Shown here: piece after piece, positions 1 to 64,000 of the stretch
Layout of the letters: each line of letters opens with the position of its first letter
Numbering within the stretch: the stretch's first letter is position 1
Assembly (NCBI GenBank): GCA_030428385.1
Contig: JAUIDY010000011.1
Location: 1 to 64,000 of the forward strand
Direction of reading: 5' to 3'
DNA length: 64,000 nucleotides
From: Rhodothermia bacterium
GTDB lineage: Bacteria > Bacteroidota > Rhodothermia > Rhodothermales > JAAAOL01
The notes under the pieces: generated by a model
Seen by the model: the letters and a program-made list of their open reading frames with translations, nothing else
Databases searched by the model: none
What the model was told of the DNA's origin: nothing
Translations under genes and position numbers: made by a program

Positions 1-2139
1 GCCGGGGTGTTGCTTTCGGGTCTGGGCGCGCTGCGCAACCGGGTAGAGGGCAACTATATCGGCACGGACATCACCGGCACGGTGGCGCTGGGCAACGCAC
101 AAGGCGGGGTGGCGCTGGTGGGAGCCACATCGGCCAACATAATCGGCGGGACGCCCGAAGCACGCAACATCATTTCGGGAAACGGGCTGGATGGGATCGC
201 CATCGGCGGACTGGGCACACGCGAAAACCAGGTGGCGGCCAACTACATCGGCACGGACCATACCGGCACGCAGCCGCTGGGCAATGCGGGGTTTGGGGTA
301 TTGCTCACGGGCGGTGGCGTGCGCAACATCATCGGCGGCACCGACGACGCATTTAACCTCATCTCGGGCAATGAGCAGGATGGTGTTGTGCTTTTCGCCC
401 CGGAGACGGAGGAAAACCAGGTGGCCGGCAACCGGATTGGGACCGACGCGACCGGAGCCGCTGCGTTGGGCAACCGGATCGGCGTCTTTCTCGACGGCGG
501 TACCCAGCACAACGTGGTGGGCGACAACGTGATCTCGGGCAATCGGGAAGATGGCGTGTTTATGCGCGGCACCACTACAACCAACAATGTCATCGAAAAT
601 AATGTGATCGGTACGGACCACACCGGCACGCAGCCGCTGGGCAATCGCTTTAGCGGGTTTTTTCTGTTCGACGGCGTAAACCAGACCCGCATAGAGGGTA
701 ATGTCATCGCCGCGCACCAATTTGATGGCATCGGGATGGACGGGGATCGCACCTTCGAAAACCAAGTGGTGGGTAACTATATCGGCACGGACCGAAGCGG
801 GACGCGGCGGCTGGGCAACCGGACAGGCGTTTTTCTGCTACGCGGGACGAACAGCAACGAGATCGGGGGGCTGGACGAAGACGCGGGCAATGTGATCGCG
901 TTTAATCTGCAAGCCGGTATCGTGTTACCCACATCAGGTTCGGGCAATGCCATCCTCGGCAACCGCTTCTACGGACAACGCTTTCTCGGCATCGACCTGT
1001 TGCGCGATGGGCGCACGCCCAACGATACCAACGACGCCGACGGCGGCCCGAACCAGCTTCAGAACGCGCCCGTGCTTTCGGATTATCAGCTTGTGGGCGG
1101 CGAGGCGCAACTTACGTATGTGGTAGACAGCAGCCCCGACTTTGTGGCCTATGACGGCGGTGCGGAGCCGGGATTGCTGGTGGAATTCTACCGCGCCGAT
1201 GCGGACTTGGACGAAGGACAGGACCTCATTGCCCGCGACCGCTTCACCGCCGACGATTTTGCCGCAGGCGGAAAAACCATCACGCTGGGTAATGCCGAGG
1301 CGCTGGGGCTGACAGGCACCGCACGGCCCATCGCCACGGCGACAGATGCGCTGGGCAACACCTCCGAGTTTTCGCTTCCGGCGGCGCTGGTGAGCGGGAC
1401 GCCGCAACTCGTGGTTACCAAGGCCGATGAACTCCTTGATGACGACGGCGATGGACAGGTGGTGCCGGGGCAAACCGTCCGTTACATCGTGCGCCTGACC
1501 AACGCCACCACCACAGCCACCACCAACCTCCGTTTCTCCGACACCGTGGATCCCAACACCACCTTGCTCCGTGAGTCCATCGAACTGACCCCGGAAGAGG
1601 CCGGGTTGGTGGGCTTTGGCCTCGAAGACAACGCCTTCACCGTGGATGTGCCCCTGCTGGAAGCCGGAAGCCCGGTGGAAATCCGCTTTGATGTGGTGGT
1701 GCAAGAGGAGGTCGCCGTGCCGCTGATTGTTAACCAGGGCAGCCTCACGGCGGATGGCATACCACCCCTGCTAACCGACAACCCCTTTACTCTCGACGTA
1801 TCCGGCGACCCGACCGAAACCACCGTCTTCCGCGACGAGAACACGGCGGTGGAAGACGCATCCACCGAACGCCCGTCGCCCACGCTGGCCGTTCCTTTCC
1901 CCAATCCCTTTACCTCAGAAACAACGGTGTCGTTCGCCGTCCCATCCGGCGGAGCGGCGGTTCGGCTGGTCGTGTATGATGTGCTGGGCCGTGAGGTGGC
2001 TCGGCTGGTTGATGGCTGGATGACCGAAGGCCACCACGAGACCCGTTGGCAAGCCGGGGCACATCCCAGCGGGGCCTATTTTGTCCGGCTTCAGTCGGGC
2101 AACCACCAGCAGGTGCGGCAGGTGATCCACCTTCCCTGA
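1..2139 (+). CDS. Secreted beta-helix repeat protein with T9SS sorting domain (5' truncated)
   Basis: The reading frame is open from the first base, so the N-terminus lies outside the window. About the first 350 residues are parallel beta-helix repeats. The loop IGTD-x-(T/S)GT-x-x-LGN recurs five times between N-x-I/V turns, typical of right-handed beta-helix proteins. A DUF11-like adhesion domain follows (LVVTKADELLDDDGDGQVVP onward). The protein ends with a type IX secretion C-terminal domain of type A: PFPNPF, then VYDVLGREVARL, then GAYFVRL. This predicts export through the outer membrane and surface attachment or release. The substrate is unknown; beta-helix folds often bind polysaccharide. 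The fold and sorting signal are clear, the function is not. Confidence 0.85.
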   Translation, partial: AGVLLSGLGALRNRVEGNYIGTDITGTVALGNAQGGVALVGATSANIIGGTPEARNIISGNGLDGIAIGGLGTRENQVAANYIGTDHTGTQPLGNAGFGVLLTGGGVRNIIGGTDDAFNLISGNEQDGVVLFAPETEENQVAGNRIGTDATGAAALGNRIGVFLDGGTQHNVVGDNVISGNREDGVFMRGTTTTNNVIENNVIGTDHTGTQPLGNRFSGFFLFDGVNQTRIEGNVIAAHQFDGIGMDGDRTFENQVVGNYIGTDRSGTRRLGNRTGVFLLRGTNSNEIGGLDEDAGNVIAFNLQAGIVLPTSGSGNAILGNRFYGQRFLGIDLLRDGRTPNDTNDADGGPNQLQNAPVLSDYQLVGGEAQLTYVVDSSPDFVAYDGGAEPGLLVEFYRADADLDEGQDLIARDRFTADDFAAGGKTITLGNAEALGLTGTARPIATATDALGNTSEFSLPAALVSGTPQLVVTKADELLDDDGDGQVVPGQTVRYIVRLTNATTTATTNLRFSDTVDPNTTLLRESIELTPEEAGLVGFGLEDNAFTVDVPLLEAGSPVEIRFDVVVQEEVAVPLIVNQGSLTADGIPPLLTDNPFTLDVSGDPTETTVFRDENTAVEDASTERPSPTLAVPFPNPFTSETTVSFAVPSGGAAVRLVVYDVLGREVARLVDGWMTEGHHETRWQAGAHPSGAYFVRLQSGNHQQVRQVIHLP

Positions 2140-2341
2140 CTGACGTGCTGGCGGTATCCATTCATGGTTTCTTCAAAATGATTTTTTGGGGATGCATAGG
2201 CATCATCCGCTTTTGAAGTGCTAAAGGGTTGATCTGGGAAACAGAGGACGTGTTGCCCGGCCCTATCCCCCCGGTGTCTGGCGAAGTGCACGTTCTCTTT
2301 TCCCTGTTTCCCCATCCTCCACCCCTTAATCCCCTCCCTGA

Positions 2342-3193
2342 ATGATGCGCTTTTTGTTACTCGCTCTCGTGGTTGTATTTTTTGCCCCCGAATCGGTGTT
2401 TGCCCAGGCCGATCAAGTCCGAATTAATGAAGTCAATGTGGCCGACAACTGGGTGGAGCTCTACAATGCTGGAAATGAAACGGTGGATGTGAGCAACTGG
2501 TGGCTGTGCTCGTTTCCGGCGTATGCCACGGTGGGCAGCCGCACCGTATTTGGTGATGGAAGCCCCGTGCTAGACCCCGGTGCCTATCTGGTGGTAGAGT
2601 GGGATCCGTCGCGCAACGAGGATGGCAATACGGGAACGCTCGATGGCGAAGTGGGCCTCTACCTTTCGCCGTCGTTTAGCAGTTCGGATGCCGTCGCCGA
2701 TTACCTGGCCTATGGTGTGGCACAGAGCAGCGGACGCCAAAGCGAAGCCGCTGGAGCGGGAGAGTGGACCCTCGGTGCGGCGGTGGCTTTAGGCGAGGCC
2801 GGGACGACGTTGTCATTCTTTGACAATGGTGGTGCGCCCGAAGCCAACTGGAGTATTGGCACGCCCACCCCGAATGGCCCCAATGAAGACACCAGTACCC
2901 ACATCGAAAACGTGGTCGATTTGCCGCAAGCCTTTGTTCTCAGCGCGGCCTATCCCAATCCTTTCAATCCCGTGACCACCTTTACGTTGTCGGTGGCGCA
3001 GGCGCAGGAAGTACGCGTCCAGGTGTATGATGTGCTGGGCCGCCCGGTCCGCACCTTATTCGAGGGCGTGGTAACCGCCGGGGAGGCCCGTGTAGTTTCC
3101 TTCGACGCGGATGATCTTCCCAGTGGCTTGTACCTCTATCGTGCCGAAGGCGAATCCTTTTCCGCCACACGACAGGTCATGTTGATCAAGTAG
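2342..3193 (+). CDS. Secreted lamin-tail-domain-like protein with T9SS sorting domain
   Basis: This 283-residue protein has an N-terminal signal peptide (MMRFLLLALVVVFFAPESVFAQ, cleavage after AQ). The next 150 residues resemble a lamin-tail domain (LTD): RINEVNV, NWVELYNAG, WWLCSF and YLVVEWD are typical strand signatures. The C-terminal 80 residues are a type IX sorting domain (YPNPFNPVTTF, VYDVLGRPVRTLFEG, SGLYLYR). Two adjacent ATG codons at 2342 and 2345 could both serve as start. It lies 200 bp after another T9SS substrate on the same strand. LTD domains in bacterial secreted proteins are usually associated with nucleases or surface display; no catalytic domain is visible here, so the role is open. 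Confidence 0.85.
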   Translation: MMRFLLLALVVVFFAPESVFAQADQVRINEVNVADNWVELYNAGNETVDVSNWWLCSFPAYATVGSRTVFGDGSPVLDPGAYLVVEWDPSRNEDGNTGTLDGEVGLYLSPSFSSSDAVADYLAYGVAQSSGRQSEAAGAGEWTLGAAVALGEAGTTLSFFDNGGAPEANWSIGTPTPNGPNEDTSTHIENVVDLPQAFVLSAAYPNPFNPVTTFTLSVAQAQEVRVQVYDVLGRPVRTLFEGVVTAGEARVVSFDADDLPSGLYLYRAEGESFSATRQVMLIK

Positions 3194-3276
3194 CGGGGCA
3201 GGAAAAAAGGACTCGAACTGCACCTGCGAACACGCGTATTATTGCCCCTTCTCAACGACTTTTTATGGAGACAACC

Positions 3277-4341
3277 ATGTCGCGCCTTGGGTTTTTGTTC
3301 GCTGTGGTATTTTGTATTGGGCTGCTTGCAGGATGTGATTCAGGAGGCGGAGAGGACGACAGCCCCGAGTGGCTCTATGCCTCGATCCAGGGCGAGGCGA
3401 AGGTTGCCCTCATCGACATGCAGACGAACACGGTGCGCCAGGTGGTGGACCTGACGGACTTTGGGTTCACCGAGGGTGCGAAGCCGCACCACGTCGCTGT
3501 TGAGGCCGATGGTTCGTTCTGGTACGTCTCGCTGATCGGCGACAACAAAATTGCCAAGTTCAGCCAGGCCGACGATGGCACCGTGGAACTGGTTGAAACG
3601 GCTGACTTCGAGACGCCGGGGATGCTGGTGGTGCATCCGACCCTGGACCTGCTGTTTGCGGGACGTTCCATGACCGCCGTGAATCCCCCGTCGGCGATCG
3701 GAAAGATCCAGCGGTCCGACATGGCCGTGACCGAGATTCCGGTTGTTTTCCCACGTCCCCACGCGCTGGCCCTCGATCCCTCCGGTGCCTTTGTGTATAC
3801 CGCCAGCCTCGCCGAAAACCAAGTCATCACGGTAAATGTAGTTGATGAAACAGCAACGTTCACGCAGGTAGCGGGTCCGCAACAGGCGTTTGTTCAGTTT
3901 GCTGTTCAGCCGGGCGGCGGGGACATGTACGTGTCGGGCCAACTGACAGCCAACGTAAGCCACTTCGACATCACCAGCCCGGCCGAGCCATCGTTTCTTA
4001 ACGCCATCGATGTGAACGCTGCGCCGTGGCATCCTATTTTTTCGGATGACGGACGCTTCCTGTATCTGGGCAACAAGCAGGCCAACACCGTCACGGTCAT
4101 CAACACCGAGGCACAGGCGGTAGAAGCCGTGATTGATGGAGACGGTCTTGCGCAGCCGCATGGCAGCGCCCTCTCGCCGGATGGCCGCTACCTGTACATC
4201 TCAAACAACAACATGAACGGCTCTTACACCGCCGCTGATGGCACAACACCGGGCACGGTTGTGGTGATCGACACGCGCAGCAATGCCATTGTGGAGGTGT
4301 TGGAACTGGGGGCCAATGTTACAGGGCTAGGCACACGCTAG
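3277..4341 (+). CDS. YncE-like beta-propeller lipoprotein
   Basis: The 354-residue protein starts with a lipoprotein signal peptide ending in the lipobox LLAGC, followed by an Asp/Ser/Gly linker, so it is probably lipid-anchored. The body is a seven-bladed propeller of YVTN/YncE type with recurring blades (VALIDMQTNTVRQVVDL, ALDPSGAFVYTASL, SDDGRFLYLGNKQANTVTVI, SPDGRYLYISNNN). An in-frame ATG at 3265 gives a four-residue extension. I prefer 3277 because GGAG lies six bases before it and the signal peptide then begins with MSRLGF. The stop overlaps the convergent membrane protein gene by four bases. Propellers of this class bind ligands or act as scaffolds; the ligand is unknown. Confidence 0.85.
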   Translation: MSRLGFLFAVVFCIGLLAGCDSGGGEDDSPEWLYASIQGEAKVALIDMQTNTVRQVVDLTDFGFTEGAKPHHVAVEADGSFWYVSLIGDNKIAKFSQADDGTVELVETADFETPGMLVVHPTLDLLFAGRSMTAVNPPSAIGKIQRSDMAVTEIPVVFPRPHALALDPSGAFVYTASLAENQVITVNVVDETATFTQVAGPQQAFVQFAVQPGGGDMYVSGQLTANVSHFDITSPAEPSFLNAIDVNAAPWHPIFSDDGRFLYLGNKQANTVTVINTEAQAVEAVIDGDGLAQPHGSALSPDGRYLYISNNNMNGSYTAADGTTPGTVVVIDTRSNAIVEVLELGANVTGLGTR

Positions 4342-4547
4342 GCGGCTTCTTTGCCCCGTGTGGAAAGGCCAAAAGGCAGATACAGCGGGCAGGTGCTGAC
4401 GAGGCTCGTCAGCAGAAAAACGGCGGCGAGGATACCGAGGATGATGGCGGCGGTGCCGGTGATCTGACCCGCGAAATACAGCGCGGCGATGACGATGGCG
4501 ATCACGACGCGGATGACGCGGTCGAGCGCTCCCATATTCTTTTTCAT
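4338..4547 (-). CDS. YgaP-like (DUF2892) small inner-membrane protein
   Basis: This 69-residue protein begins MKKNMGALDRVIRV and has two hydrophobic helices separated by a short GTA turn, then the family-typical TCPLYLPFGLST. That matches DUF2892, the membrane part of rhodanese YgaP, as a stand-alone protein. A longer in-frame reading back to 4709 exists, but its extra 54 residues look non-coding and it would overlap the better microprotein frame. I therefore place the start at 4547. It lies 40 bp after the microprotein and downstream of the Crp-type regulator, all on the minus strand. A CRP-type palindrome sits upstream of the pair. In this family the protein is often near Crp/Fnr regulators and sulfur or redox genes; its biochemical role is not established. 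Confidence 0.85.
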   Translation of the reverse strand: MKKNMGALDRVIRVVIAIVIAALYFAGQITGTAAIILGILAAVFLLTSLVSTCPLYLPFGLSTRGKEAA

Positions 4548-4587
4548 GGCTCTATGTGCCGAGGCGTTGGTTGGAGAAACACCGTTC

Positions 4588-4680
4588 CTATACGACCCAT
4601 TCGATGAACAGCGCCAGTGCGGTGACAAGGCCCAGGCAAAGCAGGCATACCAGCAAAAATTTGAGCACGTTGCGGCGCAT
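4588..4680 (-). CDS. Predicted 30-residue single-pass membrane microprotein
   Basis: The minus strand has an ATG at 4680 and a TAG ending at 4588, giving 30 codons. The product starts MRRNVLKFLLVCLLCL and ends ALFIEWVV. It has two positive residues, then an uninterrupted hydrophobic stretch of about 20 residues, then an acidic C-terminal tail, as in a single transmembrane helix oriented N-in. It lies between the Crp-type regulator and the DUF2892 membrane protein in the same direction. A perfect CRP-type palindrome lies 55-70 bp upstream. There is no good Shine-Dalgarno sequence, which is common in this phylum. Chance occurrence of a hydrophobic 30-codon frame cannot be excluded. Confidence 0.5.
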   Translation of the reverse strand: MRRNVLKFLLVCLLCLGLVTALALFIEWVV

Positions 4681-4734
4681 ATCAGCAGGAGACGTAGGAT
4701 ATACACCAAGCTAGGAAGGGCCGGCGTGCTTGTC

Positions 4735-4750
4735 TGTGATCTACGTCACA
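4735..4750. promoter_or_regulatory. CRP-type operator TGTGA-N6-TCACA
   Basis: The sequence TGTGATCTACGTCACA is a perfect inverted repeat of TGTGA with a six-base spacer, the textbook CRP operator. It sits in the 79-bp gap between the Crp-type regulator gene and the membrane microprotein, about 55 bp before the microprotein start codon. The neighbouring regulator has a recognition helix with the R-E-x-x-x-R spacing that E. coli CRP uses to read GTGA. The pairing of site and regulator is inferred. Confidence 0.65.
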
Positions 4751-4759
4751 AAGTGGCCA

Positions 4760-5434
4760 TCACGGGGTGCTCATGGTAGCGAGTGCCGGGACATCGCGCA
4801 GGTGTACCACTCCCCGGGTTAAGGCCACCCATCCGCGATGCTCGAACTCTTTCAGGATGCGGCTTACGACTTCGCGCGAGGTGCCCAGGTCGGCAGCGAT
4901 GTGTTCGTGGGTGCGTTCAAGGCGGGAGGACGTGGCTCCTGCTTCTGCCAGGTAGGCCGCCAGCCGCTCATCCACCCGGTGAAAGGCCACCTCTTCCACC
5001 AACTCGATCACCGTGGTGAGGCGGCGCGAGAGCAGGTCGAACACATAGGTGCGCCACGCACGGAATTGGTCGAACCAGTCCTGAAACAGGGGAGCCGGAA
5101 TAACCAGGGCATCGACGTCGGTCTCAGCCTCGGCGAACGCCGGAAACAGGCGGTCACTCAGGATACACGAGGCCGTGAGGATGCAGCTTTCGCCGGGGCG
5201 AATGCGATAGAGGGTGATGGGGCGGCCATCATCGCTGAGTTTGTACACGCGGGCATTGCCTTCCAGAACAAGCGGAAGGTGTGCGCAGGCATTGCCTTCC
5301 ATGCACACAAAGGCACCCGCCGGGAGAGTGGTGGCTACGGCCTGGGTGGCAATGGCTTCGTGGAGGGCAGGGGAGGCCGCATGCAGAAACGGAAACAGGT
5401 GGTCGATACGGGGGTCGTCGAAAAGCGGAGCCAT
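4760..5434 (-). CDS. Crp/Fnr-family transcriptional regulator
   Basis: This 224-residue protein has an N-terminal cyclic-nucleotide-binding-like beta barrel (about residues 20-130: LPAGAFVCMEG, LPLVLEGNARVYKLSDDGRP, LYRIRPGESCIL) and a C-terminal winged helix (THEHIAADLGTSREVVSRIL). The recognition helix reads S-R-E-V-V-S-R, the same R-E-x-x-x-R spacing as E. coli CRP (Arg180, Glu181, Arg185). It does not show the E-x-x-S-R pattern of FNR. There is no four-cysteine Fe-S motif, although single cysteines occur in the sensor domain. An in-frame extension to 5512 adds 26 residues without family similarity, so I use the ATG at 5434. A matching palindrome just downstream suggests control of the following microprotein and DUF2892 genes. 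The effector is unknown. Confidence 0.88.
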   Translation of the reverse strand: MAPLFDDPRIDHLFPFLHAASPALHEAIATQAVATTLPAGAFVCMEGNACAHLPLVLEGNARVYKLSDDGRPITLYRIRPGESCILTASCILSDRLFPAFAEAETDVDALVIPAPLFQDWFDQFRAWRTYVFDLLSRRLTTVIELVEEVAFHRVDERLAAYLAEAGATSSRLERTHEHIAADLGTSREVVSRILKEFEHRGWVALTRGVVHLRDVPALATMSTP

Positions 5435-5518
5435 GCGTGTTCTTGGAAAGGGGTAGGCATCCCAAGAAAACGTACGGCCCAACGATACGCAACGGGTCTT
5501 CCATGAAGACACCGGGGG

Positions 5519-7063
5519 TCACTGATTGTCTAGAATTTCCAGAAAGCCTTGCCAATCGGAAAGCGTTTCTGGAAAACGCAGCTTGCGTTCGTAAAACGCC
5601 TGTTTAAAATAGGATTGATAGGCAACCGGAGAGATGGGACTGCCGGTGGCAAGGGTTTCGTTTGCGGCGGCCTGTTGGTAGAGGGCCGAGATGGTAGGCC
5701 GACCTGTTGTGTCTTCCGACAAGAGCTGTTGCAAGGCGGCATGCATGTACGTAAGGCGCTCGAAGAACAGGCTTGGATCGGAGGAAGGGGGTAGGGGGCT
5801 TGGAGGAGGGGCGGTGAGGCGGGCCATGCGATGCCGGTGCAACACCAGGGCAAGCAAGCCGAGTGCGACGAGGCTTCCGCCCAACAGGGCTACCCACGAC
5901 CAGGAGGAATCGCGGGGCTGGAGCACCATGCGCAGGTAGGCTTCCTGCGCCTCGCGCAGCGCCCGGGCCGTGGCAATCTGGTGCACGTCGGTGGGGGCAG
6001 CGTTGACGGCTAAATGGTACCAATTCTCGGCAGCATCGTACTCTTCCAGGGCTTCATGGATTTTGCCTTTTTCCAAATAGAGGAGGACGACAAACTCTGG
6101 AATCTCGGATGTCGCGGAAAGGTTGAGGGCGTATTCCAGGCTGCGAAGGGCGTCGTCGGTTCGTCCCTGGGCGTGGTACAACCGTGCCTGTCGCCAATGA
6201 ATGTGGATGATTTCGCGGGGCAGGTTGTGTGTTTCGGCGAGGTAGAGGGCGTGCTCAAACGCTGCGCGTACCGAATCAGGAGATCCGAAGGCATGCTGGG
6301 CACGCGCAAGGAGGACATAGGCCTGAATGCGCCGGTCGATGTCACGTGGGGCATTAAACAAACGGATGGTGGTGTAGGAGTCGCGCAGTACCTGATCAAG
6401 CAGAGGCTCGTCCATCTCGCGTTGCCAATGCAGGGCGAGCAGCGCGTTGCTGCGTTCGAAGAGGGCCCGGGCACGTGTCTCGTTGTTGACCGCCGGGGTT
6501 TCAAGGACCTCTGTGGTTAACGCAATCGCCTGTTCAAAATCATCAAGGTGGTTATACACCAGGGCGCCGTCCACCTTGCCCGACAATTGGTCTTCAAGGG
6601 GAAGGGCGTCGGCATAGCGTTCGAATTCGGCATACGCATCCACCACGCCATGCAGGTTTCCATCGGCACTATCAAACGTCAACTTCCACAGGGCGAACCG
6701 GGCGCGGTATTCGGCGTCGGCATCAGACAGATAGCGCTCGTAGAACAACACGACGTTGTTCTGGGCAGGGGCCATCTGGTCGAGGTGATAGTGGGCCCAC
6801 ACTTCTTTGTTCAGCAGCCACACCTCGCGGAGGCCTCGGGTGCCGTCATAACAAATCCGGGCATCATGTGCTTGCAACGCAATCCGTTCCAGCGTCTCGG
6901 CATCATAGGTTTCTGCTTGCGTGTCGGTGGTTGCCAGGAGGTGCTTGTAGTGCTCGGAGACGTCTTGCGTAAGGGCATCACAGTCCTGTGCCCAGGCCAG
7001 CGGCGCCACCAGCATGGAACCAATGAGGCAAGCTGTGTTAAAAATAAGTAGCTTGGCGCTCAT
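5519..7063 (-). CDS. TPR-repeat membrane protein with signal peptide and cytoplasmic tail
   Basis: The 514-residue protein starts MSAKLLIFNTACLIGSMLVA with signal cleavage after WAQ. Residues from about 25 to 385 are helical hairpins of tetratricopeptide type (for example LARAQHAFGSPDSVRAAFEH and YHAQGRTDDALRSLEYALNL). One transmembrane helix (WVALLGGSLVALGLLALVL) follows, then about 110 cytoplasmic residues with a Pro-rich linker and a helical domain ending LSDWQGFLEILDNQ. The start at 7063 is supported by GAGGAGG seven bases upstream, a strong ribosome site for this genome. An external TPR array joined to a cytoplasmic domain suggests a sensor, but no known output domain is recognised. Its start codon is only 31 bp from that of the divergent glycine-rich peptide gene. 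Confidence 0.8.
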   Translation of the reverse strand: MSAKLLIFNTACLIGSMLVAPLAWAQDCDALTQDVSEHYKHLLATTDTQAETYDAETLERIALQAHDARICYDGTRGLREVWLLNKEVWAHYHLDQMAPAQNNVVLFYERYLSDADAEYRARFALWKLTFDSADGNLHGVVDAYAEFERYADALPLEDQLSGKVDGALVYNHLDDFEQAIALTTEVLETPAVNNETRARALFERSNALLALHWQREMDEPLLDQVLRDSYTTIRLFNAPRDIDRRIQAYVLLARAQHAFGSPDSVRAAFEHALYLAETHNLPREIIHIHWRQARLYHAQGRTDDALRSLEYALNLSATSEIPEFVVLLYLEKGKIHEALEEYDAAENWYHLAVNAAPTDVHQIATARALREAQEAYLRMVLQPRDSSWSWVALLGGSLVALGLLALVLHRHRMARLTAPPPSPLPPSSDPSLFFERLTYMHAALQQLLSEDTTGRPTISALYQQAAANETLATGSPISPVAYQSYFKQAFYERKLRFPETLSDWQGFLEILDNQ

Positions 7064-7094
7064 GCCCTCCTCAACCAACACGTAGGTGAATCGT

Positions 7095-7232
7095 ATGTAT
7101 AACGAACAACTCTTATTTGCAAGATCGGAAGGCGAAGGGGAAGGAGAAGGTGGTAATAATGGGGGAAGTGGCGGCGGGGGCGGTACCGGTACGGGTGGCG
7201 GAGGATCCGGTGATCCGCCTCCTTTGTGTTAG
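7095..7232 (+). CDS. 45-residue glycine-rich peptide of unknown function
   Basis: An ATG at 7095 opens 45 codons ending with TAG at 7232. AGGTGA lies five to six bases before the ATG, a good ribosome site, and a strong intrinsic terminator follows 36 bp after the stop. The product begins MYNEQLLFARS, continues with alternating Gly-Glu, then a Gly/Asn/Ser/Thr tract, and ends GDPPPLC. It has 18 glycines and one cysteine, which is the last residue. All four glycine codons are used (about 5 GGC, 3 GGG, 4 GGA, 6 GGT), which argues for selection on the peptide rather than DNA slippage. There is no signal peptide. It diverges from the TPR membrane protein gene. It may be a secreted or modified peptide, a signal, or a structural linker; I do not recognise the family. 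Confidence 0.6.
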   Translation: MYNEQLLFARSEGEGEGEGGNNGGSGGGGGTGTGGGGSGDPPPLC

Positions 7233-7267
7233 ACACATAAGCCGGGGATTTATAACCTACATTCAGG

Positions 7268-7295
7268 GGGACTTCATCGGAGGTCCCTTTTTTTT
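7268..7295 (+). terminator. Intrinsic terminator of the glycine-rich peptide gene
   Basis: GGGACTTC and GAGGTCCC form an eight-pair stem with one G-T pair and an ATCG loop, followed by eight T residues on the plus strand. On the minus strand no T run follows the hairpin, so it serves plus-strand transcription and not leuS. The only plus-strand reading frame it can close is the 45-codon gene. Confidence 0.85.
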
Positions 7296-7350
7296 GACCC
7301 TTCTTCTTGTGCCCCCATTCATCACAACCCCGCATCAGCACGTTTAACCG

Positions 7351-9996
7351 TCAGTTCGCCACAAAGTTGATGATGCGGCCCGGCACGTAGATTTCGCGGC
7401 GCAGCGTTTTGCCCTCCAAAAAACGACGGACGTTGTCTTCGTCGCGGGCCTGGGCCAGCACGGCGTCTTTCTCCAGCCCCACCGGAATTTCGATGGTGGC
7501 GCGGACCTTGCCATTGACCTGCACGGCGACGGCCACGGTGTCTTCCTTCAGGTGCGCTTCCTCCACCGGCGGCCATGGCGCATAGGCCAGGCTCTCGGCA
7601 TTCCCTAGCCGCTGCCACAACTCCTCGGCGAGGTGCGGAGCGAACGGACTCAGCAACAGCACAAACGGTTCGGCAATGGCTGTTGGCAGCACGTCCCACT
7701 TGTTAGCGGCGTTGACAAACTCCATCATCGCGGCAATGGCGGTGTTGAACCGCAGTGCTTCGATGTCGTCGGTCACTTTCTGGATCGTCTGGTGCAGCAC
7801 GCGCAGTTGCTCTTTGCTGGGCGTAGCCTCGGTCGCGGTGACGGCGGCGTCGTCGGTGATGAACAAGCGCCACACCCGGTTCAGGAAGCGGTGCGGTCCT
7901 TCCAGGCCGCGCATGCTCCACGGTTTCACCTGTTCCAGCGGTCCCATAAACATCTCGTACAGCCGGAACGTGTCGGCGCCGTACTGCGCCACCACATCGT
8001 CGGGGTTAACGACGTTGCCCCGGCTTTTGCTCATTTTGAAGGCCCGGGCATCCACCTGAATGCCGGGCTGGTCGTTCAGGACAAAGCCGTCGCCTTTTTT
8101 GGTAACATCGTCATCGGTGACCGCGTGCGCCGTCACTTCCTGTCCGGTGCTTTTGATGACGCCGTTTTCCACCTCGCTGGCCGAGACGTAATGCCCGTCG
8201 GCATCCTGGTAGGCGGTGTATTCCATCTCGCCCAGGATCATGCCCTGGTGGAGCAGCTTTTTGAAGGGCTCTGGCGAGCTAATGACACCCGCGTCGAACA
8301 GCACCTTGTGCCAGAACCGCGCATACAGCAGGTGCAACACGGCATGCTCGGCCCCGCCGATGTACAGGTCCACCGGCATCCAGTATTTTTCCTTTTCGGG
8401 GTCGATCAACTGCTCCGTGTTGTGCGGGTCGATGTAGCGCAGGAAGTACCAGCACGAGCCCGCCCATTGCGGCATCGTGTTGGTCTCGCGGCGGGCGGGT
8501 TTGCCGGTGGCCGGATCGGTGGTGTGCAGCCAGTCCGTTGCCAGCGACAGCGGGCCTTCGGGCGAGCCGCTGGGCTTAAATTCTTCCAGATCGGGCAGCG
8601 CCACGGGCAGCGCATCGGCGGGCAGGGGCTTCGGTTCGCCATCGACGAAGATGACGGGGAACGGCTCGCCCCAGTAGCGCTGGCGGCTGAACAGCCAGTC
8701 GCGCAGCTTAAAGTTGACCTTGGCTTCGCCGACGCCGTGCGCCTCCAGCCAGTCGATGATTTTTCGCTTGGCCTCCGCGACTTCCAGCCCGTTCAGGCTG
8801 GTGCCCTGCGCGGCGACACCGGGGATGGGGGTGCTGGTGGCATCCGAGTTGATGGCGGGACCGTCGCCCGTGTACGCCTTGCCCTCGAAGTCGGCGGGCG
8901 GCTGTACGGTGCGGATGATGTCCAGCCCAAACTTTTCGGCGAATTCCCAGTCGCGTTCATCCTGCCCCGGCACGGCCATGATGGCTCCGGTGCCGTATGA
9001 CGCCAGCACATAGTCGGCGATCCAGATCGGGATGGCGGCACCGTTGACGGGGTTTTGGGCATAGGCGCCGGTGAACACGCCGGTCTTGTCTTTCTGCAAC
9101 TCGGTGCGTTCCAGGTCGCTTTTGTGCGAGGCGGCGGTGCGGTAGGCGTTTACCTCGTCGCGTTGGTCGGCAGATGTGATCACATCCACCAGCGGATGTT
9201 CGGGGGCCAGCACCATAAACGTCGCGCCGAACAGCGTATCCGGGCGGGTCGTGAAGACGCGGATGGTGGCGCCGTCATGATCAACCACCGCAAAATCAAC
9301 TTCGGCTCCTTCGCTGCGCCCGATCCAGTTGCGCTGCATCTCCTTGGTGCTCTCAGGCCAGTCGAGTTCGTCCAGCCCTTCCAGCAGCCGGTCACCATAC
9401 GCTGTAATCTTCAGCATCCACTGGCGCAGCGGACGCCGCACGCACGGGAAACCGCCCACTTCACTCTTGCCGTCGATGACTTCTTCATTGGCGAGCGTGG
9501 TGCCCAGTTCGTCGCACCACCACACCGGGACCTCGGCCTGGTAGGCCAGCCCTTTTTCGTACAGCTTCAGGAAGATCCACTGGGTCCAGCGGTAGTAGTT
9601 GGGATCGGTGGTATCCACCTCGCGGTCCCAGTCGTACGAGAAGCCCAGGCTCTGCAACTGCTCGCGAAACCGGTTGATGTTGCCCTCGGTGGTGATGCGC
9701 GGGTGCGTGTTGGTTTTCAGGGCATACTGCTCGGCAGGCAGCCCAAAGGCGTCCCAGCCAATCGGGTGCAGCACGTTGAAGCCTTGCATGCGCTTGTAGC
9801 GGGCGACGATATCCGTGGCGGTGTATCCCTCCGGGTGGCCGACGTGAAGCCCCGCGCCGCTGGGATACGGAAACATATCGAGGGCGTAAAACTTGGGCTT
9901 CGTGGTGTCAACGTTGTCGGGCGTGCGGAAGGTTTTGTGCGACGCCCAGTGGTGTTGCCATTTTTGCTCGACGTCTTTAAAGGGATAACTCGCCAT
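7351..9996 (-). CDS. leuS: Leucyl-tRNA synthetase
   Basis: This class I aminoacyl-tRNA synthetase charges tRNA-Leu in the cytoplasm. The 881-residue length is normal for a bacterial enzyme. The HIGH-type motif is HVGH at residues 51-54, within [20 protein letters not shown]. The KMSKS motif is intact near residue 653 ([16 protein letters not shown]). The CP1 editing domain is present between them, with [20 protein letters not shown]. The C-terminal anticodon-binding region and the small terminal domain ([16 protein letters not shown]) are complete. The start [17 protein letters not shown] is the conserved N-terminus. It appears monocistronic, with about 460 bp of repeat-bearing DNA upstream. 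Confidence 0.98.
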
Positions 9997-10157
9997 GGGA
10001 AAAAGGGTGGTAAAACGCGCGTGGGCGCGGTATGAGGGTCCAAATGAACAAAAACCGGCGCCGGGAAGGACGTCGGTTCGAAAGAAAACAAAATACGAAG
10101 CGCTGCGGCGAAATGTTCTTTAGGAATCAGGCTCCGTACCAGACAAGCGTTCCTTCG

Positions 10158-10225
10158 TGTCATCTCGTCGAACTCGTCGAGGAGAGATCTCCCACGCTGG
10201 AATCGCTCAAACGCGGGAGAAGGAC
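10158..10225 (+). repeat. Dispersed palindromic repeat, family A, copy 1
   Basis: It begins TGTCATCTCGTCGA and contains GGAGAGATCTCCCACG followed about 15 bases later by CGCGGGAGA. The same core occurs at 30105-30197, 51116-51162 and 58099-58186. This copy is partial, lacking the closing TCGAGATGAC arm. Confidence 0.6.
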
Positions 10226-10257
10226 TTTATCACCGGACGGGCGAATGCTCCCATGCG

Positions 10258-10362
10258 TCACTGTGAGGAGCCACAGGCGACGTGGCGATCTCACCCCGCT
10301 GGGAAATGGTACTTCGGACGGGGTGAGATCACCACAGGCTCTGCGATCCTTCGTGATGACAC
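10258..10362. repeat. Long imperfect inverted repeat
   Basis: Outer arms GTCACTGTGAGGAGC and GATCCTTCGTGATGAC flank a perfect 12-base inner stem, GATCTCACCCCG (10287-10298) with CGGGGTGAGATC (10319-10330), around a 20-base loop. The layout is that of a dispersed extragenic palindrome similar in style to the family A units. No terminator T run is present. Confidence 0.6.
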
Positions 10363-10458
10363 ATTCAAGCGTTTGGGCGTGTACCGAGGGAACCAGCGAA
10401 GGAAACAGGACGGGGGTTGGCGGGTGTTGAGGGCCGCTCCTATGAAGTTTGCTTTGCC

Positions 10459-10875
10459 ATGCCTGATCAAAAACACCTGCTCGAAACAGCCCAGACCATC
10501 GCCGTAGTCGGTTGCTCCGACGACCCGTCCCGGACCAGCTTTGCCATCGCCCGCTACTTGCAGGCGGCAGGCTACCGCGTCATTCCCGTGAATCCCAACA
10601 TTGAGGGTTGTCTGGGCGAAACCGCTTATCCCGATCTGCAACACATTCCCGATGATGTCACCATCGACATCGTCAACATTTTTCGACATCCCAAGCACAC
10701 CGCCGACATGGTGCGGATGACGGCTGATTATGCGAAAAAGACGGGTGCCCAACCGGCCATCTGGACCCAATTGGGTGTGTCGAGCCTGGAGGCAGAACGG
10801 CTGGCAGAAGAAGCAGGGCTGCCGTACGTGGCCAACCGCTGCATCATGGTCATGCACCGTACCCTGCTGGGATGA
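10459..10875 (+). CDS. CoA-binding domain protein (YccU-like)
   Basis: This 138-residue protein is a single CoA-binding Rossmann-like domain of the YccU family. Visible features are TIAVVGCSDDPSRTSFAIARYL near the N-terminus, YRVIPVNPN, the conserved IVNIFRHP, and the closing ANRCIMVMHRTLL. An in-frame extension upstream to 10417 runs out of repeat DNA, and the ATG at 10459 gives the family-normal N-terminus MPDQKHLLE. The stop overlaps the next start (ATGA), so translation of the two is probably coupled. The family is widespread; its cellular role is not established beyond nucleotide or CoA binding. Confidence 0.9.
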   Translation: MPDQKHLLETAQTIAVVGCSDDPSRTSFAIARYLQAAGYRVIPVNPNIEGCLGETAYPDLQHIPDDVTIDIVNIFRHPKHTADMVRMTADYAKKTGAQPAIWTQLGVSSLEAERLAEEAGLPYVANRCIMVMHRTLLG

Positions 10876-11528
10876 ATCCAACACCGAAAGTTAAGATCTG
10901 CTGCATCAGCAGCGTGGAAGAAGCCGAACGGGCTATCGGGCTTGGGGCGTCGGCGCTGGGGTTGGTCTCGGCGATGCCCAGCGGTCCTGGCGTCATCGAG
11001 GAGGCGCACATCGCGGAGATCGCTGCTGCCGTGCCGCCCTCCGTCGCCACGTTTTTGCTGACCAGTCTGCAAGCCACCGACGCCATCATCGCGCAGCATC
11101 ACCGCTGCCCAACGACCACCATTCAACTGGTGGACCAACTGGAAGAGGGGACCTATGCGGATTTGCGGGCGGCCCTGCCCGGGGTGCAGTTGGTGCAGGT
11201 AATTCATGTGACAGATGCGGCGTCTATTCAGGAAGCGGAAACGGCGGCACCGCATGTTGATGCCTTGTTGCTGGATTCTGGCAACCCGAACGCGGTGGTA
11301 AAAACGCTCGGTGGGACCGGCAATACGCACGATTGGGCCCTGAGTCGTCAGATTTGCGACAGGGTGGACGTGCCTGTCTTTCTAGCCGGTGGCTTGCGGG
11401 TGCATAACGTCGCGGCTGCTATTGAACAAGTGCAGCCGTTTGGACTGGATCTGTGTACCGGCGTGCGCACGGACGGGCAACTCGATGAAGCGAAGCTGCG
11501 GGCGTTTATGGACGCGGTGCGCGCCTAA
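10872..11528 (+). CDS. Phosphoribosylanthranilate isomerase-like protein (TrpF family)
   Basis: This 218-residue TIM-barrel protein has the TrpF outline. It opens VKICCISSVEEAERAIGLGA, with the cysteine of the KIC motif that acts in catalysis in the family. The other candidate acid/base residue is Asp in DALLLDSG, and the phosphate-binding end reads GGTGNTHDW, then VFLAGGL, then GLDLCTGVR. TrpF converts phosphoribosylanthranilate to CdRP in tryptophan synthesis. No other trp gene is in the window, and the second strand has CCIS where most TrpF proteins have CGIT or CGLT, so this may be a paralogue with another substrate. It overlaps the CoA-binding gene by four bases and converges on the dehydrogenase gene with a four-base overlap. 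Confidence 0.75.
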   Translation: MNPTPKVKICCISSVEEAERAIGLGASALGLVSAMPSGPGVIEEAHIAEIAAAVPPSVATFLLTSLQATDAIIAQHHRCPTTTIQLVDQLEEGTYADLRAALPGVQLVQVIHVTDAASIQEAETAAPHVDALLLDSGNPNAVVKTLGGTGNTHDWALSRQICDRVDVPVFLAGGLRVHNVAAAIEQVQPFGLDLCTGVRTDGQLDEAKLRAFMDAVRA

Positions 11529-12277
11529 TACGGGGACGGACTCATGGCCGTCCAGCCACCATCTACCACCAGGGTTTGGCCGGTGATGTGCCGTGCCTCG
11601 TCAGAGACAAGAAACACCGCTGCGTTTGCAATGTCGTCGACAGTGGCGGGTCGACCGATGGGGGTGATGCGTGCCCACGTTTTTTCATAGGCGGTGTCTT
11701 CCAGGGTGCGCTCCGTCGCCGTTGCACCGGGCGCAAGGGCATTCACGGTGATCTGAAACGGTGAGAGTTCGGCGACCAGCGTGCGTGCGAGCAGTTCGAG
11801 CGCGGCTTTGGTCATGCCGTAGGCCGCCAGGTTCTGGTGGGCCTGATGCCCCGTCACCGACGACATAAACAACAGCCGACCTCCCGTGCCCTGTTTTTTT
11901 ATCTGCCGGGCAGCCGCCTGCGCGAGAAAAAACGTGCCACCGAGATTCACCTTCAACACGCGGTAAAAGTCTTCTGGGGGATAGGTGAGAAAGTCGCCGT
12001 ACAGCGTGATGCCTGCATTGGCGATGGCAATATCCAGATGGCCGAAGCGGGAGACAGCGGTGTCTACAAGCGTCTGAATCACCTCCAGGTCGCTGCAATC
12101 GCCCGGCACGTCGATACATCTTTCGCCGATTTTCTCTGCCGCCTGCTGAGCCAGGCCGGGATCCAGGTCGTTCAGCACCACGCAGGCCCCGGCGTTGGCT
12201 AACTGGTGCGCAATGGCAAGGCCAATGCCTTGCCCGGCTCCGGTGACAAGGGCAACGCGATCGTGTAGGTTGCTCAT
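11525..12277 (-). CDS. Short-chain dehydrogenase/reductase (SDR)
   Basis: This 250-residue classical SDR has the NAD(P)-binding TGAGQGIGLAIA at the N-terminus, NAG at the end of strand four (IAIANAGITLYG), the catalytic Ser in FMSSVTGH, and Y-x-x-x-K in AAYGMTKAALE. The C-terminus GQTLVVDGGW is standard. It begins three bases after the stop of the SorC-type regulator on the same strand, so the two are almost certainly one transcript. That links it to the sugar regulated by this locus. A sugar 1-dehydrogenase or sugar-acid reductase role is plausible, but the sequence alone does not fix the substrate. Confidence 0.88.
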   Translation of the reverse strand: MSNLHDRVALVTGAGQGIGLAIAHQLANAGACVVLNDLDPGLAQQAAEKIGERCIDVPGDCSDLEVIQTLVDTAVSRFGHLDIAIANAGITLYGDFLTYPPEDFYRVLKVNLGGTFFLAQAAARQIKKQGTGGRLLFMSSVTGHQAHQNLAAYGMTKAALELLARTLVAELSPFQITVNALAPGATATERTLEDTAYEKTWARITPIGRPATVDDIANAAVFLVSDEARHITGQTLVVDGGWTAMSPSPY

Positions 12278-12280
12278 CCG

Positions 12281-13237
12281 TTAATCCGTCTGTAACTGGA
12301 TAGCGGTGGGGTGGTCGGTGATCAAGACGTCGATGAGGCCGCCCCTGATTGCTGCGCGAATTGCCGCCACCTTTTGGGCTCCGCTGGCCACGCCCACAAC
12401 GCGGGGCACCTGCTGCAACGCGTCGAGGGTGATGCCGATGGTGCGTTCGTCCAGCGAGGTAGTCACCGGCTGGCCGTCGGCGTCGAAGAAGCGCATGGCG
12501 ATATCGCCGATGGCGCCCGCCTGCACCAGTGCTTCGTAATCGGCGGCGGGGAGGACAGCGCCGTCGTGTTCAAAAACAGGATTCGTGGAAAGGGCGCCGA
12601 TGCCGACGTACGCCACCGTGAGTTGGGAGAAGAGATCAATCGCGGCCTGCACATAGCGGTCCTTGAGCAAAACGTCGCGGCTTTCGGCGCGGTCTACGAT
12701 GCCCGGCGCAGGAAGCAACGTGAGCGACCCGGCAAGGAGTTGGGCCAGTCGACGCGAGAGGTCGGCGGCGTGGGTCTCGGCCTCTGGCGGTCCGAAGCCG
12801 CCCATCATCTGCACCACCTGGACGTCGTTCGGCGACTGTGGCTGGAGGGACTGCACCAGCGCTTGCAGCGTGCGGCCCCAGGTCACTCCCAGGATGTCGC
12901 CCGCCGCCAGCGTCCGTAGCAGATACGCCGCTGCCGCCGTGCCCAGTTGCTGCCGAAGCATCTGATCGCCACTCGCCGCGTCGGCGTCCACAATCAGCAC
13001 TTCTTCCAGCTTATAGCGCTGTTCGAGGTCGGTTTCCAACTCCAGGAAGCTGCCCCGCGACACCACGTTAATCTGAACGATGCCTTCCTCGCGGGCCTGT
13101 TGAATCAGCCGCGACACCTTGGGGCGCGACACATGCAGCCGGTTGGCGATCTGCTGCTGGGTGTGCTGCTGGAGGTAATACAACTCGCTCACCTTACTCA
13201 GCAGCCGATAGTTGATGGGGTCTTTGGGACGGGCCAT
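12281..13237 (-). CDS. SorC-family sugar-responsive transcriptional regulator
   Basis: This 318-residue protein has an N-terminal helix-turn-helix (YYLQQHTQQQIANRLHVSRP, then KVSRLIQQAREEGIV) and the SorC/DeoR sugar-phosphate-binding domain. Family signatures are GVTWGRTLQALV, VVQMMGGFG, VAYVGIGAL, GDIAMRFFDADG and RTIGITLDAL. It is divergent from the L-rhamnose operon and co-transcribed with an SDR. The 315-bp spacer holds a promoter and several palindromes, so it is the obvious candidate regulator of rhamnose genes and of itself. The inducer is probably a rhamnose-pathway phosphate intermediate, by analogy with the family; this is inference. Confidence 0.92.
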   Translation of the reverse strand: MARPKDPINYRLLSKVSELYYLQQHTQQQIANRLHVSRPKVSRLIQQAREEGIVQINVVSRGSFLELETDLEQRYKLEEVLIVDADAASGDQMLRQQLGTAAAAYLLRTLAAGDILGVTWGRTLQALVQSLQPQSPNDVQVVQMMGGFGPPEAETHAADLSRRLAQLLAGSLTLLPAPGIVDRAESRDVLLKDRYVQAAIDLFSQLTVAYVGIGALSTNPVFEHDGAVLPAADYEALVQAGAIGDIAMRFFDADGQPVTTSLDERTIGITLDALQQVPRVVGVASGAQKVAAIRAAIRGGLIDVLITDHPTAIQLQTD

Positions 13238-13278
13238 GCGGATCGGTTTCGGTGACGGGATATTTAAAATACATGATC

Positions 13279-13300
13279 ATCTGTTCTAAAATGAACAGAT
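13279..13300. promoter_or_regulatory. Palindromic operator near the SorC regulator promoter
   Basis: ATCTGTTC, six AT-rich bases (TAAAAT), then GAACAGAT form perfect eight-base arms. GTTC/GAAC inverted repeats with short AT-rich spacers are typical of DeoR/SorC-type operators. It lies about 40-60 bp upstream of the regulator start codon, fitting autoregulation. A TGATCA lies directly to its left at 13274-13279. Confidence 0.55.
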
Positions 13301-13333
13301 GTGCCCAATTGATCCTGCCTTCACAAGCAATGA

Positions 13334-13362
13334 TTGACAACGAACGTCAGGTTCTGTACACT
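13334..13362 (+). promoter_or_regulatory. Near-consensus promoter of the rhamnose operon
   Basis: TTGACA at 13334-13339 and TACACT at 13357-13362 are separated by 17 bases, close to the general sigma-70 consensus. It points toward the GH79-rhaI-rhaB-rhaD operon, whose first start codon is at 13552. Palindromes begin about nine bases after the -10 box, over the expected transcription start. Confidence 0.6.
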
Positions 13363-13370
13363 TCTAGAAT

Positions 13371-13407
13371 TGATCATGTGATCATTTATGAGCATATGAT
13401 CATAAAT
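13371..13407. promoter_or_regulatory. Operator cluster over the rhamnose promoter start site
   Basis: TGATCA occurs at 13371, 13379 and 13397. Positions 13384-13407 form a 24-base palindrome with one mismatched pair, arms ATTTATGA and TCATAAAT around a CATATG centre. A fourth TGATCA is at 13274. Position just after the -10 box fits repression by the divergently encoded regulator; which of the two palindrome types it reads is not known. Confidence 0.6.
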
Positions 13408-13551
13408 CACTTTGTGAGACTTCGAAAGGAGCGGCACCTTTGCTGCGACGACGCCCGCATCCAGAATCTCGGTCGGGTGCGCGTGGTGGTTCAATAGATC
13501 GGGGAGAAGGCAACACCTGCGGATACCTGACTGAAGCACACCGACTGAAAA

Positions 13552-15159
13552 ATGAAAAAGCACAACGGCGTTTTAACGAGGCTTCTTGCCTTGACCCTGT
13601 TTTTGCCCATCGTTGCCGGTTTGCCTGCCCTTGGGTGGGGACAGGAAGCGCCTGCTGTCTCTGTTGATCCAGCGCAGTTGTCCGCTATCGGGACGGTAGA
13701 CGCACGTTATCAGTCCTACAACGTTGAAATGGTGGAGGTGACAGGGGGGCGGTTCTGGCGCCCGTACGATAGCGTAGCCGAAGACGCGGAGGCGGCCCCG
13801 GCATCAACTGACGGCACGCCGACCGGCCTCGACCCCAGCCTCTACGAGTACCGCCCCCCCGTAGATCTGTCCGATCCGCGACTGCGCACCCTCGCCCGGG
13901 CGCTTGGTCCCGCCTACGTGCGCGTGAGCGGGACATGGTCGAACCGGACCTACGTGCCTGCCGAAAACGAAGAGTCGTCCGCAAGTCCACCCGAAGGCTA
14001 CGGCGGCGTCCTCACGCCGGAGCAGTGGAAAGGCGTGATCGATTTTGCAGACGCCGTGGACGGCGAGATTGTCACCTCGTTTGCCATCGGCACCGGGGTG
14101 CGTGATGCAGAGGGAGACTGGACGTCCGTTCAGGCGGAGCGGCTGCTCAACCTCACACGCGCTCACGGCGGGACGATTTATGCAGCCGAGTTCTTCAACG
14201 AGCCCAACCTCGCGATGATGGGCGGGGCCCCGCAAGGATACGCGGCGGAGGACTACGGGCGCGACTTCCAGCGCTTCCACGATTATGTTCGCAAGGCGGC
14301 CCCGGAGATGCAGGTTGCCGGACCGGGTTCGGTGATGGAGACGACGGGGGACTGGATGCCGAGTGGTAGCCAACTGCCCTTCCTCCTGACTCCTGAACTG
14401 CTCGAAGCGTCGGGCGATACAGATCTGGATGCGTTTTCCTACCACCACTATGGAGCGGTCTCGCAGCGGTGTGCGGGGGCGTTGCAGACCTCGCCCGAGG
14501 AGGCCCTTTCGGAGCAGTGGCTGCGCCGTACGGACGAGACGCTCGCTTTCTACAAACCGCTCCGCGACCAGTACGCACCCGGCGCGCCGATCTGGCTGAC
14601 CGAGACTGCCGAGGCTGCCTGCGGCGGCAATCCCTGGGCGAACACGTTCCTCGACTCGTTTCGTTACCTCGATCAACTCGGTCGCCTCGCCACGCAGGAT
14701 GTCGCTGTTGTTATGCACAACACGCTGGTCGCCAGCGACTACAGCCTGATCCACGAAGACACCCTGACTCCGAAGCCCAGCTACTGGGGCGCCCTGCTGT
14801 GGGAGCGGCTGATGGGCACCACGGTGCTGGATAGCGGCGTCAAGGTTCAGGAGGGGCTTCACCTTTACGCACACTGTATGGCGGATGCGCCCGGCGGCGT
14901 GGCCCTGCTCGTCCTCAACAACAGCCGCACCGAACACTCCATGGTGAGCCTGCCTATTGGTGGGGCTCGCTACACCTTGTCCGCCGATGACGTGCAGGCG
15001 GCGGAGATTTCGCTCAATGGGCAAACGCTACACGTCGGGGCCGACGACACGCTGCCCGAACTCATGCCTGTGCCTTTCTCCAGTGGTGACGTCACGTTTG
15101 CGCCGACAACCATCACGTTCCTGACGGTGCCAGGGGCAAACAATGCAAGCTGCCGTTGA
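13552..15159 (+). CDS. Secreted GH79-like glycoside hydrolase (heparanase/glucuronidase type)
   Basis: The 535-residue protein has a signal peptide (cleavage near GWGQ) and a TIM barrel plus C-terminal beta domain. The clan-A acid/base is Glu217 in FFNEPNLAMM and the likely nucleophile is Glu351 in WLTETAEAACGG. This layout matches GH79 (heparanase and beta-glucuronidases), including the barrel strand AYVRVSGTW and DAFSYHHYG. It is the first gene after the rhamnose promoter, so it probably releases a sugar from a rhamnose- and glucuronate-containing glycan such as ulvan or an arabinogalactan. That substrate is an inference. An unspecific clan-A hydrolase remains possible. Confidence 0.72.
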   Translation: MKKHNGVLTRLLALTLFLPIVAGLPALGWGQEAPAVSVDPAQLSAIGTVDARYQSYNVEMVEVTGGRFWRPYDSVAEDAEAAPASTDGTPTGLDPSLYEYRPPVDLSDPRLRTLARALGPAYVRVSGTWSNRTYVPAENEESSASPPEGYGGVLTPEQWKGVIDFADAVDGEIVTSFAIGTGVRDAEGDWTSVQAERLLNLTRAHGGTIYAAEFFNEPNLAMMGGAPQGYAAEDYGRDFQRFHDYVRKAAPEMQVAGPGSVMETTGDWMPSGSQLPFLLTPELLEASGDTDLDAFSYHHYGAVSQRCAGALQTSPEEALSEQWLRRTDETLAFYKPLRDQYAPGAPIWLTETAEAACGGNPWANTFLDSFRYLDQLGRLATQDVAVVMHNTLVASDYSLIHEDTLTPKPSYWGALLWERLMGTTVLDSGVKVQEGLHLYAHCMADAPGGVALLVLNNSRTEHSMVSLPIGGARYTLSADDVQAAEISLNGQTLHVGADDTLPELMPVPFSSGDVTFAPTTITFLTVPGANNASCR

Positions 15160-15216
15160 TGCCATGCTGGCACTGCGCTAACCTTTCTAACCCCTGAATC
15201 CTAAACCCCGAAGTGT

Positions 15217-16497
15217 ATGATGACCGAGCAGGTTGAGCAGCACAATGCATCGCTGGGTGAGGCGCACCGCCGCGATGTGGAACACCTGGGCGAACAACTC
15301 CGGCGGCGAAAGATCGACCTGGAGGCCGTCGTTGCGCAGGTGGCGGCGTTTGAGGTGGCCGTGCCGTCGTGGGCGCTGGGTACGGGCGGCACCCGCTTCG
15401 GGCGCTACCCCGGACCGGGCGAGCCCCGCGACGTGTTCGAGAAGATGGATGACATCGCGGTGATTCAGGGGCTTACCCGCGCCACGCCGCGCGTCTCGCT
15501 GCACCTGCCGTGGGACGAACCCGACAACCCCGCCGCCCTCCGCGATCATGCCTCCGCGCTGGGTCTCGGCTTCGATGCCGTCAACTCAAACACTTTTCAG
15601 GATCAGGCCAACCAGGCGCATTCCTACAAATTCGGATCGCTTTGCCACACCGATGCCGCTGTGCGGGCACAAGCCGTGGCGCATAACATCCACGTGATCG
15701 AGGTGGGCGCAGCGCTGGGGTCGGACGCGCTCACGGTGTGGCTGGCCGATGGGAGCAATTACCCCGGTCAGATGCATCTGCGTAAGAGCTTCGAGCGGAC
15801 GCTGGCAGGCTTGCAGGAGATCTACGCTGCCTTGCCAGATGGCTGGCGGCTTTTCACCGAACATAAGCCCTATGAGCCCGCCTTTTATGCCACGGTGGTG
15901 CAGGACTGGGGCTCGTCGCTGTTGCTGGCGCAGGGTCTCGGCGAGCAGGCGTCGTGCCTGGTGGATCTGGGCCATCACTTGCCCAACACCAACGTCGAAC
16001 TCGTGGTGGCGCGGCTCGTCACGGCGGGCAAACTGGGTGGCTTTCACTTCAACGACAGCAAATACGGTGACGATGACCTGACGGCAGGCTCCATCAAACC
16101 GTACCAACTCTTTCTCGTCTTTAATGAGTTGGTCGACGCTGCACAGGACGGGGTGCTTGGGGCCGACCCGGCGTATATGATCGACCAGAGCCACAACCTG
16201 AAGGACCCAGTGGAAGCACTCCTGATGACGGTGGACAATTTGCAGCAGGCGTACGCGAAGGCGCTGTTAGTGCGCCGTGAGGCGCTGACGCATGCCCAGG
16301 AAACCAACGACGTTGTGATGGCCGAGGCTGTGCTCAAGGCGGCCTATGACACCGACGTACGGCCCCTCGTCGCTGAGGCACGGCGTCGTAGCGGCGGGGC
16401 GCTTGATCCCATCGCCACGTTCCGTGCTTCGGGCTACCGCGCGGCGAAGGCCAACGAGCGGGCGGGCGCGGCCTACATTCCACCGCAGAGCCTTTAA
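15217..16497 (+). CDS. rhaI: L-rhamnose isomerase (RhaI type)
   Basis: This 426-residue enzyme converts L-rhamnose to L-rhamnulose in the cytoplasm. It matches the RhaI form found in Rhizobiales and Bacteroidota rather than E. coli RhaA. Recognisable parts are VPSWALGTGGTRFGRYPGPG, VSLHLPWDEP, the metal-binding LFTEHKPYEPAF, CLVDLGHHLPNTN, FHFNDSKYGDDD and MIDQSHNLKDP. The E, D and H residues expected at the two-metal site are all present. It is the second gene of the operon, followed 31 bp later by the kinase. Start codons at 15217 and 15220 are adjacent and cannot be distinguished. Confidence 0.95.
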   Translation: MMTEQVEQHNASLGEAHRRDVEHLGEQLRRRKIDLEAVVAQVAAFEVAVPSWALGTGGTRFGRYPGPGEPRDVFEKMDDIAVIQGLTRATPRVSLHLPWDEPDNPAALRDHASALGLGFDAVNSNTFQDQANQAHSYKFGSLCHTDAAVRAQAVAHNIHVIEVGAALGSDALTVWLADGSNYPGQMHLRKSFERTLAGLQEIYAALPDGWRLFTEHKPYEPAFYATVVQDWGSSLLLAQGLGEQASCLVDLGHHLPNTNVELVVARLVTAGKLGGFHFNDSKYGDDDLTAGSIKPYQLFLVFNELVDAAQDGVLGADPAYMIDQSHNLKDPVEALLMTVDNLQQAYAKALLVRREALTHAQETNDVVMAEAVLKAAYDTDVRPLVAEARRRSGGALDPIATFRASGYRAAKANERAGAAYIPPQSL

Positions 16498-16528
16498 AAA
16501 CTCCCGTAGGTCTCATTCCCCCGCTTAA

Positions 16529-17941
16529 ATGAAACAGTACCTTGCCTTTGACCTCGGCGCTTCGAGCAGCCGCGCTGTCCTTGGGACGCTAAAGGGCGAC
16601 GTGATGCGCTTGGACGAAATCCACCGCTTCATCACCCCCATTCTCGAACAGGGCGACCACTTGTTTTGGGACCTCGGCGTGCTGTGGAACGAACTTCAGA
16701 CGGGTCTCCAGAACGCCCTGGCGGTGGCACCCGGACTGCGCAGCCTGTCAGTCGATTCATGGGGCGTAGACTATGTGCCGCTGGATGCCGAGGGGGAACC
16801 GCTCCGTGCGCCGTATTGCTACCGTGACCCCCGCACCGACGGCATGATGGAACGCGCCTTCAAGACCGTGCCCGCCCAAGAAATCTATGCCCACACCGGC
16901 ATTCAATTCCTGTCGTTTAACACCCTCTATCAGGTGCTGGCCGATGCGGCGGGCGCGCCTGATCTGCTTCAGCAAACGCGGCACCACCTGCCCATCGCCG
17001 ACTATTTTAACTACCGCTTCAGCGGCCACTTTGTCGTCGAGGTCTCGATGGCGAGCACGACACAACTGATGGACGTCCACACCCAACAATGGGCAAAACC
17101 GTTGATGCATGCCTTCGGCCTCGATCCAACCCCGTGGCCTGCGATTGTACCCTCGGGCACGCGGCTGGGGCCCGTCCAGCAGGCTCCCTCGGTGATGACG
17201 GTCGCCACATGCAGCCACGACACGGGCAGTGCCGTTGCCGCCACGCCTGCGACGCAGCCACCGGGCACGTGGGCCTACATCAGTTGCGGCACGTGGTCGC
17301 TCCTCGGCGTGGAGCGGCAGGCCCCGCTCCTGAATGAAGAAGCCCGCACGGCGGGTTTTACGCATGAGGCAGGTGTGGATGGCACCCTTCGCTTCTTAAA
17401 AAACCTGACCGGCCTCTGGACCCTGCAAGAGTGCACCCGCGAGTGGCGGGAGCAAGGCGCGTCCGTCGATTGGGAGACGCTGGAAGACGAAGCCCACGCA
17501 TCAACATCGATTCAAGCCGTCATCAATCTGGAAGACTCACGCTTCCTCGCACGCGGCGGCATGGAGGATCGTCTCCGCGCCTACTGCCGCGAGCAGGGGC
17601 AGCCGGAGCCGCAGACACGTGGTCAACTCGTCCGCCTCATATTGGAAAGCATCGCCGCGAGCTACCGCCGGGCGCTGCAGCACCTGGAGGACCTGACCGG
17701 GCAACGCATCGAAACCGTGCATCTTTTTGGCGGTGGCTCCCAGAACCGGCTGCTGTGTCAACTCACCGCCGATGCCTGCCAGACAACCGTTGTGGCCGGT
17801 CCGGTGGAAGCCACAGCCTTAGGCAACCTGCTCATACAGGCCCGCACGATGGGCGATTTGCCCGACGGCCTCACCATCCGGGAGGTGGCCGCCCGGTCGA
17901 GCCAGCTACAGACCTACAAACCAAGCGATCAATCAGCTTAA
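16529..17941 (+). CDS. rhaB: L-rhamnulokinase
   Basis: This 470-residue FGGY-family kinase phosphorylates L-rhamnulose at O1. The N-terminal phosphate loop is FDLGASSSRAVLGTL, the sugar site contains SVDSWGVDYVPLD and the second ATP domain contains CGTWSLLGVE and LFGGGSQNRLLC. The length and N-terminus agree with RhaB. Its neighbours, isomerase upstream and aldolase downstream with a five-base gap, fix the substrate as rhamnulose rather than another ketose. Confidence 0.95.
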   Translation: MKQYLAFDLGASSSRAVLGTLKGDVMRLDEIHRFITPILEQGDHLFWDLGVLWNELQTGLQNALAVAPGLRSLSVDSWGVDYVPLDAEGEPLRAPYCYRDPRTDGMMERAFKTVPAQEIYAHTGIQFLSFNTLYQVLADAAGAPDLLQQTRHHLPIADYFNYRFSGHFVVEVSMASTTQLMDVHTQQWAKPLMHAFGLDPTPWPAIVPSGTRLGPVQQAPSVMTVATCSHDTGSAVAATPATQPPGTWAYISCGTWSLLGVERQAPLLNEEARTAGFTHEAGVDGTLRFLKNLTGLWTLQECTREWREQGASVDWETLEDEAHASTSIQAVINLEDSRFLARGGMEDRLRAYCREQGQPEPQTRGQLVRLILESIAASYRRALQHLEDLTGQRIETVHLFGGGSQNRLLCQLTADACQTTVVAGPVEATALGNLLIQARTMGDLPDGLTIREVAARSSQLQTYKPSDQSA

Positions 17942-17946
17942 CCATT

Positions 17947-20145
17947 ATGGACACCCAAGCAGTACCATCAAAATACCAATACGTCGAGGATCAGTGGGAC
18001 GACGCCGTTGCCGACGGGCTCGATCCAGTGGCGCGGCTCGTCTACCGCAGCAACCTGCTCGGCAGCGACTGGCGCATCACCAACACCGGGGGCGGCAACA
18101 CGTCCTCGAAGCTCACCGAGCAAGACCCCATCACCGGCGAGGCTGTCGAGGTGTTGTGGGTGAAAGGCTCCGGCGGCGACCTGCGCACCGCCACCAAGGC
18201 CAACTTCGCCTCGCTCTATCAGGAACAGGTGCTGGCGCTCCAAGCGGTCTATGACCGTTTTCCCGAGCGCGGCCTCAAGACACCCGCCGAGGATGCGATG
18301 GTGGCGATGTATCCGCACACCACGTTCAACCTGAACAAGCGTGCGCCCTCCATTGACACGCCGCTCCACAGCTTCATTCCGTACAAACACGTCGACCACA
18401 TGCACCCGGTTGCGGTGATTGCGCTGGCGACGGCGGCAGACGGGCCTGCGCTGTGCCAGCAGGTTTATGGCGACGAGGTCGTCTGGGTCGATTGGAAGCG
18501 CCCCGGCTTTGAACTGGGGCTGGAGATGCAGCGCGTTTGTGAGGAACACCCGGAGGCGAAAGGCATCCTGATGGGCGGCCACGGGCTCATCAACTGGGCC
18601 GACGACGACAAGGCATGTTATCACCTCACGCTCCGCCTCATCGATCAGGCCGCCCAATTTATTGCCAAACGCGATCAGGGGCAGGCAACCTTCGGCGGCG
18701 CACGCTACCAGACGACGGAGGAAGCCGAGCGTCGGCGGATGCTTGTCGAAATTCTGCCGTGGCTTCGGGGACGTGTCAGTTCCGCCCGGCGCATGATCGG
18801 CACCGTCGAGGCATCGGACGCTGTGCTCGACTTCATCAACAGCGAGCGGGCGGGCGAACTGGCTGAACTGGGGACGAGTTGCCCGGATCACTTCCTGCGG
18901 ACGAAAATCAAGCCGCTGTATGTGGACTGGGACCCAGCCTCCGGCGATGTGGACGCGCTAAAAAAAGCGCTCGACGCCGGGCTGGTGCAGTACCGCGAGG
19001 ATTACCGGGCCTACTACGAAGCCTGCAAACACCCCGACTCGCCCGCCATCCGGGGCGGCGACCCGACCGTCGTGCTGATCCCCGGCCTCGGGCTGATCGG
19101 CTGGGGCAAGTCGAAAAGCGAAAGCCGTGTCACTGCCGAGTTTTACAAGTGCGCCATAGAGGTGATGCGCGGGGCCGAAGCGGTGTCGTCGTATACCGCC
19201 CTCGTGCGGCAGGAGGCGTTCGACATCGAATACTGGGCGCTGGAAGAAGCCAAGCTCCAGCGGATGCCGCCAGAAAAAGAACTTGCCCGCCAGATTGTTG
19301 CCGTCGTGGGAGCCGGAGGCGGGATTGGCGAGGCCGTCGCCCACCGTGTGATCCGTGAAGGAGCCGTTGTGGTAGCCGCCGACCTCCGGTCCGGCACCGC
19401 AACGGCCACAGCGGAGGCGATGATGCAACAGATCGGCATGGGCATCGGCGTGGCCGGCACCGGGATCTCCGGCGCAGGCGACGTGATCGGGCTCGGCTGC
19501 GACATGACGGACCGCGCCTCCGTGCGCGAAGCGCTGGCCGACGCTGTGCTGGCGTACGGCGGCATCGATCATGTCGTCGTCACCGCGGGTCTGTACGTCA
19601 GCCCCGACACCGAGGGCCGCATCCCCGATGCCAAGTGGGCCGACAGCTTCCGCGTCAACGTCACCGGGCCGTTCCTGGTGGCCGACGAAGCGGCGAAGAT
19701 CTGGGCGGCGCAGGGACTTTCGGGGTCGCTGGTTGTGACCACAAGTGTTAACGCGGTTGTGCCCAAAAAAGGCAGTTTCGCCTACGACACCTCGAAGGCG
19801 GCGACCAACCATCTTGTCCGCGAACTGGCGGTGGCGCTGGCCCCGCATGTCCGCGTCAACGCCGTGGCACCGGCGTCGGTGGTGGAAGGCTCGGCCATGT
19901 TTCCGCCGGAACGGGTGATTGCTTCGCTGGCTAAGTACGGTCTGCCTTACGACGACGGCGAAGACGACCAGACGCTCCGCACCCGCCTTGCTCAGTTTTA
20001 TGCCCAACGTACGCTCACGAAGCAGCCCGTCACCCCGGTGCATCAGGCCGAAGCCGTTTTCCTGCTCGTCTCGGATCGGCTGGGGCGGACAACGGGGCAG
20101 GTGCTCAACGTCGACGGCGGCCTCACGGAAGCCTTCCTCCGGTAA
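17947..20145 (+). CDS. rhaD: Bifunctional rhamnulose-1-phosphate aldolase / L-lactaldehyde dehydrogenase
   Basis: This 732-residue fusion has a class II aldolase domain (about residues 1-430) and an SDR domain (about 450-732). The aldolase part shows NTGGGNTSSKL, VKGSGGDL, the metal histidines in HVDHMHPVAV, and MGGHGLINWADDD. The SDR part shows VVGAGGGIGEAVA, the SVNAVVPKKG and Y-D-T-S-K catalytic stretch, and LNVDGGLTEAF. It splits rhamnulose-1-phosphate into dihydroxyacetone phosphate and L-lactaldehyde, and the second domain oxidises lactaldehyde to L-lactate. The reading frame is open much farther upstream inside rhaB, but the ATG at 17947 gives the conserved N-terminus. LutABC follows directly. 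Confidence 0.94.
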   Translation: MDTQAVPSKYQYVEDQWDDAVADGLDPVARLVYRSNLLGSDWRITNTGGGNTSSKLTEQDPITGEAVEVLWVKGSGGDLRTATKANFASLYQEQVLALQAVYDRFPERGLKTPAEDAMVAMYPHTTFNLNKRAPSIDTPLHSFIPYKHVDHMHPVAVIALATAADGPALCQQVYGDEVVWVDWKRPGFELGLEMQRVCEEHPEAKGILMGGHGLINWADDDKACYHLTLRLIDQAAQFIAKRDQGQATFGGARYQTTEEAERRRMLVEILPWLRGRVSSARRMIGTVEASDAVLDFINSERAGELAELGTSCPDHFLRTKIKPLYVDWDPASGDVDALKKALDAGLVQYREDYRAYYEACKHPDSPAIRGGDPTVVLIPGLGLIGWGKSKSESRVTAEFYKCAIEVMRGAEAVSSYTALVRQEAFDIEYWALEEAKLQRMPPEKELARQIVAVVGAGGGIGEAVAHRVIREGAVVVAADLRSGTATATAEAMMQQIGMGIGVAGTGISGAGDVIGLGCDMTDRASVREALADAVLAYGGIDHVVVTAGLYVSPDTEGRIPDAKWADSFRVNVTGPFLVADEAAKIWAAQGLSGSLVVTTSVNAVVPKKGSFAYDTSKAATNHLVRELAVALAPHVRVNAVAPASVVEGSAMFPPERVIASLAKYGLPYDDGEDDQTLRTRLAQFYAQRTLTKQPVTPVHQAEAVFLLVSDRLGRTTGQVLNVDGGLTEAFLR

Positions 20146-20160
20146 ACCCGTTGCACCCCG

Positions 20161-20901
20161 ATGCGCGTCGCCCTTTTCGTTCCCTGCTACATCGATCAGT
20201 TGTACCCCGCCGTGGCTCGTGCTACGCTGGAGGTGCTGGAGCGGCAGGGATGCACCGTCTCCGTCCCGCTTGGGCAGACGTGCTGTGGACAGCCCATGGC
20301 AAACGCCGGATTCGAGGCAGGAAGTGTGGGGACGATGCAGCGATTCGTGGACCTTTTTGCAGATTTCAACTACATCGTCGCGCCCTCTGGGAGTTGCGTG
20401 GCGCACGTCCGTGAGCATTACAAACGGCTCCCTCAGAATGACGCCGTTCAGCATGTCCGCGCCCGCACGATGGAGTTGTGCGAATTTCTCACCGATGTGC
20501 TGGGCGTCGAACAACTCGATGCCCGGTTTCCGCACCGCGTGGGGCTACACGAAAGCTGCCACGGGCTGCGTGGGCTTCGGCTGGCGTCGTCGTCGGAGCT
20601 TCAGGTGCCGCGTTTCAGCAAAGTCCAGCGGCTGCTCGAACTGGTCGATGGCCTCGAACTGGTTCCACTCGACCGGGCCGATGAATGCTGCGGCTTTGGG
20701 GGGACCTTTGCCGTCACGGAGGAGGCGCTGTCGGTCAAGATGGGGCGCGACCGCCTGCGTGACCATGTGGCGCACGGAGCCGAGATCATCACCGCCACCG
20801 ACATGTCGTGCCTGATGCATCTGGGCGGTCTGGCGCGGCGGCAGCAGATGCCGGTGCAGATTCGCCACGTCGCCGAAATCCTCCGGGGAGAAGATGGATG
20901 A
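20161..20901 (+). CDS. lutA: L-lactate oxidation protein LutA (Fe-S, CCG-domain)
   Basis: This 246-residue protein of the LutA/YkgE family has two CCG-type cysteine-rich domains: TCCGQPMANAG near residue 40 and ECCGFGGTFAV near residue 180. Additional cysteines lie in GSCVAHV, HESCHGL and MSCLMHLGG. With LutB and LutC it oxidises L-lactate to pyruvate. It starts 15 bp after rhaD on the same strand, so the lactate made by the rhamnose branch can be consumed by the same operon. A family B palindromic repeat separates it from lutB. Confidence 0.93.
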   Translation: MRVALFVPCYIDQLYPAVARATLEVLERQGCTVSVPLGQTCCGQPMANAGFEAGSVGTMQRFVDLFADFNYIVAPSGSCVAHVREHYKRLPQNDAVQHVRARTMELCEFLTDVLGVEQLDARFPHRVGLHESCHGLRGLRLASSSELQVPRFSKVQRLLELVDGLELVPLDRADECCGFGGTFAVTEEALSVKMGRDRLRDHVAHGAEIITATDMSCLMHLGGLARRQQMPVQIRHVAEILRGEDG

Positions 20902-20937
20902 TAGTATTTCCGAGGTATAGCAGTGCATAGAATAAAG

Positions 20938-21054
20938 TGTCATGCTGAACCATGTCCTGAACTTGATTCAGGATCTTTCAGCATCTCAGCTTCCTGCGTT
21001 GAGATTCCGACACGAACGAAGTGACTGACGCAGTAATCGAGTTCGGAATGACAC
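20938..21054. repeat. Dispersed palindromic repeat, family B, copy 1
   Basis: The unit begins TGTCATGCTGAAC and ends GTTCGGAATGACA, with internal palindromes such as CTGAACTTGATTCAG. It shares both ends and the GCGTTGAGAT core with the copy at 25305-25374. It sits inside the lut operon between lutA and lutB. Confidence 0.7.
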
Positions 21055-21091
21055 ATCCTTCAACTTTGCACACGAATTTTTCAGAACTGGT

Positions 21092-22519
21092 ATGAGCACG
21101 CCGCTTCCCGAAATACCATTGCCTGTCATCGACCACGCGGCGGCAGCGGCCCGCTTCGTGGCAGACGAGGCCCGCACCAACTGGCACGATGCGTCGCTGT
21201 GGCAGGTGCGGCAGAAGCGCGACCGCGCCGCGCAGGCGGTGCCCGAGTGGGAAGCCCTGCGCGACCTTGCCTCCAAGATCAAGGCGCACACCCTTTCTCG
21301 CCTCGATGAATACCTGGCCCAGTTCGAGGAGCAAGCGACGGCGAATGGCATCCAGGTGCATTGGGCCAAAGACGCCGCCGAGCACAACCAGATTGTGCAT
21401 GCGATTCTGGCCCGCCACGGTGTGCAACGGCTCGTCAAGAGCAAGTCGATGTTAACGGAAGAGTGCGGACTGAACCCGTACCTCGAAGCGCAAGGCATCG
21501 AGGTGGTAGATACCGACCTCGGCGAACGAATTGTGCAACTGGCGGGCGAAGGACCGAGCCACATTGTGATGCCCGCCATCCATGTGAAAAAAGAGGAGAT
21601 CGGGGCGCTGTTTCATGAGAAGATCGGGACGCCCGCCGGAGAGGCCGATCCGGGGCGACTGACGGAGGCGGCGCGACAGCACCTCCGCGCCCATTTCCTT
21701 AGTGCGGATGCCGCACTCACGGGAGTCAATTTTGCCATCGCCGAGACGGGCGGGTTTGTGGTTTGCACGAATGAGGGCAACGCGGACCTCGGCGTACACC
21801 TCACCCCGGTGCATATTGCCAGCATGGGCATCGAGAAGATCATCCCGGCTGCCGAGCATCTGGGCGTGTTTCTGCGGCTACTGGCGCGCAGTGCCACGGG
21901 GCAGGACCTCACGGTCTACACGTCCCACTTCCATCGCCCCCGGCAAGGGCAGGAACTGCACGTGGTGCTGGTGGACAACGGGCGAAGCGCCCACCTTGGG
22001 CGTGCCGATTTTCGCGACGCGCTGAAATGTATCCGCTGTGGGGCGTGTATCAACACCTGCCCCATTTACCGGCGCAGCGGCGGCCACAGCTATGGCTCGA
22101 CGGTGCCCGGCCCCATCGGCTCCATCCTCACGCCGGGCATCGACCTCAAGAAGTACCAACACCTGCCCTTTGCATCAACGCTGTGTGGCTCGTGTGGCGA
22201 CGTGTGTCCGGTGAAGATCGACATCCCCGGTCAACTCTATCGATGGCGGCAACTCGTCACCGAAGAAGGGCACGCGGGACGCAGCAAGCGCCGGGTGATG
22301 GCGGTGGCAGGGCAAATCTTCAGGAATCCGCGCCTCTTTCGATGGGCGGGGAAGTTGGGCCGCCGTCTGCTTCGGTGGTTACCGCAGCGCGCCGTCTATC
22401 ACCAGCGAAACGTGTGGGGTCGGGCGCGTGACTTGCCAGAACCACCACGCCAGAGCTTCCTCGAATGGTATGCCGCACATCGTTCAGACAACGCGAATAA
22501 AAAGGGGCACGACCAATGA
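21092..22519 (+). CDS. lutB: L-lactate oxidation iron-sulfur protein LutB
   Basis: This 475-residue LutB/YkgF protein has an N-terminal LUD-type domain and two [4Fe-4S] motifs: CIRCGACINTCPIY near residue 313 and CGSCGDVCPVKIDIP near residue 366. Other family blocks are KSKSMLTEECGLN, TDLGERIVQLAGE, PSHIVMPAIHVKKEEI and ETGGFVVCTNEGN. It is the central electron-transfer subunit of the LutABC L-lactate dehydrogenase complex. It overlaps lutC by four bases. Confidence 0.95.
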   Translation: MSTPLPEIPLPVIDHAAAAARFVADEARTNWHDASLWQVRQKRDRAAQAVPEWEALRDLASKIKAHTLSRLDEYLAQFEEQATANGIQVHWAKDAAEHNQIVHAILARHGVQRLVKSKSMLTEECGLNPYLEAQGIEVVDTDLGERIVQLAGEGPSHIVMPAIHVKKEEIGALFHEKIGTPAGEADPGRLTEAARQHLRAHFLSADAALTGVNFAIAETGGFVVCTNEGNADLGVHLTPVHIASMGIEKIIPAAEHLGVFLRLLARSATGQDLTVYTSHFHRPRQGQELHVVLVDNGRSAHLGRADFRDALKCIRCGACINTCPIYRRSGGHSYGSTVPGPIGSILTPGIDLKKYQHLPFASTLCGSCGDVCPVKIDIPGQLYRWRQLVTEEGHAGRSKRRVMAVAGQIFRNPRLFRWAGKLGRRLLRWLPQRAVYHQRNVWGRARDLPEPPRQSFLEWYAAHRSDNANKKGHDQ

Positions 22520-23100
22520 GCAGCCGCGATGCCATTTTGCAGGCCGTTCGTCAGAACCGCCCCGATCCCGTTCCACGCCCGCCCACGCCCTTGTTCGCGT
22601 CGCCCGACGAAGGGTTGACTACAGCGTTTGTCGAGGCGCAGAAGCGTGCGGGGGGCACCGTTGTATCCACCACCGCCGATGCGATAGCCACCTTGCTGGA
22701 CGCTCGTTTTCCCGATGCCCGCGTCATTGCTTCAACCGCAGGCGATATTGTAGCAGGATCGATGGATTTACACGCCGTCGCCGATCCGCACGAACTAGCC
22801 GATCTGGACTTGCTCGTCTGCCGAGGTGTGGTTGGGGTGGCGGAAAATGGCGCGATCTGGATTCCCAAGGCGCATCTTGGGCACCGCGCCGCGCTGTTCA
22901 TCGCGCAGCACCTTGCCATTGTGCTCGATGCCAATGCGCTGGTTTGGAACTTGCACGACGCCTATGCCCGAATCGACGTTGCCGAGGACAGCTTCGGGGT
23001 GTTTGTGGCGGGGCCTTCCAAGACTGCCGATATCGAGCAGTCGCTGGTGATTGGCGCCCACGGACCGCGCAGCCTGACGGTGTTTTTGCTTACCGAGTAA
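22516..23100 (+). CDS. lutC: L-lactate oxidation protein LutC
   Basis: This 194-residue LUD-domain protein matches LutC/YkgG. Visible blocks are a short N-terminal helix (SSRDAILQAVRQNRP), VVSTTADAIATLLDARFPDA, CRGVVGVAENGAIWI and AGPSKTADIEQSLVIGAHGP. The start overlaps the lutB stop (ATGA), implying coupled translation. It is the last gene of the rhamnose-lactate block; the TonB receptor converges on it with only eight bases between stops. Confidence 0.93.
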   Translation: MSSRDAILQAVRQNRPDPVPRPPTPLFASPDEGLTTAFVEAQKRAGGTVVSTTADAIATLLDARFPDARVIASTAGDIVAGSMDLHAVADPHELADLDLLVCRGVVGVAENGAIWIPKAHLGHRAALFIAQHLAIVLDANALVWNLHDAYARIDVAEDSFGVFVAGPSKTADIEQSLVIGAHGPRSLTVFLLTE

Positions 23101-23108
23101 AGAGGGCG

Positions 23109-25226
23109 TTATAGCACAACCTGAACGCCCAGTCGAAGCTGGCGTCCGGCAGCGGGGTAATAGAAGACGAGGTCGGTGCCGCTCCCATCAGGGAAGCCGG
23201 TGGTGCTGTAGGTCGCATCAAAGAGGTTGAAGGCCTCAGCGGTGAGGGTGGCAGCAGGGCCGGGGAGCGGCAGGCGATAGGCGACTTTGGCGTCCACGGC
23301 CGTCCACCCGTCGAGGGGGATGGCGTTGGCTTCATCGAGCCAGATCCGATCCGCCCCGCGTGCGATAAGGCTCCCGCCCCAGGGTCCCTGCGTCGTGCTC
23401 ACGCCCGCGCTCCACACATCGCGGGGAATGGCCTTGAGGTAGTTGCCCGCAAAGTCGCCATTCTCGATGGTGGCCTGCTGGTAGGTGTAGGTGCCAAAAA
23501 CGCGGCTTCCTGTTCCAACGAGCAGACTCACGCCGGTCTCCACACCCCGGTGGCGGCTTTCGCCCAGGTTGAGGTAAGCAAACTCTTGCAGGCTGAAGTC
23601 GATTTCGTCCTCCATATCGATCTGGTAGAGGGCCACCGACGCCTCAGCATGGAGGCGACCCGGAACCAGGTCGGCCCGGTGGCGCAGGCCTACTTCCAAC
23701 GTGCGGCCCGTCTGCGGCGAGAGGTTCGGGTTGGAAAGCGAGATGGCAAAAGGCGGAAATGGAACGGTGACGAGGCGTTGGTCGAAAAGCTGGTCGAGCG
23801 TGGGGGCCTTAAAGGACTGCGTGACCTGCGCATACAGGTGCCCCACCTGCTGGGCGGTGGAAATCCACCGGAGGTTGAGGCCTGCCCGTGGACTCAGCGC
23901 CGTGTGCGAGATATCAGAGGCGGTGGGCTCAGGCAGGTCGGCGGTGTAGTCGTCGTTGAGCTTGTCATACCGAACACCAAGCACAAGGCGAAGCGGTTGC
24001 ACGGGCTCTACTTCGACCTGCGCAAAGGCGGCAAAGGCATTGCGGTTGCCCGATCCTTCTACCTGGGCCGGCGTGTTGGGATCGAGCACTGCCATGAGGT
24101 AGTCTTCGGCAGTACCCAAGAGGAGCGGGACATATGCAGATTCGAGCGATTGCAGCGAGCCCGTGGCTCCGACGACGAGGCGTGCGGGGAGTCGCATCCC
24201 GCTTCGCGCCTCGCGGCTCAGGCCCCCAATGGTTGCCTGAACATTAACCTCAAGCTGGCCACCGTCCAGCGAACGGCGCTGGGTGTCGCCGAACTCGGGG
24301 CTGAGCGGGAGCGTGCGGGTGATGTCAGAGTTACGCCATCCCCCTAAGAGGCCGCCCTCCAGAAGCACCTGCGGTGCAGCGTTCCAGCGTCCGTCGAGGC
24401 TGACCCGGTGGCGGCTTTCGTCCACGCCATCAAAGCGATAGAAAGGGGTGGAAGCAGTGGGGTCGTCGGCAAGCGCACCGCCCAGGAGCGGGCCAGGCAG
24501 GTCGGCGTCGGTCCAGCTATGACGGGTCGAAAAGGTGAGCGAGCCGTTCTGGGCGTGGAGGAGATCGGTCTGGGCACCTGCAAGTCCTACCCGGCGCTCG
24601 GCATGGTCGCGGAAGCCGCCGTATTGCTTAAGCGAGCCGTAAGCGCTGATGTCGCGCCCGCGCCAGGCACCGCCACCCGACCCCGTGGCAAAGTAGGTGT
24701 CATAGGTCCCACCTGAAATAGAAGCGCGCAACGGCTGCGGCCCCTCGGCAGTGACTATGTTCACCACCGCACCAATGGCTCCTTCGCCCCATAGCGGCGA
24801 AGCGCCGCCCCGCAGCACCTCCACGCGCTCGACGGTGCCGAGCGGGGCCAGTTCCCAGTCCACCACGCCGGTCTCGATGTCGTTGACGGGGCGGCCATCG
24901 ACGAGCAGCAGCACATATTCGGCCTCGCCGCCGCCATAAAAGCCCCGGATGGTGGCAGCAGCCGGGGTGCCTGCGCCGTCGCTATTCAAAAAAGCAAAGC
25001 CCGGCGTCAGGCGCAGCGCATCGGCGAGGTTCGAAAGCGGTTGCCGGTTCATCTCCTCGGCGGCCACCACACTGACAGCGGCGGCGGCACGGGCCGCTTC
25101 CACCGGCATGCGTTCCGCCGTAACCACCACCTCCTCAAAGGTGCCTTCGAGCGTGTCGGGCAGCGCTTGTGCATGGGCGAGGGTGGGAAGGAAGAGCAGC
25201 AAAAGAACAAACCAACGCATAAACAT
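23109..25226 (-). CDS. TonB-dependent outer-membrane receptor
   Basis: The protein is about 705 residues. It has a signal peptide (MFMRWFVLLLLFLPTLAHAQ), a TonB-box-like EEVVVTAER, a plug domain (LADALRLTPGF, VLLLVDGRPVND, VERVEVLRGGASPLWGEGAI, GAVVNIVT) and a 22-strand-type barrel ending in an aromatic/valine strand (QLRLGVQVVL). The upstream frame to 25310 adds residues encoded close to repeat DNA, so I use the ATG at 25226; 25220 is equally possible. It resembles siderophore or vitamin receptors of CirA/BtuB style rather than SusC, because there is no SusD partner. Its proximity to the rhamnose genes is suggestive only. Confidence 0.92.
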   Translation of the reverse strand: MFMRWFVLLLLFLPTLAHAQALPDTLEGTFEEVVVTAERMPVEAARAAAAVSVVAAEEMNRQPLSNLADALRLTPGFAFLNSDGAGTPAAATIRGFYGGGEAEYVLLLVDGRPVNDIETGVVDWELAPLGTVERVEVLRGGASPLWGEGAIGAVVNIVTAEGPQPLRASISGGTYDTYFATGSGGGAWRGRDISAYGSLKQYGGFRDHAERRVGLAGAQTDLLHAQNGSLTFSTRHSWTDADLPGPLLGGALADDPTASTPFYRFDGVDESRHRVSLDGRWNAAPQVLLEGGLLGGWRNSDITRTLPLSPEFGDTQRRSLDGGQLEVNVQATIGGLSREARSGMRLPARLVVGATGSLQSLESAYVPLLLGTAEDYLMAVLDPNTPAQVEGSGNRNAFAAFAQVEVEPVQPLRLVLGVRYDKLNDDYTADLPEPTASDISHTALSPRAGLNLRWISTAQQVGHLYAQVTQSFKAPTLDQLFDQRLVTVPFPPFAISLSNPNLSPQTGRTLEVGLRHRADLVPGRLHAEASVALYQIDMEDEIDFSLQEFAYLNLGESRHRGVETGVSLLVGTGSRVFGTYTYQQATIENGDFAGNYLKAIPRDVWSAGVSTTQGPWGGSLIARGADRIWLDEANAIPLDGWTAVDAKVAYRLPLPGPAATLTAEAFNLFDATYSTTGFPDGSGTDLVFYYPAAGRQLRLGVQVVL

Positions 25227-25304
25227 TTCGGGATTCGGGGTCACAAGAAAGTTGTCGCGATTAAGCACCACTTCGGAAAGAAAAAGAGGCATGGTTGCAG
25301 AAAG

Positions 25305-25374
25305 TGTCATGCTGAACTTGTTTCAGCATCTCTGTTTCCAGCGTTGAGATCCCGAAACAAGTTCGGGATGACAT
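25305..25374. repeat. Dispersed palindromic repeat, family B, copy 2
   Basis: It begins TGTCATGCTGAACTTGTTTC and ends GTTCGGGATGACA. It holds two stems, CTGAACTTGTTTCAG and the CCCGAA/TTCGGG arms, joined by GCGTTGAGAT as in copy 1. Confidence 0.75.
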
Positions 25375-25459
25375 ACTCCAGATGCATTGCCATTTCTTGC
25401 ACCTGGTATAAGGTGGACACAATCGCTTGTGAAAGACGAAGGGGTAAGGTAAAAGATGC

Positions 25460-25537
25460 GTCATGCCAGACGTGATCTGGCACCTCCCGGATGGCAACAT
25501 CGCTGCTTGGGAGATGCCAGATCATGCCCGGCATGGC
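25460..25537. repeat. Palindromic repeat related to family B
   Basis: GTCATGCCAGACGTGATCTG and GCACCTCCC on the left match GGGAGATGC, CAGATCATGCC and GGCATGGC on the right as inverted arms around a loop of about 20 bases. It lies 85 bp from copy 2 in the same 344-bp gap, in which I see no gene. Confidence 0.65.
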
Positions 25538-25570
25538 TAGGAGGCTGAACGGATCAGGCCAGGTGTGGAA

Positions 25571-28500
25571 TTACTGCCCGGCCAGGTCGGCATCAATCGC
25601 GTCAAGAACCGCATCGGTAAACTGATCCGGCGCAAACGGGGCGATCTCCCGCAGGGTCATGTGCATGGCCTGATCAAGCTGCGGATGCGAGGTCATGCCC
25701 GGCACATGTTCTTCCAGGATGGCCTTGGCATCTTCGTTTTCCAGCAGTTCCGCCAGCGTGCTCCGGGTACTCAGCCCGGTGTCCACGCCGCCGATGGAAG
25801 CCGCCTCGCCGCCGCTGCGGAACGTCACGGTCATCATCACGAACAGGTTTTCGGCATCCGGCATGTCGTCGTTCTGATAGGTGAAATAGACATCATGCTT
25901 GCCGGTCGTGGGGGTGAGTTCGATGCGGTACTGCGACGGCGCGCCGATGGTCGAATCGGGCGTGATGGGGTCGGTGCGCCCCACGGCGGTGCCATCCGGT
26001 GCATCCAGCCGTACCTCGACGTAGCCGCCCGTGCTGTTGAGGAACGGGATGGGTGCCATTCCGCCCAGCACAATCTCGGTCACGCCGGTCAGGTCAAGCT
26101 GCTCGAACCGGGTGAAGGTGTTGGGCCGCTCCACGATGGACATCGGGACGGGCATTTGCGGGACATCCATGATGCTGATATCGTCCGACGCTTCGCCTTC
26201 TGCCATGATGATGGTGGGGGCACGGAGGACGACCACGTCTTCGGCAAACGCGCCCGGCAGGCCATTTGCGCCCCGGTCGCGGTAGGCAGCGCGCAGCACC
26301 ACCGAGCCCTGGTTCGCCGAGGCGTCGGGCGTGTAGGTGCCGGCGGTGGGCAGCGACGGTGCCGGTTCGGCGTTGAGGCTGAGGATGTAGGCCACCATCT
26401 GGCGCACTTCTTCGTCAGAGAGCTGCGGGTGAGGGGGCATCATCACTTCGCCCCAGATACCGGAGCCGCCTTCGCGGATCTTGGTTGCCAGATAGTCCGT
26501 CGCGTTGGGGTCGTCTTCATATTTCTCAGCCACCTCCATGTAGGACGGGCCAATGTTTTCGTCATTCAGCTTGTGACAGGCGAGGCACGTGCCCGCCTCA
26601 ACAAGCAGGCGGCCAGTCTCAAAGGCGGCCGAGGCGTCGGCAGCGCGGTGGCCTTGCGCAATCGCTACCTGGTCATAGCCTTCGCGGAGGTAGTCAACCG
26701 AAACGGCTACCTGATCGGGCGAAATGCCGCCGTCTTCCAGCGAGCCGTCCTCCGCATCGCTCACCCGAACCTGGTACGAAATGGGGTGCGCCGGGAAGAA
26801 AAACGTCCCATTCACCTCGCCGAGGTCGATTTTAACATCTGCCACCTCATTGCCCGCTACAATTTGTGTCTGCTCGGTGGTGGTTTCTCCTGCTGCATCC
26901 GTCACCGCGAGTTGGGCGGTGTAGATGCCGGGCTCGGTGAATGCGTAGCTCATGTCCGGCTCCGAGGATTCTTCAAGCACCGTGCCGTTGGCGTTAGTGA
27001 TGGTCCACGCAAAGGTGAGTGCGTCGTTGTCATAATCCATCGTGCCTGCCGACGAGAACGCAACCGAAAGCGGGATGGCCCCGGCTTCGCGGTCGGTGTT
27101 GAGCTGCGCCACCGGTTTGCGGTTGCCTTCGTTAAACTGGATACGCAGCAGGCGGGCGTCGTCGTTGCCGGTGAACCAACCCGTGCCATATTCCAGCACA
27201 TAAAGGTCGCCGTTCGGGCCGAAGGTGATGTCCATGGGGCTCTTGAACGCATAGTTCGGCATAAAGCGCTCCATCGAGACGTAGTCGCCTGCTTCATCCA
27301 TCGTGACGGCCAGGACCGTTCCCCGCATCCATTCGAGGAGGAACAGCTTGCCGTCGTAGTAATCCGGGAAGGGGCGGGCGGCATCGGCGAAATCATCCTG
27401 GTAATAGACGGGCCCGGCCATGGCGGAGCGGCCGCCAGTGCCCAACACCGGAAACTCTGGCGCGGGGCCAGCGGGATACCAGATGTAGGCCGGTTGCGCA
27501 GGCGGCAGTTCGCGCAGCCCCGTGTTGTTCGGCGAATCGTTGATCGGCTTGGCCGGGTCGAAGGCGGGACCAGAGACCCCGGTGGCAAAGTTCACGTCAT
27601 AATAGGCTTTGTTATCGCCCACAAAGTGCGGCCAGCCATAGTTGCCTGCCTCCCGCGCCTGGTTGTATTCGTCATGCCCGGCAGGGCCGAAGCCTACCGA
27701 ATCTTGTGCGGCATCTGGGCCGATGTCGCCCCAGTAGAGGAAGCCCGTGTGTTTGTCCACCGAGATACGATAGGGGTTGCGGTGGCCCATCGTGTAGATC
27801 TCGGGGCGCGTCTGCGGTGTGCCCGGCGCAAAGAGGTTGCCTTCGGGGATGGTGTAGGAACCATCCGGCTGCGGCGTGATGCGCAGGATTTTGCCGCGCA
27901 GGTCGTTGGTGTTGGCCGACGATTTCTGCGCGTCCCATGGCCCACGTCCTGGCCGTTCGTCGATGGCGGCGTAGCCTGTGGCGTGGGGGTTGGTGTTGTC
28001 GCCCGTAGAGACGTACAGGTTGCCCGCCGCATCAAAGTCAATGGAGCCGCCGGTGTGGCAGCACTCGTCGCGCTGCACGGGCACTTCCACCATGACGATT
28101 TCAGAACTCAGGTCGAGTTCGTCGCCCCGGAGCGTAAAGCGCGAGAGTACGTTTTTTTCCTCGTCGCCGAGGGGCGAGTAGTACATGTAGACCCAGCCGT
28201 TCTCTGCGAAGTTGGGGTCGATGTTCATGCCCACCAGTCCGTCTTCGGCGGTGCTGCCTTGTTCGCCTTCCGGCGCGTTGTAGTAGAGGCTGACGGGAAT
28301 GCTGGCAATCTGCAAGGTTTCCCCCGTGTCGGGTTTGTAGAGCTTCACCGCACCGCGCCGCTCGACGAACAGCACGCGCTCATCGGGCAGGACGGCCAGT
28401 TCCATCGGCTCGGCCAGCGGCTGCGTCAGCGTTTCGATGGTGAAGCGGTTTTCTTCGGGCACGCGTTTGGTGCGGACGTCGCTGTAGTCTAGTTCGCCGC

Positions 28501-29245
28501 CGCCCATCGCGTAGTGCAGACCGCCAAGGAGATGCTGCAAGAACAGCGGCTCGGCGTATGTCTCATCCGTATGACCCATGCTGGTGTAGAAGGCGCGGCC
28601 GCCGTCGTACTCGTGGTACCAACTCATCGGGTGGTCGCCGTCCATCGTGCCACCTTCGTAGCTCGTCTCGTCGATATCGATCAGCACGTTGAGGTCGGGG
28701 TTGACGTCGCGGAAGTTGTAAAACTCATCGGTCCGCTCCCAGCGCGCCGGAAGCCCTTCCGTTGCGGGGTGATTGGTGTCGAGCACACGGAAGGCTGCAT
28801 CCCGTACATTCGGGTTGTTCGGGTGGCTCGTGAAGTACGCCCCGGCGAGGAGGCCATACCACGGCCAGTCGTATTCGGTGTCGGTAGCCGAGTGAATGCC
28901 CACATAGCCGCCTCCGGCCTGGATGTAACGCTCGAAGTCGTTCTGCTGCGTGTGGTCCAGCACGTCGCCGGTGGTGTTCAGGAACACGACGGCGCGGTAC
29001 TGTTGTAGGTTGTTTTCGTGGAAGGCACTGGCGTCCTCGGTGGCGTCGACGGCAAAGCCGTGTTCTTCTCCAAGCTGTTGCAGGGCTGCGATGCCCGCCT
29101 CAATGGATGCATGGCGGAAACCGGCGGTCTTGGAAAAGACCAAAACGCGTGGTTCGTCCTGGGTCTGGATCATCGTCATGCCTGCGGTGAGGACTAGGAC
29201 GGCCAAGAGGACAACAAGGCCGAAACGAAACGGTAGCTGGTTCAT
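25571..29245 (-). CDS. ThuA / soluble glucose dehydrogenase-like / PKD / cytochrome c fusion protein
   Basis: This 1224-residue exported protein has several modules. A signal anchor is followed by a ThuA domain (about 30-250; VLVFSKTAGFRHASIEAGI, GGGYVGIHSATD, PMSWYHEYDGGRAFYTSMGH). A PQQ-type glucose/sorbosone dehydrogenase propeller covers about 260-705 (CCHTGGSIDFDAAGNLYVST, LRGKILRI, GHRNPYRI, GNYGWPHF). A PKD domain follows (about 705-790). A monoheme cytochrome c contains CLACH near residue 888 and MMPPHPQLSDEEV. A CBM6-like beta domain then precedes a helical tail with TLAELLENEDAKAILEEHVP near 1163. The tail resembles modules at the ends of some glycoside hydrolases. It probably oxidises a sugar and passes electrons to the periplasmic heme; this is inferred from its domains. 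TetR lies 82 bp upstream. Confidence 0.9.
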   Translation of the reverse strand: MNQLPFRFGLVVLLAVLVLTAGMTMIQTQDEPRVLVFSKTAGFRHASIEAGIAALQQLGEEHGFAVDATEDASAFHENNLQQYRAVVFLNTTGDVLDHTQQNDFERYIQAGGGYVGIHSATDTEYDWPWYGLLAGAYFTSHPNNPNVRDAAFRVLDTNHPATEGLPARWERTDEFYNFRDVNPDLNVLIDIDETSYEGGTMDGDHPMSWYHEYDGGRAFYTSMGHTDETYAEPLFLQHLLGGLHYAMGGGELDYSDVRTKRVPEENRFTIETLTQPLAEPMELAVLPDERVLFVERRGAVKLYKPDTGETLQIASIPVSLYYNAPEGEQGSTAEDGLVGMNIDPNFAENGWVYMYYSPLGDEEKNVLSRFTLRGDELDLSSEIVMVEVPVQRDECCHTGGSIDFDAAGNLYVSTGDNTNPHATGYAAIDERPGRGPWDAQKSSANTNDLRGKILRITPQPDGSYTIPEGNLFAPGTPQTRPEIYTMGHRNPYRISVDKHTGFLYWGDIGPDAAQDSVGFGPAGHDEYNQAREAGNYGWPHFVGDNKAYYDVNFATGVSGPAFDPAKPINDSPNNTGLRELPPAQPAYIWYPAGPAPEFPVLGTGGRSAMAGPVYYQDDFADAARPFPDYYDGKLFLLEWMRGTVLAVTMDEAGDYVSMERFMPNYAFKSPMDITFGPNGDLYVLEYGTGWFTGNDDARLLRIQFNEGNRKPVAQLNTDREAGAIPLSVAFSSAGTMDYDNDALTFAWTITNANGTVLEESSEPDMSYAFTEPGIYTAQLAVTDAAGETTTEQTQIVAGNEVADVKIDLGEVNGTFFFPAHPISYQVRVSDAEDGSLEDGGISPDQVAVSVDYLREGYDQVAIAQGHRAADASAAFETGRLLVEAGTCLACHKLNDENIGPSYMEVAEKYEDDPNATDYLATKIREGGSGIWGEVMMPPHPQLSDEEVRQMVAYILSLNAEPAPSLPTAGTYTPDASANQGSVVLRAAYRDRGANGLPGAFAEDVVVLRAPTIIMAEGEASDDISIMDVPQMPVPMSIVERPNTFTRFEQLDLTGVTEIVLGGMAPIPFLNSTGGYVEVRLDAPDGTAVGRTDPITPDSTIGAPSQYRIELTPTTGKHDVYFTYQNDDMPDAENLFVMMTVTFRSGGEAASIGGVDTGLSTRSTLAELLENEDAKAILEEHVPGMTSHPQLDQAMHMTLREIAPFAPDQFTDAVLDAIDADLAGQ

Positions 29246-29326
29246 GAGCTAACTTCAGTTGTGGGTAGTGGGTCGTTGGGGCACGCAGCGCGGCAAAGGG
29301 CCGGGTGCGTTTATATAAAAAGGGGG

Positions 29327-29953
29327 TTATACAGGATGGGGCACCTGGATGGGCAGGTCTGTGGCCAGCGCTTTTTCAACCCGCGCAAAGGTTAAGGTCA
29401 GCAGTTCGTCGGTCACCTCGATCTCGCCTTTGTCGCGCATATGCGCCAGAATCTGGATGGGTCCAGCGATGAGGGCATAACCCACATACCGGAGTGGCGA
29501 CGTGTGTAACTGTTCGAGGAGGTTGGGGAAAAACGTGCGTATTACTTCGGCTTCAATCTCTTTTTTCCGTGCTTGTGTTTCTTCGGTGAGCACCGATGAA
29601 ACCTCGCATTGCAGCATCACCCGCGACGCCGCGCCGTGGTCGAGGTGCCACCGGGCAAACGCGAACCAGTACGGGCGCAGGCGGGCATTGGGTGCAACCG
29701 ACGGGTCGAAGGCATCCATGACCGCCCGGATGTATTGCGATACAATCATCAGGTAGAGTTCGTTGATCAACTGCTCCTTGGTTTCGAAGTAGGCGAACAG
29801 CGTTCCTTTTGCGACACCCGCCCGGCGTGCAATGGCCGAGGTGGGGACGCTTGGCAAGCCATCGCGGGCGAAAAGGTCGAGCGCAGCATGGAGGAGGGCG
29901 GTACGTTTGTCATGGACCCCGTTCTTTCGGTGGGGTGCAGCAGGGGCGTTCAT
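29327..29953 (-). CDS. TetR-family transcriptional regulator
   Basis: This 208-residue protein has the TetR DNA-binding domain at the N-terminus: ALLHAALDLFARDGL, then TSAIARRAGVAKGTLFAYF, then ETKEQLINELY. The remaining helices are the variable ligand domain. A 20-base near-perfect palindrome lies 50 bp upstream of the start, the usual position for an autoregulatory operator. The ThuA fusion gene follows on the same strand after 82 bp and may share the transcript. The ligand is unknown. Confidence 0.93.
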   Translation of the reverse strand: MNAPAAPHRKNGVHDKRTALLHAALDLFARDGLPSVPTSAIARRAGVAKGTLFAYFETKEQLINELYLMIVSQYIRAVMDAFDPSVAPNARLRPYWFAFARWHLDHGAASRVMLQCEVSSVLTEETQARKKEIEAEVIRTFFPNLLEQLHTSPLRYVGYALIAGPIQILAHMRDKGEIEVTDELLTLTFARVEKALATDLPIQVPHPV

Positions 29954-30003
29954 TGGGGAAAGATCATCGAAATAGGGTGTGGCGGAATAAATTAAATTAG
30001 CAA

Positions 30004-30023
30004 TTGACCGACCGGTCAGTCAA
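30004..30023. promoter_or_regulatory. TetR-type operator
   Basis: TTGACCGACCGGTCAGTCAA is a 20-base palindrome with one mismatched pair. The GACCGGTC core with flanking TTGAC/GTCAA is a common operator shape for TetR/AcrR regulators. It lies 51-70 bp upstream of the tetR start. Assignment to this regulator is by position. Confidence 0.7.
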
Positions 30024-30079
30024 TCCGTTCAAGCAATCTTCACCTCTGGTGTTATTCTATCTTTTCTTGTTGATGGAGG

Positions 30080-30200
30080 TCTCTGTACACGACAAAACGT
30101 ATTTTCTTGTCATCTCGACGACCATCGGGAGGAGAGCTCTCCCCCGTTTGCGCTGTTTCCAATGTGGGAGATCTCTCACATACGTTCGAGATGACACCGT
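30080..30200 (-). repeat. Family A repeat, copy 2 (long form)
   Basis: The unit contains terminal arms GTCATCTCGA and TCGAGATGAC and inner arms with GAGAGCTCTCCC and GGGAGATCTCTC. Outside the arms it carries a tail reading ACACGACAAAACG. Read on the minus strand it matches 58095-58215 over about 118 bases at roughly nine of ten positions by eye, including the tail. Confidence 0.75.
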
Positions 30201-30232
30201 TCTAGGGATTGTGGTGTACCAAGGATGGGGGT

Positions 30233-30895
30233 TTACTCCTTTTCTGTCAGTCCCGCAAGCGTGACAAAGCGGTCAAACTCTTCTTCAAGCCGTTGCCGAA
30301 GTGCATCCAGTTGCGGGGCAGAGAACGCCCGTGAGATCTTTAAAACGCTTTGATAGAACCAAAATTGCTGGTCTGGCCCAGCACTCAGCGCGCGGCGGTT
30401 GGGGCCATGCGCAAACACGTCGATGCCGCGTTTGAGGGCCTGGTTCATCGACCACAAGTTGTGCATCTTGTCGGCCAGGCTCACCGCCATCGCTTCGGGG
30501 GTGCCGTCGCGTAGCTGCGCCAGGTAGCCTTCCTTGCGGGCGCGCCACGATCGGCGGCTTCCATCCTCGGCATACTTCTGTTCGCTGACGGTTTGCACAA
30601 TCTCCGTGACCGTGGCTCCCATCTGCGTGTGCAGGTGCTCCACAACGTACCGTTGCTGGTGCCGGTTTTCGTCCTCGATGACATCGTGCAGAAACGCGGC
30701 GGCCACGGTGGCATCGTCCCAGCCTGCCCGTGCCACCAGCATTGCCACGGCGGTGACGTGCGCCATGGTGGGAATCAAGACGCTGTGGCCCTCGGGGGTG
30801 GCAAACGGTTCATTCCGCCACCGGCCTTTGCGGTAGGTGCCGTCGTGCCACTGGGCAGCGAGTTCGATGGCGTGCTCGATAATGGGGCTAAACAT
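30233..30895 (-). CDS. HD-domain hydrolase, single-domain ppGpp hydrolase-like
   Basis: This 220-residue protein is a single HD domain of the RelA/SpoT hydrolase type. The conserved blocks are AIELAAQWHDGTYRKG, the His of MAHVTAVAML, the metal-binding FLHDVIEDEN, and SLADKMHNLWSM. There is no synthetase or TGS domain, so it resembles small alarmone hydrolases (MESH1-like). It would remove the 3'-pyrophosphate of (p)ppGpp or a similar nucleotide. It starts five bases after the bshC stop and is probably translated from the bshC transcript. Another phosphohydrolase substrate is possible. Confidence 0.8.
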   Translation of the reverse strand: MFSPIIEHAIELAAQWHDGTYRKGRWRNEPFATPEGHSVLIPTMAHVTAVAMLVARAGWDDATVAAAFLHDVIEDENRHQQRYVVEHLHTQMGATVTEIVQTVSEQKYAEDGSRRSWRARKEGYLAQLRDGTPEAMAVSLADKMHNLWSMNQALKRGIDVFAHGPNRRALSAGPDQQFWFYQSVLKISRAFSAPQLDALRQRLEEEFDRFVTLAGLTEKE

Positions 30896-30900
30896 GGGTA

Positions 30901-32544
30901 CTATAACTCAAGGACCTGATGCGCGGATGTATCGAGGTCAAGATTTTCTTCCAAGGTACGCAGCAGCGACGGACCGTATTTGTTGAGGAAATAAAAGATG
31001 GAAATCGCGCGTTCTTGCAAGCCGCTGGGGAAAAGGTTGGCTTGTGCTTTTTCGAGTTGGCCCAGCACGACTTCCTGATTTCGTTTCTCGGCCTTCACCA
31101 CGCGCCCCTTAAACTGCCCCCATTCTTTCATAAACGCGGCCCGCGTGGCCTCGGCGGCCTTGATGAGCGTACGGTCTACCTGCTCCAGCGGCGGCTTTAT
31201 TTCGTTGATGGCCTGATGCAGGTGTTTGGCGGCGTCCTTAAACAGGGCGTCCACATCCACACTCATCTCTTGCTTCACCACACGCTGGAACAACTGGTCG
31301 AGGTCTTGGGCAAACGCATCGACGTCCAGCCCGTACCGGTCCAGCACCTTTTGCACCTTGCCTTCCACCAGAGAGAGGCTGGCACGAGGGTAGATGAGGG
31401 GCATGGGCACGCCCGCCCATTCGTAGATGGGTTTAAACTGCGCAAAGTAGGAAATCTCGCCGGGGCCGCCGATGTACGCGGCGGTGGGCAATAGCACGTC
31501 CTGCATCAGCGGGCGCAGCACCACGTTGGGGCTAAACCGTTCGGGTTCGGCGTCTAGCATAGCCAACAACGCCTGCTGCGCGTAAACGCGGTTCGTTCCG
31601 CGCACGGCAAAGCCTTCATCGGTGGTATCCAGCGGGTACCGTCCGCCGTCTTCGAGGATAAACAGGTTGGTGGAGCGCGGACGCACTTGCGCGTGGAAGT
31701 CTTCGTCCAACGCCTCACTCACGTCCTGCAACCGCTGAAACGAGGTGGCGTGGTCTTCTATCTCGCGCTTAAAAAGCGGAGCCGCCAGTCGTTTCAGCGC
31801 GGCGTCATCAGGGTCGATGAAGACGAGCCCAGCGTCGGGGAAGAGGCCGCGCATCGTCTGAGCGAAGGCGTCGGTGAACGTCGCGCCGGGTTGGTAGGCC
31901 GACCGCAGGAGGTCCATGACCTCGGGGCGGAAGTCGGAGGGCGGCAGCAGATCTTCGAGCGCATCCAGCACCTCGGTAATCTGTTCGGTGAAGGCCAGCC
32001 GCCCCACCGAGCCAAGGTTGCCGTCGTCGGGCAGCACATGACCGGTGTAGCGCAGCGAGGCCATGTCGTTGCCCCGCAATACGTTCATGCCCGTGACTTC
32101 GTCGAGGTCGTGGTCGCCGCCTTCGAGCCAGAACACCGGCACCACCGGGCGTCCGGTTTCCTCAGCAAGTTGCCGGGTGACATGCAGCGCCGTGATGGTT
32201 TTGAGCGGTGTGTAGAGCGGCCCGGTGAAGAGACCGACCTGTTGCCCTGTCACCACGGCCACCGATGCCGGGTCGCGGAGCGCTTCGATGTGCGCACGGG
32301 TGGCTTCGTCTAGCCCCCAGCGTTTGTTCTGGGCCAGCAGCACGTCGGCGAGCGTGTTGCGGTCGCGGGTGTGCTGTGCCGCCTGCTGGGCTGCGTCGGC
32401 ACGGGCAGTGGGGTCTTGCCAGTCTCCGGCGTAGAACGGGGCCACGCGGGCGAAGTCGGTGCCGTAGGTGGTGAACAACGCAGGAAATGCCTGCATCGAC
32501 GCATAAGAAACGCGCCGCAGTCCTGTTGTTGTAGAGGGTGTCAT
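30901..32544 (-). CDS. bshC: Putative cysteine ligase BshC (bacillithiol synthesis)
   Basis: This 547-residue protein matches BshC, which adds cysteine to glucosaminyl-malate in the last step of bacillithiol formation. Visible family blocks are VVTGQQVGLFTGPLYTPLKT, VPVFWLEGGDHDLDEV, LPTAAYIGGPGEISYFAQ and the Leu-rich coiled coil near the C-terminus (AEATRAAFMKEWGQFKGRVV). The frame is open to 32595, but an intrinsic terminator at 32551-32590 lies inside that extension, so the ATG at 32544 (MTPSTTTGLRRVSY) is the start. The HD hydrolase gene follows at five bases. No bshA or bshB is in the window. Confidence 0.93.
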   Translation of the reverse strand: MTPSTTTGLRRVSYASMQAFPALFTTYGTDFARVAPFYAGDWQDPTARADAAQQAAQHTRDRNTLADVLLAQNKRWGLDEATRAHIEALRDPASVAVVTGQQVGLFTGPLYTPLKTITALHVTRQLAEETGRPVVPVFWLEGGDHDLDEVTGMNVLRGNDMASLRYTGHVLPDDGNLGSVGRLAFTEQITEVLDALEDLLPPSDFRPEVMDLLRSAYQPGATFTDAFAQTMRGLFPDAGLVFIDPDDAALKRLAAPLFKREIEDHATSFQRLQDVSEALDEDFHAQVRPRSTNLFILEDGGRYPLDTTDEGFAVRGTNRVYAQQALLAMLDAEPERFSPNVVLRPLMQDVLLPTAAYIGGPGEISYFAQFKPIYEWAGVPMPLIYPRASLSLVEGKVQKVLDRYGLDVDAFAQDLDQLFQRVVKQEMSVDVDALFKDAAKHLHQAINEIKPPLEQVDRTLIKAAEATRAAFMKEWGQFKGRVVKAEKRNQEVVLGQLEKAQANLFPSGLQERAISIFYFLNKYGPSLLRTLEENLDLDTSAHQVLEL

Positions 32545-32550
32545 GGGCGA

Positions 32551-32590
32551 TAAAGACAAAAAGCGAAGCCCCGGTCTTCGAAGCTTCGCT
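32551..32590 (-). terminator. Intrinsic terminator after the DUF151 nuclease gene
   Basis: On the minus strand AGCGAAGC and GCTTCGCT form an eight-pair stem (32562-32569 with 32583-32590), followed by TTTTTGTCTTT. It closes the DUF151 transcript 47 bp after its stop and sets the bshC start downstream. Confidence 0.8.
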
Positions 32591-32636
32591 CGCATGTACT
32601 GATTAGGTGAGGGATTGTAGGGCCACCATCGCGGAT

Positions 32637-33224
32637 TTACTCGCCTTCCAGACGGGCGATTTCGTCGCGGAGTTGCGCGGCCCGTTCGTAATCTTCTTTC
32701 TGGATGGCTTCCTCCAACTGTTGCTCCATCCGCTCGCGGTGGGTCAGCGACGAACTGGGTTCTTCGACGGCTGCCGAACTGCTACTGCCACTGGTCAGCG
32801 CAGACACACTTTCATCTTCGGTGGGGATGCCCGCTTCTTCGAGTACGGGCGGGGCGACGTAGATCGGCGCGTCCATCCGCACGGCCAGCGCGACGGCGTC
32901 GCTCGGGCGGGCGTCGAGCTGGCCTTCTTCGCCGTCATGGATGAAGCGGATCTTGGCGAAAAACGTACCTTCGCGCAACTCGTCGATGATGATGTCGAGC
33001 ACTTCCGCGCCGACGGCTTCGAGCGTGTCGCGGAGCAGGTCGTGGGTCATCGGGCGGGGCGGCTGGATTTTTTCCAACTCCAACGCAATGGCCTGGGCCT
33101 CAAACGCGCCGATGATAATAGGCAGGCGGCGGTTGCCGTCGATTTCGCCTAATACCAGGGCATACGCGCCGCCGCTCGAAGGACTGGTCGAAAGACCGAT
33201 AATGTCTACTTGTATAACACTCAT
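32637..33224 (-). CDS. Bifunctional nuclease-domain (DUF151) protein with UVR motif
   Basis: The 195-residue protein has an N-terminal DUF151 domain: LVLGEIDGNRRLPIIIGAFE, MTHDLLRDTLEAVGAEV, LDARPSDAVALAVRMDAPIY. A Ser-rich linker follows, then a UVR-type coiled-coil motif (MEQQLEEAIQKEDYERAAQL). This domain order is typical of Bacteroidota members. DUF151 proteins are reported as nucleases in some bacteria and plants; UVR motifs mediate protein contacts in UvrB and Clp adaptors. It is followed by a terminator and preceded by hisC, 43 bp away, on the same strand. Confidence 0.92.
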   Translation of the reverse strand: MSVIQVDIIGLSTSPSSGGAYALVLGEIDGNRRLPIIIGAFEAQAIALELEKIQPPRPMTHDLLRDTLEAVGAEVLDIIIDELREGTFFAKIRFIHDGEEGQLDARPSDAVALAVRMDAPIYVAPPVLEEAGIPTEDESVSALTSGSSSSAAVEEPSSSLTHRERMEQQLEEAIQKEDYERAAQLRDEIARLEGE

Positions 33225-33267
33225 AGGAATATCTTCAGCGTGATCGCGTGCGAAGGGCGCACCCCGC

Positions 33268-34368
33268 TTAGGAAAGCACCTGCTTCAACGCGACCAAAAA
33301 AGCCTTGTTCTCATCCGGGGTGCCCGCATTGACGCGCAAAAAGCCACGAAGTTCAGGGTAGCCGCCCATGTTGCGGACGAGCACGCCACTTTCGCCCAGG
33401 CCCTGCATCACGGTTTCGGGGGCGAGCGGGGTACGGAAAAGCAAAAAGTTGGCCTGCGAAGGCACCACCGATACGCCGTCAAGTGCCGCCAGCGCTACGC
33501 TGAGTTTTTGGCGCTCTGATTTAAGCAACGCCGTCCGCTGATCGATGAGGTCCGGGTGTTGTAACAGCGCCAGCGCTGTCGCCTCCGACAGCCGGTCCAC
33601 CATAAACGGCAGCCGCGATTTCATCATCTCGGTGATGACCGCCGGGTGCGCCAGCAAAAAGCCCAGCCGCATCCCCGCGAGGCCGCACGCCTTCGAGAAG
33701 GTGCGCAGCAGAATCAGGTGGGGGTGGTCAGCGAGGATGGTCTGGGCGCTGACTTCTTCGGTGAACTCCACGTAGGCTTCGTCCACCACCACCATGCCGG
33801 GGGCGGCTTCCACAACGGCCTGTACGTCTTCCAACGGCAGCGAAAGGCCGGTCGGGTTGTTCGGCGTGGTGAGCACCACCAGCGCAGGCTGTGTCCGCTG
33901 GATGGCGTCGAGGATGGCAGGCACATCGAAGCGTAAATCGTCACGGGGGGCGATCTGTGTCAGGTCGGCATCGAAGAGGCGGGCCACCTTCTCATAGAGC
34001 GCAAACATAGGGCGCGGCAGCACCACGGGCGTCCCCGAATCGATAAAACACAGCCCAAACGTATAGGTTAATTCGTTGGAGCCGTTGCCGATCAGGATGC
34101 CGTCGGCGTCCCAGTCCACATGCTCTGCGATGGCGTAGCGGAGCGCATCCGGCTGCTCGTTCGGGTAGCGGTTCAGCGAGATCTGCAAAAACGTCTCGGC
34201 CAACTCGGCCTTCAACGCGGCGGGCAGGTCAAGCGGGCACTCATTTTGGTTGAGCTTTACGGTCACATCCGGCACACCGCCGACGATGTAAGGCTTTTCA
34301 CTGCGCACGGCCGGGCGGAAGTAATTCAGCACCTCGTCGAGCGTGCGCGTGGTTTGAGAGATGGTCAT
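33268..34368 (-). CDS. hisC: Histidinol-phosphate aminotransferase
   Basis: This 366-residue fold-type I PLP enzyme transaminates imidazole-acetol phosphate to histidinol phosphate. Features are KLNQNECPLDLPAALKAEL, GNGSNELTYTF, LTTPNNPTGLSLP, VVDEAYVEFTEE, the Schiff-base lysine in LRTFSKACGLAGMRLGF and the C-terminal FLRVNAGTPDEN. An in-frame ATG at 34398 adds ten residues from a repeat-containing spacer; the ATG at 34368 (MTISQTTRTLDEVLNYFRP) is more likely. It lies downstream of hisD on the same strand, separated by about 200 bp of repeats. Confidence 0.95.
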   Translation of the reverse strand: MTISQTTRTLDEVLNYFRPAVRSEKPYIVGGVPDVTVKLNQNECPLDLPAALKAELAETFLQISLNRYPNEQPDALRYAIAEHVDWDADGILIGNGSNELTYTFGLCFIDSGTPVVLPRPMFALYEKVARLFDADLTQIAPRDDLRFDVPAILDAIQRTQPALVVLTTPNNPTGLSLPLEDVQAVVEAAPGMVVVDEAYVEFTEEVSAQTILADHPHLILLRTFSKACGLAGMRLGFLLAHPAVITEMMKSRLPFMVDRLSEATALALLQHPDLIDQRTALLKSERQKLSVALAALDGVSVVPSQANFLLFRTPLAPETVMQGLGESGVLVRNMGGYPELRGFLRVNAGTPDENKAFLVALKQVLS

Positions 34369-34380
34369 GGGTTTTGGGGC

Positions 34381-34498
34381 GGGCTGCGCCCGTGTCATTG
34401 GTGGTCATTAACGGACTGCGTTCGTGTCATTCAGTAGTCAGTAGTGGACTGCGTCCGTGTCAATTACAGGCTTCGCCTGTGTCATTTGGTGGTCATGC
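34381..34498. repeat. Four-copy degenerate direct repeat between hisD and hisC
   Basis: The motif TGCG-n-n-CGTGTCATT recurs at 34385, 34417, 34450 (CAATT ending) and, more loosely, 34472 (TTCGCCTGTGTCATT). Spacing is 32, 33 and 22 bases. The copies are separated by variants of GGTGGTCAT or CAGTAGTCAGTAG. The array fills the hisD-hisC spacer next to the C-rich tract. Confidence 0.6.
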
Positions 34499-34500
34499 AA

Positions 34501-34567
34501 AAGTCATTGATTCTCCCACTCTCCCTTTCTCCCACTCCCACACTTCCCTTCTCCCATACCCCCACAC
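34501..34567 (-). repeat. TGGGAG-rich tract in the hisD-hisC spacer
   Basis: On the minus (transcribed) strand TGGGAG or near variants recur about every seven to nine bases just after the hisD stop. The tract contains at least five GGG runs within 70 bases. A similar tract is found at 49043-49196. It could form a G-quadruplex or reflect slippage. Confidence 0.6.
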
Positions 34568-35857
34568 TCAATCCCCCCGCGCCAGCCGCACCTGAATCGC
34601 CAGCGCGTGCGCCGTCAGTTCTTCGCTTTCGGCAAACGCCACGATGTCCGGGCCGGTTTGTTTCAGCCGGTCGGCGGTGTAGGCGATGACGGATTGTTTG
34701 CGGATGAAGTCGTCCACGCTGAGCGCCGAGGCGTAGCGGGCCGTGCCGCCGGTGGGCAGCACGTGGTTGGGACCTGCGAAATAATCTCCCACGGGCTCCG
34801 ACGAATACGGGCCGAGGAAGATCGCGCCTGCGTGTTTGATGCGGGTCAGCATCGTCCACGGGTCTTCGACAATCAGTTCGAGGTGCTCGGGAGCCAGTTC
34901 GTTTGTCATCGCCACCCCCTGATCCAGCGTCTCGGTGACAATGCACGCGCCGTACGTGGGCAGCGAGACCTCAAGGATGGCGCGGCGCGACAGCCGGGGC
35001 ACCATCGCTTCGATATGTTGCTGCACGGCTTCGGCGAGCGGGCGGTGCGGCGTGACGAGGATGGCAGAGGCGCGTTCGTCGTGTTCGGCCTGAGAGAGCA
35101 AGTCGGCGGCTACAAATTCGGCGTCGGCGGTGTGGTCGGCGAGGACGACAATTTCGCTCGGACCGGCAATCGAGTCGATGTCCACGGTGCCGTACACCTG
35201 TTTCTTGGCCGCGGCCACATACGCATTGCCCGGCCCCACAATTTTATCCACCTTGGGGATGGAGGCCGTGCCAAACGCGAGGGCGGTCACGGCCTGGGCG
35301 CCGCCAACGGCATACACGTGCTTCACGCCCAGAAAGTGTGCCGTCGCCAGCACCAGCGGATGCGGCAGACCGTCGCTCCCCGGCGGACTGACAAGGTGAA
35401 TCTCCTCAACGCCTGCCACCTGAGCGGGGATGGTATTCATCAGCACGCTGGAGGGATATACCGCCGTGCCACCGGGTACATACAGCCCGATGCGTTCGAG
35501 GGGCACCACCCGCTGGCCCAGCAAGACGCCGTCGCCGTCGTCGGTAAACCACGAGCGCTGCCGCTGCTGTTCGTGGAACCGACGGATATTGGCGGCGGCC
35601 TCGGCGATGATGCGCTTCAGGTTGGGGTCCAGCGCGGCGAAAGCGGCTTCCAGTTTTGCCTCGGGCACACGGAGCGAAGCCGGGCGCACGCCGTCGAAGC
35701 GCTCGGTGTAGTCAAGGACCGCGTCGTCGCCGTGGGTGCGTACGCGGGCGATGATGGCCTGCACGGCGGCATCGACCTCGGGGCTAAATGAGGCGCTGCG
35801 GCTCAGGATGGCCCGCAGGGGTTCGGCGCGGTCGGCGTAGGGAATGATGGGGATCAT
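34568..35857 (-). CDS. hisD: Histidinol dehydrogenase
   Basis: This 429-residue zinc enzyme oxidises histidinol to histidine, the last steps of the pathway. Signatures are [78 protein letters not shown] and [12 protein letters not shown], with the zinc-binding Q-x-x-H-D and the [15 protein letters not shown]-like block read as [20 protein letters not shown]. The start [15 protein letters not shown] is the only good one. Together with hisC it is a detached part of the his pathway; no other his genes are in the window. Confidence 0.97.
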
Positions 35858-35980
35858 AAAAGCAGGGTTCCTTCAGCGGGGAAGAGAACGTATAGCATGT
35901 GCAAGGACGCTAGGTTCTGTCAACGCGGCATCTTGGGGAGACCTTTGACAAAGGTTCATTGATCTCGGCTCGCAGTGCAA

Positions 35981-36015
35981 CAAAAAAAGCCCCACATCCA
36001 GCGGACATGGGGCTT
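35981..36015 (-). terminator. Intrinsic terminator after the PUR-domain gene
   Basis: On the minus strand AAGCCCCATGTCC pairs with GGATGTGGGGCTT around a GCT loop (one G-T pair), followed by TTTTTTTG. It ends 22 bp after the PUR-domain stop and separates that gene from hisD. Confidence 0.9.
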
Positions 36016-36036
36016 GTCAGAACAGCAAAACGTGTT

Positions 36037-36447
36037 CTAATAATCCTCGTCGTCCAAATACGACGGTTCTTCCGAATGACCGGCATCCACGAGTTCGGGG
36101 AGGTCACGGAACTCATAGTCAGGCAAACACTCTTCCTGGATATGCCCGATGACTTCATGGATGGCCCGCACAAACTTGCCAAAATCCTCTTTGTAGAGGA
36201 AAATTTTGTGCTTCTCGTAGCTTTCCTCATCCACCCGTTTGCTTTCGGTGATGGTGATGAAGAAATCACGCCCCGAGCGGGTTGACTTTACGTCGAAAAA
36301 ATAGGTGCGTTTGCCCGCTGGTACCCGCTTCGAGTACACTTCGTCCCGATACCGTCCGCCTCCTCCTTCGCGGTCGTTGTTGCGCGACTGATTGCGGCGG
36401 TCACGCCCATACCCGCGATCGTTGTCATCTCGTCCGTAACTCATCAA
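36037..36447 (-). CDS. PUR-domain nucleic-acid-binding protein (DUF3276)
   Basis: This 136-residue protein has an Arg/Gly/Asp/Asn-rich N-terminal tail (about 35 residues) and one PUR-type domain: YSKRVPAGKRTYFFDVKSTR, DFFITITESKR, KIFLYKEDFGKFVRAIHEVI. An acidic tail follows. Bacteroidota DUF3276 proteins are PurA-like and bind single-stranded DNA or RNA as dimers. It is monocistronic with a strong terminator. Two ATGs lie at the start (36447 and 36444). Confidence 0.9.
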   Translation of the reverse strand: MMSYGRDDNDRGYGRDRRNQSRNNDREGGGGRYRDEVYSKRVPAGKRTYFFDVKSTRSGRDFFITITESKRVDEESYEKHKIFLYKEDFGKFVRAIHEVIGHIQEECLPDYEFRDLPELVDAGHSEEPSYLDDEDY

Positions 36448-36582
36448 CTACTGCTTTTTAGATCTTAAAAACTCCCAGCGCCTGCTGAGAACACGTGATG
36501 TTTGTGTGGGTGCCTGAATACGGGCGACAATATGCGAACCATTTATAGAAAACGCAATGCTTCAAAAATCAGACGTGAAACG

Positions 36583-36608
36583 AATAAAACAGAAGCCCGA
36601 GGTTTCTG
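36583..36608 (-). terminator. Probable intrinsic terminator of the exonuclease/phosphatase gene
   Basis: On the minus strand CAGAAACC and GGCTTCTG form eight pairs (one G-T) around TCG, followed by TTTTATT. It lies about 90 bp after the stop at 36697. Confidence 0.55.
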
Positions 36609-36696
36609 GAAGGGACCTGTTTTTTCCCGCAAAGCACATCGTTCGAGTCAATTGTTGTTCTTGCCAAGGTGATAATAAACAATAAGATGGTGTGTA

Positions 36697-37752
36697 TTAA
36701 GATTCGGCCTCCTCAATGATATCGTCGGCTTCTTCTTCGTCATCCGGTTCTGGCTCCGGGGGTTCTTGTTCTCGTTGCTGGGCGGGTTCATAGCTCAGTT
36801 CGATGAAGATGGGAAAGTGGTCGGAGCCGAAGTGCGGGAGCCGTGCCAGCCGCACCACGCGGAAATGCTGCGAGTGGAAGACATGGTCGAGCGGATAGCG
36901 CCAAAAGGGATAATCGGCGTGAAACGTGCTGTACAAGCCGCGTCCTTTTCGAGGGTCGAGGAGGCCGCTGAGGCGCTGAAAAAGGCGCGTGGTGGCCGAC
37001 CACGCCACATCGTTCAGGTCACCCGCCACGATGGTCGGTTCGCTTCGGCCTTCCAGTTCTTTGCCCACCAGCGCAATCTCGGCATCGCGGTTGGTGCTGT
37101 CTTGCTGCTTGTCGGGGCGTGGCGGACGCGGATGAAGGCCGACGAGTTGAAACATAGCGCCCGAAGGGAGCACCACCTGTGTTTTGATGGACGGGACATC
37201 GTCTTCGATGAGAAAGCGCAGTTCCGGCTCATGCAGCGGAAGCCGGGAATAGAGCAGCATTCCATAGGTGTTATCCAACGGATGCAGCACCCGGTGGGGA
37301 TATCGTGCTTCCAGCGTGTGCAAGGCGTCTCGCCACCACGTATCGGTTTCCACGAGCAGCAAGAGGTCGGGGTTGTGGTGGTTAATCAGGTTAATCAAGC
37401 GGTCGGCGTTGCGGTTGGTCATCAGCACGTTGGCGATGAGCAGCGTGCAAGATTCGCCGGGGCGTTCGGTGGGCAGCGATTGGGTGGCGGCAAGTGGTGT
37501 GTAGGGGAAGATGCGAAAGGCCTGCACCCCCATGACCAAAAGGAGCAGCACAACGGCGCCCAGTGTGGAGACGGCGCGGAGGTTGGTCGTGAGCAGATAG
37601 CCGGCCAGCGTCAGCAGGGCCAGCAGGGCAATTTGTGCCCGGGGAAAATCGAAGATGCGAATCCACCATGCCCCGCCTTTGAAGAAAGGCAGCGCGGTCG
37701 CAACGGTTACAAAAACGGTTAAAGCTCCGAGAACAAAGCGCATGAGGGGCAC
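36697..37752 (-). CDS. Membrane-anchored endonuclease/exonuclease/phosphatase-family protein
   Basis: This 351-residue protein has three N-terminal hydrophobic helices (about residues 1-85) and then an EEP domain. Catalytic landmarks are LLIANVLMTN (N), LLLLVETDTWW (metal Glu), VGLHPRPPRP (His), TIVAGDLNDVAW (D-x-N) and HFGSDHFPIFIEL (Asp-His). This arrangement is the one found in membrane EEP proteins of Bacteroidota and Pseudomonadota, whose substrates are not defined. The C-terminus is very acidic and Pro/Glu-rich (EPEPDDEEEADDI). It is divergent from the MBL-fold hydrolase with 117 bp between starts. Confidence 0.88.
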   Translation of the reverse strand: MPLMRFVLGALTVFVTVATALPFFKGGAWWIRIFDFPRAQIALLALLTLAGYLLTTNLRAVSTLGAVVLLLLVMGVQAFRIFPYTPLAATQSLPTERPGESCTLLIANVLMTNRNADRLINLINHHNPDLLLLVETDTWWRDALHTLEARYPHRVLHPLDNTYGMLLYSRLPLHEPELRFLIEDDVPSIKTQVVLPSGAMFQLVGLHPRPPRPDKQQDSTNRDAEIALVGKELEGRSEPTIVAGDLNDVAWSATTRLFQRLSGLLDPRKGRGLYSTFHADYPFWRYPLDHVFHSQHFRVVRLARLPHFGSDHFPIFIELSYEPAQQREQEPPEPEPDDEEEADDIIEEAES

Positions 37753-37869
37753 AGCCCATGGGGCCAGCGATTAACTTTGCGGAAAACGTAGCCATTTTAT
37801 CGCACTTTCGGCGGGTTCTCCCTTCCGCTTTCCCGTTTTCTTACACAATCGTAGCCTTTTGCCAAGCTG

Positions 37870-38514
37870 ATGCACGTCGAATCGTTCATGTTTAACCCCT
37901 TTCAAACCAACTGTTATGTCTGCCACGACGCAGGCGAAGGCGTCATCATTGATCCAAGCTGCATGACCGAGGCGGAGCAACAGGCGGTGCTGGCGTACGT
38001 GGACGCGTACCAACTCAAGATCAAACATCTGCTGCTCACCCACGGCCACATCGATCACATCTTTGGCTGCCAGTTTTTGGCCGATCATTTCGGCGAGGAA
38101 TGGCAGATGCATCCAGCCGATAAACCCTTTCTCACTCGGTCTGCCGAGCAAGCGTTGGCGTTTGGCATGCCGCTGGAAGCCCCGCCGCCGCCAGGGCCAT
38201 TGCTCGACGAAGGCGACACCGTGACGGTTGGCGAGGCCACGTGGGAGGTGTTGCACACGCCGGGCCATTCGCCGGGGTCGATCTGTTTTTATGATGCGGC
38301 GAACGGCTTTGTGGTCTCCGGCGACGTGTTGTTCCAGAACTCCATCGGGCGCACGCTGGGGCTGCCGCAGACCTCACTCCCGCAACTCATGGCATCCATC
38401 TTCCAGAAACTGCTGCTGCTTCCTGATGACACGGTGGTGTATCCGGGGCACGGTCCCGCAACCACCATCGGACGGGAGCGGGCGCACAATCCGTTTTTGC
38501 AAGATCATCGGTAA
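37870..38514 (+). CDS. Metallo-beta-lactamase-fold hydrolase (glyoxalase II-like)
   Basis: This 214-residue protein has the zinc motif THGHIDHIFG, the third histidine in TPGHSPGSICFY, the bridging Asp in VVSGDVLFQNSIGR and the final His in VYPGHGPATTIG. The N-terminus FNPFQTNCYVCHDAGEGVII is typical of the YcbL/GloB-like branch. It probably hydrolyses a thioester or similar ester; glutathione itself is unlikely where bacillithiol is used. It is complete and ends in a bidirectional terminator shared with fabH. Confidence 0.9.
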   Translation: MHVESFMFNPFQTNCYVCHDAGEGVIIDPSCMTEAEQQAVLAYVDAYQLKIKHLLLTHGHIDHIFGCQFLADHFGEEWQMHPADKPFLTRSAEQALAFGMPLEAPPPPGPLLDEGDTVTVGEATWEVLHTPGHSPGSICFYDAANGFVVSGDVLFQNSIGRTLGLPQTSLPQLMASIFQKLLLLPDDTVVYPGHGPATTIGRERAHNPFLQDHR

Positions 38515-38530
38515 CGAGTGGTTTGAAATG

Positions 38531-38570
38531 CAAAAAGCCCCGTACTCCCACCAAGTACGGGGCTTTCTTT
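38531..38570. terminator. Bidirectional intrinsic terminator
   Basis: AAAGCCCCGTACT and AGTACGGGGCTTT form a perfect 13-pair stem with a seven-base loop. T-rich sequence follows on both strands (CTTTCTTTC on plus, TTGCATTT after the TTT on minus). It lies between convergent MBL-fold and fabH genes. Confidence 0.92.
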
Positions 38571-38665
38571 CTATGGACAATCAGGCCGAAGAGCCAGAGC
38601 TGCAAGGGCAAGATATGATGCCTGACTTCACCTACTAATGCGACGCCCCGCCGGAAAACGGATCA

Positions 38666-39703
38666 TCAGGCTGAAAAAATTTCTTCTTCGGTAGTCGTTT
38701 GCAGCGCTGGAATGTGCAGGCCGAGTTGGAAAATAGCCGCCGCCCACGTAAGCCCAGCCCCAAAGGCCACCAGCGCCAGCGTGTCGCCGGGGCGGACGCG
38801 TCCGGCATCCAGCGCCTCACATAAGGCCAGCGGCACCGACGCCGCCGACGTGTTGCCATAGCGGTCTACGTTCACCACCACCTTGTCCATCGGCAGGTTA
38901 AGTTGCTGCGCGGCGTATTCAATGATGCGGGCGTTGGCCTGGTGCGGAATAAACAGGTCGATGTCATCGGGGGAGAGCTGGGCTTGCGAAAGGGCCTCCA
39001 TCAGGGCACGTCCCATCACCCGCGTGGCAAATTTAAACACCTCGCGCCCGTTCATCTTGATCGACGTACGTCCTGCCGCCACGTTTTCGGCAGAAGGTGG
39101 CTCGGCGATGCCGCCGGCCGGAACGATGATGTGTTCCGCTCCGGCGCCGTCGGAACCGAGGACATGGCCGAGCACGCCACACTTTTCCTCGGTGGCTTGC
39201 AGAATCACCGCGCCGGCCCCATCGCCAAACAGGACGGCGGTCGAGCGGTCCTCGAAGTTGAGCCAGCGGCTGATCAACTCGGCACCCACAACGAGGATGG
39301 TTTGGTACGCGCCAGTCGCAATAAACTGCTGAGCGGTGACGAGGGCATACACAAAGCCGGTGCAGCCGACCACAATCTGCATCGCGCCGCAGGAGGCGCC
39401 CAGGCCATGCTGCACCTGGCTCGACACCGGCGGGGTGAGGTAGTCAGGGCTGGACGAGGAGATCAGGATCAGGTCGAGGTCGTCCGCTGACAGGTTGGCT
39501 TTTTCGAGTGCCTGTTGGGCCGCCGCAATGGACATCGTAGACGTATGCACGCCGTCACTGGCATAGCGGCGTTCGCGGATCCCGGAGCGCGTGCGGATCC
39601 ATTCATCGCTGGTGTCCATAACCTGGGCGAGGTCGTCGTTGGTGACAACCCGTTCCGGTGCATAATAGCCCCAGCCGACAAGGTTGCTTGATGGTGTGTG
39701 CAT
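38666..39703 (-). CDS. fabH: 3-oxoacyl-ACP synthase III (KASIII)
   Basis: This 345-residue thiolase-fold enzyme starts fatty-acid synthesis by condensing an acyl-CoA with malonyl-ACP. The catalytic triad is present: Cys near 113 in IVVGCTGFVYAL, His near 254 in IPHQANARIIEYA and Asn near 280 in RYGNTSAASVPLAL. The FGDGAGAVIL and FKFATRVMGRA blocks are typical. The cysteine motif reads GCTGF rather than the common ACAGF, a small variation. It appears monocistronic, with no fab cluster around. Confidence 0.93.
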   Translation of the reverse strand: MHTPSSNLVGWGYYAPERVVTNDDLAQVMDTSDEWIRTRSGIRERRYASDGVHTSTMSIAAAQQALEKANLSADDLDLILISSSSPDYLTPPVSSQVQHGLGASCGAMQIVVGCTGFVYALVTAQQFIATGAYQTILVVGAELISRWLNFEDRSTAVLFGDGAGAVILQATEEKCGVLGHVLGSDGAGAEHIIVPAGGIAEPPSAENVAAGRTSIKMNGREVFKFATRVMGRALMEALSQAQLSPDDIDLFIPHQANARIIEYAAQQLNLPMDKVVVNVDRYGNTSAASVPLALCEALDAGRVRPGDTLALVAFGAGLTWAAAIFQLGLHIPALQTTTEEEIFSA

Positions 39704-40034
39704 GGCGCGTGGTGGATTGGGGAAGAACGCATGGAAGCGCTTCGGGCCGTAAAAAACCTCGATACAAATAAACCAACGTTTCGGTTCTGACGCAATTTAT
39801 TGTGTCAACGGTTTTGTATTTTCTTTAGCTAAGGCTTATTTATAGGTCATCATAAAAGCGCACAGGTATAACATATTCTGTCTTAATCTTTTAGCGCAAA
39901 CCATTGGTTTACACAGCGGCGCTTGTCATCTAGGGGCAGTGCCGGGCAACAAAGAGCCAAATCATTTGGGTATGGGTTTACAAGGTTAAGGGATCTAGGG
40001 ACTCCTGACTATAGACAAGGCAATGTGTTGAACC
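39704..40034. other. AT-rich divergent promoter region (fabH / histidine kinase)
   Basis: These 331 bp between divergent genes are clearly richer in A and T than their surroundings, especially 39760-39870. Both promoters must lie here, but I cannot assign boxes with confidence. No repeat family or small gene is visible. Confidence 0.4.
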
Positions 40035-41612
40035 ATGCGTGAACCACTCCCCCCGCGACGTTTCAAGGAGGCTTCGGGTGAGCTTCAGGCGGATGCGTTG
40101 GAATTGCTTCTGACGCAGCGACTGGATACGGTTGTGAAGTTGGTGCATCAGGTGCTGGGTGCGTCTCAGGTTGTTGCTTTGTGGCAACTTGCCGGGCAAA
40201 CCGTTATCGGCCCGGTAGCAGGAAACGGCATGAAGGAAGTGGGAGGCCTGACGGCATGGTGGCACGACCTCCAACAAGAGATGGGAACGGTAGTGGCGCT
40301 TAAAAAAAAGCCCACGGCCAAGGACGAACACGCAGGAACCGAGGGAGGAATAGGGATTGCTTTTAAGGCAACGGGCTTTGCTGGTGGCTTGCTTGCCTTT
40401 GGTTCTAGCCCGCAGGACTTTGACTCGGAGCAAAAGCAGCAGCTTGCTGCTTTCAGCGAGGTGATGCAAGACCATGTTAAGCTCCTTGTGGCACAATACA
40501 AAGCGGAAGTAGCTGGAGAGAGCCGGTGGCGGCATCTCGTAGAGCAGCACCCAGAACCTATCTTGATATGCCACCAGGGAAGCATTGTCTATATCAACCA
40601 GGCCGGTGCGCACATGCTAGGTGCAGAAGGTCCTCAGCACCTGGTGGGGCAGCCCCTTTCTGGGTTTGTCGCTGGCGATACGCCTTTGTTGATGCAGCAA
40701 CACCTGGAAGCCATTGAGCAAGGAAAAAGGCTTGCTGCGCAGGACTTTGATGTGTGCGGACTCGATGGTAAGAAACGACGCATCCGGACGCATTCAGCGC
40801 CCATCACCTTTCAAGGAAAACCGGCCACACAGTCGGTATGGCGTGACGTAACGACGCAGCATGCTTATGAACGGGAGTTGATCGAAGCGAAGGAGCGGGC
40901 CGAAGAAATGGATCGGCTCAAGACGACGTTCTTAATGAATATCAGCCATGAAATCCGTACCCCCTTAACCTCCATTCTAGGGTTTTCGGAAATTATTGCC
41001 GATGAGTCGGAAGGCGAGTTGCGGATGCAGGCCCACCTCATTACCGACAGTGGCAACCGGTTGATGACCACCCTCAATGCGCTGTTGGACCTGGCAGAGA
41101 TGGAAGGGAAAATGATGCACCTGAGCCCTCAACGTACCGATGTGGTGGAGCAGGCCCTGCGGGTGCTCTACCTCTTCAAGCGCAAGGCTCAGGACCGAGG
41201 GTTGGTGCTGCGCCTTTCGGTGCCGCGTGGCCACTCGGTATATGCCTACCTCGATCAGCGTGCCTTGGGCCGGGTGCTGGAGAACCTGGTCAGCAATGCC
41301 ATTAAGTTTACCCACCAGGGCACCATCGAACTGACCATAGAGGTCGTATCTGACGACCTGTTCATTCACGTCGATGATACAGGGATCGGTATTACGCCCA
41401 CGTTTGTCGAGCAGTCGTTTGAGGCGTTTCAGCAAGAATCACAGGGCATTCAGCGCATGTATGAAGGCAGTGGGCTGGGGCTTACACTGGCACGGCGCTT
41501 CGTGGAACTGATGGGAGGCACCATTGATGTGAAGAGCGAAAAAGGAAAAGGCAGCCGGTTTACGGTCTACCTGCCCGGTGTGGTGTTTAACAGTTCAACA
41601 GCTTTCTTCTAA
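40035..41612 (+). CDS. PAS-domain sensor histidine kinase
   Basis: This 525-residue soluble kinase has a GAF-like N-terminal region (about 15-150), a PAS domain (about 155-275; WRHLVEQHPEPILICHQGSI), a HisKA box with the phospho-accepting His near 304 (FLMNISHEIRTPLTSILGFS), and an HATPase domain with N (NLVSNAIKFTHQG), G1 (VDDTGIGI) and G2 (GSGLGLTLARRFVELMGG) boxes. No transmembrane helix or receiver domain is present, so the signal is cytoplasmic and the response-regulator partner is not adjacent. Glycosyltransferase genes follow at about 110 bp on the same strand. Confidence 0.92.
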   Translation: MREPLPPRRFKEASGELQADALELLLTQRLDTVVKLVHQVLGASQVVALWQLAGQTVIGPVAGNGMKEVGGLTAWWHDLQQEMGTVVALKKKPTAKDEHAGTEGGIGIAFKATGFAGGLLAFGSSPQDFDSEQKQQLAAFSEVMQDHVKLLVAQYKAEVAGESRWRHLVEQHPEPILICHQGSIVYINQAGAHMLGAEGPQHLVGQPLSGFVAGDTPLLMQQHLEAIEQGKRLAAQDFDVCGLDGKKRRIRTHSAPITFQGKPATQSVWRDVTTQHAYERELIEAKERAEEMDRLKTTFLMNISHEIRTPLTSILGFSEIIADESEGELRMQAHLITDSGNRLMTTLNALLDLAEMEGKMMHLSPQRTDVVEQALRVLYLFKRKAQDRGLVLRLSVPRGHSVYAYLDQRALGRVLENLVSNAIKFTHQGTIELTIEVVSDDLFIHVDDTGIGITPTFVEQSFEAFQQESQGIQRMYEGSGLGLTLARRFVELMGGTIDVKSEKGKGSRFTVYLPGVVFNSSTAFF

Positions 41613-41723
41613 AATTGCATTACGTTTGGAGAAGAAGGTCCTCCATAAAAGGCGAGCAGGGCCTATTATGATGGGCCCTTCACGTCCTGAGACAGTTCCT
41701 TGCTCGTAAAGCCAAGCCCAGGC

Positions 41724-42494
41724 ATGTATAAAGTGATCGTGGTTATGCCAGCGTACAACGCCGCCCTTACGCTGGAGCAGACCATCAGGGATATCCCCAA
41801 GTCGGCCGTGGATGAAATTATTCTGGTAGATGACGGGAGTACCGATGAAACCGTGGCGATCGCCCACAGACTGGGTCTCACGACGGTGGTACACGACGCC
41901 AATCGGGGCTATGGCGGCAACCAGAAGACGTGTTATGATGAAGCCCGGCGGCGGGGCGCCGACATCGTGGTGATGCTGCATCCCGACTATCAGTACGACG
42001 CCCGGGTGATTCCGGCGGCCTTGGATCTCCTACGAACAGGGGTGTGTGATGTCATCCTGGGGTCACGCATCCGATCGCGGCGAGAGGCCCTGGAAGGCGG
42101 CATGCCCCGCTGGAAATATATCGCCAACCGGTTCTTGACAACTTTTGAAAACATCATCCTGGGACAAAACCTGGGCGATTTTCATTCCGGGTTCCGGGTG
42201 TATACCCGCGCCGTGCTCGACACCGTTCCTTATCAGGCCAACTCCGACGACTTTGTCTTCGATACACAGTTTCTGACGCAGGCGGTCTATTTTAATTTTC
42301 GCTTGGGCGATGTGCCCATTCCGGCTCGCTATTTTGAAGAAGCGTCGTCGATCAATTTTTCCCGCAGTGTGCGGTACGGGTTGTTAACCCTCTGGACGAT
42401 GGCTTGCTTTCTGTTGCAAAAAATGAGGCTTTTTAAGTTTGCGTTTCTACAGCCTGCCGCACGTGAAGCAAAACGAGCCGAGGCCACGGTATAG
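41724..42494 (+). CDS. Family 2 glycosyltransferase (polyprenol-phosphate sugar transferase-like)
   Basis: This 256-residue GT-A enzyme has [16 protein letters not shown], the nucleotide-binding [28 protein letters not shown] and the DXD-like LHPDYQYD. It resembles dolichol/undecaprenol-phosphate mannosyl or glucosyl transferases that lack the C-terminal membrane helices. The frame starts at 41700, but ATG 41724 ([12 protein letters not shown]) gives the normal N-terminus. It abuts the next gene with no spacer (TAG then ATG), and the partner is a multi-spanning membrane protein. The pair may make and use a lipid-linked sugar donor. Confidence 0.88.
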
Positions 42495-44048
42495 ATGGCA
42501 CGACGTGTCGCATTTCATTGGATTTACGGGGTGACGGCGTTGCAGGTGTACGTGGGCCTCTGTGTGGGCCTTGGCTTGCTAGTGCTGGCCTTTGCGTACG
42601 TGAAGCCTTGGCCGTTGGGGTGGGACTACTGGGAAACCGCCGCCGCGATCCGCGCCTTGGCCGCGAATGTGTTGCATCCGACCAATCCTATCGTCGATCT
42701 GCCGGGCTCCACGTCGCCGCGCTTTGTGCCCTATACCGTGTTCTGGGGTATCGTAATGAAAATGACCGGGGCGGGCACCTTCTACATCATGGGTGCCGCC
42801 AGCCTGGTGAACCACGTTCTGTTAAGTGTAGGGCTGTATCGATTTACGAGCTATCAATTTCGGCACTCCGTGATGCCCGTCTATGCCCTGGTTGTCATGC
42901 TACTAGTGTGGGGGACGGGGTACAAATGGGCCAACAGCTATGACCTGGGGCAATATCTTATCACCGCAGGCTACACGGGGTTTTTCGCCTTCGCGGTATC
43001 GTTGCATGCACTTTTTTTTGCCAGCCGCTATGTGAAGAACGGCCAACGAAAGGACAGCGGCTGGTTTTTGGTGCTGGCAACCCTGGTGGTGCTGAGTCAC
43101 CCGCCCACGGGCGGATTCTGCCTGTTAGCAGCAGGCGCCCTTGCCTTAAGCGAGGCGTGGCCGCAGCGCCAATATGGGCGGTTGGTGGCGGTGGTGGTCG
43201 CAGGCACGGTCGCGGTTGCGTCGCTGTTTGTCTGGCCTTACTTCAGCTATTGGGCAACCATGACACAGGGGCTCACCACCGATTGGTTCTATTCGCCCTT
43301 GTACACGGGACTGGGAGAGCGGCTGGGGATGGCATGGGCAGGAGTGCCCGTTCTCGTTTACTTTGCGCTGCGCGGACGATACCTGTCGGTGGTTTGGGGC
43401 TTTTTGCTGTGCATGGGCATGTACCTGTTCGCGCGCCTGGTGGAAATGGAGATTGGAGGGCGCTTCCTGTTTTTCTGGACATTTTTTTTGCACCTCGCGT
43501 TGGCGCTGGTCTGGTGCGAACTGCATCGGTGGGCCAGTAGCCGCGGCCAGAACAAGCGGCTTCATGTGATCGGGATTGTGGTGGCTTTTTTGGTGCTTCC
43601 CGTATGGGAACGGGCACAGGAGGCGCGTAAATACCTGCCGGGCATGCCGCAGAAGGTGGGTGAGGTAGCCCCGACAACCACACGCCCCGACCGGATTCAT
43701 GCGTATCTGTTTTTGCGGGCGCACCTGGGACCGGGCGATGTTGTCATGGCACAAGGGGCCTCGGGATGGGTGCTGCCTGCCTTAACGGGGGCCAAGACGG
43801 TGGCCGTGTTTCATCCGCAGCCGCTTGTGGTCGCGGAAGCCGAAGAGCGGGCCCAGGCCGTGGATGCTTTTTTTGAGGACGCCCTTCCCTGGGCGCAACG
43901 CGAGGCCTTGTTGAATGAATACAGCGTGACACACGTCTTGACCGAAACCACGACCCTCGCCGACTCTTTGGAGGCCGAGTTGAGGCTGGCTGGAAGCCTT
44001 GTCGAAGAAGAAAACGGTCTTGCGTTGTATGCGGTGGGGCCCCGTTGA
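42495..44048 (+). CDS. Multi-spanning membrane protein, GT-C glycosyltransferase-like
   Basis: The 517-residue protein has about ten hydrophobic helices over residues 15-385, followed by a soluble C-terminal domain of about 120 residues. The first periplasmic loop is acidic (GWDYWETAAAIRAL), as in GT-C enzymes that use polyprenol-phosphate sugars. The soluble tail includes HAYLFLRAHLGPGDVVMAQG and VTHVLTETTTLADS, similar to the C-terminal part of some dolichyl-mannosyltransferase-type proteins. It begins immediately after the glycosyltransferase stop. I assign the class from topology and context, without a specific family match. Confidence 0.65.
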   Translation: MARRVAFHWIYGVTALQVYVGLCVGLGLLVLAFAYVKPWPLGWDYWETAAAIRALAANVLHPTNPIVDLPGSTSPRFVPYTVFWGIVMKMTGAGTFYIMGAASLVNHVLLSVGLYRFTSYQFRHSVMPVYALVVMLLVWGTGYKWANSYDLGQYLITAGYTGFFAFAVSLHALFFASRYVKNGQRKDSGWFLVLATLVVLSHPPTGGFCLLAAGALALSEAWPQRQYGRLVAVVVAGTVAVASLFVWPYFSYWATMTQGLTTDWFYSPLYTGLGERLGMAWAGVPVLVYFALRGRYLSVVWGFLLCMGMYLFARLVEMEIGGRFLFFWTFFLHLALALVWCELHRWASSRGQNKRLHVIGIVVAFLVLPVWERAQEARKYLPGMPQKVGEVAPTTTRPDRIHAYLFLRAHLGPGDVVMAQGASGWVLPALTGAKTVAVFHPQPLVVAEAEERAQAVDAFFEDALPWAQREALLNEYSVTHVLTETTTLADSLEAELRLAGSLVEEENGLALYAVGPR

Positions 44049-44055
44049 GCGCCAC

Positions 44056-44448
44056 TTACTGGATGCGCAGGCTGTCGGGCAGGTCGTTGCGTTGGGCGTC
44101 CGGGTTGATGAGCGGTCCGGTGATGGGCGTGTCGAAGCCGGTGAGGAAGGGAGCCACCGTGGAAAACAGGAATTCCTGCTGGAACTCGAAAAAGTCGGCG
44201 TCGAAGCCGTGATGCGGCCCTCGGTGTCCCACGATGTCGAGGTACAGCACCCGGGGCCAGTCCGGGAAGCGCTGCTGGGATTCCAGCACAAGCGCAAAGA
44301 CGTCCTGCGATGCTTGCGCGAAGTCATCCGCTGCCGCCACGATATGATACAGCGATACGGTATTGTCGAAGTTCATCCAGATGCCAGGCGCTTCCGGCTT
44401 CTTGTATTCCGGGATAAACGAAGGCAGGGGGGCGTCGGGCGATTCCAT
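44056..44448 (-). CDS. Hypothetical protein, 130 residues
   Basis: The protein is soluble, rich in Phe, Pro and Asp, and has no signal peptide. Notable stretches are GIWMNFDNTVSLYHIVAAAD, VLYLDIVGHRGPHHGFDADF and TGFDTPITGPLINPDAQ. The clustered HRGPHHG could bind metal. It converges on the GT-C-like gene with seven bases between stops and lies 102 bp after the membrane glycosyltransferase gene on the same strand. Even amino-acid use and a good length support it as real. I do not recognise a family. Confidence 0.7.
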   Translation of the reverse strand: MESPDAPLPSFIPEYKKPEAPGIWMNFDNTVSLYHIVAAADDFAQASQDVFALVLESQQRFPDWPRVLYLDIVGHRGPHHGFDADFFEFQQEFLFSTVAPFLTGFDTPITGPLINPDAQRNDLPDSLRIQ

Positions 44449-44550
44449 AACAGGGTGCGGTGGTTGAAACGACAGGCCACAAACGACGGTGCCATCTGGG
44501 AGATTCCGTTCCCGTCGTGTTTCACCGGTTATTGGTGATCAAGACGGTGA

Positions 44551-45630
44551 TTACCAGCGCTTCGGTGGAATGAGTCCTAGGGGCGTAATAAGCACCAGAT
44601 AGAGGGTATGCAGGGCATCGAGCAAGGGCAGCCAGGGCAACAAGCGCTGTTCCTGAAGCCTGCGTCCGGCACGGTGCAACACAAGGAACTGGACCAGCAA
44701 CTTGGCACCCAGCAAGCCGGCCCCCATCCATCCAATCAACAACGGTCCCACCCATAACGCGATGCCCGTGCCTTGGAAAAGCCCCAGGTGCAGCAACACG
44801 GAGCGCTGGTAAAACGTCCCCGCCGACACATGCCGTCGCTTGCCGCGCAGCCAGGACGTCCAGGTCGGAGGCGTTTCCGTAGGCACGAAGGTGGCTGGAT
44901 CGACAAGGGCATAGATCGGGGCTGCACGGTGGCGATGCACTTCTTGCACCAGCAGGTCGTCATCGCCACTCATGGAAGCCTTCGAATGGGCAAATCCGCC
45001 AATCTGTTTAAATAGCGATTTCGGGTAGCTGAGATTGCGTCCCACGGCCATAAACGGGTGATGGAGTCCGGCGGTAGCGGCGGTTAGAAACCCCGTCAGG
45101 AAGGTCTCATAGCGTGCCAGTTTCCCTCGTACCCCTGGTGCAGGCAGGAACGGGCTGTAGCCGAGAAACAGCGCCTCGGGTTCTGCCGCCGCATATCGCG
45201 CGAGGGTGGCAAGCCATTGTGGGGGCGGTAGACAGTCGGCATCGGTGAAGACGAGCCGCTCGTAGCGGGCGGTGGCGATGCCCTGGGTGAGGGCGTTTTT
45301 TTTGCGCGGCGGTATCGGGTTCGCCATCGTGAGGACGTGGCGGTTTGGGTGTTCGGCTTGCCAGTTCGCGAGGAGGGTGGCTGTTTCGTCGGTGGAGGCG
45401 TCATCCACGAAGATAAACTCGGCGTGGGGATAGGTTTGCCGGTCCAGTGCATCAAGTAGGGCGGGAAGGGACGAGGCTTCGTTGCGGACAGCCACGATGA
45501 CGGACACCGGGCGGGTAGGAGGTTCTTCGGAAGCAGGCACGCGTGTTGCCCGACGAAACCCCACGTCTAGCGCCAGCCAGTATCCGAGGTGAATCAGCAA
45601 AATCAACACTAAGATGAAAGGCCAAACCAT
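44551..45630 (-). CDS. Membrane-associated family 2 glycosyltransferase
   Basis: This 359-residue protein has one N-terminal hydrophobic helix (WPFILVLILLIHLGYWLAL), a GT-A domain with SVIVAVRNEASSLPALL, FIFVDDASTDETATLL, the DxD in VFTDADCLPPPQW and the acceptor-site GDDDLLVQEVHRH, and two or three C-terminal helices. A WLRGKRRH stretch occupies the place of the Q-x-x-R-W motif. The architecture matches processive or lipid-linked transferases used for surface glycans. Acceptor and donor are unknown. Confidence 0.88.
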   Translation of the reverse strand: MVWPFILVLILLIHLGYWLALDVGFRRATRVPASEEPPTRPVSVIVAVRNEASSLPALLDALDRQTYPHAEFIFVDDASTDETATLLANWQAEHPNRHVLTMANPIPPRKKNALTQGIATARYERLVFTDADCLPPPQWLATLARYAAAEPEALFLGYSPFLPAPGVRGKLARYETFLTGFLTAATAGLHHPFMAVGRNLSYPKSLFKQIGGFAHSKASMSGDDDLLVQEVHRHRAAPIYALVDPATFVPTETPPTWTSWLRGKRRHVSAGTFYQRSVLLHLGLFQGTGIALWVGPLLIGWMGAGLLGAKLLVQFLVLHRAGRRLQEQRLLPWLPLLDALHTLYLVLITPLGLIPPKRW

Positions 45631-45732
45631 GGCGTGCTGTCATTGGGGGCAGTAAAAAACGCTCCCAAAGATATTAACAAACCAAACTCCGGATCGTGCG
45701 TATCTTGGCAAAGTCTCCCCTATGTGTGCGTC

Positions 45733-46365
45733 ATGGACCACAAAAGCACCATATCCAACCCGCCCGTATCAAGCGGTCAGCAAATTCCTTCCGATCTGGG
45801 CACGTTCTGGACGGCAGCCAACATGCTGAGCCTGTGCCGCGTCGTCTTGATCGCGCCGATCACCTATCTGATTCTGGTGAACGGCCCGCTGGCGTGGCTT
45901 ATGGGGCTCATCTTGCTGGCCATGGTTACTGATTGGTTCGACGGACGTATTGCCCGGTGGTCGCATACGGTGTCTGATTGGGGCAAGGTGCTCGATCCCT
46001 TGGCCGACAAACTCATGGCTACCGCCGTGACCTTGGCCTTGGTGGTGCGGGGGGCCTTGCCGCTGTGGTTCTTGTTGCTCATCGTCGTCCGCGATGCGGT
46101 TATTGTTTATGGGGGGGTGCTGGTGACGCGGCGGACGGGGAAGGTTTACATGAGTATCATGTCGGGCAAGTTGGCGGTGAGTGCCTTGGCGGTCACCGTT
46201 GTTGCCGCCCTCCTGCGGGCCGATCCTCCCGTGATGAACTTCTGCGTGCTGGCGACCACAGCGCTGCTGCTCTATTCCTTCGTTCGCTATATTCTGCGGG
46301 GCATTGAGGTGGCACGCACCTTTCCCAAACCAGACGTTGCCATTGGCCCAGAGACGGACGGGTAG
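45733..46365 (+). CDS. CDP-alcohol phosphatidyltransferase (PgsA-like)
   Basis: This 210-residue integral membrane enzyme carries the complete CDP-alcohol motif D-G-x2-A-R-x8-G-x3-D-x3-D, read as DGRIARWSHTVSDWGKVLDP followed by LAD. Six hydrophobic segments are visible. It would transfer a phosphatidyl group to an alcohol such as glycerol-3-phosphate. The frame extends upstream to 45634, but those residues are not family-like and ATG 45733 gives the expected short cytoplasmic tail. ftsY follows after 56 bp. The exact alcohol cannot be read from the motif. Confidence 0.88.
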   Translation: MDHKSTISNPPVSSGQQIPSDLGTFWTAANMLSLCRVVLIAPITYLILVNGPLAWLMGLILLAMVTDWFDGRIARWSHTVSDWGKVLDPLADKLMATAVTLALVVRGALPLWFLLLIVVRDAVIVYGGVLVTRRTGKVYMSIMSGKLAVSALAVTVVAALLRADPPVMNFCVLATTALLLYSFVRYILRGIEVARTFPKPDVAIGPETDG

Positions 46366-46421
46366 TGTGCCTGTCTAATCCCTACCCCTTTTACCACGAC
46401 TCCGGAATTAACAGAGCATAC

Positions 46422-47408
46422 ATGGGCTTTTTCGATCGGTTTAAGCAGAACCAACAGGCCGAGGCGCGGACGGAAGCGCAAACGCACGAACAAGAGCGGT
46501 TAGAAGAAGGGCTTCAAAAGACCAAGACCAGCCTGTTTGGCAAGCTGGATCGGCTCATCCGAGGCAAAGACACGGTCGATGAAGACACGCTGGACGAACT
46601 GGAAGAGATTCTGGTCATCAGTGATGTGGGTGTAAAAACCACGGTTGATATCATCGGTCTGGTGGAAGAACGCGTCGCCCGCGACCAGTATGTTTCCGCC
46701 AAAGAACTGGATGCGCTCATCCGCGATGAGATTGCGCGGCTGATGCTGCAAAATGCCCCGGACCGTCCTGCCGACTTCTCCGTCCCGCTTCCTCATCAGC
46801 CGCATGTCATCATGGTGGTGGGCGTCAACGGGGTGGGTAAGACGACCACGATTGGAAAAATGGCGTACCGTTTCGCCCAGGCAGGCCACGAGGTGTTGTT
46901 GGGAGCCGCCGATACGTTCCGCGCCGCCGCCACCGAACAACTCGACATCTGGGCCGACCGCGCCGGCGTGGGTATTATTAAACAGAAGCATGGCGCGGAC
47001 CCGGCCGCCGTCGCGTTCGACACCCTTGCCGCTGCCAAAAGCCGCAACGCCGACGTGGTCATCATTGATACCGCGGGGCGGCTGCACACCAAAGGCGGGC
47101 TGATGGATGAGTTGTCAAAAATAAAACGCGTGATGGATCGGCAGATTGAGGGTGCCCCGCACGAAGTGCTGCTGGTCCTGGATGCCTCGACGGGCCAAAA
47201 TGCCATCCGGCAGGCCGAAGCATTTACCCGAAGTGTAGATGTAACCGGCCTGGTGCTGACCAAGTTGGACGGCACAGCCAAAGGGGGCATTGTGATTGGT
47301 ATTTCTAATGAGTTCCAGATTCCCGTAAAATATATCGGCGTGGGCGAGCAGATCGATGACCTGCAGGTCTTCGACCGCCGCCGGTTCGTTGAAGCGCTTT
47401 TTGCCTAA
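46422..47408 (+). CDS. ftsY: Signal recognition particle receptor FtsY
   Basis: This 328-residue SRP-type GTPase docks ribosome-SRP complexes at the membrane. The N domain starts with LIRGKDTVDEDTLDELEEIL. The G motifs are GVNGVGKTTTIGKMA, DTFRAAATEQLDIW, VVIIDTAGRLHTKGGLMDEL, LTKLDGTAKGG and the closing KYIGVGEQIDDLQVFD. The acidic A domain is reduced to about 40 residues, and the start MGFFDRFK at 46422 fits the short Bacteroidota form. An upstream extension to 46365 has no similarity. Confidence 0.97.
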   Translation: MGFFDRFKQNQQAEARTEAQTHEQERLEEGLQKTKTSLFGKLDRLIRGKDTVDEDTLDELEEILVISDVGVKTTVDIIGLVEERVARDQYVSAKELDALIRDEIARLMLQNAPDRPADFSVPLPHQPHVIMVVGVNGVGKTTTIGKMAYRFAQAGHEVLLGAADTFRAAATEQLDIWADRAGVGIIKQKHGADPAAVAFDTLAAAKSRNADVVIIDTAGRLHTKGGLMDELSKIKRVMDRQIEGAPHEVLLVLDASTGQNAIRQAEAFTRSVDVTGLVLTKLDGTAKGGIVIGISNEFQIPVKYIGVGEQIDDLQVFDRRRFVEALFA

Positions 47409-47685
47409 GCGCCTGCGTGCGTGCGGGTCGCGGACGGAAGGTTTCGGCTCAGAATCGCCTGACTACGGTTCGCCGAATAAAAATGACGGACGACGGGCTC
47501 CGCGTGGCATTCCCCACCCATTTTTCCGATACTTAGGGCTGATAGTTACATTCACGGAGAACGTAGCGCAGGGCATCATGCAATCGCATCGCTTATTGGA
47601 TACTCGCCAGGCCAAGTCGGCCCAGCACGCGTATTCGGGCGTGATGGCGGCACGAGACAGACGGCATGGGCAACGAGGTAGCTGT

Positions 47686-49037
47686 ATGAAGCACAGGTAC
47701 TGGATGCAACAAGGAGGTGTGTGGAAGATCGGGTTCTTCCTGTTGGGATTGCTGCTCGCGATGCCCGGATGGGCACAGGCACAATCCGCCAGCGATGGAT
47801 TGCCGCCCGAGTTCGAAGTGAATGCCGTGAGCGTGCGCGGAGAAGCTGAACCTGGGCTGACACGGGTCGACATTTATACCAAAGTCCCGTACGCCCGCCT
47901 GCGGTTCATCAACACGGCCAACGGGTTTACGGCCAACTATGAAGTCACCGCCGAAGTGTTTGCCCTGGATGATCAGGGACGGATGGAAAACCTGGCGCTG
48001 ACCCGCATCTGGGAAAGCAAGGCCATCGTGAACACCTTCGTGGCGACGCAGTCGCTGCAACTCTACGACCGCTCGCTGCATTCGGTAGACCTGCCGCCGG
48101 GCGCTACACGTTCTCGCTCAAGCTCGAAGACAAGGATACCAAGGAAGCCTTTGTGCGTGCGATACCGGTGGACGTACGAGATCTCAGCGGCCCCGTGTCA
48201 GTGAGTGACATCATGCTGCTGGATGAGTATGACGAAGCTACCAACACCATCTCGCCCAGTGTAGATCGGCGGGTAGGAACGGATGAACTGGGCATGGGCG
48301 TCTTTTATGAAGTCTACGCCGACCGTGCTCGTACCGTACAGGTCACCCGCGAAGTGATGCAGGTAGGCATGAACGGAACCACCCAGCAAGCTGCCGATCA
48401 GGCTGAAGTTGCTCGCAATGCCGTGATTCACAGCATTTCCGAGCCGATGGACCTGCGGCCTGGTGCCAATCAGGTCATCGTGCAGGTTTCGCTCGACGAC
48501 CTGAACGTGGGCGAGTATGTGACGCGGGTACGCATTGCGGATGGGGGGCGTCTGCTGGCCCTGGCCGAAGAGCCATTTACCGCCGAATGGACCGGACTGG
48601 CTGACCATGTGCAAAACCTTGAAGAGGCCATCAGCCAGTTGCAGTACATCGCCAAGGATCGGGAATTGAAGCGCATTCGGGATGCGGGCTCATCTGCCGA
48701 ACGGCTCCAACTGTTCCAGCGCTTCTGGGACAAGCGTGATCCCACGCCCGGCACCTCGCGCAACGAGCGCATGGAGGAATACTACTATCGCATCTCGTTC
48801 GCCAACCGCGAATACGGCAGCATCACCGAAGGCTGGCGCACCGACCGGGGACAAGTTCTGGTCCTCTTCGGCGAGCCGGACTACATCGAGCGCCACCCGT
48901 ACAACTTTAACACGAAGCCGTATCAGGTGTGGTACTACTACCGCATCGGCAAGCAATTCATCTTCATCGACGAGACGGGCTTCGGCGACTACGAACTCCT
49001 CGTGCCGATCTGGGACGAACGTAATCGCATCCGCTAA
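47686..49037 (+). pseudogene. GWxTD-domain protein, interrupted by a one-base frameshift
   Basis: Two adjacent frames together encode one GWxTD protein of about 450 residues. The first runs from ATG 47686, with GAGG seven bases upstream and a signal peptide ending WAQAQ, to about 48099. The second continues to 49037. Near 48099-48103 the DNA reads CCGCCGGGCGCTACACG; one extra base in the Gly codon would give LPPGRYTFSLKLED and join both halves without a stop. The C-terminal half holds the family signature GWRTDRGQVLVLFGEPDYIE and ends YELLVPIWDERN. The total length, 1352 bp, is one base short of whole codons. There is no slippery heptamer, so a true deletion or a sequencing/assembly error is more likely than programmed shifting. 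Both halves look otherwise intact. Confidence 0.8.
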
Positions 49038-49042
49038 CGGCT

Positions 49043-49196
49043 TGAGTTTGGGGGTTTGGGAGTAGTTGAGTTTGGGAGTGTGGGGGGGAGGAAAGAACCT
49101 CGCTATGTGGCACCGTATCGCCTGGGTTCCACAACTTCATTCAGTAGCTCCCCCAAACTCCCATCCTCCCGATCTCCCATCCTCCCAAACCCGCAC
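49043..49196. repeat. G-rich TGGGAG tract facing a C-rich counterpart
   Basis: After the GWxTD gene the plus strand carries TTTGGGAGT-type units at 49051-49085. From 49148 to 49196 it carries the complementary CTCCCA-type units. The two tracts can pair as long imperfect arms about 60 bases apart. The same sequence style occurs at 34501-34567. Confidence 0.6.
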
Positions 49197-49276
49197 CCGC
49201 CCAAAACGCGGCATGCTCGTAACATCATCCGCCTTGCTGAGTATGGGGATCAACCTGTCACCAATTCCCTACTTCC

Positions 49277-51100
49277 ATGCGTTGGATTCCCGTTTGCCTG
49301 ATTGCCCTGTTCCTATTTGGCTGTGAAACCCCAGAGCCAGAGGTTGATGCTTCGCCTAGCCCGGCCCAGGCCGAAGCCGATCAGTTCCTGGCTACCTACA
49401 TGGCGGAATTTCAGGGGCTTTACACCGCCTCTGCTGAAGCTCAGTGGGCCTCTAACACCCGCATTGTGGAAGGGGATACGATGACGGCGTGGCAAACGCG
49501 GAAGGCCAACGAAGCCCTGGCTGCTTTCTCAGGCAGCGTCGAAAACATTACGCAGGCGCGGGAACTGCTCGAACAGCGTGAGGCGCTGACGCCGCTTCAG
49601 GTGAAGCAACTCGAACGTATCCTGTACATCGCCGCCGACAACCCGCAGACCGTCCCCGATGTGGTCAGTGAGCGCATCCGAATGGAGACCGAACTCAACG
49701 ATCTGCTCTTTGGCTTCGATTTTCAGATTGGCGGCCAGTCGGTGAGCACCAACGAAATCGACCAAATCCTGCGCTCGTCGGATGATCTGGAAGCCCGCCT
49801 CGCGGCATGGGAAGCCAGCAAAGAGGTGGGCACCGTCTTGAAGGATGGCCTCGCGGAGATCCGGGAGCTGCGCAATCAGACGGTACAGGCGCTGGGCTAC
49901 GACGACTACTTCAGCTATCAGGTCTCTGAATACGGGATGACGACCGACGAGATGATGACGCTGATGCAGCAAATCAGCGCCGAACTCTACCCGCTCTACC
50001 GCGAAATCCACACCTGGGCGCGCTACACCCTCGCCGAGCAATATGGCACCGACGTGCCCGACCTTTTGCCTGCGCACTGGGTGCCCAACCGCTGGGGGCA
50101 GGACTGGAATGCGCTCGTCGAAGTGGAAGGCATGGACCTGAATGCCACCATCGGTGAACTGAGCGCCGAAGACGTGGTGCGCCGCGCCGAAGACTTCTAC
50201 GTCAGCCTCGGCCTAGAGGCCATGCCCGAAAGCTTCTATACCCTGTCGAGCCTGTATCCGCTGCCCGCCGATGCCGACTACAGGAAAAACAACCACGCCT
50301 CGGCCTGGCACCTCGACCTCGACACCGACGTGCGCTCGCTGATGAGCGTGGAGCCCAATCCCGACTGGTGGGAGACGACGCACCACGAACTCGGCCACAT
50401 CTATTACTATATGGCCTACACCAACCCCGACGTACCGCTGGTGTTGCGGCGTGGGGCCAACCGGGCGTTCCACGAGGCCGTGGGGAGTCTGCTGGGACTG
50501 GCATCCCTCCAGAAACCATTCCTCGCGGGGCGCGGTCTGTTGCCCGAAGACAGCGAGACCGACGACATGCAGGCGCTGTTTAAAGAGGCGCTCAACTACG
50601 TCGTATTTATCCCGTGGTCCGCAGGCGTGATGACCGAGTTTGAGCAGGATCTGTACGGCCAGAACCTGGACGCCGACGCCTTCAACGAGCGCTGGTGGGA
50701 ACTGAAGCAACAGTATCAGGGCCTCGCGCCGCCGAGTGAGCGCGGGTCTGAATATGCCGATGCGGCCTCGAAGACGCATATCACCAACGACGCCGCGCAG
50801 TATTACGACTATGCGCTGTCGTTCCTTATCCTGTTCCAACTGCATGACCACATCGCCACCGAGATCCTGCGGCAGGACCCGCATGCGACGGACTACTACG
50901 GCAGCACCGCCGTTGGCGAGTTCCTGACCGAGATTCTGCGCCCCGGCGCGACGGGCGACTGGCGCACCCTGCTCCGGGAAACCACCGGCGAAGACCTCAG
51001 CGCCCAGCCCATGCTCAACTACTTCCAGCCGCTCCTGGAGCACCTGCAAACCCTCAACGCCGGACGCGAACACACGCTGCCACCACCACCGGGGGTGTAG
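49277..51100 (+). CDS. M2-family peptidyl-dipeptidase lipoprotein (ACE-like)
   Basis: This 607-residue zinc metallopeptidase has a lipoprotein signal (CLIALFLFGC) and so is probably anchored in the cell envelope. The zinc motif HELGH lies near residues 369-373 in WWETTHHELGHIYYYMAY, with the third ligand Glu in FHEAVGSLLGL near 398. The C-terminal SFLILFQLHDHIATEILRQ and YGSTAVGEFL blocks agree with the M2 family, which removes C-terminal dipeptides. The length is normal for a one-domain bacterial enzyme. A family A repeat follows the gene. Confidence 0.93.
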   Translation: MRWIPVCLIALFLFGCETPEPEVDASPSPAQAEADQFLATYMAEFQGLYTASAEAQWASNTRIVEGDTMTAWQTRKANEALAAFSGSVENITQARELLEQREALTPLQVKQLERILYIAADNPQTVPDVVSERIRMETELNDLLFGFDFQIGGQSVSTNEIDQILRSSDDLEARLAAWEASKEVGTVLKDGLAEIRELRNQTVQALGYDDYFSYQVSEYGMTTDEMMTLMQQISAELYPLYREIHTWARYTLAEQYGTDVPDLLPAHWVPNRWGQDWNALVEVEGMDLNATIGELSAEDVVRRAEDFYVSLGLEAMPESFYTLSSLYPLPADADYRKNNHASAWHLDLDTDVRSLMSVEPNPDWWETTHHELGHIYYYMAYTNPDVPLVLRRGANRAFHEAVGSLLGLASLQKPFLAGRGLLPEDSETDDMQALFKEALNYVVFIPWSAGVMTEFEQDLYGQNLDADAFNERWWELKQQYQGLAPPSERGSEYADAASKTHITNDAAQYYDYALSFLILFQLHDHIATEILRQDPHATDYYGSTAVGEFLTEILRPGATGDWRTLLRETTGEDLSAQPMLNYFQPLLEHLQTLNAGREHTLPPPPGV

Positions 51101-51115
51101 CTAAAACCCTATTCC

Positions 51116-51162
51116 ATGTCATCTCGACGACTGAAAGGAGGAGAGATCTCCCACGTTTTGAA
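51116..51162 (+). repeat. Dispersed palindromic repeat, family A, copy 3 (half unit)
   Basis: It begins TGTCATCTCGACGACTG and contains GGAGGAGAGATCTCCCACG. Only the left half of the unit is present, without the closing TCGAGATGAC. Confidence 0.65.
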
Positions 51163-51358
51163 AAGCACCACGCTTTAAAGACCAGCAGACAAATAACCAC
51201 CCCCTTGAGGGGACTGTTGCCCTTCGGCTTCGCTCAGGACAGGCTCCGCGACTGGGGGGTGTACTGACGTTGGTTCGTACATCCTCCGGCCCATTCGGGC
51301 CACCTCCCTCAAGGGAGGAGTTAGGGACGCTAAATCATGGATTGACTGCCAAATCACA

Positions 51359-51811
51359 ATGACCTTCCGCCTGCTTTTTCTTTTCCTGATCGGATTTACC
51401 CCAAGCATCGCTTTCGCCCAAACCACCGCTGATACCCTCGCGACGCTGGCGCGGGCGTTTTCAGAGGCGTACATGCGCGGCGACACTGAAGCCATTGTGG
51501 CAATGTACACCGAGGATGCCGCCATCTTCCCCGGCAACACCGACATCCTGCAAGGCCGCGACGCCATCCGCGCTTACTGGACACCCAACGAAGGATCGAC
51601 GATTACGAACCATCACATCACCCCCGTAGAGGTGATCGTGGAGGGCAACATGGCGTCGGATTATGGCTACTACGAAGTCAGCGGGCGCACCAACGGCGAA
51701 GACTGGGGACCGGCGTATGGCAAATACGTCATCGTGTGGCGGCGCGGCGACGATGGGCAGTGGCGGATGCACCTCGACATGTGGAACCGGTGGTCTGGAC
51801 CGGAAGAGTGA
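51359..51811 (+). CDS. Exported NTF2-like (DUF4440 / SgcJ-type) protein
   Basis: This 150-residue protein has a signal peptide (MTFRLLFLFLIGFTPSIAFA, cleavage near AQT) and one SnoaL/NTF2-like domain: ALARAF-type first helix (LARAFSEAYMRGDTEAIVAM), YTEDAAIFPG, LQGRDAIRAYW, GYYEVSGR and YVIVWRRGDDGQWRMHLDMW. Such cone-shaped domains bind small hydrophobic ligands or act as isomerases; here the activity is unknown. The 258 bp upstream include a half repeat. Confidence 0.9.
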   Translation: MTFRLLFLFLIGFTPSIAFAQTTADTLATLARAFSEAYMRGDTEAIVAMYTEDAAIFPGNTDILQGRDAIRAYWTPNEGSTITNHHITPVEVIVEGNMASDYGYYEVSGRTNGEDWGPAYGKYVIVWRRGDDGQWRMHLDMWNRWSGPEE

Positions 51812-51912
51812 GGCGCAGGGATCTCGGGTGTGCGGGACCGGGGGCGCACACGTACGGCTTTATTGCGTATCATGAGGCATCGTCCCTCATCCCTCATCCA
51901 AGGTGACCCCTT

Positions 51913-52215
51913 ATGGCTGTTTATGTTATTGCCACGTATGACATCGTAGACCCCGAAGCCTACGGTCCGTATGTGCCCGGCGTAGTCCCACTCCTGCACA
52001 AACACGGCGGCGAAATCCTCGTTGCCGATTATGAAGCCGCCAGCCTCGAAGGCGAAGCACGCGGCGTGAATGTGGTGCTCCGGTTTGCATCCGAAGAAGC
52101 GGCGCGGGGCTGGTACAACGATCCCGCCTATGGACCGGTGAAGCAGGTGCGCCTCGACTCCTGCGCCAACGGAACGATAACACTTGCCAAGGAATTTGTG
52201 ATGCCCTCTTCGTAG
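51913..52215 (+). CDS. DUF1330-family protein
   Basis: This 100-residue protein is a ferredoxin-like alpha/beta-barrel domain of the DUF1330 (dimeric alpha-beta barrel) type. Signatures are AVYVIATYDIVDPEAYGPYV, ILVADYEAASLEGE and VVLRFASEEAARGWYNDPAY. It is cytoplasmic and complete. The role of the family is not established. A weak hairpin with a T run follows. Confidence 0.9.
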   Translation: MAVYVIATYDIVDPEAYGPYVPGVVPLLHKHGGEILVADYEAASLEGEARGVNVVLRFASEEAARGWYNDPAYGPVKQVRLDSCANGTITLAKEFVMPSS

Positions 52216-52236
52216 CAGACATTTTGTGTTATCGAT

Positions 52237-52272
52237 CAAAAGCCTGCTGCGGAGTCGTGGTGGGCTTTTTTA
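52237..52272 (+). terminator. Possible intrinsic terminator after the DUF1330 gene
   Basis: AAAGCC and GGCTTT can pair across a loop of about 20 bases, followed by TTTTTTAT. The stem is short, but position and T run fit. Confidence 0.5.
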
Positions 52273-52281
52273 TGTGTTGCC

Positions 52282-52614
52282 ATGAACCTGCTGTTTATCT
52301 GTAGCCGGAACCGCTTGCGCAGCCCCATCGCCGAGGCGGTGTTTTCCGCTTACGCGCACCTGAACGCGCTATCGGCAGGGCTGAACCACGACGCGGAGCA
52401 AACCGTGACGCCTGAACTGGTGCGCTGGGTCGAGGTCATCTTTGTGATGGAAAACAAACACCGCAGCATGTTGCGCAAACGGTTTCGGGCACACCTGAAA
52501 GAGCAGCGGGTGGTGTGTCTGGAAATCCCTGATATCTATGATTTTATGGACCCGGCGTTGATTGATCTGCTGAAACGCAAAGTGGGCCGCTATCTGGGAT
52601 TGCGGTTCGATTAA
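52282..52614 (+). CDS. Low-molecular-weight protein tyrosine phosphatase-like protein
   Basis: This 110-residue protein has the C-x5-R phosphate loop as CSRNRLRSPIAEAVF at the N-terminus, with the Ser after Arg that is conserved in low-molecular-weight phosphatases. The C-terminal LEIPDIYDFMDPALIDLLKR supplies a D-x-Y-D-like acid region. It is shorter than typical enzymes (about 150 residues), matching the compact COG4551-type proteins. Substrates are unknown. Confidence 0.85.
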   Translation: MNLLFICSRNRLRSPIAEAVFSAYAHLNALSAGLNHDAEQTVTPELVRWVEVIFVMENKHRSMLRKRFRAHLKEQRVVCLEIPDIYDFMDPALIDLLKRKVGRYLGLRFD

Positions 52615-52726
52615 GGGGGCCACAATTGTGCATCTCGGCGGCTGATGGTAATTTAGGGGCATGCTAGATGGCCTGTTGTTGTGCTGGGCTATCCTTTCTC
52701 CCACCCCCCAACCTTAACGTGCATCC

Positions 52727-53665
52727 ATGCAACGAATCATCCCCCTCCTCGCCATTTTTTTCCTTTTTGCTGCCTGCCAGACCGGCGAAACACCCGCCCC
52801 CGATGCGCCTGACGAAACACCCGAACCCGCCCCCACGCTGAGTTGGGATATGATGCAAACCGGCGCCGACCGTGTGGCGGTGGTAGAAGGCGGCTTCATC
52901 GGTCCGGAAAGCGTGCGCTATGATCCGGCGCAGGATGTCTACTTCGTGTCTAACTTCAACGGCGACGTGTCGGGCGATGCCAATGGCTTTATCTCGCGCG
53001 TATCTGCCGAAGACGGCACCATCACCGAGGTCGAGTTTATGGTGGGCACCGACGAACACCCGATGCACGCCCCGCGCGGCATGTATATCGTCGGTGATAC
53101 GCTGTGGGCCGCCGATGCCGAGGGACTGCATGGCTTCCATCGCGAAACCGGCGATCATCTCGCGTTTGTTGACTTTACGTCCTTCGAACCGGGCTTTTTG
53201 AACGACATCGTGCAGGGAAACGATGGGGCGCTGTACATCACCGACACGGGCGCCTCGCGGCTGTACCGCATGGTGGGCAGTGACGTGACGCAGCTTAGCG
53301 CCGATACGTTGCTGGGGCCGCCCAACGGCATCACCGCCGATCCGAGCACCGGTCATCTGTTGCTGGCGCCATGGGGCGGCGTGCAGACCTTCCGGGCGTG
53401 GCGCATCGCCGAGGGCGACCTCATCGAAGTGGGCTCCGCTGCAACAGGCGGTAACTTCGACGGCGTGGAAGTAGTAGGCAGCCGCATCGTCTACACCAGC
53501 CAGGTTGATTCCAGCTTGTATGTCATGGCGGACAGCGTCGCCGTTCCCGTCATTAAAATGAGCGGTCGCCCCGCCGACCAGGGCATTGACACCCGGCGTA
53601 GCCGGATTGCGGTGCCTTTTGTGGCCTTAGACCGCGTGGACATCTGGGCCTTGCCGCAGGATTAA
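52727..53665 (+). CDS. SMP-30/gluconolactonase-like lipoprotein
   Basis: This 312-residue protein starts with a lipoprotein signal (LLAIFFLFAAC) and a Pro/Asp/Glu-rich linker. A six-bladed propeller of SMP-30 style follows: ESVRYDPAQDVYFVSNFNG, APRGMYIVGDTLWAADAEGL, LNDIVQGNDGALYITDTGAS, GPPNGITADPSTGHLLLAPW and NFDGVEVVGSRIVYTSQ. Glu, Asn and Asp residues at the metal positions are present, so lactone hydrolysis is possible. It may instead be a ligand-binding propeller. A strong terminator follows. Confidence 0.87.
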   Translation: MQRIIPLLAIFFLFAACQTGETPAPDAPDETPEPAPTLSWDMMQTGADRVAVVEGGFIGPESVRYDPAQDVYFVSNFNGDVSGDANGFISRVSAEDGTITEVEFMVGTDEHPMHAPRGMYIVGDTLWAADAEGLHGFHRETGDHLAFVDFTSFEPGFLNDIVQGNDGALYITDTGASRLYRMVGSDVTQLSADTLLGPPNGITADPSTGHLLLAPWGGVQTFRAWRIAEGDLIEVGSAATGGNFDGVEVVGSRIVYTSQVDSSLYVMADSVAVPVIKMSGRPADQGIDTRRSRIAVPFVALDRVDIWALPQD

Positions 53666-53680
53666 TGGTTTGACTTTTTG

Positions 53681-53721
53681 CGCGTGGGTGTCTCTCTTGG
53701 AGGCACCCGCGCGTTGTTTTT
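53681..53721 (+). terminator. Intrinsic terminator after the SMP-30-like gene
   Basis: CGCGTGGGTG and CACCCGCGCG form ten pairs (one G-T) around a loop of 13 bases, followed by TTGTTTTTAT. It begins 15 bp after the stop codon. Confidence 0.88.
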
Positions 53722-53781
53722 ATACGGACCGAAAGAAACGACAGGGTCATCCTTCCCCATTGGTTTTAAACGTCCATCGGC

Positions 53782-54243
53782 ATGCAACTCATCGGTTCCA
53801 TTTTTCAGGGGCGGGGCAGGGACGGGGACTTCGCGTGGATGATCGAACAGCCTGCCTACGCCGACGCGCTGTTTCTCTTCAATGACAACGAAGAGCAGTT
53901 TCGGGCCTTTGAAGAAGATCCTGGTTCTGCCGACGGATGCCGGGCCGGCGGGGGCAATGCCATCATCCGCCCCTACCGCTGCACCGATCCGCCGCGTGCG
54001 GCCGGAATTCCTACAGGCTGGTTGCAGCGTGGTGGCTATCCACTCCTGACCCCTTCCACCAAGCGCGCCATCGATGACAGCCTCGCCGTGGTGGAAACCT
54101 TGCTACAATCCGGGCGCTACCGGCGCGTGTTTTACAGCGCTGCCGACGAAACCGGCCAACTCGGCACCGGCATCTTCACCGTCGGCGACGACGTGAAAAC
54201 CTACATCGTGAGTCGCCTGTACGCCCTTGTTGACAGCAATTAG
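53782..54243 (+). CDS. Hypothetical protein, 153 residues
   Basis: This soluble protein has no signal peptide. Conserved-looking stretches are GDFAWMIEQPAYADALFLFN, DNEEQFRAFEEDPGSADGC, RAGGGNAIIRPYRC, AGIPTGWLQRGGYPLLTP and VFYSAADETGQLGTGIFTVG. The Gly-rich GGGNAIIRP and the GTGIFTVG turn suggest a nucleotide- or sugar-binding alpha/beta fold. It converges on glgC with a four-base overlap. I do not recognise a characterised family. Confidence 0.75.
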   Translation: MQLIGSIFQGRGRDGDFAWMIEQPAYADALFLFNDNEEQFRAFEEDPGSADGCRAGGGNAIIRPYRCTDPPRAAGIPTGWLQRGGYPLLTPSTKRAIDDSLAVVETLLQSGRYRRVFYSAADETGQLGTGIFTVGDDVKTYIVSRLYALVDSN

Positions 54244-55502
54244 ATAATCGTATCGTCGGGGATTACGGCGTTTTTGGGGATCACCACAATGCCGTCGCGA
54301 ATCTGGAAGTTGGAGCCTTCGCCTTCGGTGATGTGGTCGCGGTTTTTGATGATGCAGCGCTTGCCGATGCTCACGTTTTTGTCCACAATCGCGCCTTCGA
54401 TGTACGACTCGCTGTCGACGCCCGGGCGTTCGGGGCCTTCATTGCGGTCGCGCAGGGACGGTTCATGCCACGGGTAGTGGTCTGCGCCCATCAACACCGT
54501 ATTCTTGATGGTGGTGTTGTTGCCGATGAACGACCGAATGCCAATCACGGAGTTTGAGATCTGGCTATTAACGATGACGCTGCCTTCGGCAATGAGCGAG
54601 TCCTGGATATACGAGCTTTGCACCTTTGCCGGGGGGAGCATGCGGGCGTTGGTGTAGAGCGGCCGGTCGGGGTGGTAGAGGCTAAACGGCGGGTTGCGGC
54701 GGGCCAGCATCAGGTTGGCGTCATAAAACGAACGGATGGTCCCAATATCGCTCCAATAGCCCTCGAAGGGGTACGACACCACCCGCTGGTTTTCGATGGC
54801 GGCCGGGATAAACTCCTTGCCAAAGTCGTGGTCATCTGGGCGCTTGTCGAGCAGGGGGTACAGCAGGTCTTTGTTGAAGATATAGATGCCCATCGATGCC
54901 AGATAGGTACGCCCTGCCTTTTCCATCTCCTCGCTGACGGGGCTTTCCTTGTCGGTAAGGTCGCTTGGTTTCTCGTGGAATTCGGTGATGAGGTTATTGT
55001 CATCGGTCTTCAGGATACCGAAGCCCGCCGCCTCCTCCGCCGTCACCGGAATGGTGGCGATGGTGACATCCGCGTTGTGTGCCGTATGGTGGGCCATCAT
55101 TTCGCGGTAGTCCATGCCATAGAGCTGGTCGCCCGAAAGGATAAGCACATGCGAGTGGGAATATACTTCCATATGCGGGATGCTGCGCCGGACGGCGTCG
55201 GCGGTACCCTGAAACCAGTTGCGTGAAGCCGGTGTCTGCTCGGCGGCGATAATATTTACGAACCCGCTGCGGAACCGGTCGAAGCTGTAGGTACGGGCAA
55301 TGTGCCGATTGAGGCTGGCCGAGTTAAACTGAGTGAGGACAAAGATGCGGTTTAGGTCCGAGTTGATGCAGTTGGAAATGGGCACATCCACCAACCGGTA
55401 TTTGCCCGCCAGCGGGACAGCGGGTTTGGCACGGTGGGTGGTCAGGGGCTGAAGGCGCGTACCAGCGCCTCCGCCGAGGATCACGGCAAGGAGGTGTTTC
55501 AT
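54240..55502 (-). CDS. glgC: Glucose-1-phosphate adenylyltransferase
   Basis: This 420-residue enzyme makes ADP-glucose for glycogen synthesis. The N-terminal nucleotide-binding block is AVILGGGAGTRLQPLTTHRA with KPAVPLAGKYRLVDVPISNC. Further blocks are VLILSGDQLYGMDYREMMAH, GFGILKTDDNNLITEFHEKP, SMGIYIFNKDLL and PFEGYWSDIGTIRSFYDANL. The left-handed beta-helix at the C-terminus is complete (SIGKRCIIKNRDHI). The length is normal. No other glycogen gene is in the window. Confidence 0.97.
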   Translation of the reverse strand: MKHLLAVILGGGAGTRLQPLTTHRAKPAVPLAGKYRLVDVPISNCINSDLNRIFVLTQFNSASLNRHIARTYSFDRFRSGFVNIIAAEQTPASRNWFQGTADAVRRSIPHMEVYSHSHVLILSGDQLYGMDYREMMAHHTAHNADVTIATIPVTAEEAAGFGILKTDDNNLITEFHEKPSDLTDKESPVSEEMEKAGRTYLASMGIYIFNKDLLYPLLDKRPDDHDFGKEFIPAAIENQRVVSYPFEGYWSDIGTIRSFYDANLMLARRNPPFSLYHPDRPLYTNARMLPPAKVQSSYIQDSLIAEGSVIVNSQISNSVIGIRSFIGNNTTIKNTVLMGADHYPWHEPSLRDRNEGPERPGVDSESYIEGAIVDKNVSIGKRCIIKNRDHITEGEGSNFQIRDGIVVIPKNAVIPDDTII

Positions 55503-56010
55503 GCAGGACGGACGTTAGGGTGAGGCAACGCGGTGAGAAACGCGGATAGGTAGTAGAGACTGCTGCCTCTGAGGTTCCGGCAGGGCACCAGCACAGCCAT
55601 GTTTTTGTCGTTAAATCTGTGTTGGTCAGATGGTTGGGGAAGCGCGGAAGAAGACAGACCGGAAGCGGACAAGGCTTCAGTACGGAACGGGATTCCTTAA
55701 CCCGGGCGATGCCGCAGCGATGCGCATGTTCCGCCGAGAGCATGAGGGCTGATGGTTTGCAGATGCCTACGCGGTGCCTGCGTGAAGTAAAGCGGTTGGA
55801 CGTCTACGGAATCATGCCGTCGTAAAAAACCGAGGCAAAGAAATCCTACAGTTGCCCCGCACCCCGTATTGGGCAAAAGTGGCGTTGGTCGGGGCATTCG
55901 GCTTCCAATCAAAAAAGGCGTGGTCGGCACTTTTCCATCTGGCTGTGTTGTCATTCTGCGCAAGCGAATTAAAGGAGCACCGCAGTACACGCATCCGCCT
56001 GGCTACCCCT
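55503..56010. other. Gene-free gap upstream of glgC
   Basis: About 508 bp lie between the LytTR regulator stop and the glgC start, both on the minus strand. Short frames here have no protein-like features. A fragment reading TTGTCATTCTGCGCAAGCGA at 55948 resembles the ends of the dispersed palindromes but has no partner arm that I can find. The glgC promoter should lie here. Confidence 0.4.
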
Positions 56011-56856
56011 TCACCCATCAATGCCCAGCCGCTCGGCGAGGAGGTCGCGGCGGCCCCGCGCTACTTTTAGGCGTTTGGCATCGCGCAGCCGAACCGCATA
56101 GTCGCCGCCCGGTGATGTAAGCAAGGCCTCCACGCGGTCTAGCTGCAGGATGGTCGAACGGTGGATGCGGAAGAATTGCTTCGGGTTCAGACGCTCCTCA
56201 AGCGAAGACAGGGTATCGTTGATGAGAAAGGACTCGTCCCCGGCATGAATCCGAACATAGTTGCCTTCCCCGGAAAAAAAGTCTACCCGCTCGACGGGGA
56301 CGACGCGAACTTGCCCTCGCATCTCCACGGCGATGCGTTCCAGGTAGTTGGGCACGGCGGGTTTGGCAGATGACGACTCCCCGACAGAAGGTGCGGCTAT
56401 GCCACCACCGAGGAGGGTACGGAGGCGGTCGTGCAACACATCTACCTTGCGGAGCCGGACGATTTCGCGGGCCCGCTCCAAGGTCTGGCGGAAACGCTCA
56501 TTCTCGAACGGCTTGAGTAAATAGTCGAGCGCGGCGAGGTCGAAGGCAGCCAGGGCGTGTTGGTTGTACGCGGTCACAAAAATGGTCACCGGCATCGCTT
56601 CCGGCCCCACCTGCCGCACCACATCCAGCCCGCTCGCGCCGGGCATCTGGATATCGAGAAAGACAATATCGATGGGGGTGCCTTCGTCGCGCTGCTGCTG
56701 AATCGTCTTGACGGCCTGAGTCCCTGTTTCTGCGGAGCCTGCAATCTCGATGTCGGGCTCTCGTTTGAGCAGGGTGAGGAGCCGCTGGCGGGCGAGCCGC
56801 TCGTCGTCTACAACGAGAACGCGCAGCGGGGCGCTAGGGGAGGAGGCGTCAGGCAT
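56011..56856 (-). CDS. LytTR-family response regulator
   Basis: This 281-residue regulator has a receiver domain (about 11-130) with VLVVDDERLARQRL, phospho-acceptor Asp68 in VFLDIQMPGASGLD, the switch Thr in IFVTAY and the Lys in DYLLKPFENERF. A LytTR DNA-binding domain follows (about 178-281; YLERIAVEMRGQVRVVPVER, FFRIHRSTILQL). The frame is open to 57090 inside the kinase gene, but ATG 56856 gives the normal N-terminus. It overlaps the kinase gene by eight bases. The pair is one two-component system. Confidence 0.95.
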   Translation of the reverse strand: MPDASSPSAPLRVLVVDDERLARQRLLTLLKREPDIEIAGSAETGTQAVKTIQQQRDEGTPIDIVFLDIQMPGASGLDVVRQVGPEAMPVTIFVTAYNQHALAAFDLAALDYLLKPFENERFRQTLERAREIVRLRKVDVLHDRLRTLLGGGIAAPSVGESSSAKPAVPNYLERIAVEMRGQVRVVPVERVDFFSGEGNYVRIHAGDESFLINDTLSSLEERLNPKQFFRIHRSTILQLDRVEALLTSPGGDYAVRLRDAKRLKVARGRRDLLAERLGIDG

Positions 56857-58057
56857 GGGAAGGCGCGATGGCGGCGACCGCGCGAAGGTCGGCGGCGGTG
56901 TGATAAGGGACATTGATGATGGCAGCGAGGCCTCCTTCGGGTGCCTTTCCGAGAAAAAGGGATGCGTCGGTGCCGTACAGGGCTTCCAAGCGCGCGCGGG
57001 TATTCGCCAAGCCAACCCGTCCGGCATCGGCCGCTGCCGCTTCGGCTCCGTGGGCCATGCCCGGCCCGTTGTCGCGGACGGCGAGGACAAGCTGGTTGGC
57101 CTTGCGTTGCACGCTCAGCACGATGCGGCGGATCGGGTTGGTGGCCTCGTCGCTGCCGTGTTTAATGGCGTTCTCGACAAGCGGCTGAAGGATGAGATAC
57201 GGAACGAGGGCGTCGTGAAGCGCATCATCCACGTCTTCCAGCACCTCCAGGTGTCCCTGAAACCGAACCTGCTGGATCTCTAAATAGTCGCGCAGAAAAG
57301 CCAGTTCTTCGGTTAGCGGTACTTCTTGCCGGTTGGCTCCTTCCAGCGTTCGCCGGAGCAGCCCACTCAGCCGTGCCACGATACGCTGCACACCCTCCGG
57401 GTCATCGTCGGCGAGCGAACTGATGGTGTTCAGTGTGTTGAAAAGAAAATGCGGGTTGAGTTGCATCCGCAGTGCCGAGAGCCGCGCGTCGGCGAGTTGC
57501 GCCTGTAGGCTGGCGGCCTCGGCCTGAAGCCGCGCCGATTCTTGCTCCCGCTCGTGGAGCCGGATGAAGTAGTTGCGGGCAAAGCCGACCGCCAACACGG
57601 CGAGGTAGATCACAAAGTCATCCAAAAACCAGAGCCGCAGCAGCGCATCGAAGGGGCTGAACGAAGATGGCGGTGGGCCGGGTCGTTCAGGAAAATCAGA
57701 CGGATCGAGCAGCGTCTGAATGGCCCCAAACTGAAGTAACTCCACACTGATCGCGATGAGAAGGCCTGCGCCCAAGAGCAAGGCCAGCCGTCGCCCGCCC
57801 GTCTCGCGCTCCAACGGGAGTCGCTGTGCCAGTCCAAAAATAACGGGCGTGATGAGCATCCAAACCAGGTAGGAGGCGACCCCGACATAGGCCGCTAGTC
57901 CCAATTGCGGAGGAAGGAACGGGTTGACTTTTCGGCGCAATAGCTCCAACGCCGCCAGGAAAAGCCAGAACGCGACGATGGCGATCCGCTCCGTGGTTGG
58001 TGTCCACGGGGGCCGCAACAGCGGAGGCGTGCTACTTCGTTTGGAGGTTGGCTGCAT
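56849..58057 (-). CDS. LytS-type sensor histidine kinase
   Basis: This 402-residue kinase has four hydrophobic helices (about 25-165), a short coiled coil and the His-kinase domain of the LytS class, with the phospho-accepting His in MQLNPHFLFNTLNTIS near residue 205. The ATPase domain shows PYLILQPLVENAIKHGSDEA and VLAVRDNGPGM. No periplasmic sensor domain is visible, so the membrane helices may sense directly. It lies about 200 bp downstream of the ABC export operon on the same strand, separated by a family A repeat. Confidence 0.94.
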   Translation of the reverse strand: MQPTSKRSSTPPLLRPPWTPTTERIAIVAFWLFLAALELLRRKVNPFLPPQLGLAAYVGVASYLVWMLITPVIFGLAQRLPLERETGGRRLALLLGAGLLIAISVELLQFGAIQTLLDPSDFPERPGPPPSSFSPFDALLRLWFLDDFVIYLAVLAVGFARNYFIRLHEREQESARLQAEAASLQAQLADARLSALRMQLNPHFLFNTLNTISSLADDDPEGVQRIVARLSGLLRRTLEGANRQEVPLTEELAFLRDYLEIQQVRFQGHLEVLEDVDDALHDALVPYLILQPLVENAIKHGSDEATNPIRRIVLSVQRKANQLVLAVRDNGPGMAHGAEAAAADAGRVGLANTRARLEALYGTDASLFLGKAPEGGLAAIINVPYHTAADLRAVAAIAPSHA

Positions 58058-58094
58058 GGAAGAGTTTTATGGTCAACGCCTCGGTACATCCTGA

Positions 58095-58215
58095 AACGGT
58101 GTCATCTCGAACGGATGTGAGAGATCTCCCACGCTGAAAATAGCGCAACGGGGGAGATCTCTCCTCACTAACGCTCGTCGAGATGACAAGAAAAAACGTT
58201 TTGTCGTGTACGGAG
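58095..58215 (+). repeat. Family A repeat, copy 4 (long form)
   Basis: GTCATCTCGA at 58100 and TCGAGATGAC at 58177-58186 are the outer arms; GAGAGATCTCCCACG and GGGGGAGATCTCTCC are the inner arms. A tail with AACGTTTTGTCGTGTAC follows. The whole unit matches the reverse complement of 30080-30200 at roughly nine of ten positions. Confidence 0.78.
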
Positions 58216-58255
58216 GGTCAACACGCTATATGGCAGGTCGATCTGCGGGTGAGTG

Positions 58256-59494
58256 TTATTCATACCGAAGCGCCTCGATCGGATCAAGGGCGGCGGCTTT
58301 CCGGGCCGGGTAGTACCCGAAAAAGACCCCGACGGCACCGGAAAAGCCTGCGGCTATGAGCAGCACCAGCGGACTGATTACCAGCGGCATGCCCATCAGG
58401 TTCGTGACGAGCGCCGCCAGCCCAACACCGATGCCCATCCCAAGGATACCGCCAGCGAGACTCAGCATGACCGCCTCGACGAGGAATTGCTCCAGCACGT
58501 CGGAGCCGCGCGCGCCCACCGCCAGCCGGATCCCGATCTCGCGCGTCCGCTCGGTCACGCTCACCAGCATGATGTTCATAATCCCGATGCCACCGACCAA
58601 AAGCGAAATCCCGGCAATGGCACCCAGGAACAGCGTAAGCGTCTGCGTAACCGACGACGCCGTCTCCAGAAGGTCGGCCTGATTCTGGACCTCGAAGTCG
58701 TCCGCCTGGCCTGTTTGCAGCCCATGTTGCACCCGCATCACCGATTGGATCCGCGCCTCGGCCACGGCCATGACATCCGGGCTCGCCGCGCTCACATTGA
58801 TCGATTGCAGGTAGCGTTCCCCGCTCAGCCGATAAAGCACGGTTGACCACGGTGCGATCACCACATCATCTTGGTTGCCGCCAAACCCGCTTCCTTTTTC
58901 TTCCAACGTCCCGATGACGGTGAAGGGCACCGTTCCGATGCGGATCTGCTGTCCGATGGGGTTCTGGTTGGGAAAGAGTTGGGTGACCACCGTCTGCCCG
59001 ATAACGGCCACCTTTGCCCGGCCCCGCACCTCGCTCTCGTTGAACGTCCGCCCGGTATCAAGCGTCCAGTTGCGGATGTCGAAGTACGACGGGTCGCCGC
59101 CCTGAATGGTGGTGTTCCAGTTGCCATTGCGGCTGACGACCTGTTGGCGCGACTGCGTGACGGCGGAGACAGCCTCCAACTCTTGCACCTGCGCACGCAG
59201 GGCCTCGGCGTCTTCTGGCTTCAGGGTGTTGCGTGTGGCCTGCTGGCTCACGCCGCCGGTCATGGCGCGCACAGGCGAGACGGTCAGCAGGTTGGCCCCC
59301 ATCGAGGAGATGCGGCCCTGAATGTTGGCCCGCACGCCCTGCCCGATGGACACCATCACAATCACGGCACCAACGCCGATAATGATGCCGAGCGCCGTGA
59401 GCAGGCTCCGCATGCGGTTCTTGAGCAGGCTCGTGGTGGCCGACTTAAAGAGGTTTTTCCACTTGTGCGTGGCGTGGAGGAGTTGTTCAGGCAT
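58256..59494 (-). CDS. MacB-type ABC transporter permease
   Basis: This 412-residue protein has the FtsX/MacB layout: one N-terminal helix (LLTALGIIIGVGAVIVMVSI), a periplasmic MacB_PCD domain (NIQGRISSMGANLLTVSP, DIRNWTLDTGRTFNESEVRG, VAVIGQTVVTQLFPNQNPIG), then three helices (LGAIAGISLLVGGIGIMNIM, then SVTERTREIGIRLAVGARG). It is the half-size form with the ATPase encoded separately. The frame is open to 59647 within the ATPase gene; ATG 59494 overlaps the ATPase gene by eight bases. With the adaptor and TolC it forms a tripartite exporter. Confidence 0.95.
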   Translation of the reverse strand: MPEQLLHATHKWKNLFKSATTSLLKNRMRSLLTALGIIIGVGAVIVMVSIGQGVRANIQGRISSMGANLLTVSPVRAMTGGVSQQATRNTLKPEDAEALRAQVQELEAVSAVTQSRQQVVSRNGNWNTTIQGGDPSYFDIRNWTLDTGRTFNESEVRGRAKVAVIGQTVVTQLFPNQNPIGQQIRIGTVPFTVIGTLEEKGSGFGGNQDDVVIAPWSTVLYRLSGERYLQSINVSAASPDVMAVAEARIQSVMRVQHGLQTGQADDFEVQNQADLLETASSVTQTLTLFLGAIAGISLLVGGIGIMNIMLVSVTERTREIGIRLAVGARGSDVLEQFLVEAVMLSLAGGILGMGIGVGLAALVTNLMGMPLVISPLVLLIAAGFSGAVGVFFGYYPARKAAALDPIEALRYE

Positions 59495-60281
59495 GGGAGG
59501 AAAAGATGGATGAGTGAACGGCACCGAGGCCCGTGTTGCCCTGAAGCATTGTGAGGTCGGCGGCGGCATCGCGGCGGTTGGCGATGGGCGCGTCGTGGAT
59601 GATGAGGCCATCGCGTAGTTCGACGGCCCGCGAGCAGTAGCGGGCAATGTCCAGTTCGTGCGTCACGAGCAGGATGGTTGCGCCCTCGGCGTTGAGTTCC
59701 TGGAACAACGCCATCACCTCCACCGAGGTACGGGTGTCGAGGTTGCCCGTGGGCTCGTCGGCGAGGATAAGCGTGGGATCATTCACGAGCGCGCGGGCGA
59801 TGGCGACGCGCTGCTGCTGCCCGCCGGAAAGCTGGCTTGGCTCGTGGTCCAGCCGGTCCCCTAGGCCCACGCGATCCAGCACGCGACGGGCGCTTGCTTC
59901 CGGGTCGGCGATGCGGCGCTTGCGGTCGTAGAGCAGCGGCAAGAGGACATTGTCGAGCGTGTTCGTACGAGCCAGGAGGTTGAAGCCTTGAAAGACGAAG
60001 CCTAGCTTGCGGCTGCGCAGGTCTGCCCGTTCGTCCCGGCTGAGGCCGCTCACCGCCACCCCGTCGAGCCAGTATTCGCCTTTGGTGGGCGTGTCGAGGC
60101 AGCCGAGGATGTTCATGAGGGTAGACTTGCCAGAGCCGGAGGCACCCATGATGGCGACAAACTCGCCGCGCTGGATGCGGAGGTCGATCCCGCGCAGGGC
60201 ATGGACCGGCTCGGCCCCCGGATAGACGCGTTCGAGGCGCTCCGTGCGGATGACGTCGGTATGTGGAATCGGATGCGACAT
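59487..60281 (-). CDS. MacB-type ABC transporter ATP-binding protein
   Basis: This 264-residue ATPase of the LolD/MacB type has Walker [16 protein letters not shown], the Q loop [14 protein letters not shown], signature [15 protein letters not shown], Walker [13 protein letters not shown] and the switch His in [10 protein letters not shown]. The start at 60281 ([16 protein letters not shown]) is preferred over 60323, which adds 14 unrelated residues. It lies between adaptor and permease genes and energises the exporter. A C-terminal extension of about 30 residues after RDGLIIHD is slightly longer than in most relatives. Confidence 0.95.
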
Positions 60282-60322
60282 GGACAAGGGTCCGTTCAAA
60301 AGATCAAGTAAGTGTGTGGACA

Positions 60323-61723
60323 CTACATGCGGGGCGGGCCACCGGGGCCGCCCCCTGGAGGACCGCCGGGGCCGGAGAAGCCCGACGAGGTGTCTTCGCC
60401 GCCAAGTACCTGCTCAATCACGCGAAGCCCTTCCTTGACGGTTGCCGTGGCGGGGCCGAGAGGTTCGATCTCCGTGAGGGCTCCGGTGCTGAGACCGGCC
60501 CGTACTGGCATGGCCTGAAACTGGTCGTCCTCATCGAGGAACCACAACATGCTGATGGCTCCACCGGGGCGTTCCATGCCGGGAGGGCCACCGGGCAGTG
60601 CGGCCGGGAAGCCACCGGCTCCGCCTGGAGGCATACCCATCCCGGTGGGTGGCCTCCCCATCCCGCCCGGCGGTCCGTCGCCCGGGCCGGGCGCGCCTTC
60701 TTGCGAAAGGCCCGCCATCATCTCAGAGGTGGCTTGCAGTTGTAGCGCAGCGGTCGAGACGGCGAGCACATCATTCGCCTCGCCCGTCACAAAGTCGACC
60801 GTCGCCGTCATGCCTGGCAGAAGATGCCCATCCCTATTCGGTGCGTTGATGACAACTGTGTACGTGACCACGTTTTGCTCCGTGTTGGGCTGTAGCCGTA
60901 CGGTCTGTACAGTACCGTCGTAAGTCTGGTCTGGGTAGGCGGGCACGTTGAACGTCACGGCCTGTCCTTTTTCGATCTGTCCGATGTCGCTTTCGTCCAC
61001 ATCGGCAAGGATTTGCATCTCGTCCAGGTTGCGAGCCAGAATGAAGAGCGTTGGCGTATTAAACGACGCCGCCACGGTCTGTCCGGCATCCACGCTCCGC
61101 TCTACAACGATCCCGCCGATGGGCGCGCGGATCTCGGCGTTGCGGCGGTTTTTGAGCGCTTGGGTCACTTGCGCCCGTGCCTGTGTCACCTGCGCTTCGG
61201 AGGAGCGGAGCGAAGCCTGCGCCCGCCCAACACTCGCCTCGGCGGTCTGCACCGAGGTCTGGATCGGCTGAAACTCGCTCTGCGAAAGGTAGCCCTGCTC
61301 AACGAGCGGCTGGTTGCGGTTGAAGGTCGCCTGTGCGTCGGCGAGTTGGGCCTGCGCCTCCACCAGTTGCGCCTCGGCTTGGGCCTGCTGGGCCTCGGCC
61401 TGCGTGACCCGCGCTCGGGCATCCGCCACAGAAGCATCGAGCGTCTCGGTGTCAATGATGGCAAGCAACTGCCCTTCCTCAATAACATCGTTGTAATCCA
61501 CCAGGACCTGTTCCACCTGTCCCGAGACCTGGGTGCCCACCTCCACCGTTTCGACGGCGGAGAGCGTGCCGGTGCTGGAGACGGTTGCGTGCAGGTCCGT
61601 GCGCACGACTTCAGTGAAAACAAAGTCCGTGGCTTCTTCGTTGCCCCCGCTGAACACACGCCACAGCACTATGACGAGGAGGAGGGCAAGAGCCGTAAGG
61701 GTGATCTTATGCCAGCGTTTCAT
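60323..61723 (-). CDS. Periplasmic adaptor subunit (MacA/HlyD-like)
   Basis: This 466-residue membrane-fusion protein has an N-terminal anchor (ITLTALALLLVIVLWRVF), a lipoyl half-motif (VEVGTQVSGQVEQVLVDYND), a long Ala/Gln-rich coiled-coil hairpin (about 95-190), the second lipoyl half (IRAPIGGIVVERSVDAGQTV) and beta-barrel domains. Between the barrel and the membrane-proximal domain, about residues 340-385, lies a Gly/Pro/Met-rich insertion, and the C-terminus is again Gly/Pro-rich (GPGGPPGGGPGGPPRM). These low-complexity parts are unusual for the family. The start at 61723 gives a normal anchor. It links TolC to the ABC permease. Confidence 0.93.
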   Translation of the reverse strand: MKRWHKITLTALALLLVIVLWRVFSGGNEEATDFVFTEVVRTDLHATVSSTGTLSAVETVEVGTQVSGQVEQVLVDYNDVIEEGQLLAIIDTETLDASVADARARVTQAEAQQAQAEAQLVEAQAQLADAQATFNRNQPLVEQGYLSQSEFQPIQTSVQTAEASVGRAQASLRSSEAQVTQARAQVTQALKNRRNAEIRAPIGGIVVERSVDAGQTVAASFNTPTLFILARNLDEMQILADVDESDIGQIEKGQAVTFNVPAYPDQTYDGTVQTVRLQPNTEQNVVTYTVVINAPNRDGHLLPGMTATVDFVTGEANDVLAVSTAALQLQATSEMMAGLSQEGAPGPGDGPPGGMGRPPTGMGMPPGGAGGFPAALPGGPPGMERPGGAISMLWFLDEDDQFQAMPVRAGLSTGALTEIEPLGPATATVKEGLRVIEQVLGGEDTSSGFSGPGGPPGGGPGGPPRM

Positions 61724-61766
61724 AGGAGAAGGTTCGGTTTTCAGGAAAAGGGAAGAGGCAGCGGGC

Positions 61767-63161
61767 CTACTGGAGGCGGGCCACCAGGGCTTCATCAAGC
61801 TGTCCTGTTTGGTAGGCGATAGCGAGTTCACTATCGAGCACGTTGTATTGGGCTTCGAGGCGTCCGGAGGCGGCTTCGACGTACAGGCTGCGGGCCTCGG
61901 TTACTTCAAGCAGGGTGGAGGCCCCCACGTCGTAGCGGGCCTCGGCGGCGGCCAGCGCTTCCTGCGCGGCTTCAAGCTGACGCTCGGCGGCCAAAAGCTG
62001 CGCCTGCGCCGTTTGGTAGTTCAGCAGCGCCTGCTGCACATCGTAGGCCACCTCTTGTGCGATGATTTCGAGCGCCAACCGTTCGTTTTCGGCACCCACC
62101 TGCGCCCGTTCCACGGTGGTTTTGGTTTGCAGCCTGTTAAAGACGGGGATGGAGACCGAGAGCCCGATGGAGCCGTTGGGGTTGACATCGCCGAGTTGGT
62201 CGGTGAGGCTGAACTGCTCGTTCAGGCTGGTGTAGTTCGTACCCGTGCTGGCGTTGAGTGACACAGAAGGCAAGTAGCCGCCGCGTGCCACCCGGATGCC
62301 TTGCTCGGCGGCTTCGATGCGGTACCGCTGGGCGGAAAGGTCTTCCCGCGCCGCCAGCGCCTGCTCGATGAGGGCGGCGGCGTTGTAGTCCACCGGCTCT
62401 GTCTGGAGCAGCGCTTCGTCCGGCGCGGCAAACGTGATGGCGGCGAGGGACGGCAGGTGCAGCGTCTGCTTGAGTTGCTGCTGCGCCAGTTCGTGGTTGT
62501 GTTGCGCGGCAATCAATCGCTGCTCCGTCTGGGCGATGGCGGCACGCTGTTGCAGCACGTCGGCGATGGGCCGATTGCCCGCCTCATACTGCGCCTCGAT
62601 GCTTGCCAACTGCTGCCGCTGCGCCTCCATGTTTTCGTCTTCCACCCGGATCAGTTCGCCGTTGAGGAAGACCTGTAGATACTGCGAGGTGGTCTGGTAG
62701 AGAATACCCTGACGGGTCCGGTCAAAGTTGTTTTTTGTAGCCGCCTCGTTCAACTGTGCTTCCCGCAACGAGGCGATGTTGGTGAAGCCGTTGAAGAGGG
62801 TGATGTTAGACGACGCATTAAAGCTGAGTCCCTCACTCCGCTGGTCCGTGAGCGAAGCCGTCGACTGGTCAAAGGCACGTCCAAAGCGCAGCGAGGGACC
62901 GACCGAGAGGTTGAGGTTGGGCAGGAAGTTCGCGCGTTCCTGGGCGACGGTAGCGTGGCTCAGGTTTACGTCGTTCGCGGACTGCTTCAGGTTGAGGTTG
63001 CGTTCCAGCGCAAGCCGAAGCGCTCCCGTCAGATCAATCGTTTCAGCAGGTGCGCTCGTGGACTGTGCCATCGATTGCTGAGCGGAAAAGAACAGCAGCG
63101 TTAGTACCACACATACGAGTCTGACCCGTCGCGGACGTAGGTGAAAAACTGGCGTTGGCAT
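61767..63161 (-). CDS. TolC-family outer-membrane efflux protein
   Basis: This 464-residue protein has a signal peptide (FFSAQQSMAQS) and two OEP repeats, with long amphipathic helices and typical turns: IDLTGALRLALERNLNLKQS, GPSLRFGRAFDQSTASLTDQ, FLNGELIRVEDENMEAQRQQ, GYLPSVSLNASTG and YDVGASTLLEVTEARSLYVE. It forms the outer-membrane channel. It is the first gene of the four-gene export operon; the adaptor starts 43 bp downstream. The 257 bp upstream should contain the operon promoter. Confidence 0.95.
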   Translation of the reverse strand: MPTPVFHLRPRRVRLVCVVLTLLFFSAQQSMAQSTSAPAETIDLTGALRLALERNLNLKQSANDVNLSHATVAQERANFLPNLNLSVGPSLRFGRAFDQSTASLTDQRSEGLSFNASSNITLFNGFTNIASLREAQLNEAATKNNFDRTRQGILYQTTSQYLQVFLNGELIRVEDENMEAQRQQLASIEAQYEAGNRPIADVLQQRAAIAQTEQRLIAAQHNHELAQQQLKQTLHLPSLAAITFAAPDEALLQTEPVDYNAAALIEQALAAREDLSAQRYRIEAAEQGIRVARGGYLPSVSLNASTGTNYTSLNEQFSLTDQLGDVNPNGSIGLSVSIPVFNRLQTKTTVERAQVGAENERLALEIIAQEVAYDVQQALLNYQTAQAQLLAAERQLEAAQEALAAAEARYDVGASTLLEVTEARSLYVEAASGRLEAQYNVLDSELAIAYQTGQLDEALVARLQ

Positions 63162-63418
63162 GTAAACCGGGAGGTCGAGATCATGAGGACTGAATCTACC
63201 CGGAGAACGATAGTTTTTAACGGCCCGTTGCGCTGATCATGGTGAGATGCATGGCTGGATATGCGAAATGCACGTGTGCTGGGAGAAAACGAATCACCGC
63301 CCGGTGATGAACCCTGAGCAAGGAGACCACGAATGCGCGCACAGACTGGTCACAGGAGTCCGTGAACACATCACCTCGTCAGAAGCCATAAGGTATTTGT
63401 GATCCGGTGTGAGCGCCC

Positions 63419-63613
63419 TCACGGGGTCTTGGCCCACGTTTTTCTTGCGTCAGTCGGGCGGTGCTTTCGTGGCTGGGCCCGTAGCGCTGCAAGATCCCCG
63501 TCTCCACGCTCAGAAGGGTAGGTGTTCATCTTGAAGAAGGCGTGATTGGCACCGTCCCCCTGCACATATTCCACCCGCTGGTCTTTGGCGACGAGGGCGT
63601 CCATAAAGCTCAT
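63419..63613 (-). pseudogene. Possible remnant of an alpha/beta hydrolase C-terminus
   Basis: The minus-strand frame encodes 64 residues beginning MSFMDALVAKDQRVEYVQGD, then GANHAFFKMNTY. This resembles the end of esterase or dipeptidyl-peptidase-type alpha/beta hydrolases, where the catalytic His sits in a G-x-x-H-x-F turn. The rest of the domain is missing, and the remaining 28 residues look unrelated. It follows the DUF1080 gene by 15 bp. It may be a decayed gene end or chance similarity. Confidence 0.35.
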
Positions 63614-63628
63614 AACGGCCCACTTTAC

Positions 63629-64000
63629 CTATTCGCTGAGTTCCATGAGCCGGATGTTGCGGAAGCGATACACCTTGCCCGCTTCGCCATGGTGTTGTAA
63701 GCCGATGTAGCCTTCTCGATCTACGGTGTCGCGCACGGCGGTGGTCGGCATGTCGTTCACCCAAATCTGAAGACTATCTCCAACGGCCCGGATGCGGTAT
63801 CTATTCCAGATGTTGCGGTCGAAGGCAGCGCCTTTTTGTGTGCGGAATTGTGCGCCTGCAAGCGAATCGTCCTGCATGGGATGCAGCCACCGACGGCGTC
63901 CTTCATCGTACAAACCGCCCGACCAGCGACGGTCCGATGGGTCCACCTCAGCCTGATACCCATAAACGCGATTCGGCTCCGCATGAGCACGAAACATAAA
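63629..64000 (-). CDS. DUF1080 (3-keto-disaccharide hydrolase-type) protein, truncated at window end
   Basis: The visible 124 residues are the C-terminal part of a DUF1080 concanavalin-like domain: RVYGYQAEVDPSDRRWSGGL, YDEGRRRWLH, the conserved WNRYRIRAVGDSLQIWVND, and the ending GYIGLQHHGEAGKVYRFRNI followed by RLMEL. The gene continues past position 64000, so signal peptide and start are unseen. DUF1080 proteins include periplasmic hydrolases of 3-keto-glycosides. A sugar-related role would fit other enzymes in the window, but no catalytic proof is visible. Confidence 0.88.
   Translation of the reverse strand, partial: FMFRAHAEPNRVYGYQAEVDPSDRRWSGGLYDEGRRRWLHPMQDDSLAGAQFRTQKGAAFDRNIWNRYRIRAVGDSLQIWVNDMPTTAVRDTVDREGYIGLQHHGEAGKVYRFRNIRLMELSE

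Follow-up and report, generated by a model that had tools for sequence, protein, structure and literature searches.

Does a short glycine-rich reading frame that starts back to back with a TPR protein gene encode a real peptide, and if so, what would the peptide do with its neighbour? The question was raised by a window of 64,000 nucleotides (the whole stretch of DNA analysed, contig JAUIDY010000011.1) from a Rhodothermia bacterium with a genome of 6.19 Mb in 245 contigs. In this window, only 31 bp (7064-7094) separate the start codons of a minus-strand gene for a 514-aa TPR protein (5519-7063) and of a plus-strand frame of 45 codons (7095-7232). A preliminary description had proposed that this frame is a small gene overlooked by the list of open reading frames, and that it may form a peptide-and-sensor pair with the TPR protein.

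Reading of the DNA confirmed each element of the small gene. A Shine-Dalgarno-like AGGTGA (7084-7089, plus strand) lies 5 nt before the ATG at 7095, and 45 codons lead to a TAG at 7230-7232, giving the peptide MYNEQLLFARSEGEGEGEGGNNGGSGGGGGTGTGGGGSGDPPPLC. The peptide has an N-terminal MYNEQLLFARS, an acidic, Gly-rich tail and the end GDPPPLC. The counts reported earlier were also correct: the 18 glycines use mixed codons (GGT 6, GGC 5, GGA 4 and GGG 3), and the sole cysteine is the C-terminal residue, preceded by DPPPL. The terminator scan detected one terminator-like site between 6800 and 7500, a predicted intrinsic terminator on the plus strand (7265-7296; stem 7265-7290, then a T run). The terminator had been described as strong and specific to this strand; the strand and the T run hold, but the folding z-score of the stem (-0.87) is unexceptional for its composition. 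Because stem stability alone is ordinary, the case for a terminator rests on the stem, the T run and the relatives described below.

The leuS gene is convergent to the peptide gene (window 7233-7351) and has no terminator-like site on its own strand; therefore, transcription that passes the end of leuS could continue antisense to the peptide gene and on into the TPR gene. A match of the peptide region to the Rfam suhB/mmgR models was sub-threshold (25.6 bits against the 41 needed, E 0.009), and the suhB identity was dropped for that reason. The short transcript that the terminator would yield, the weak Rfam match and the unterminated leuS strand would all fit a reading in which the frame is incidental, has no protein product, and belongs to a small RNA, to the 5' region of the TPR gene or to an antisense brake on leuS-TPR read-through. 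This reading is answered by the substitution data presented below.

When the peptide was compared with its own genome by tblastn (E ≤ 10), two matches were obtained, namely the peptide itself and a frame on contig C164. This contig (1-11836) carries ParA-, ParB- and replication-initiator-like genes, as judged from their translations, and is therefore probably a plasmid. The second peptide (L009:1468-1620), MTTDNVSWNGFVYHEGEGEGGNGGGNGGSGSGGSGGGSGGGSNDPPPVRC, is 60% identical to the window peptide and has a GGAGG motif; its gene lies 17 bp from the start of an opposite-strand gene for a 508-aa exported TM protein, and the hairpin downstream of it is very stable (z -6.4). The two partner proteins are barely alignable, yet they are alike in length and architecture. 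The pN/pS ratio between the two peptides was 0.39. In a plasmid collection, neither the peptide nor the TPR protein of the plasmid-like contig had a relative.

Searches of 294 relatives with tblastn and HMMs returned the two copies of this genome, a single lead and, apart from these, only noise in the form of TonB-like and other Gly-rich frames. The lead, obtained with a profile of the two peptides (L040/L065), was a 46-aa Gly/Pro-rich frame divergent from a gene for a 907-aa exported TPR-CHAT protein. The family was revealed only when TPR-CHAT genes (PF12770) were taken as anchors and their divergent upstream sides were inspected. In many Rhodothermia genera, exported TPR-CHAT genes face peptide genes of like design that encode 28-72 aa; the anchors, located by a contig profile scan, included genes from Roseithermus sacchariphilus (L147), a Salinivenus MAG (L149) and a Rhodothermus MAG (L152). 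We collected 48 peptides with a median length of 42.5 aa, examples being MRWDLHNRYVVFSRPDDNGGGDPPPPPPPGGGPGEGGGGIAPTDPKEDG (L230), MNTLQKEKYWQFYKDDGEGEGDDPPPKPPKTGDGGGG (L237), MADEEKKEEYPTGDDGSESTTPPPGPEGDGGGNTTPPPNPTPNP (L142) and MKRWRFYLPMSDEEPEGDELAGEAGGDGGDGNDPAPPCGPDHPDYPNC (L140). The pairing with a TPR gene, for which a tblastn check had been suggested, is present as a second copy with the same arrangement in the genome itself, and class-wide as divergent pairing at TPR-CHAT genes. The refuting condition named earlier, a TPR gene kept where the small frame is missing, was examined on the TPR-CHAT relatives and the paralogue, because no clear orthologue of the TPR gene of the window turned up in the genomes searched. 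The comparison did not refute the pairing, but four lineages (f9, f12, f17 and f10) have TPR-CHAT without a recognisable divergent peptide.

In Rhodothermales, the genes usually run recF, peptide, TPR-CHAT, murQ (names judged from translations). In the genome of the window, recF directly adjoins murQ and the TPR-CHAT locus is missing between them; the genome has CHAT-less TPR/peptide pairs instead, one beside leuS and one on the plasmid-like contig. Neither a TPR gene nor a peptide gene was present in the leuS neighbourhood of relatives, indicating that the position in the window is lineage-specific. One locus (L155, 2633-8577) has tandem TPR-CHAT genes, the second with its own divergent peptide, and a second CHAT gene is frequent in genomes G117-G144 of family f18 (e.g., L245-L247), where, short of a locus-by-locus reading, no divergent peptide was noted.

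The collected peptides share a design to which the window peptide conforms (MYNEQLLFARS, then EGEGEGEGG...): a short N-terminal aromatic/basic segment is followed by an acidic tail rich in Gly, Pro, Asp and Asn. An F, Y or W occurs within the first 14 residues in 45/48 peptides and in the tail in 8/48, and the mean tail charge is -5.8. Because the peptides were partly chosen by composition, their low complexity partly reflects this choice, and tail composition is not independent evidence; codon bias, position and the N-terminal aromatic residues are. A short gene whose N-terminal segment differs from its tail, with a Cys in five members (the window peptide, the plasmid-like copy and three others), could also be the precursor of a RiPP with leader and core. 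We consider this highly improbable, since 43/48 peptides have no Cys, no cyclase, radical-SAM, ATP-grasp or LanM gene was seen beside the peptides in loci inspected by eye, and the window peptide matched no precursor model in Pfam or NCBIfam.

To quantify the association, we used a fixed criterion (ATG start, 25-60 aa, at least 40% G+P+D+N, divergent, within 350 bp). Frames of this kind faced 25 of 43 TPR-CHAT genes of the class. For comparison, the counts were 4 of 244 for control genes from these loci and 0 of 45 for CHAT genes from elsewhere than Rhodothermia; in the window, only 1 of 34 large genes faced such a frame, which is the 45-codon gene itself. The Fisher p-value for 25/43 versus 4/244 (approximately 2e-20) is only indicative because the loci share kinship and are not independent. 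The four control positives include a TPR-CHAT gene that the motif filter had missed (L142) and the peptide of an ABC exporter (L149).

Substitution patterns pointed to translation. The earlier suggestion that the peptide is under selection, which was to be examined by synonymous/non-synonymous ratios, was borne out by purifying selection: pN/pS was 0.15-0.66, below 1 in all 18 related peptide pairs. In nucleotide alignments made blind to frame (12 pairs), mismatches numbered 89, 88 and 211 of 502 at the first, second and third codon positions (0.18, 0.18 and 0.42). A terminator was found within 120 nt of 22/48 peptide genes against 1.0 expected, which suggests that the peptide genes are monocistronic, and a Shine-Dalgarno sequence is present in many members. 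The pN/pS values, the codon-position mismatches and the terminators together make a non-coding explanation unlikely, and the recurrence of one design in many genera also argues against it; the reading without a protein product is strongly disfavoured, with very little probability left to it. That the peptide gene is real and that its pairing is conserved is well supported, and we are nearly certain of it.

The distance between the paired genes was a further point of the preliminary description, which had placed the promoters inside the opposing genes and suggested mutual interference. The start-to-start gap is 31 bp in the window and 17 bp in the plasmid-like copy, but 52-207 bp in 13 relatives. 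The idea therefore does not apply to the family, as the tight spacing is special to this genome, and any putative promoter interference is peculiar to it. A Bacteroidota-type promoter (-33/-7) was found upstream of 0/48 peptide genes. The wider spacing of the relatives leaves space for a shared control region, and together with the conserved divergent arrangement and the lack of a signal peptide in the peptide it would suit a cytoplasmic, disordered acidic regulator whose sole link to the TPR gene is a common divergent promoter region for co-regulation, and which makes no contact with the TPR protein. We regard this as rather unlikely, because the pairing with TPR or TPR-CHAT genes persists at several sites (between recF and murQ, beside leuS, and on the plasmid-like contig), peptide and TPR genes were duplicated together, and no third partner is conserved with them.

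The usual partner in relatives is a protein with the order signal peptide-TPR-CHAT, often followed by a TM helix, and with a caspase-like protease fold. Its CHAT His (in HLASH) and Cys (in LSGC) are invariant in 15/15 aligned TPR-CHAT proteins. The best structural match of a predicted model of one such protein (L140, pLDDT 86.6) was Csx29/Craspase, and separase and DdvA also ranked high. In the type III-E CRISPR system Craspase, the TPR-CHAT protein Csx29 acts with the substrate Csx30 (PMC9729208, PMC10028731). The partner proteins resemble Csx29 in the TPR-CHAT order, the conserved His and Cys and the predicted fold, but differ from it in being exported, usually with a C-terminal TM helix, and in being paired with a disordered peptide of 28-72 aa rather than Csx30; the window protein differs further in having no CHAT domain. 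No Cas7-11/gRAMP gene or CRISPR array was noticed in the loci inspected.

Separase likewise combines helical repeats with a CHAT-like domain, and is held by the largely disordered, acidic securin. Separase structures rank high for the predicted TPR-CHAT fold, but the likeness is an analogy of mechanism only: separase is eukaryotic and cytosolic or nuclear, securin is far larger, and no sequence link exists. DdvA (PDB 8rw5, 8rot) is also a large transmembrane bacterial protein with a high match to the TPR-CHAT model; it is, however, an anti-sigma factor, and no sigma-factor gene was seen beside the peptide/TPR loci. According to excerpts of two reports on HetF of Anabaena (PMC8406250, PMC12288457), this membrane-anchored protein with CHAT, TPR and TM parts is a protease that cleaves PatU3, and thus gives a bacterial CHAT-TPR protein a proven proteolytic role. 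HetF has another domain order and another substrate, and a divergent low-complexity peptide is not reported in those excerpts. Our literature search found CHAT proteins as Craspase and HetF, and a divergent low-complexity peptide pair was unreported there, which is not proof of absence.

That a conserved disordered peptide is encoded with a Craspase- or separase-like protein suggests that the peptide is a ligand, substrate or securin-like inhibitor of its TPR partner. Because the TPR-CHAT partner in relatives is caspase-like and retains both His and Cys, a role as protease substrate or inhibitor explains the pair at least as well as a signal for a sensor. Of the peptide-and-sensor proposal, the pairing with the TPR gene therefore stands, and extends further than had been supposed, whereas the sensor role does not follow from it.

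The TPR protein of the window has a signal peptide (residues 1-25), a TPR superhelix confidently modelled by AlphaFold2 (residues 25-381), a single TM helix (residues ~388-410; 5834-5902, minus strand) found by hydropathy, with basic residues after it as expected for a positive inside, and a tail of ~100-105 aa (5522-5833, minus strand) that is predicted to be cytoplasmic, is poorly modelled and has no relatives found and no Pfam family. Pfam recognised the TPRs but no CHAT domain (PF12770) with its His and Cys, and the protein stops ~105 aa past the TM helix. The C-terminus of BatD was rejected as a homologue of the tail, as only the TM helix, a Pro linker and a short stretch align and the tail alone has no relatives. 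PADLOC made no defence-system assignment for the protein. A CRP/FNR-family regulator gene (4760-5434) lies directly downstream on the same strand, so that co-transcription is possible, and the short gap between the two genes contains an inverted repeat (TCTTGG/CCAAGA).

In a profile alignment (hhalign), the window protein matched TPR-CHAT with an E-value of 4.9e-11 from residue 13, but other TPR proteins of the genome scored similarly, and the E-value was discarded as proof of TPR-CHAT ancestry. The window protein is colinear with TPR-CHAT over the signal peptide and the TPRs, and has two Cys, one close to the N-terminus of the mature protein and the other around residue 71; only this colinear start with the signal peptide and two Cys distinguishes it from other TPR proteins. 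Common descent is suggestive, and unproven because unrelated TPR proteins of the same genome reach like scores. The TPR model resembles Rap-peptide complexes (TMt ~0.7; Rap-CSF 0.70) and peptide-bound LGN/Pins. As TPR folds are generic, this likeness goes no further than making a peptide groove plausible.

The RRNPP systems (Rap-Phr, PlcR-PapR), in which a small peptide gene adjoins a TPR protein gene (PMC10075063), are alike in gene neighbourhood and in the resemblance of the TPR model to Rap-peptide complexes. However, RRNPP receptors are cytosolic and carry DNA-binding or phosphatase domains, whereas the window protein is predicted to be exported and membrane-anchored, is encoded divergently, and has a signal peptide and a TM helix but no HTH or phosphatase domain in Pfam. 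RRNPP peptides are secreted and then re-imported; the window peptide has no signal peptide, although its partner is predicted to be exported.

This mismatch of topology, with the peptide lacking a signal peptide and TPR and CHAT predicted to lie outside the inner membrane, bears on whether the peptide itself is exported. In the Salinivenus MAG (L149, 1851-5713), an ABC exporter (PF00664+PF00005) and an HlyD protein are inserted between recF and TPR-CHAT, and two related peptides are encoded there, one divergent from the ABC and HlyD genes and the other from TPR-CHAT. This arrangement is the sole hint that the peptides may be exported. If they are, the peptide could be an exported signal or bacteriocin-like product of ABC/HlyD that a periplasmic CHAT protein trims, with the TPR protein as processing enzyme or receptor instead of intracellular target; the signal peptides of the TPR-CHAT proteins would fit, and a distant HlyD relative in G021 adjoins an ABC gene and a LanC-like gene. 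We judge this unlikely, given that the linkage to a peptide occurs in one of 148 genomes searched, the other HlyD relatives are distant, no peptide of this kind adjoins the full-length relative in G021, and the genome of the window has no relative of the L149 HlyD at E 1e-10. Furthermore, no Gly-Gly leader was seen in the peptides, the ABC protein has no C39 domain, and no modification enzyme was seen beside the peptides. In the G021 locus (L278, C36:6500-20000), the ABC and HlyD genes have as neighbours a subtilase gene, a gene for an exported repeat protein and one of LanC/LanM-like type (motif WCHGAPGIGLTRL), so that the locus is a possible lanthipeptide cluster.

We favour the explanation that 7095-7232 encodes a translated and selected peptide of a family whose members are short, disordered, acidic and rich in Gly, Pro and Asp, and are encoded divergently from exported TPR proteins in Rhodothermia. 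The peptide would be produced from its own monocistronic mRNA and would bind in the TPR superhelix, with the N-terminal aromatic/basic segment as the specific part. In the CHAT versions, the His/Cys site may act on it as a substrate or be occupied by it in the manner of securin. For the window protein, the simplest guess is that binding would be relayed through the TM helix to the cytoplasmic tail; alternatively, this protein may be a CHAT-less receptor or decoy. As a whole, this mechanism is a reasoned guess with about an even chance of being right. A broader picture is more doubtful, although still conceivable: an undescribed class-wide module in which an exported caspase-like TPR-CHAT protein of separase/Craspase fold is held or triggered by a divergently encoded disordered peptide, as a securin-like or peptide-gated protease outside the cytoplasm, and of which this genome would have derived protease-less receptor versions, one of them spread onto a plasmid-like element.

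These results describe an unannotated family of small proteins that are conserved divergent partners of an exported CHAT-type protease in a class to which relatives of Rhodothermus, Roseithermus and Salinibacter belong. To our knowledge, how most non-CRISPR bacterial CHAT proteins are controlled is not known. With a peptide partner at hand, a synthetic peptide and a purified protein would suffice for a direct test of such control. The window would contribute a further stage, namely loss of the protease domain with retention of the peptide pairing.

Follow-up and report, generated by a model that had tools for sequence, protein, structure and literature searches.

Two operator-like sites, A and B, lie between a divergently oriented regulator gene and an L-rhamnose operon in the window (the whole 64-kb stretch of DNA analysed here), and they are most likely two copies of one conserved site, a candidate target of the divergent regulator. 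By its sequence, this regulator is a SorC-family relative of DeoR from Bacillus subtilis; it probably forms tetramers and is best read as a SorC-type repressor of L-rhamnose catabolism, which would also control itself. It seems highly probable that A and B form a single type of site for a SorC-family tetramer, with repression at B, autoregulation at A and release by rhamnulose-1-phosphate. The shared structure of the sites, their conservation, their position and their link with the regulator clade and RhaEW were read from sequence; binding, tetramer, repression, autoregulation and effector are what we infer. If true, rhamnose catabolism of this group gains a regulator family that was not found described for it, together with an operator that lends itself to searches and tests. 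The spacer studied separates the regulator gene from a GH79-like gene (13552-15159, plus strand) and is organised as follows.

12281-13237, minus strand: SorC-family regulator (DeoR subclass), proposed rhamnose repressor
13274-13305: operator A, a pair of 14-bp units with 4 bp between them, located 36 bases ahead of the regulator start codon
13334-13339, plus strand: -35 hexamer TTGACA
13357-13362, plus strand: -10 hexamer TACACT, with a predicted transcription start near 13369
13371-13402: operator B, likewise a pair of 14-bp units with a 4-bp gap, which follows the -10 hexamer at a distance of 8 bases

The element shared by A and B consists of two 14-bp palindromes, TGAWCA-N2-TGWTCA, separated by 4 bp (a period of 18 bp) and covering 32 bases overall. 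Site A reads TGATCATCTGTTCT-aaaa-TGAACAGATGTGCC and site B TGATCATGTGATCA-ttta-TGAGCATATGATCA, the unit beside the expected start being TGATCATGTGATCA (13371-13384); a single consensus is matched at 21 of 24 positions by A and at 23 of 24 by B. A sequence-only reading of this DNA had pointed to a cluster of four TGATCA in about 130 bp, and this cluster is real. TGATCA occurs at 13274, 13371, 13379 and 13397, i.e., four times in 129 bp. This exceeds chance: within 129 bp, 300 random first-order Markov sequences of 64 kb never held more than two, and four never occurred in 20000 shuffles of 13260-13410. The same reading had placed a 24-base palindrome over the start site. Such a palindrome exists (13384-13407, 12-nt arms 92% complementary), but it begins about 15 bases downstream of the expected start. 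It had also described a different palindrome near the regulator. The palindrome CATCTGTTC/GAACAGATG (13278-13286 and 13293-13301) is indeed present, with 9 of 9 pairs, but it belongs to the same 14+4+14 element and is not a different operator; ATCTGTTC/GAACAGAT is the junction in copy A, where the right half of one unit faces the left half of the next.

Footprinting of the regulator spacer in relatives, which had been advised as a check, revealed that both the structure and the position of the site are conserved. Among 60 near genomes, 5 had a match to the regulator; a phylum draw gave 14 of 394 (both counts include the window's own genome) and the class 22 of 243. These genomes are related, so that counts in relatives are not independent. 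In 14 relatives, a second unit located 18 bp before the strong unit reaches a mean score of 8.14 vs 4.04 (sd 0.71) over the tested offsets, the half-site consensus used for picking units having been written after viewing the window and the relatives, which favours this result. One of these 14 spacers (G314) has 5 bp between its units.

A matrix built from the 14 relatives, with the window left out, gives its two best places in the 64 kb at B, which ranks first (31.7 bits on the minus strand, 29.9 on the plus strand), and at A (25.1 bits). The scores of 100 random windows averaged 11.8 and peaked at 24.2 bits, a maximum that B exceeds widely and A only narrowly. Relative to local base composition, A scores 21.7 vs a shuffle threshold of 8.8. 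In the same way, G504, a genome outside the matrix set, carries a site scoring 15.7 vs a threshold of 5.4. These data bear on the suggestion that the spacer holds two operator types read by two regulators. A and B do differ at first sight (TGTTC/GAACA vs TGATCA). However, they share the 14+4+14 structure, one relatives-only matrix detects both, a single site of a relative can contain both TGAACA and TGATCA, and the regulator has a single match in its own genome (E <= 0.001). The common structure and the common matrix lead us to reject two types, whose existence appears very improbable. Among the options proposed earlier, separate sites for repression and for autoregulation fit best, but with one kind of site.

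The genome search that had been advised for both motifs was run as one joint 32-base pattern fitted to A and B. With up to three mismatches, it retrieved from the 6.19-Mb genome only A, B and one further place (position 19814 of contig C65, three mismatches), and the backward control of the pattern gave no match in this genome. The place in C65 (22.9 bits) overlaps the start of a gene that looks methylmalonyl-CoA epimerase-like by eye, and it was taken as probably a chance match.

In wider samples, the exact pattern TTCA-N4-TGAWCA-N2-TGWTCA has 12 matches in 11 of 21 genomes with the regulator and none in 20 without it. Allowing one mismatch makes this short pattern non-specific (38 matches in the 21 regulator genomes vs 39 in the 20 others). 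Each of the 21 examined genomes whose regulator ortholog is near-complete has at least one site, a count reached because the genomes of L043, L044, L045, L046 and L018 carry the site elsewhere, before a gene for an ECF sigma factor. By matrix, the regulator spacers of L043, L044, L046, L018 and the decayed L005 have no site, and that of L045 has only a weak place (7.8 bits vs a threshold of 6.0). G479, whose regulator is 43% identical and cut by the contig end, was omitted from the counts; it has the SRP motif of the recognition segment (see below) and one lone TGAACATATGTTCA 0.9 kb upstream.

The promoter proposed from the sequence, TTGACA-N17-TACACT, was confirmed at 13334-13362, where it agrees with the consensus at 10 of 12 positions. 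It had been called unusually E. coli-like. It is rare in the window, since at least 10 of 12 matches occur in only two places over both strands; the other is TTAACA-N17-TAAAAT at 41587 on the plus strand. However, 6 of 14 relatives have an exact TTGACA in the corresponding 60 bp (after shuffling, the mean count is 0.23 and the highest 3), and the upstream region of G504 reads TTGACA-N17-TATCAT. Being in the same place in these genomes, TTGACA is a conserved part of an orthologous promoter and not an oddity. In Bacteroidota, promoters follow TTG-N19-TAnnTTTG; several Balneolaceae-type relatives have a -10 reading TAAATT, which with their TTG also fits this form. (The Balneolaceae label rests on L006, a named record whose locus is identical to G216.) In 12 of 14 relatives, a permissive search without a control of its own found a promoter of the type TTG...-N16/17-TA...T that ends 4-7 bp ahead of the operator, as compared with 8 bp in the window; it gave none in L002 and L011. 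For the regulator gene, no consensus promoter was found in the window; in G003 and G017, the candidates are weak and lie within the site.

The position of the sites suggests how the switch could work. As each operator is a tandem pair of 14-bp palindromes, two DNA-binding dimers would fit on it, which probably belong to one tetramer, as in DeoR and CggR. Site B spans about +3 to +34 from the expected start, so a protein bound there would sit on about 30 bases at the beginning of the rhamnose transcript and block initiation. By binding to A, close to the start codon of its own gene, the protein would limit its synthesis; the location of A, 36 bases before this codon, suggests such autoregulation, although no consensus promoter was found for the regulator gene. 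The protein would be released by a phosphorylated sugar; given the pathway encoded, the likeliest candidate is L-rhamnulose 1-phosphate. A SorC-type protein acting as an activator, or mainly so, is a decidedly unlikely alternative: B lies behind the -10, and in 12 of 14 relatives the sites likewise follow the promoter, which is a place for repressors, and no supporting point for activation was found in this analysis. Since B folds at the 5' end of the leader (13369-13551), its inverted repeat could also be read as an RNA hairpin. However, the stability of this leader is ordinary (z -1.30, 18 of 200 shuffles being as good), and A, which lies outside the transcript, has the same structure; an RNA element was thus rejected and is hardly credible.

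Repression from B and autoregulation from A could be complemented by a loop, in which one or more tetramers bound to A and B would hold the promoter across about nine helical turns. The distance between A and B is 97 bp in the window, 95 bp in G011 and 94 bp in both G003 and G017, i.e., in three families, and SorC-family proteins are tetramers according to excerpts of PMC11229326. However, G003 and G017 belong to one genus, G504 has no A at a window-like distance from B by matrix, so that the A-B spacing is not conserved there, and Balneolaceae-type spacers have a single site only. Furthermore, a search on SorC or LsrR with DNA looping found nothing on such a loop in the parts of the literature covered. 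Looping is therefore a possibility that we consider rather doubtful.

The regulator carries the C-terminal sugar-binding domain PF04198 that defines the SorC family (240.3 bits vs a cut-off of 27, E 2.6e-71) and, in Pfam, also an HTH. Among solved structures, B. subtilis DeoR is the closest (8r7y, E 5.7e-50, aligned over the full length), and residues 11-57 of its N-terminal HTH align with the DeoR DNA-binding domain 7bhy, as expected for the DeoR subclass. With respect to orthology with DeoR, it scores 254.8 bits vs a cut-off of 420 for the NCBIfam equivalog NF053881, which places it outside the DeoR equivalog. The operator of two half-operators that SorC tetramers recognise is seen here on the DNA side only, as tandem units at 18 bp. 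A recognition segment, SRPxVSR, is invariant in 21 of 21 regulators, and its two arginines correspond to the base-contacting R34 and R39 of DeoR, a match that assumes a 5-residue tag in the DeoR crystal chain.

In excerpts of PMC11229326, R34 and R39 of DeoR contact bases, and its dra-nupC-pdp operator comprises two halves bound by a tetramer, with TGAACA/TGTTCA half-sites. The system of the window thus resembles DeoR in its SorC subclass, the base-contacting arginines, the TGAACA/TGTTCA half-sites, the two-half operator and a repressor encoded beside the operon. It differs in the spacing of the units (22 bp for DeoR vs 18 bp), in the position of the operator (-60 to -21 for DeoR, behind the -10 for B) and in the effector, which is deoxyribose 5-phosphate for DeoR and would be L-rhamnulose 1-phosphate here. 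The operator of CggR/gapA is also comparable, with a SorC effector domain, a tetramer on two tandem palindromic half-operators and a transcribed site, whereas CggR has another DNA-binding domain, another half-site and a glycolytic target (same excerpts).

The genes behind operator B link the system with rhamnose catabolism.

13552-15159, plus strand: GH79-like glycosidase, first gene behind operator B (PF03662, 38.9 bits, cut-off 23.1)
15217-16497, plus strand: rhaI, L-rhamnose isomerase (TIGR02629, 639.9 bits, just under the cut-off of 646.75)
16529-17941, plus strand: rhaB-like rhamnulokinase (TIGR02627, its best family, 446.3 bits, under the cut-off of 527.95)
17947-20145, plus strand: rhaEW, rhamnulose-1-phosphate aldolase/dehydrogenase (TIGR02632, 980.9 bits, over the cut-off of 567.75), start chosen by eye
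20161-23100, plus strand: lutA-, lutB- and lutC-like lactate oxidation genes (20161-20901, 21092-22519 and 22516-23100; PF02754, PF02589)

Among these genes, only the product of rhaEW passes an NCBIfam equivalog cut-off; the LutB match stays under its own (421.2 vs 444.8 bits) and the lutC-like gene has no NCBIfam match. RhaEW over the cut-off is encoded by 20 of the 22 genomes with the regulator and by none of the 20 without it (the first listed of the class survey rather than a random draw), so that, across genomes, the occurrence of the regulator and of the sites follows that of rhamnose genes. The earlier proposal of an operator cluster at an L-rhamnose promoter, with another site near the regulator gene, is supported; the cluster is probably read by the divergent SorC-type protein. 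The two regulator genomes that lack such a RhaEW are G445 (76% complete) and G044. In the latter, a regulator remnant adjoins remnants of lutB and lutC (L025, 10448-11324), and it looks like the whole rha locus was deleted; no site was found in the stretch taken from this genome, whose regulator is decayed.

In relatives, the divergent genes encode, by eye, GH78, RhaM-like or SusC-like proteins or an ECF sigma factor; Pfam confirmed seven ECF proteins and the GH78 encoded beside the G003 spacer. In the window's own genome, no operator above 14 bits was found in the stretches taken near three GH78-type matches, nor in those near a homolog of a protein of the rha cluster that has no Pfam match and is membrane-like by eye. 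This homolog (L102, about 11020-13895, G000:C58) lies beside a GH78-type gene, at a large distance from the rha operon.

Known rhamnose regulators belong to other families. Rodionova et al. (2013; PMC3870299, consulted as excerpts) described RhaR and RhaS of the AraC, DeoR and LacI families, which, as proposed for the regulator of the window, control rha operons, including those with RhaEW, and their Bacteroidetes example is of AraC type. The motifs differ, those of DeoR-family RhaR being tandem repeats and those of the LacI family 20-bp palindromes. This paper has no SorC-family member and the word SorC is absent from it. In excerpts of PMC8579813, the only paper found in a search on the SorC family together with rhamnose, SorC refers to CggR, and those of PMC5507952 contain no mention of SorC. 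More generally, no SorC-type rhamnose regulator was found in the portions searched of a literature that includes PMC3878776 and lies mostly outside RegPrecise and subscription papers.

In 14 of the 16 Balneolaceae-type genomes with the regulator, a gene whose product shares 44-60% identity with the ECF factor of G262 lies directly behind the operator (L026, L027, L029, L030, L032, L033, L034, L082-L084, L086, L088-L090). It was not found there in the stretches of G244 and G443, in the window or in the stretches from the window's order. With the operator in this position, an alternative sigma factor might come under the control of a sugar-phosphate signal from the cytoplasm, which would be an unusual wiring; a literature search on the SorC family with ECF sigma factors found no paper. 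Tentatively, and with somewhat less than even confidence, a clade of SorC L-rhamnose repressors with 18-bp-period operators can be proposed, which may form loops in the window's order (94-97 bp) and transmit a sugar-phosphate signal to an ECF sigma factor in these relatives.

Five outgroup SorC proteins (L007, L008, L009, L019 and L049) have QA in place of RP in the recognition segment. In four of the five loci, TGAATA-N2-TATTCA lies 48-173 bp upstream; a TGAATA-type 14-mer of Labrys (L009), about 8 kb from the regulator, was not counted. Thus, SRP goes with TGAACA half-sites in the rhamnose regulators and SQA with TGAATA in L007, L008, L019 and L049, which provides a testable recognition rule for SorC proteins.
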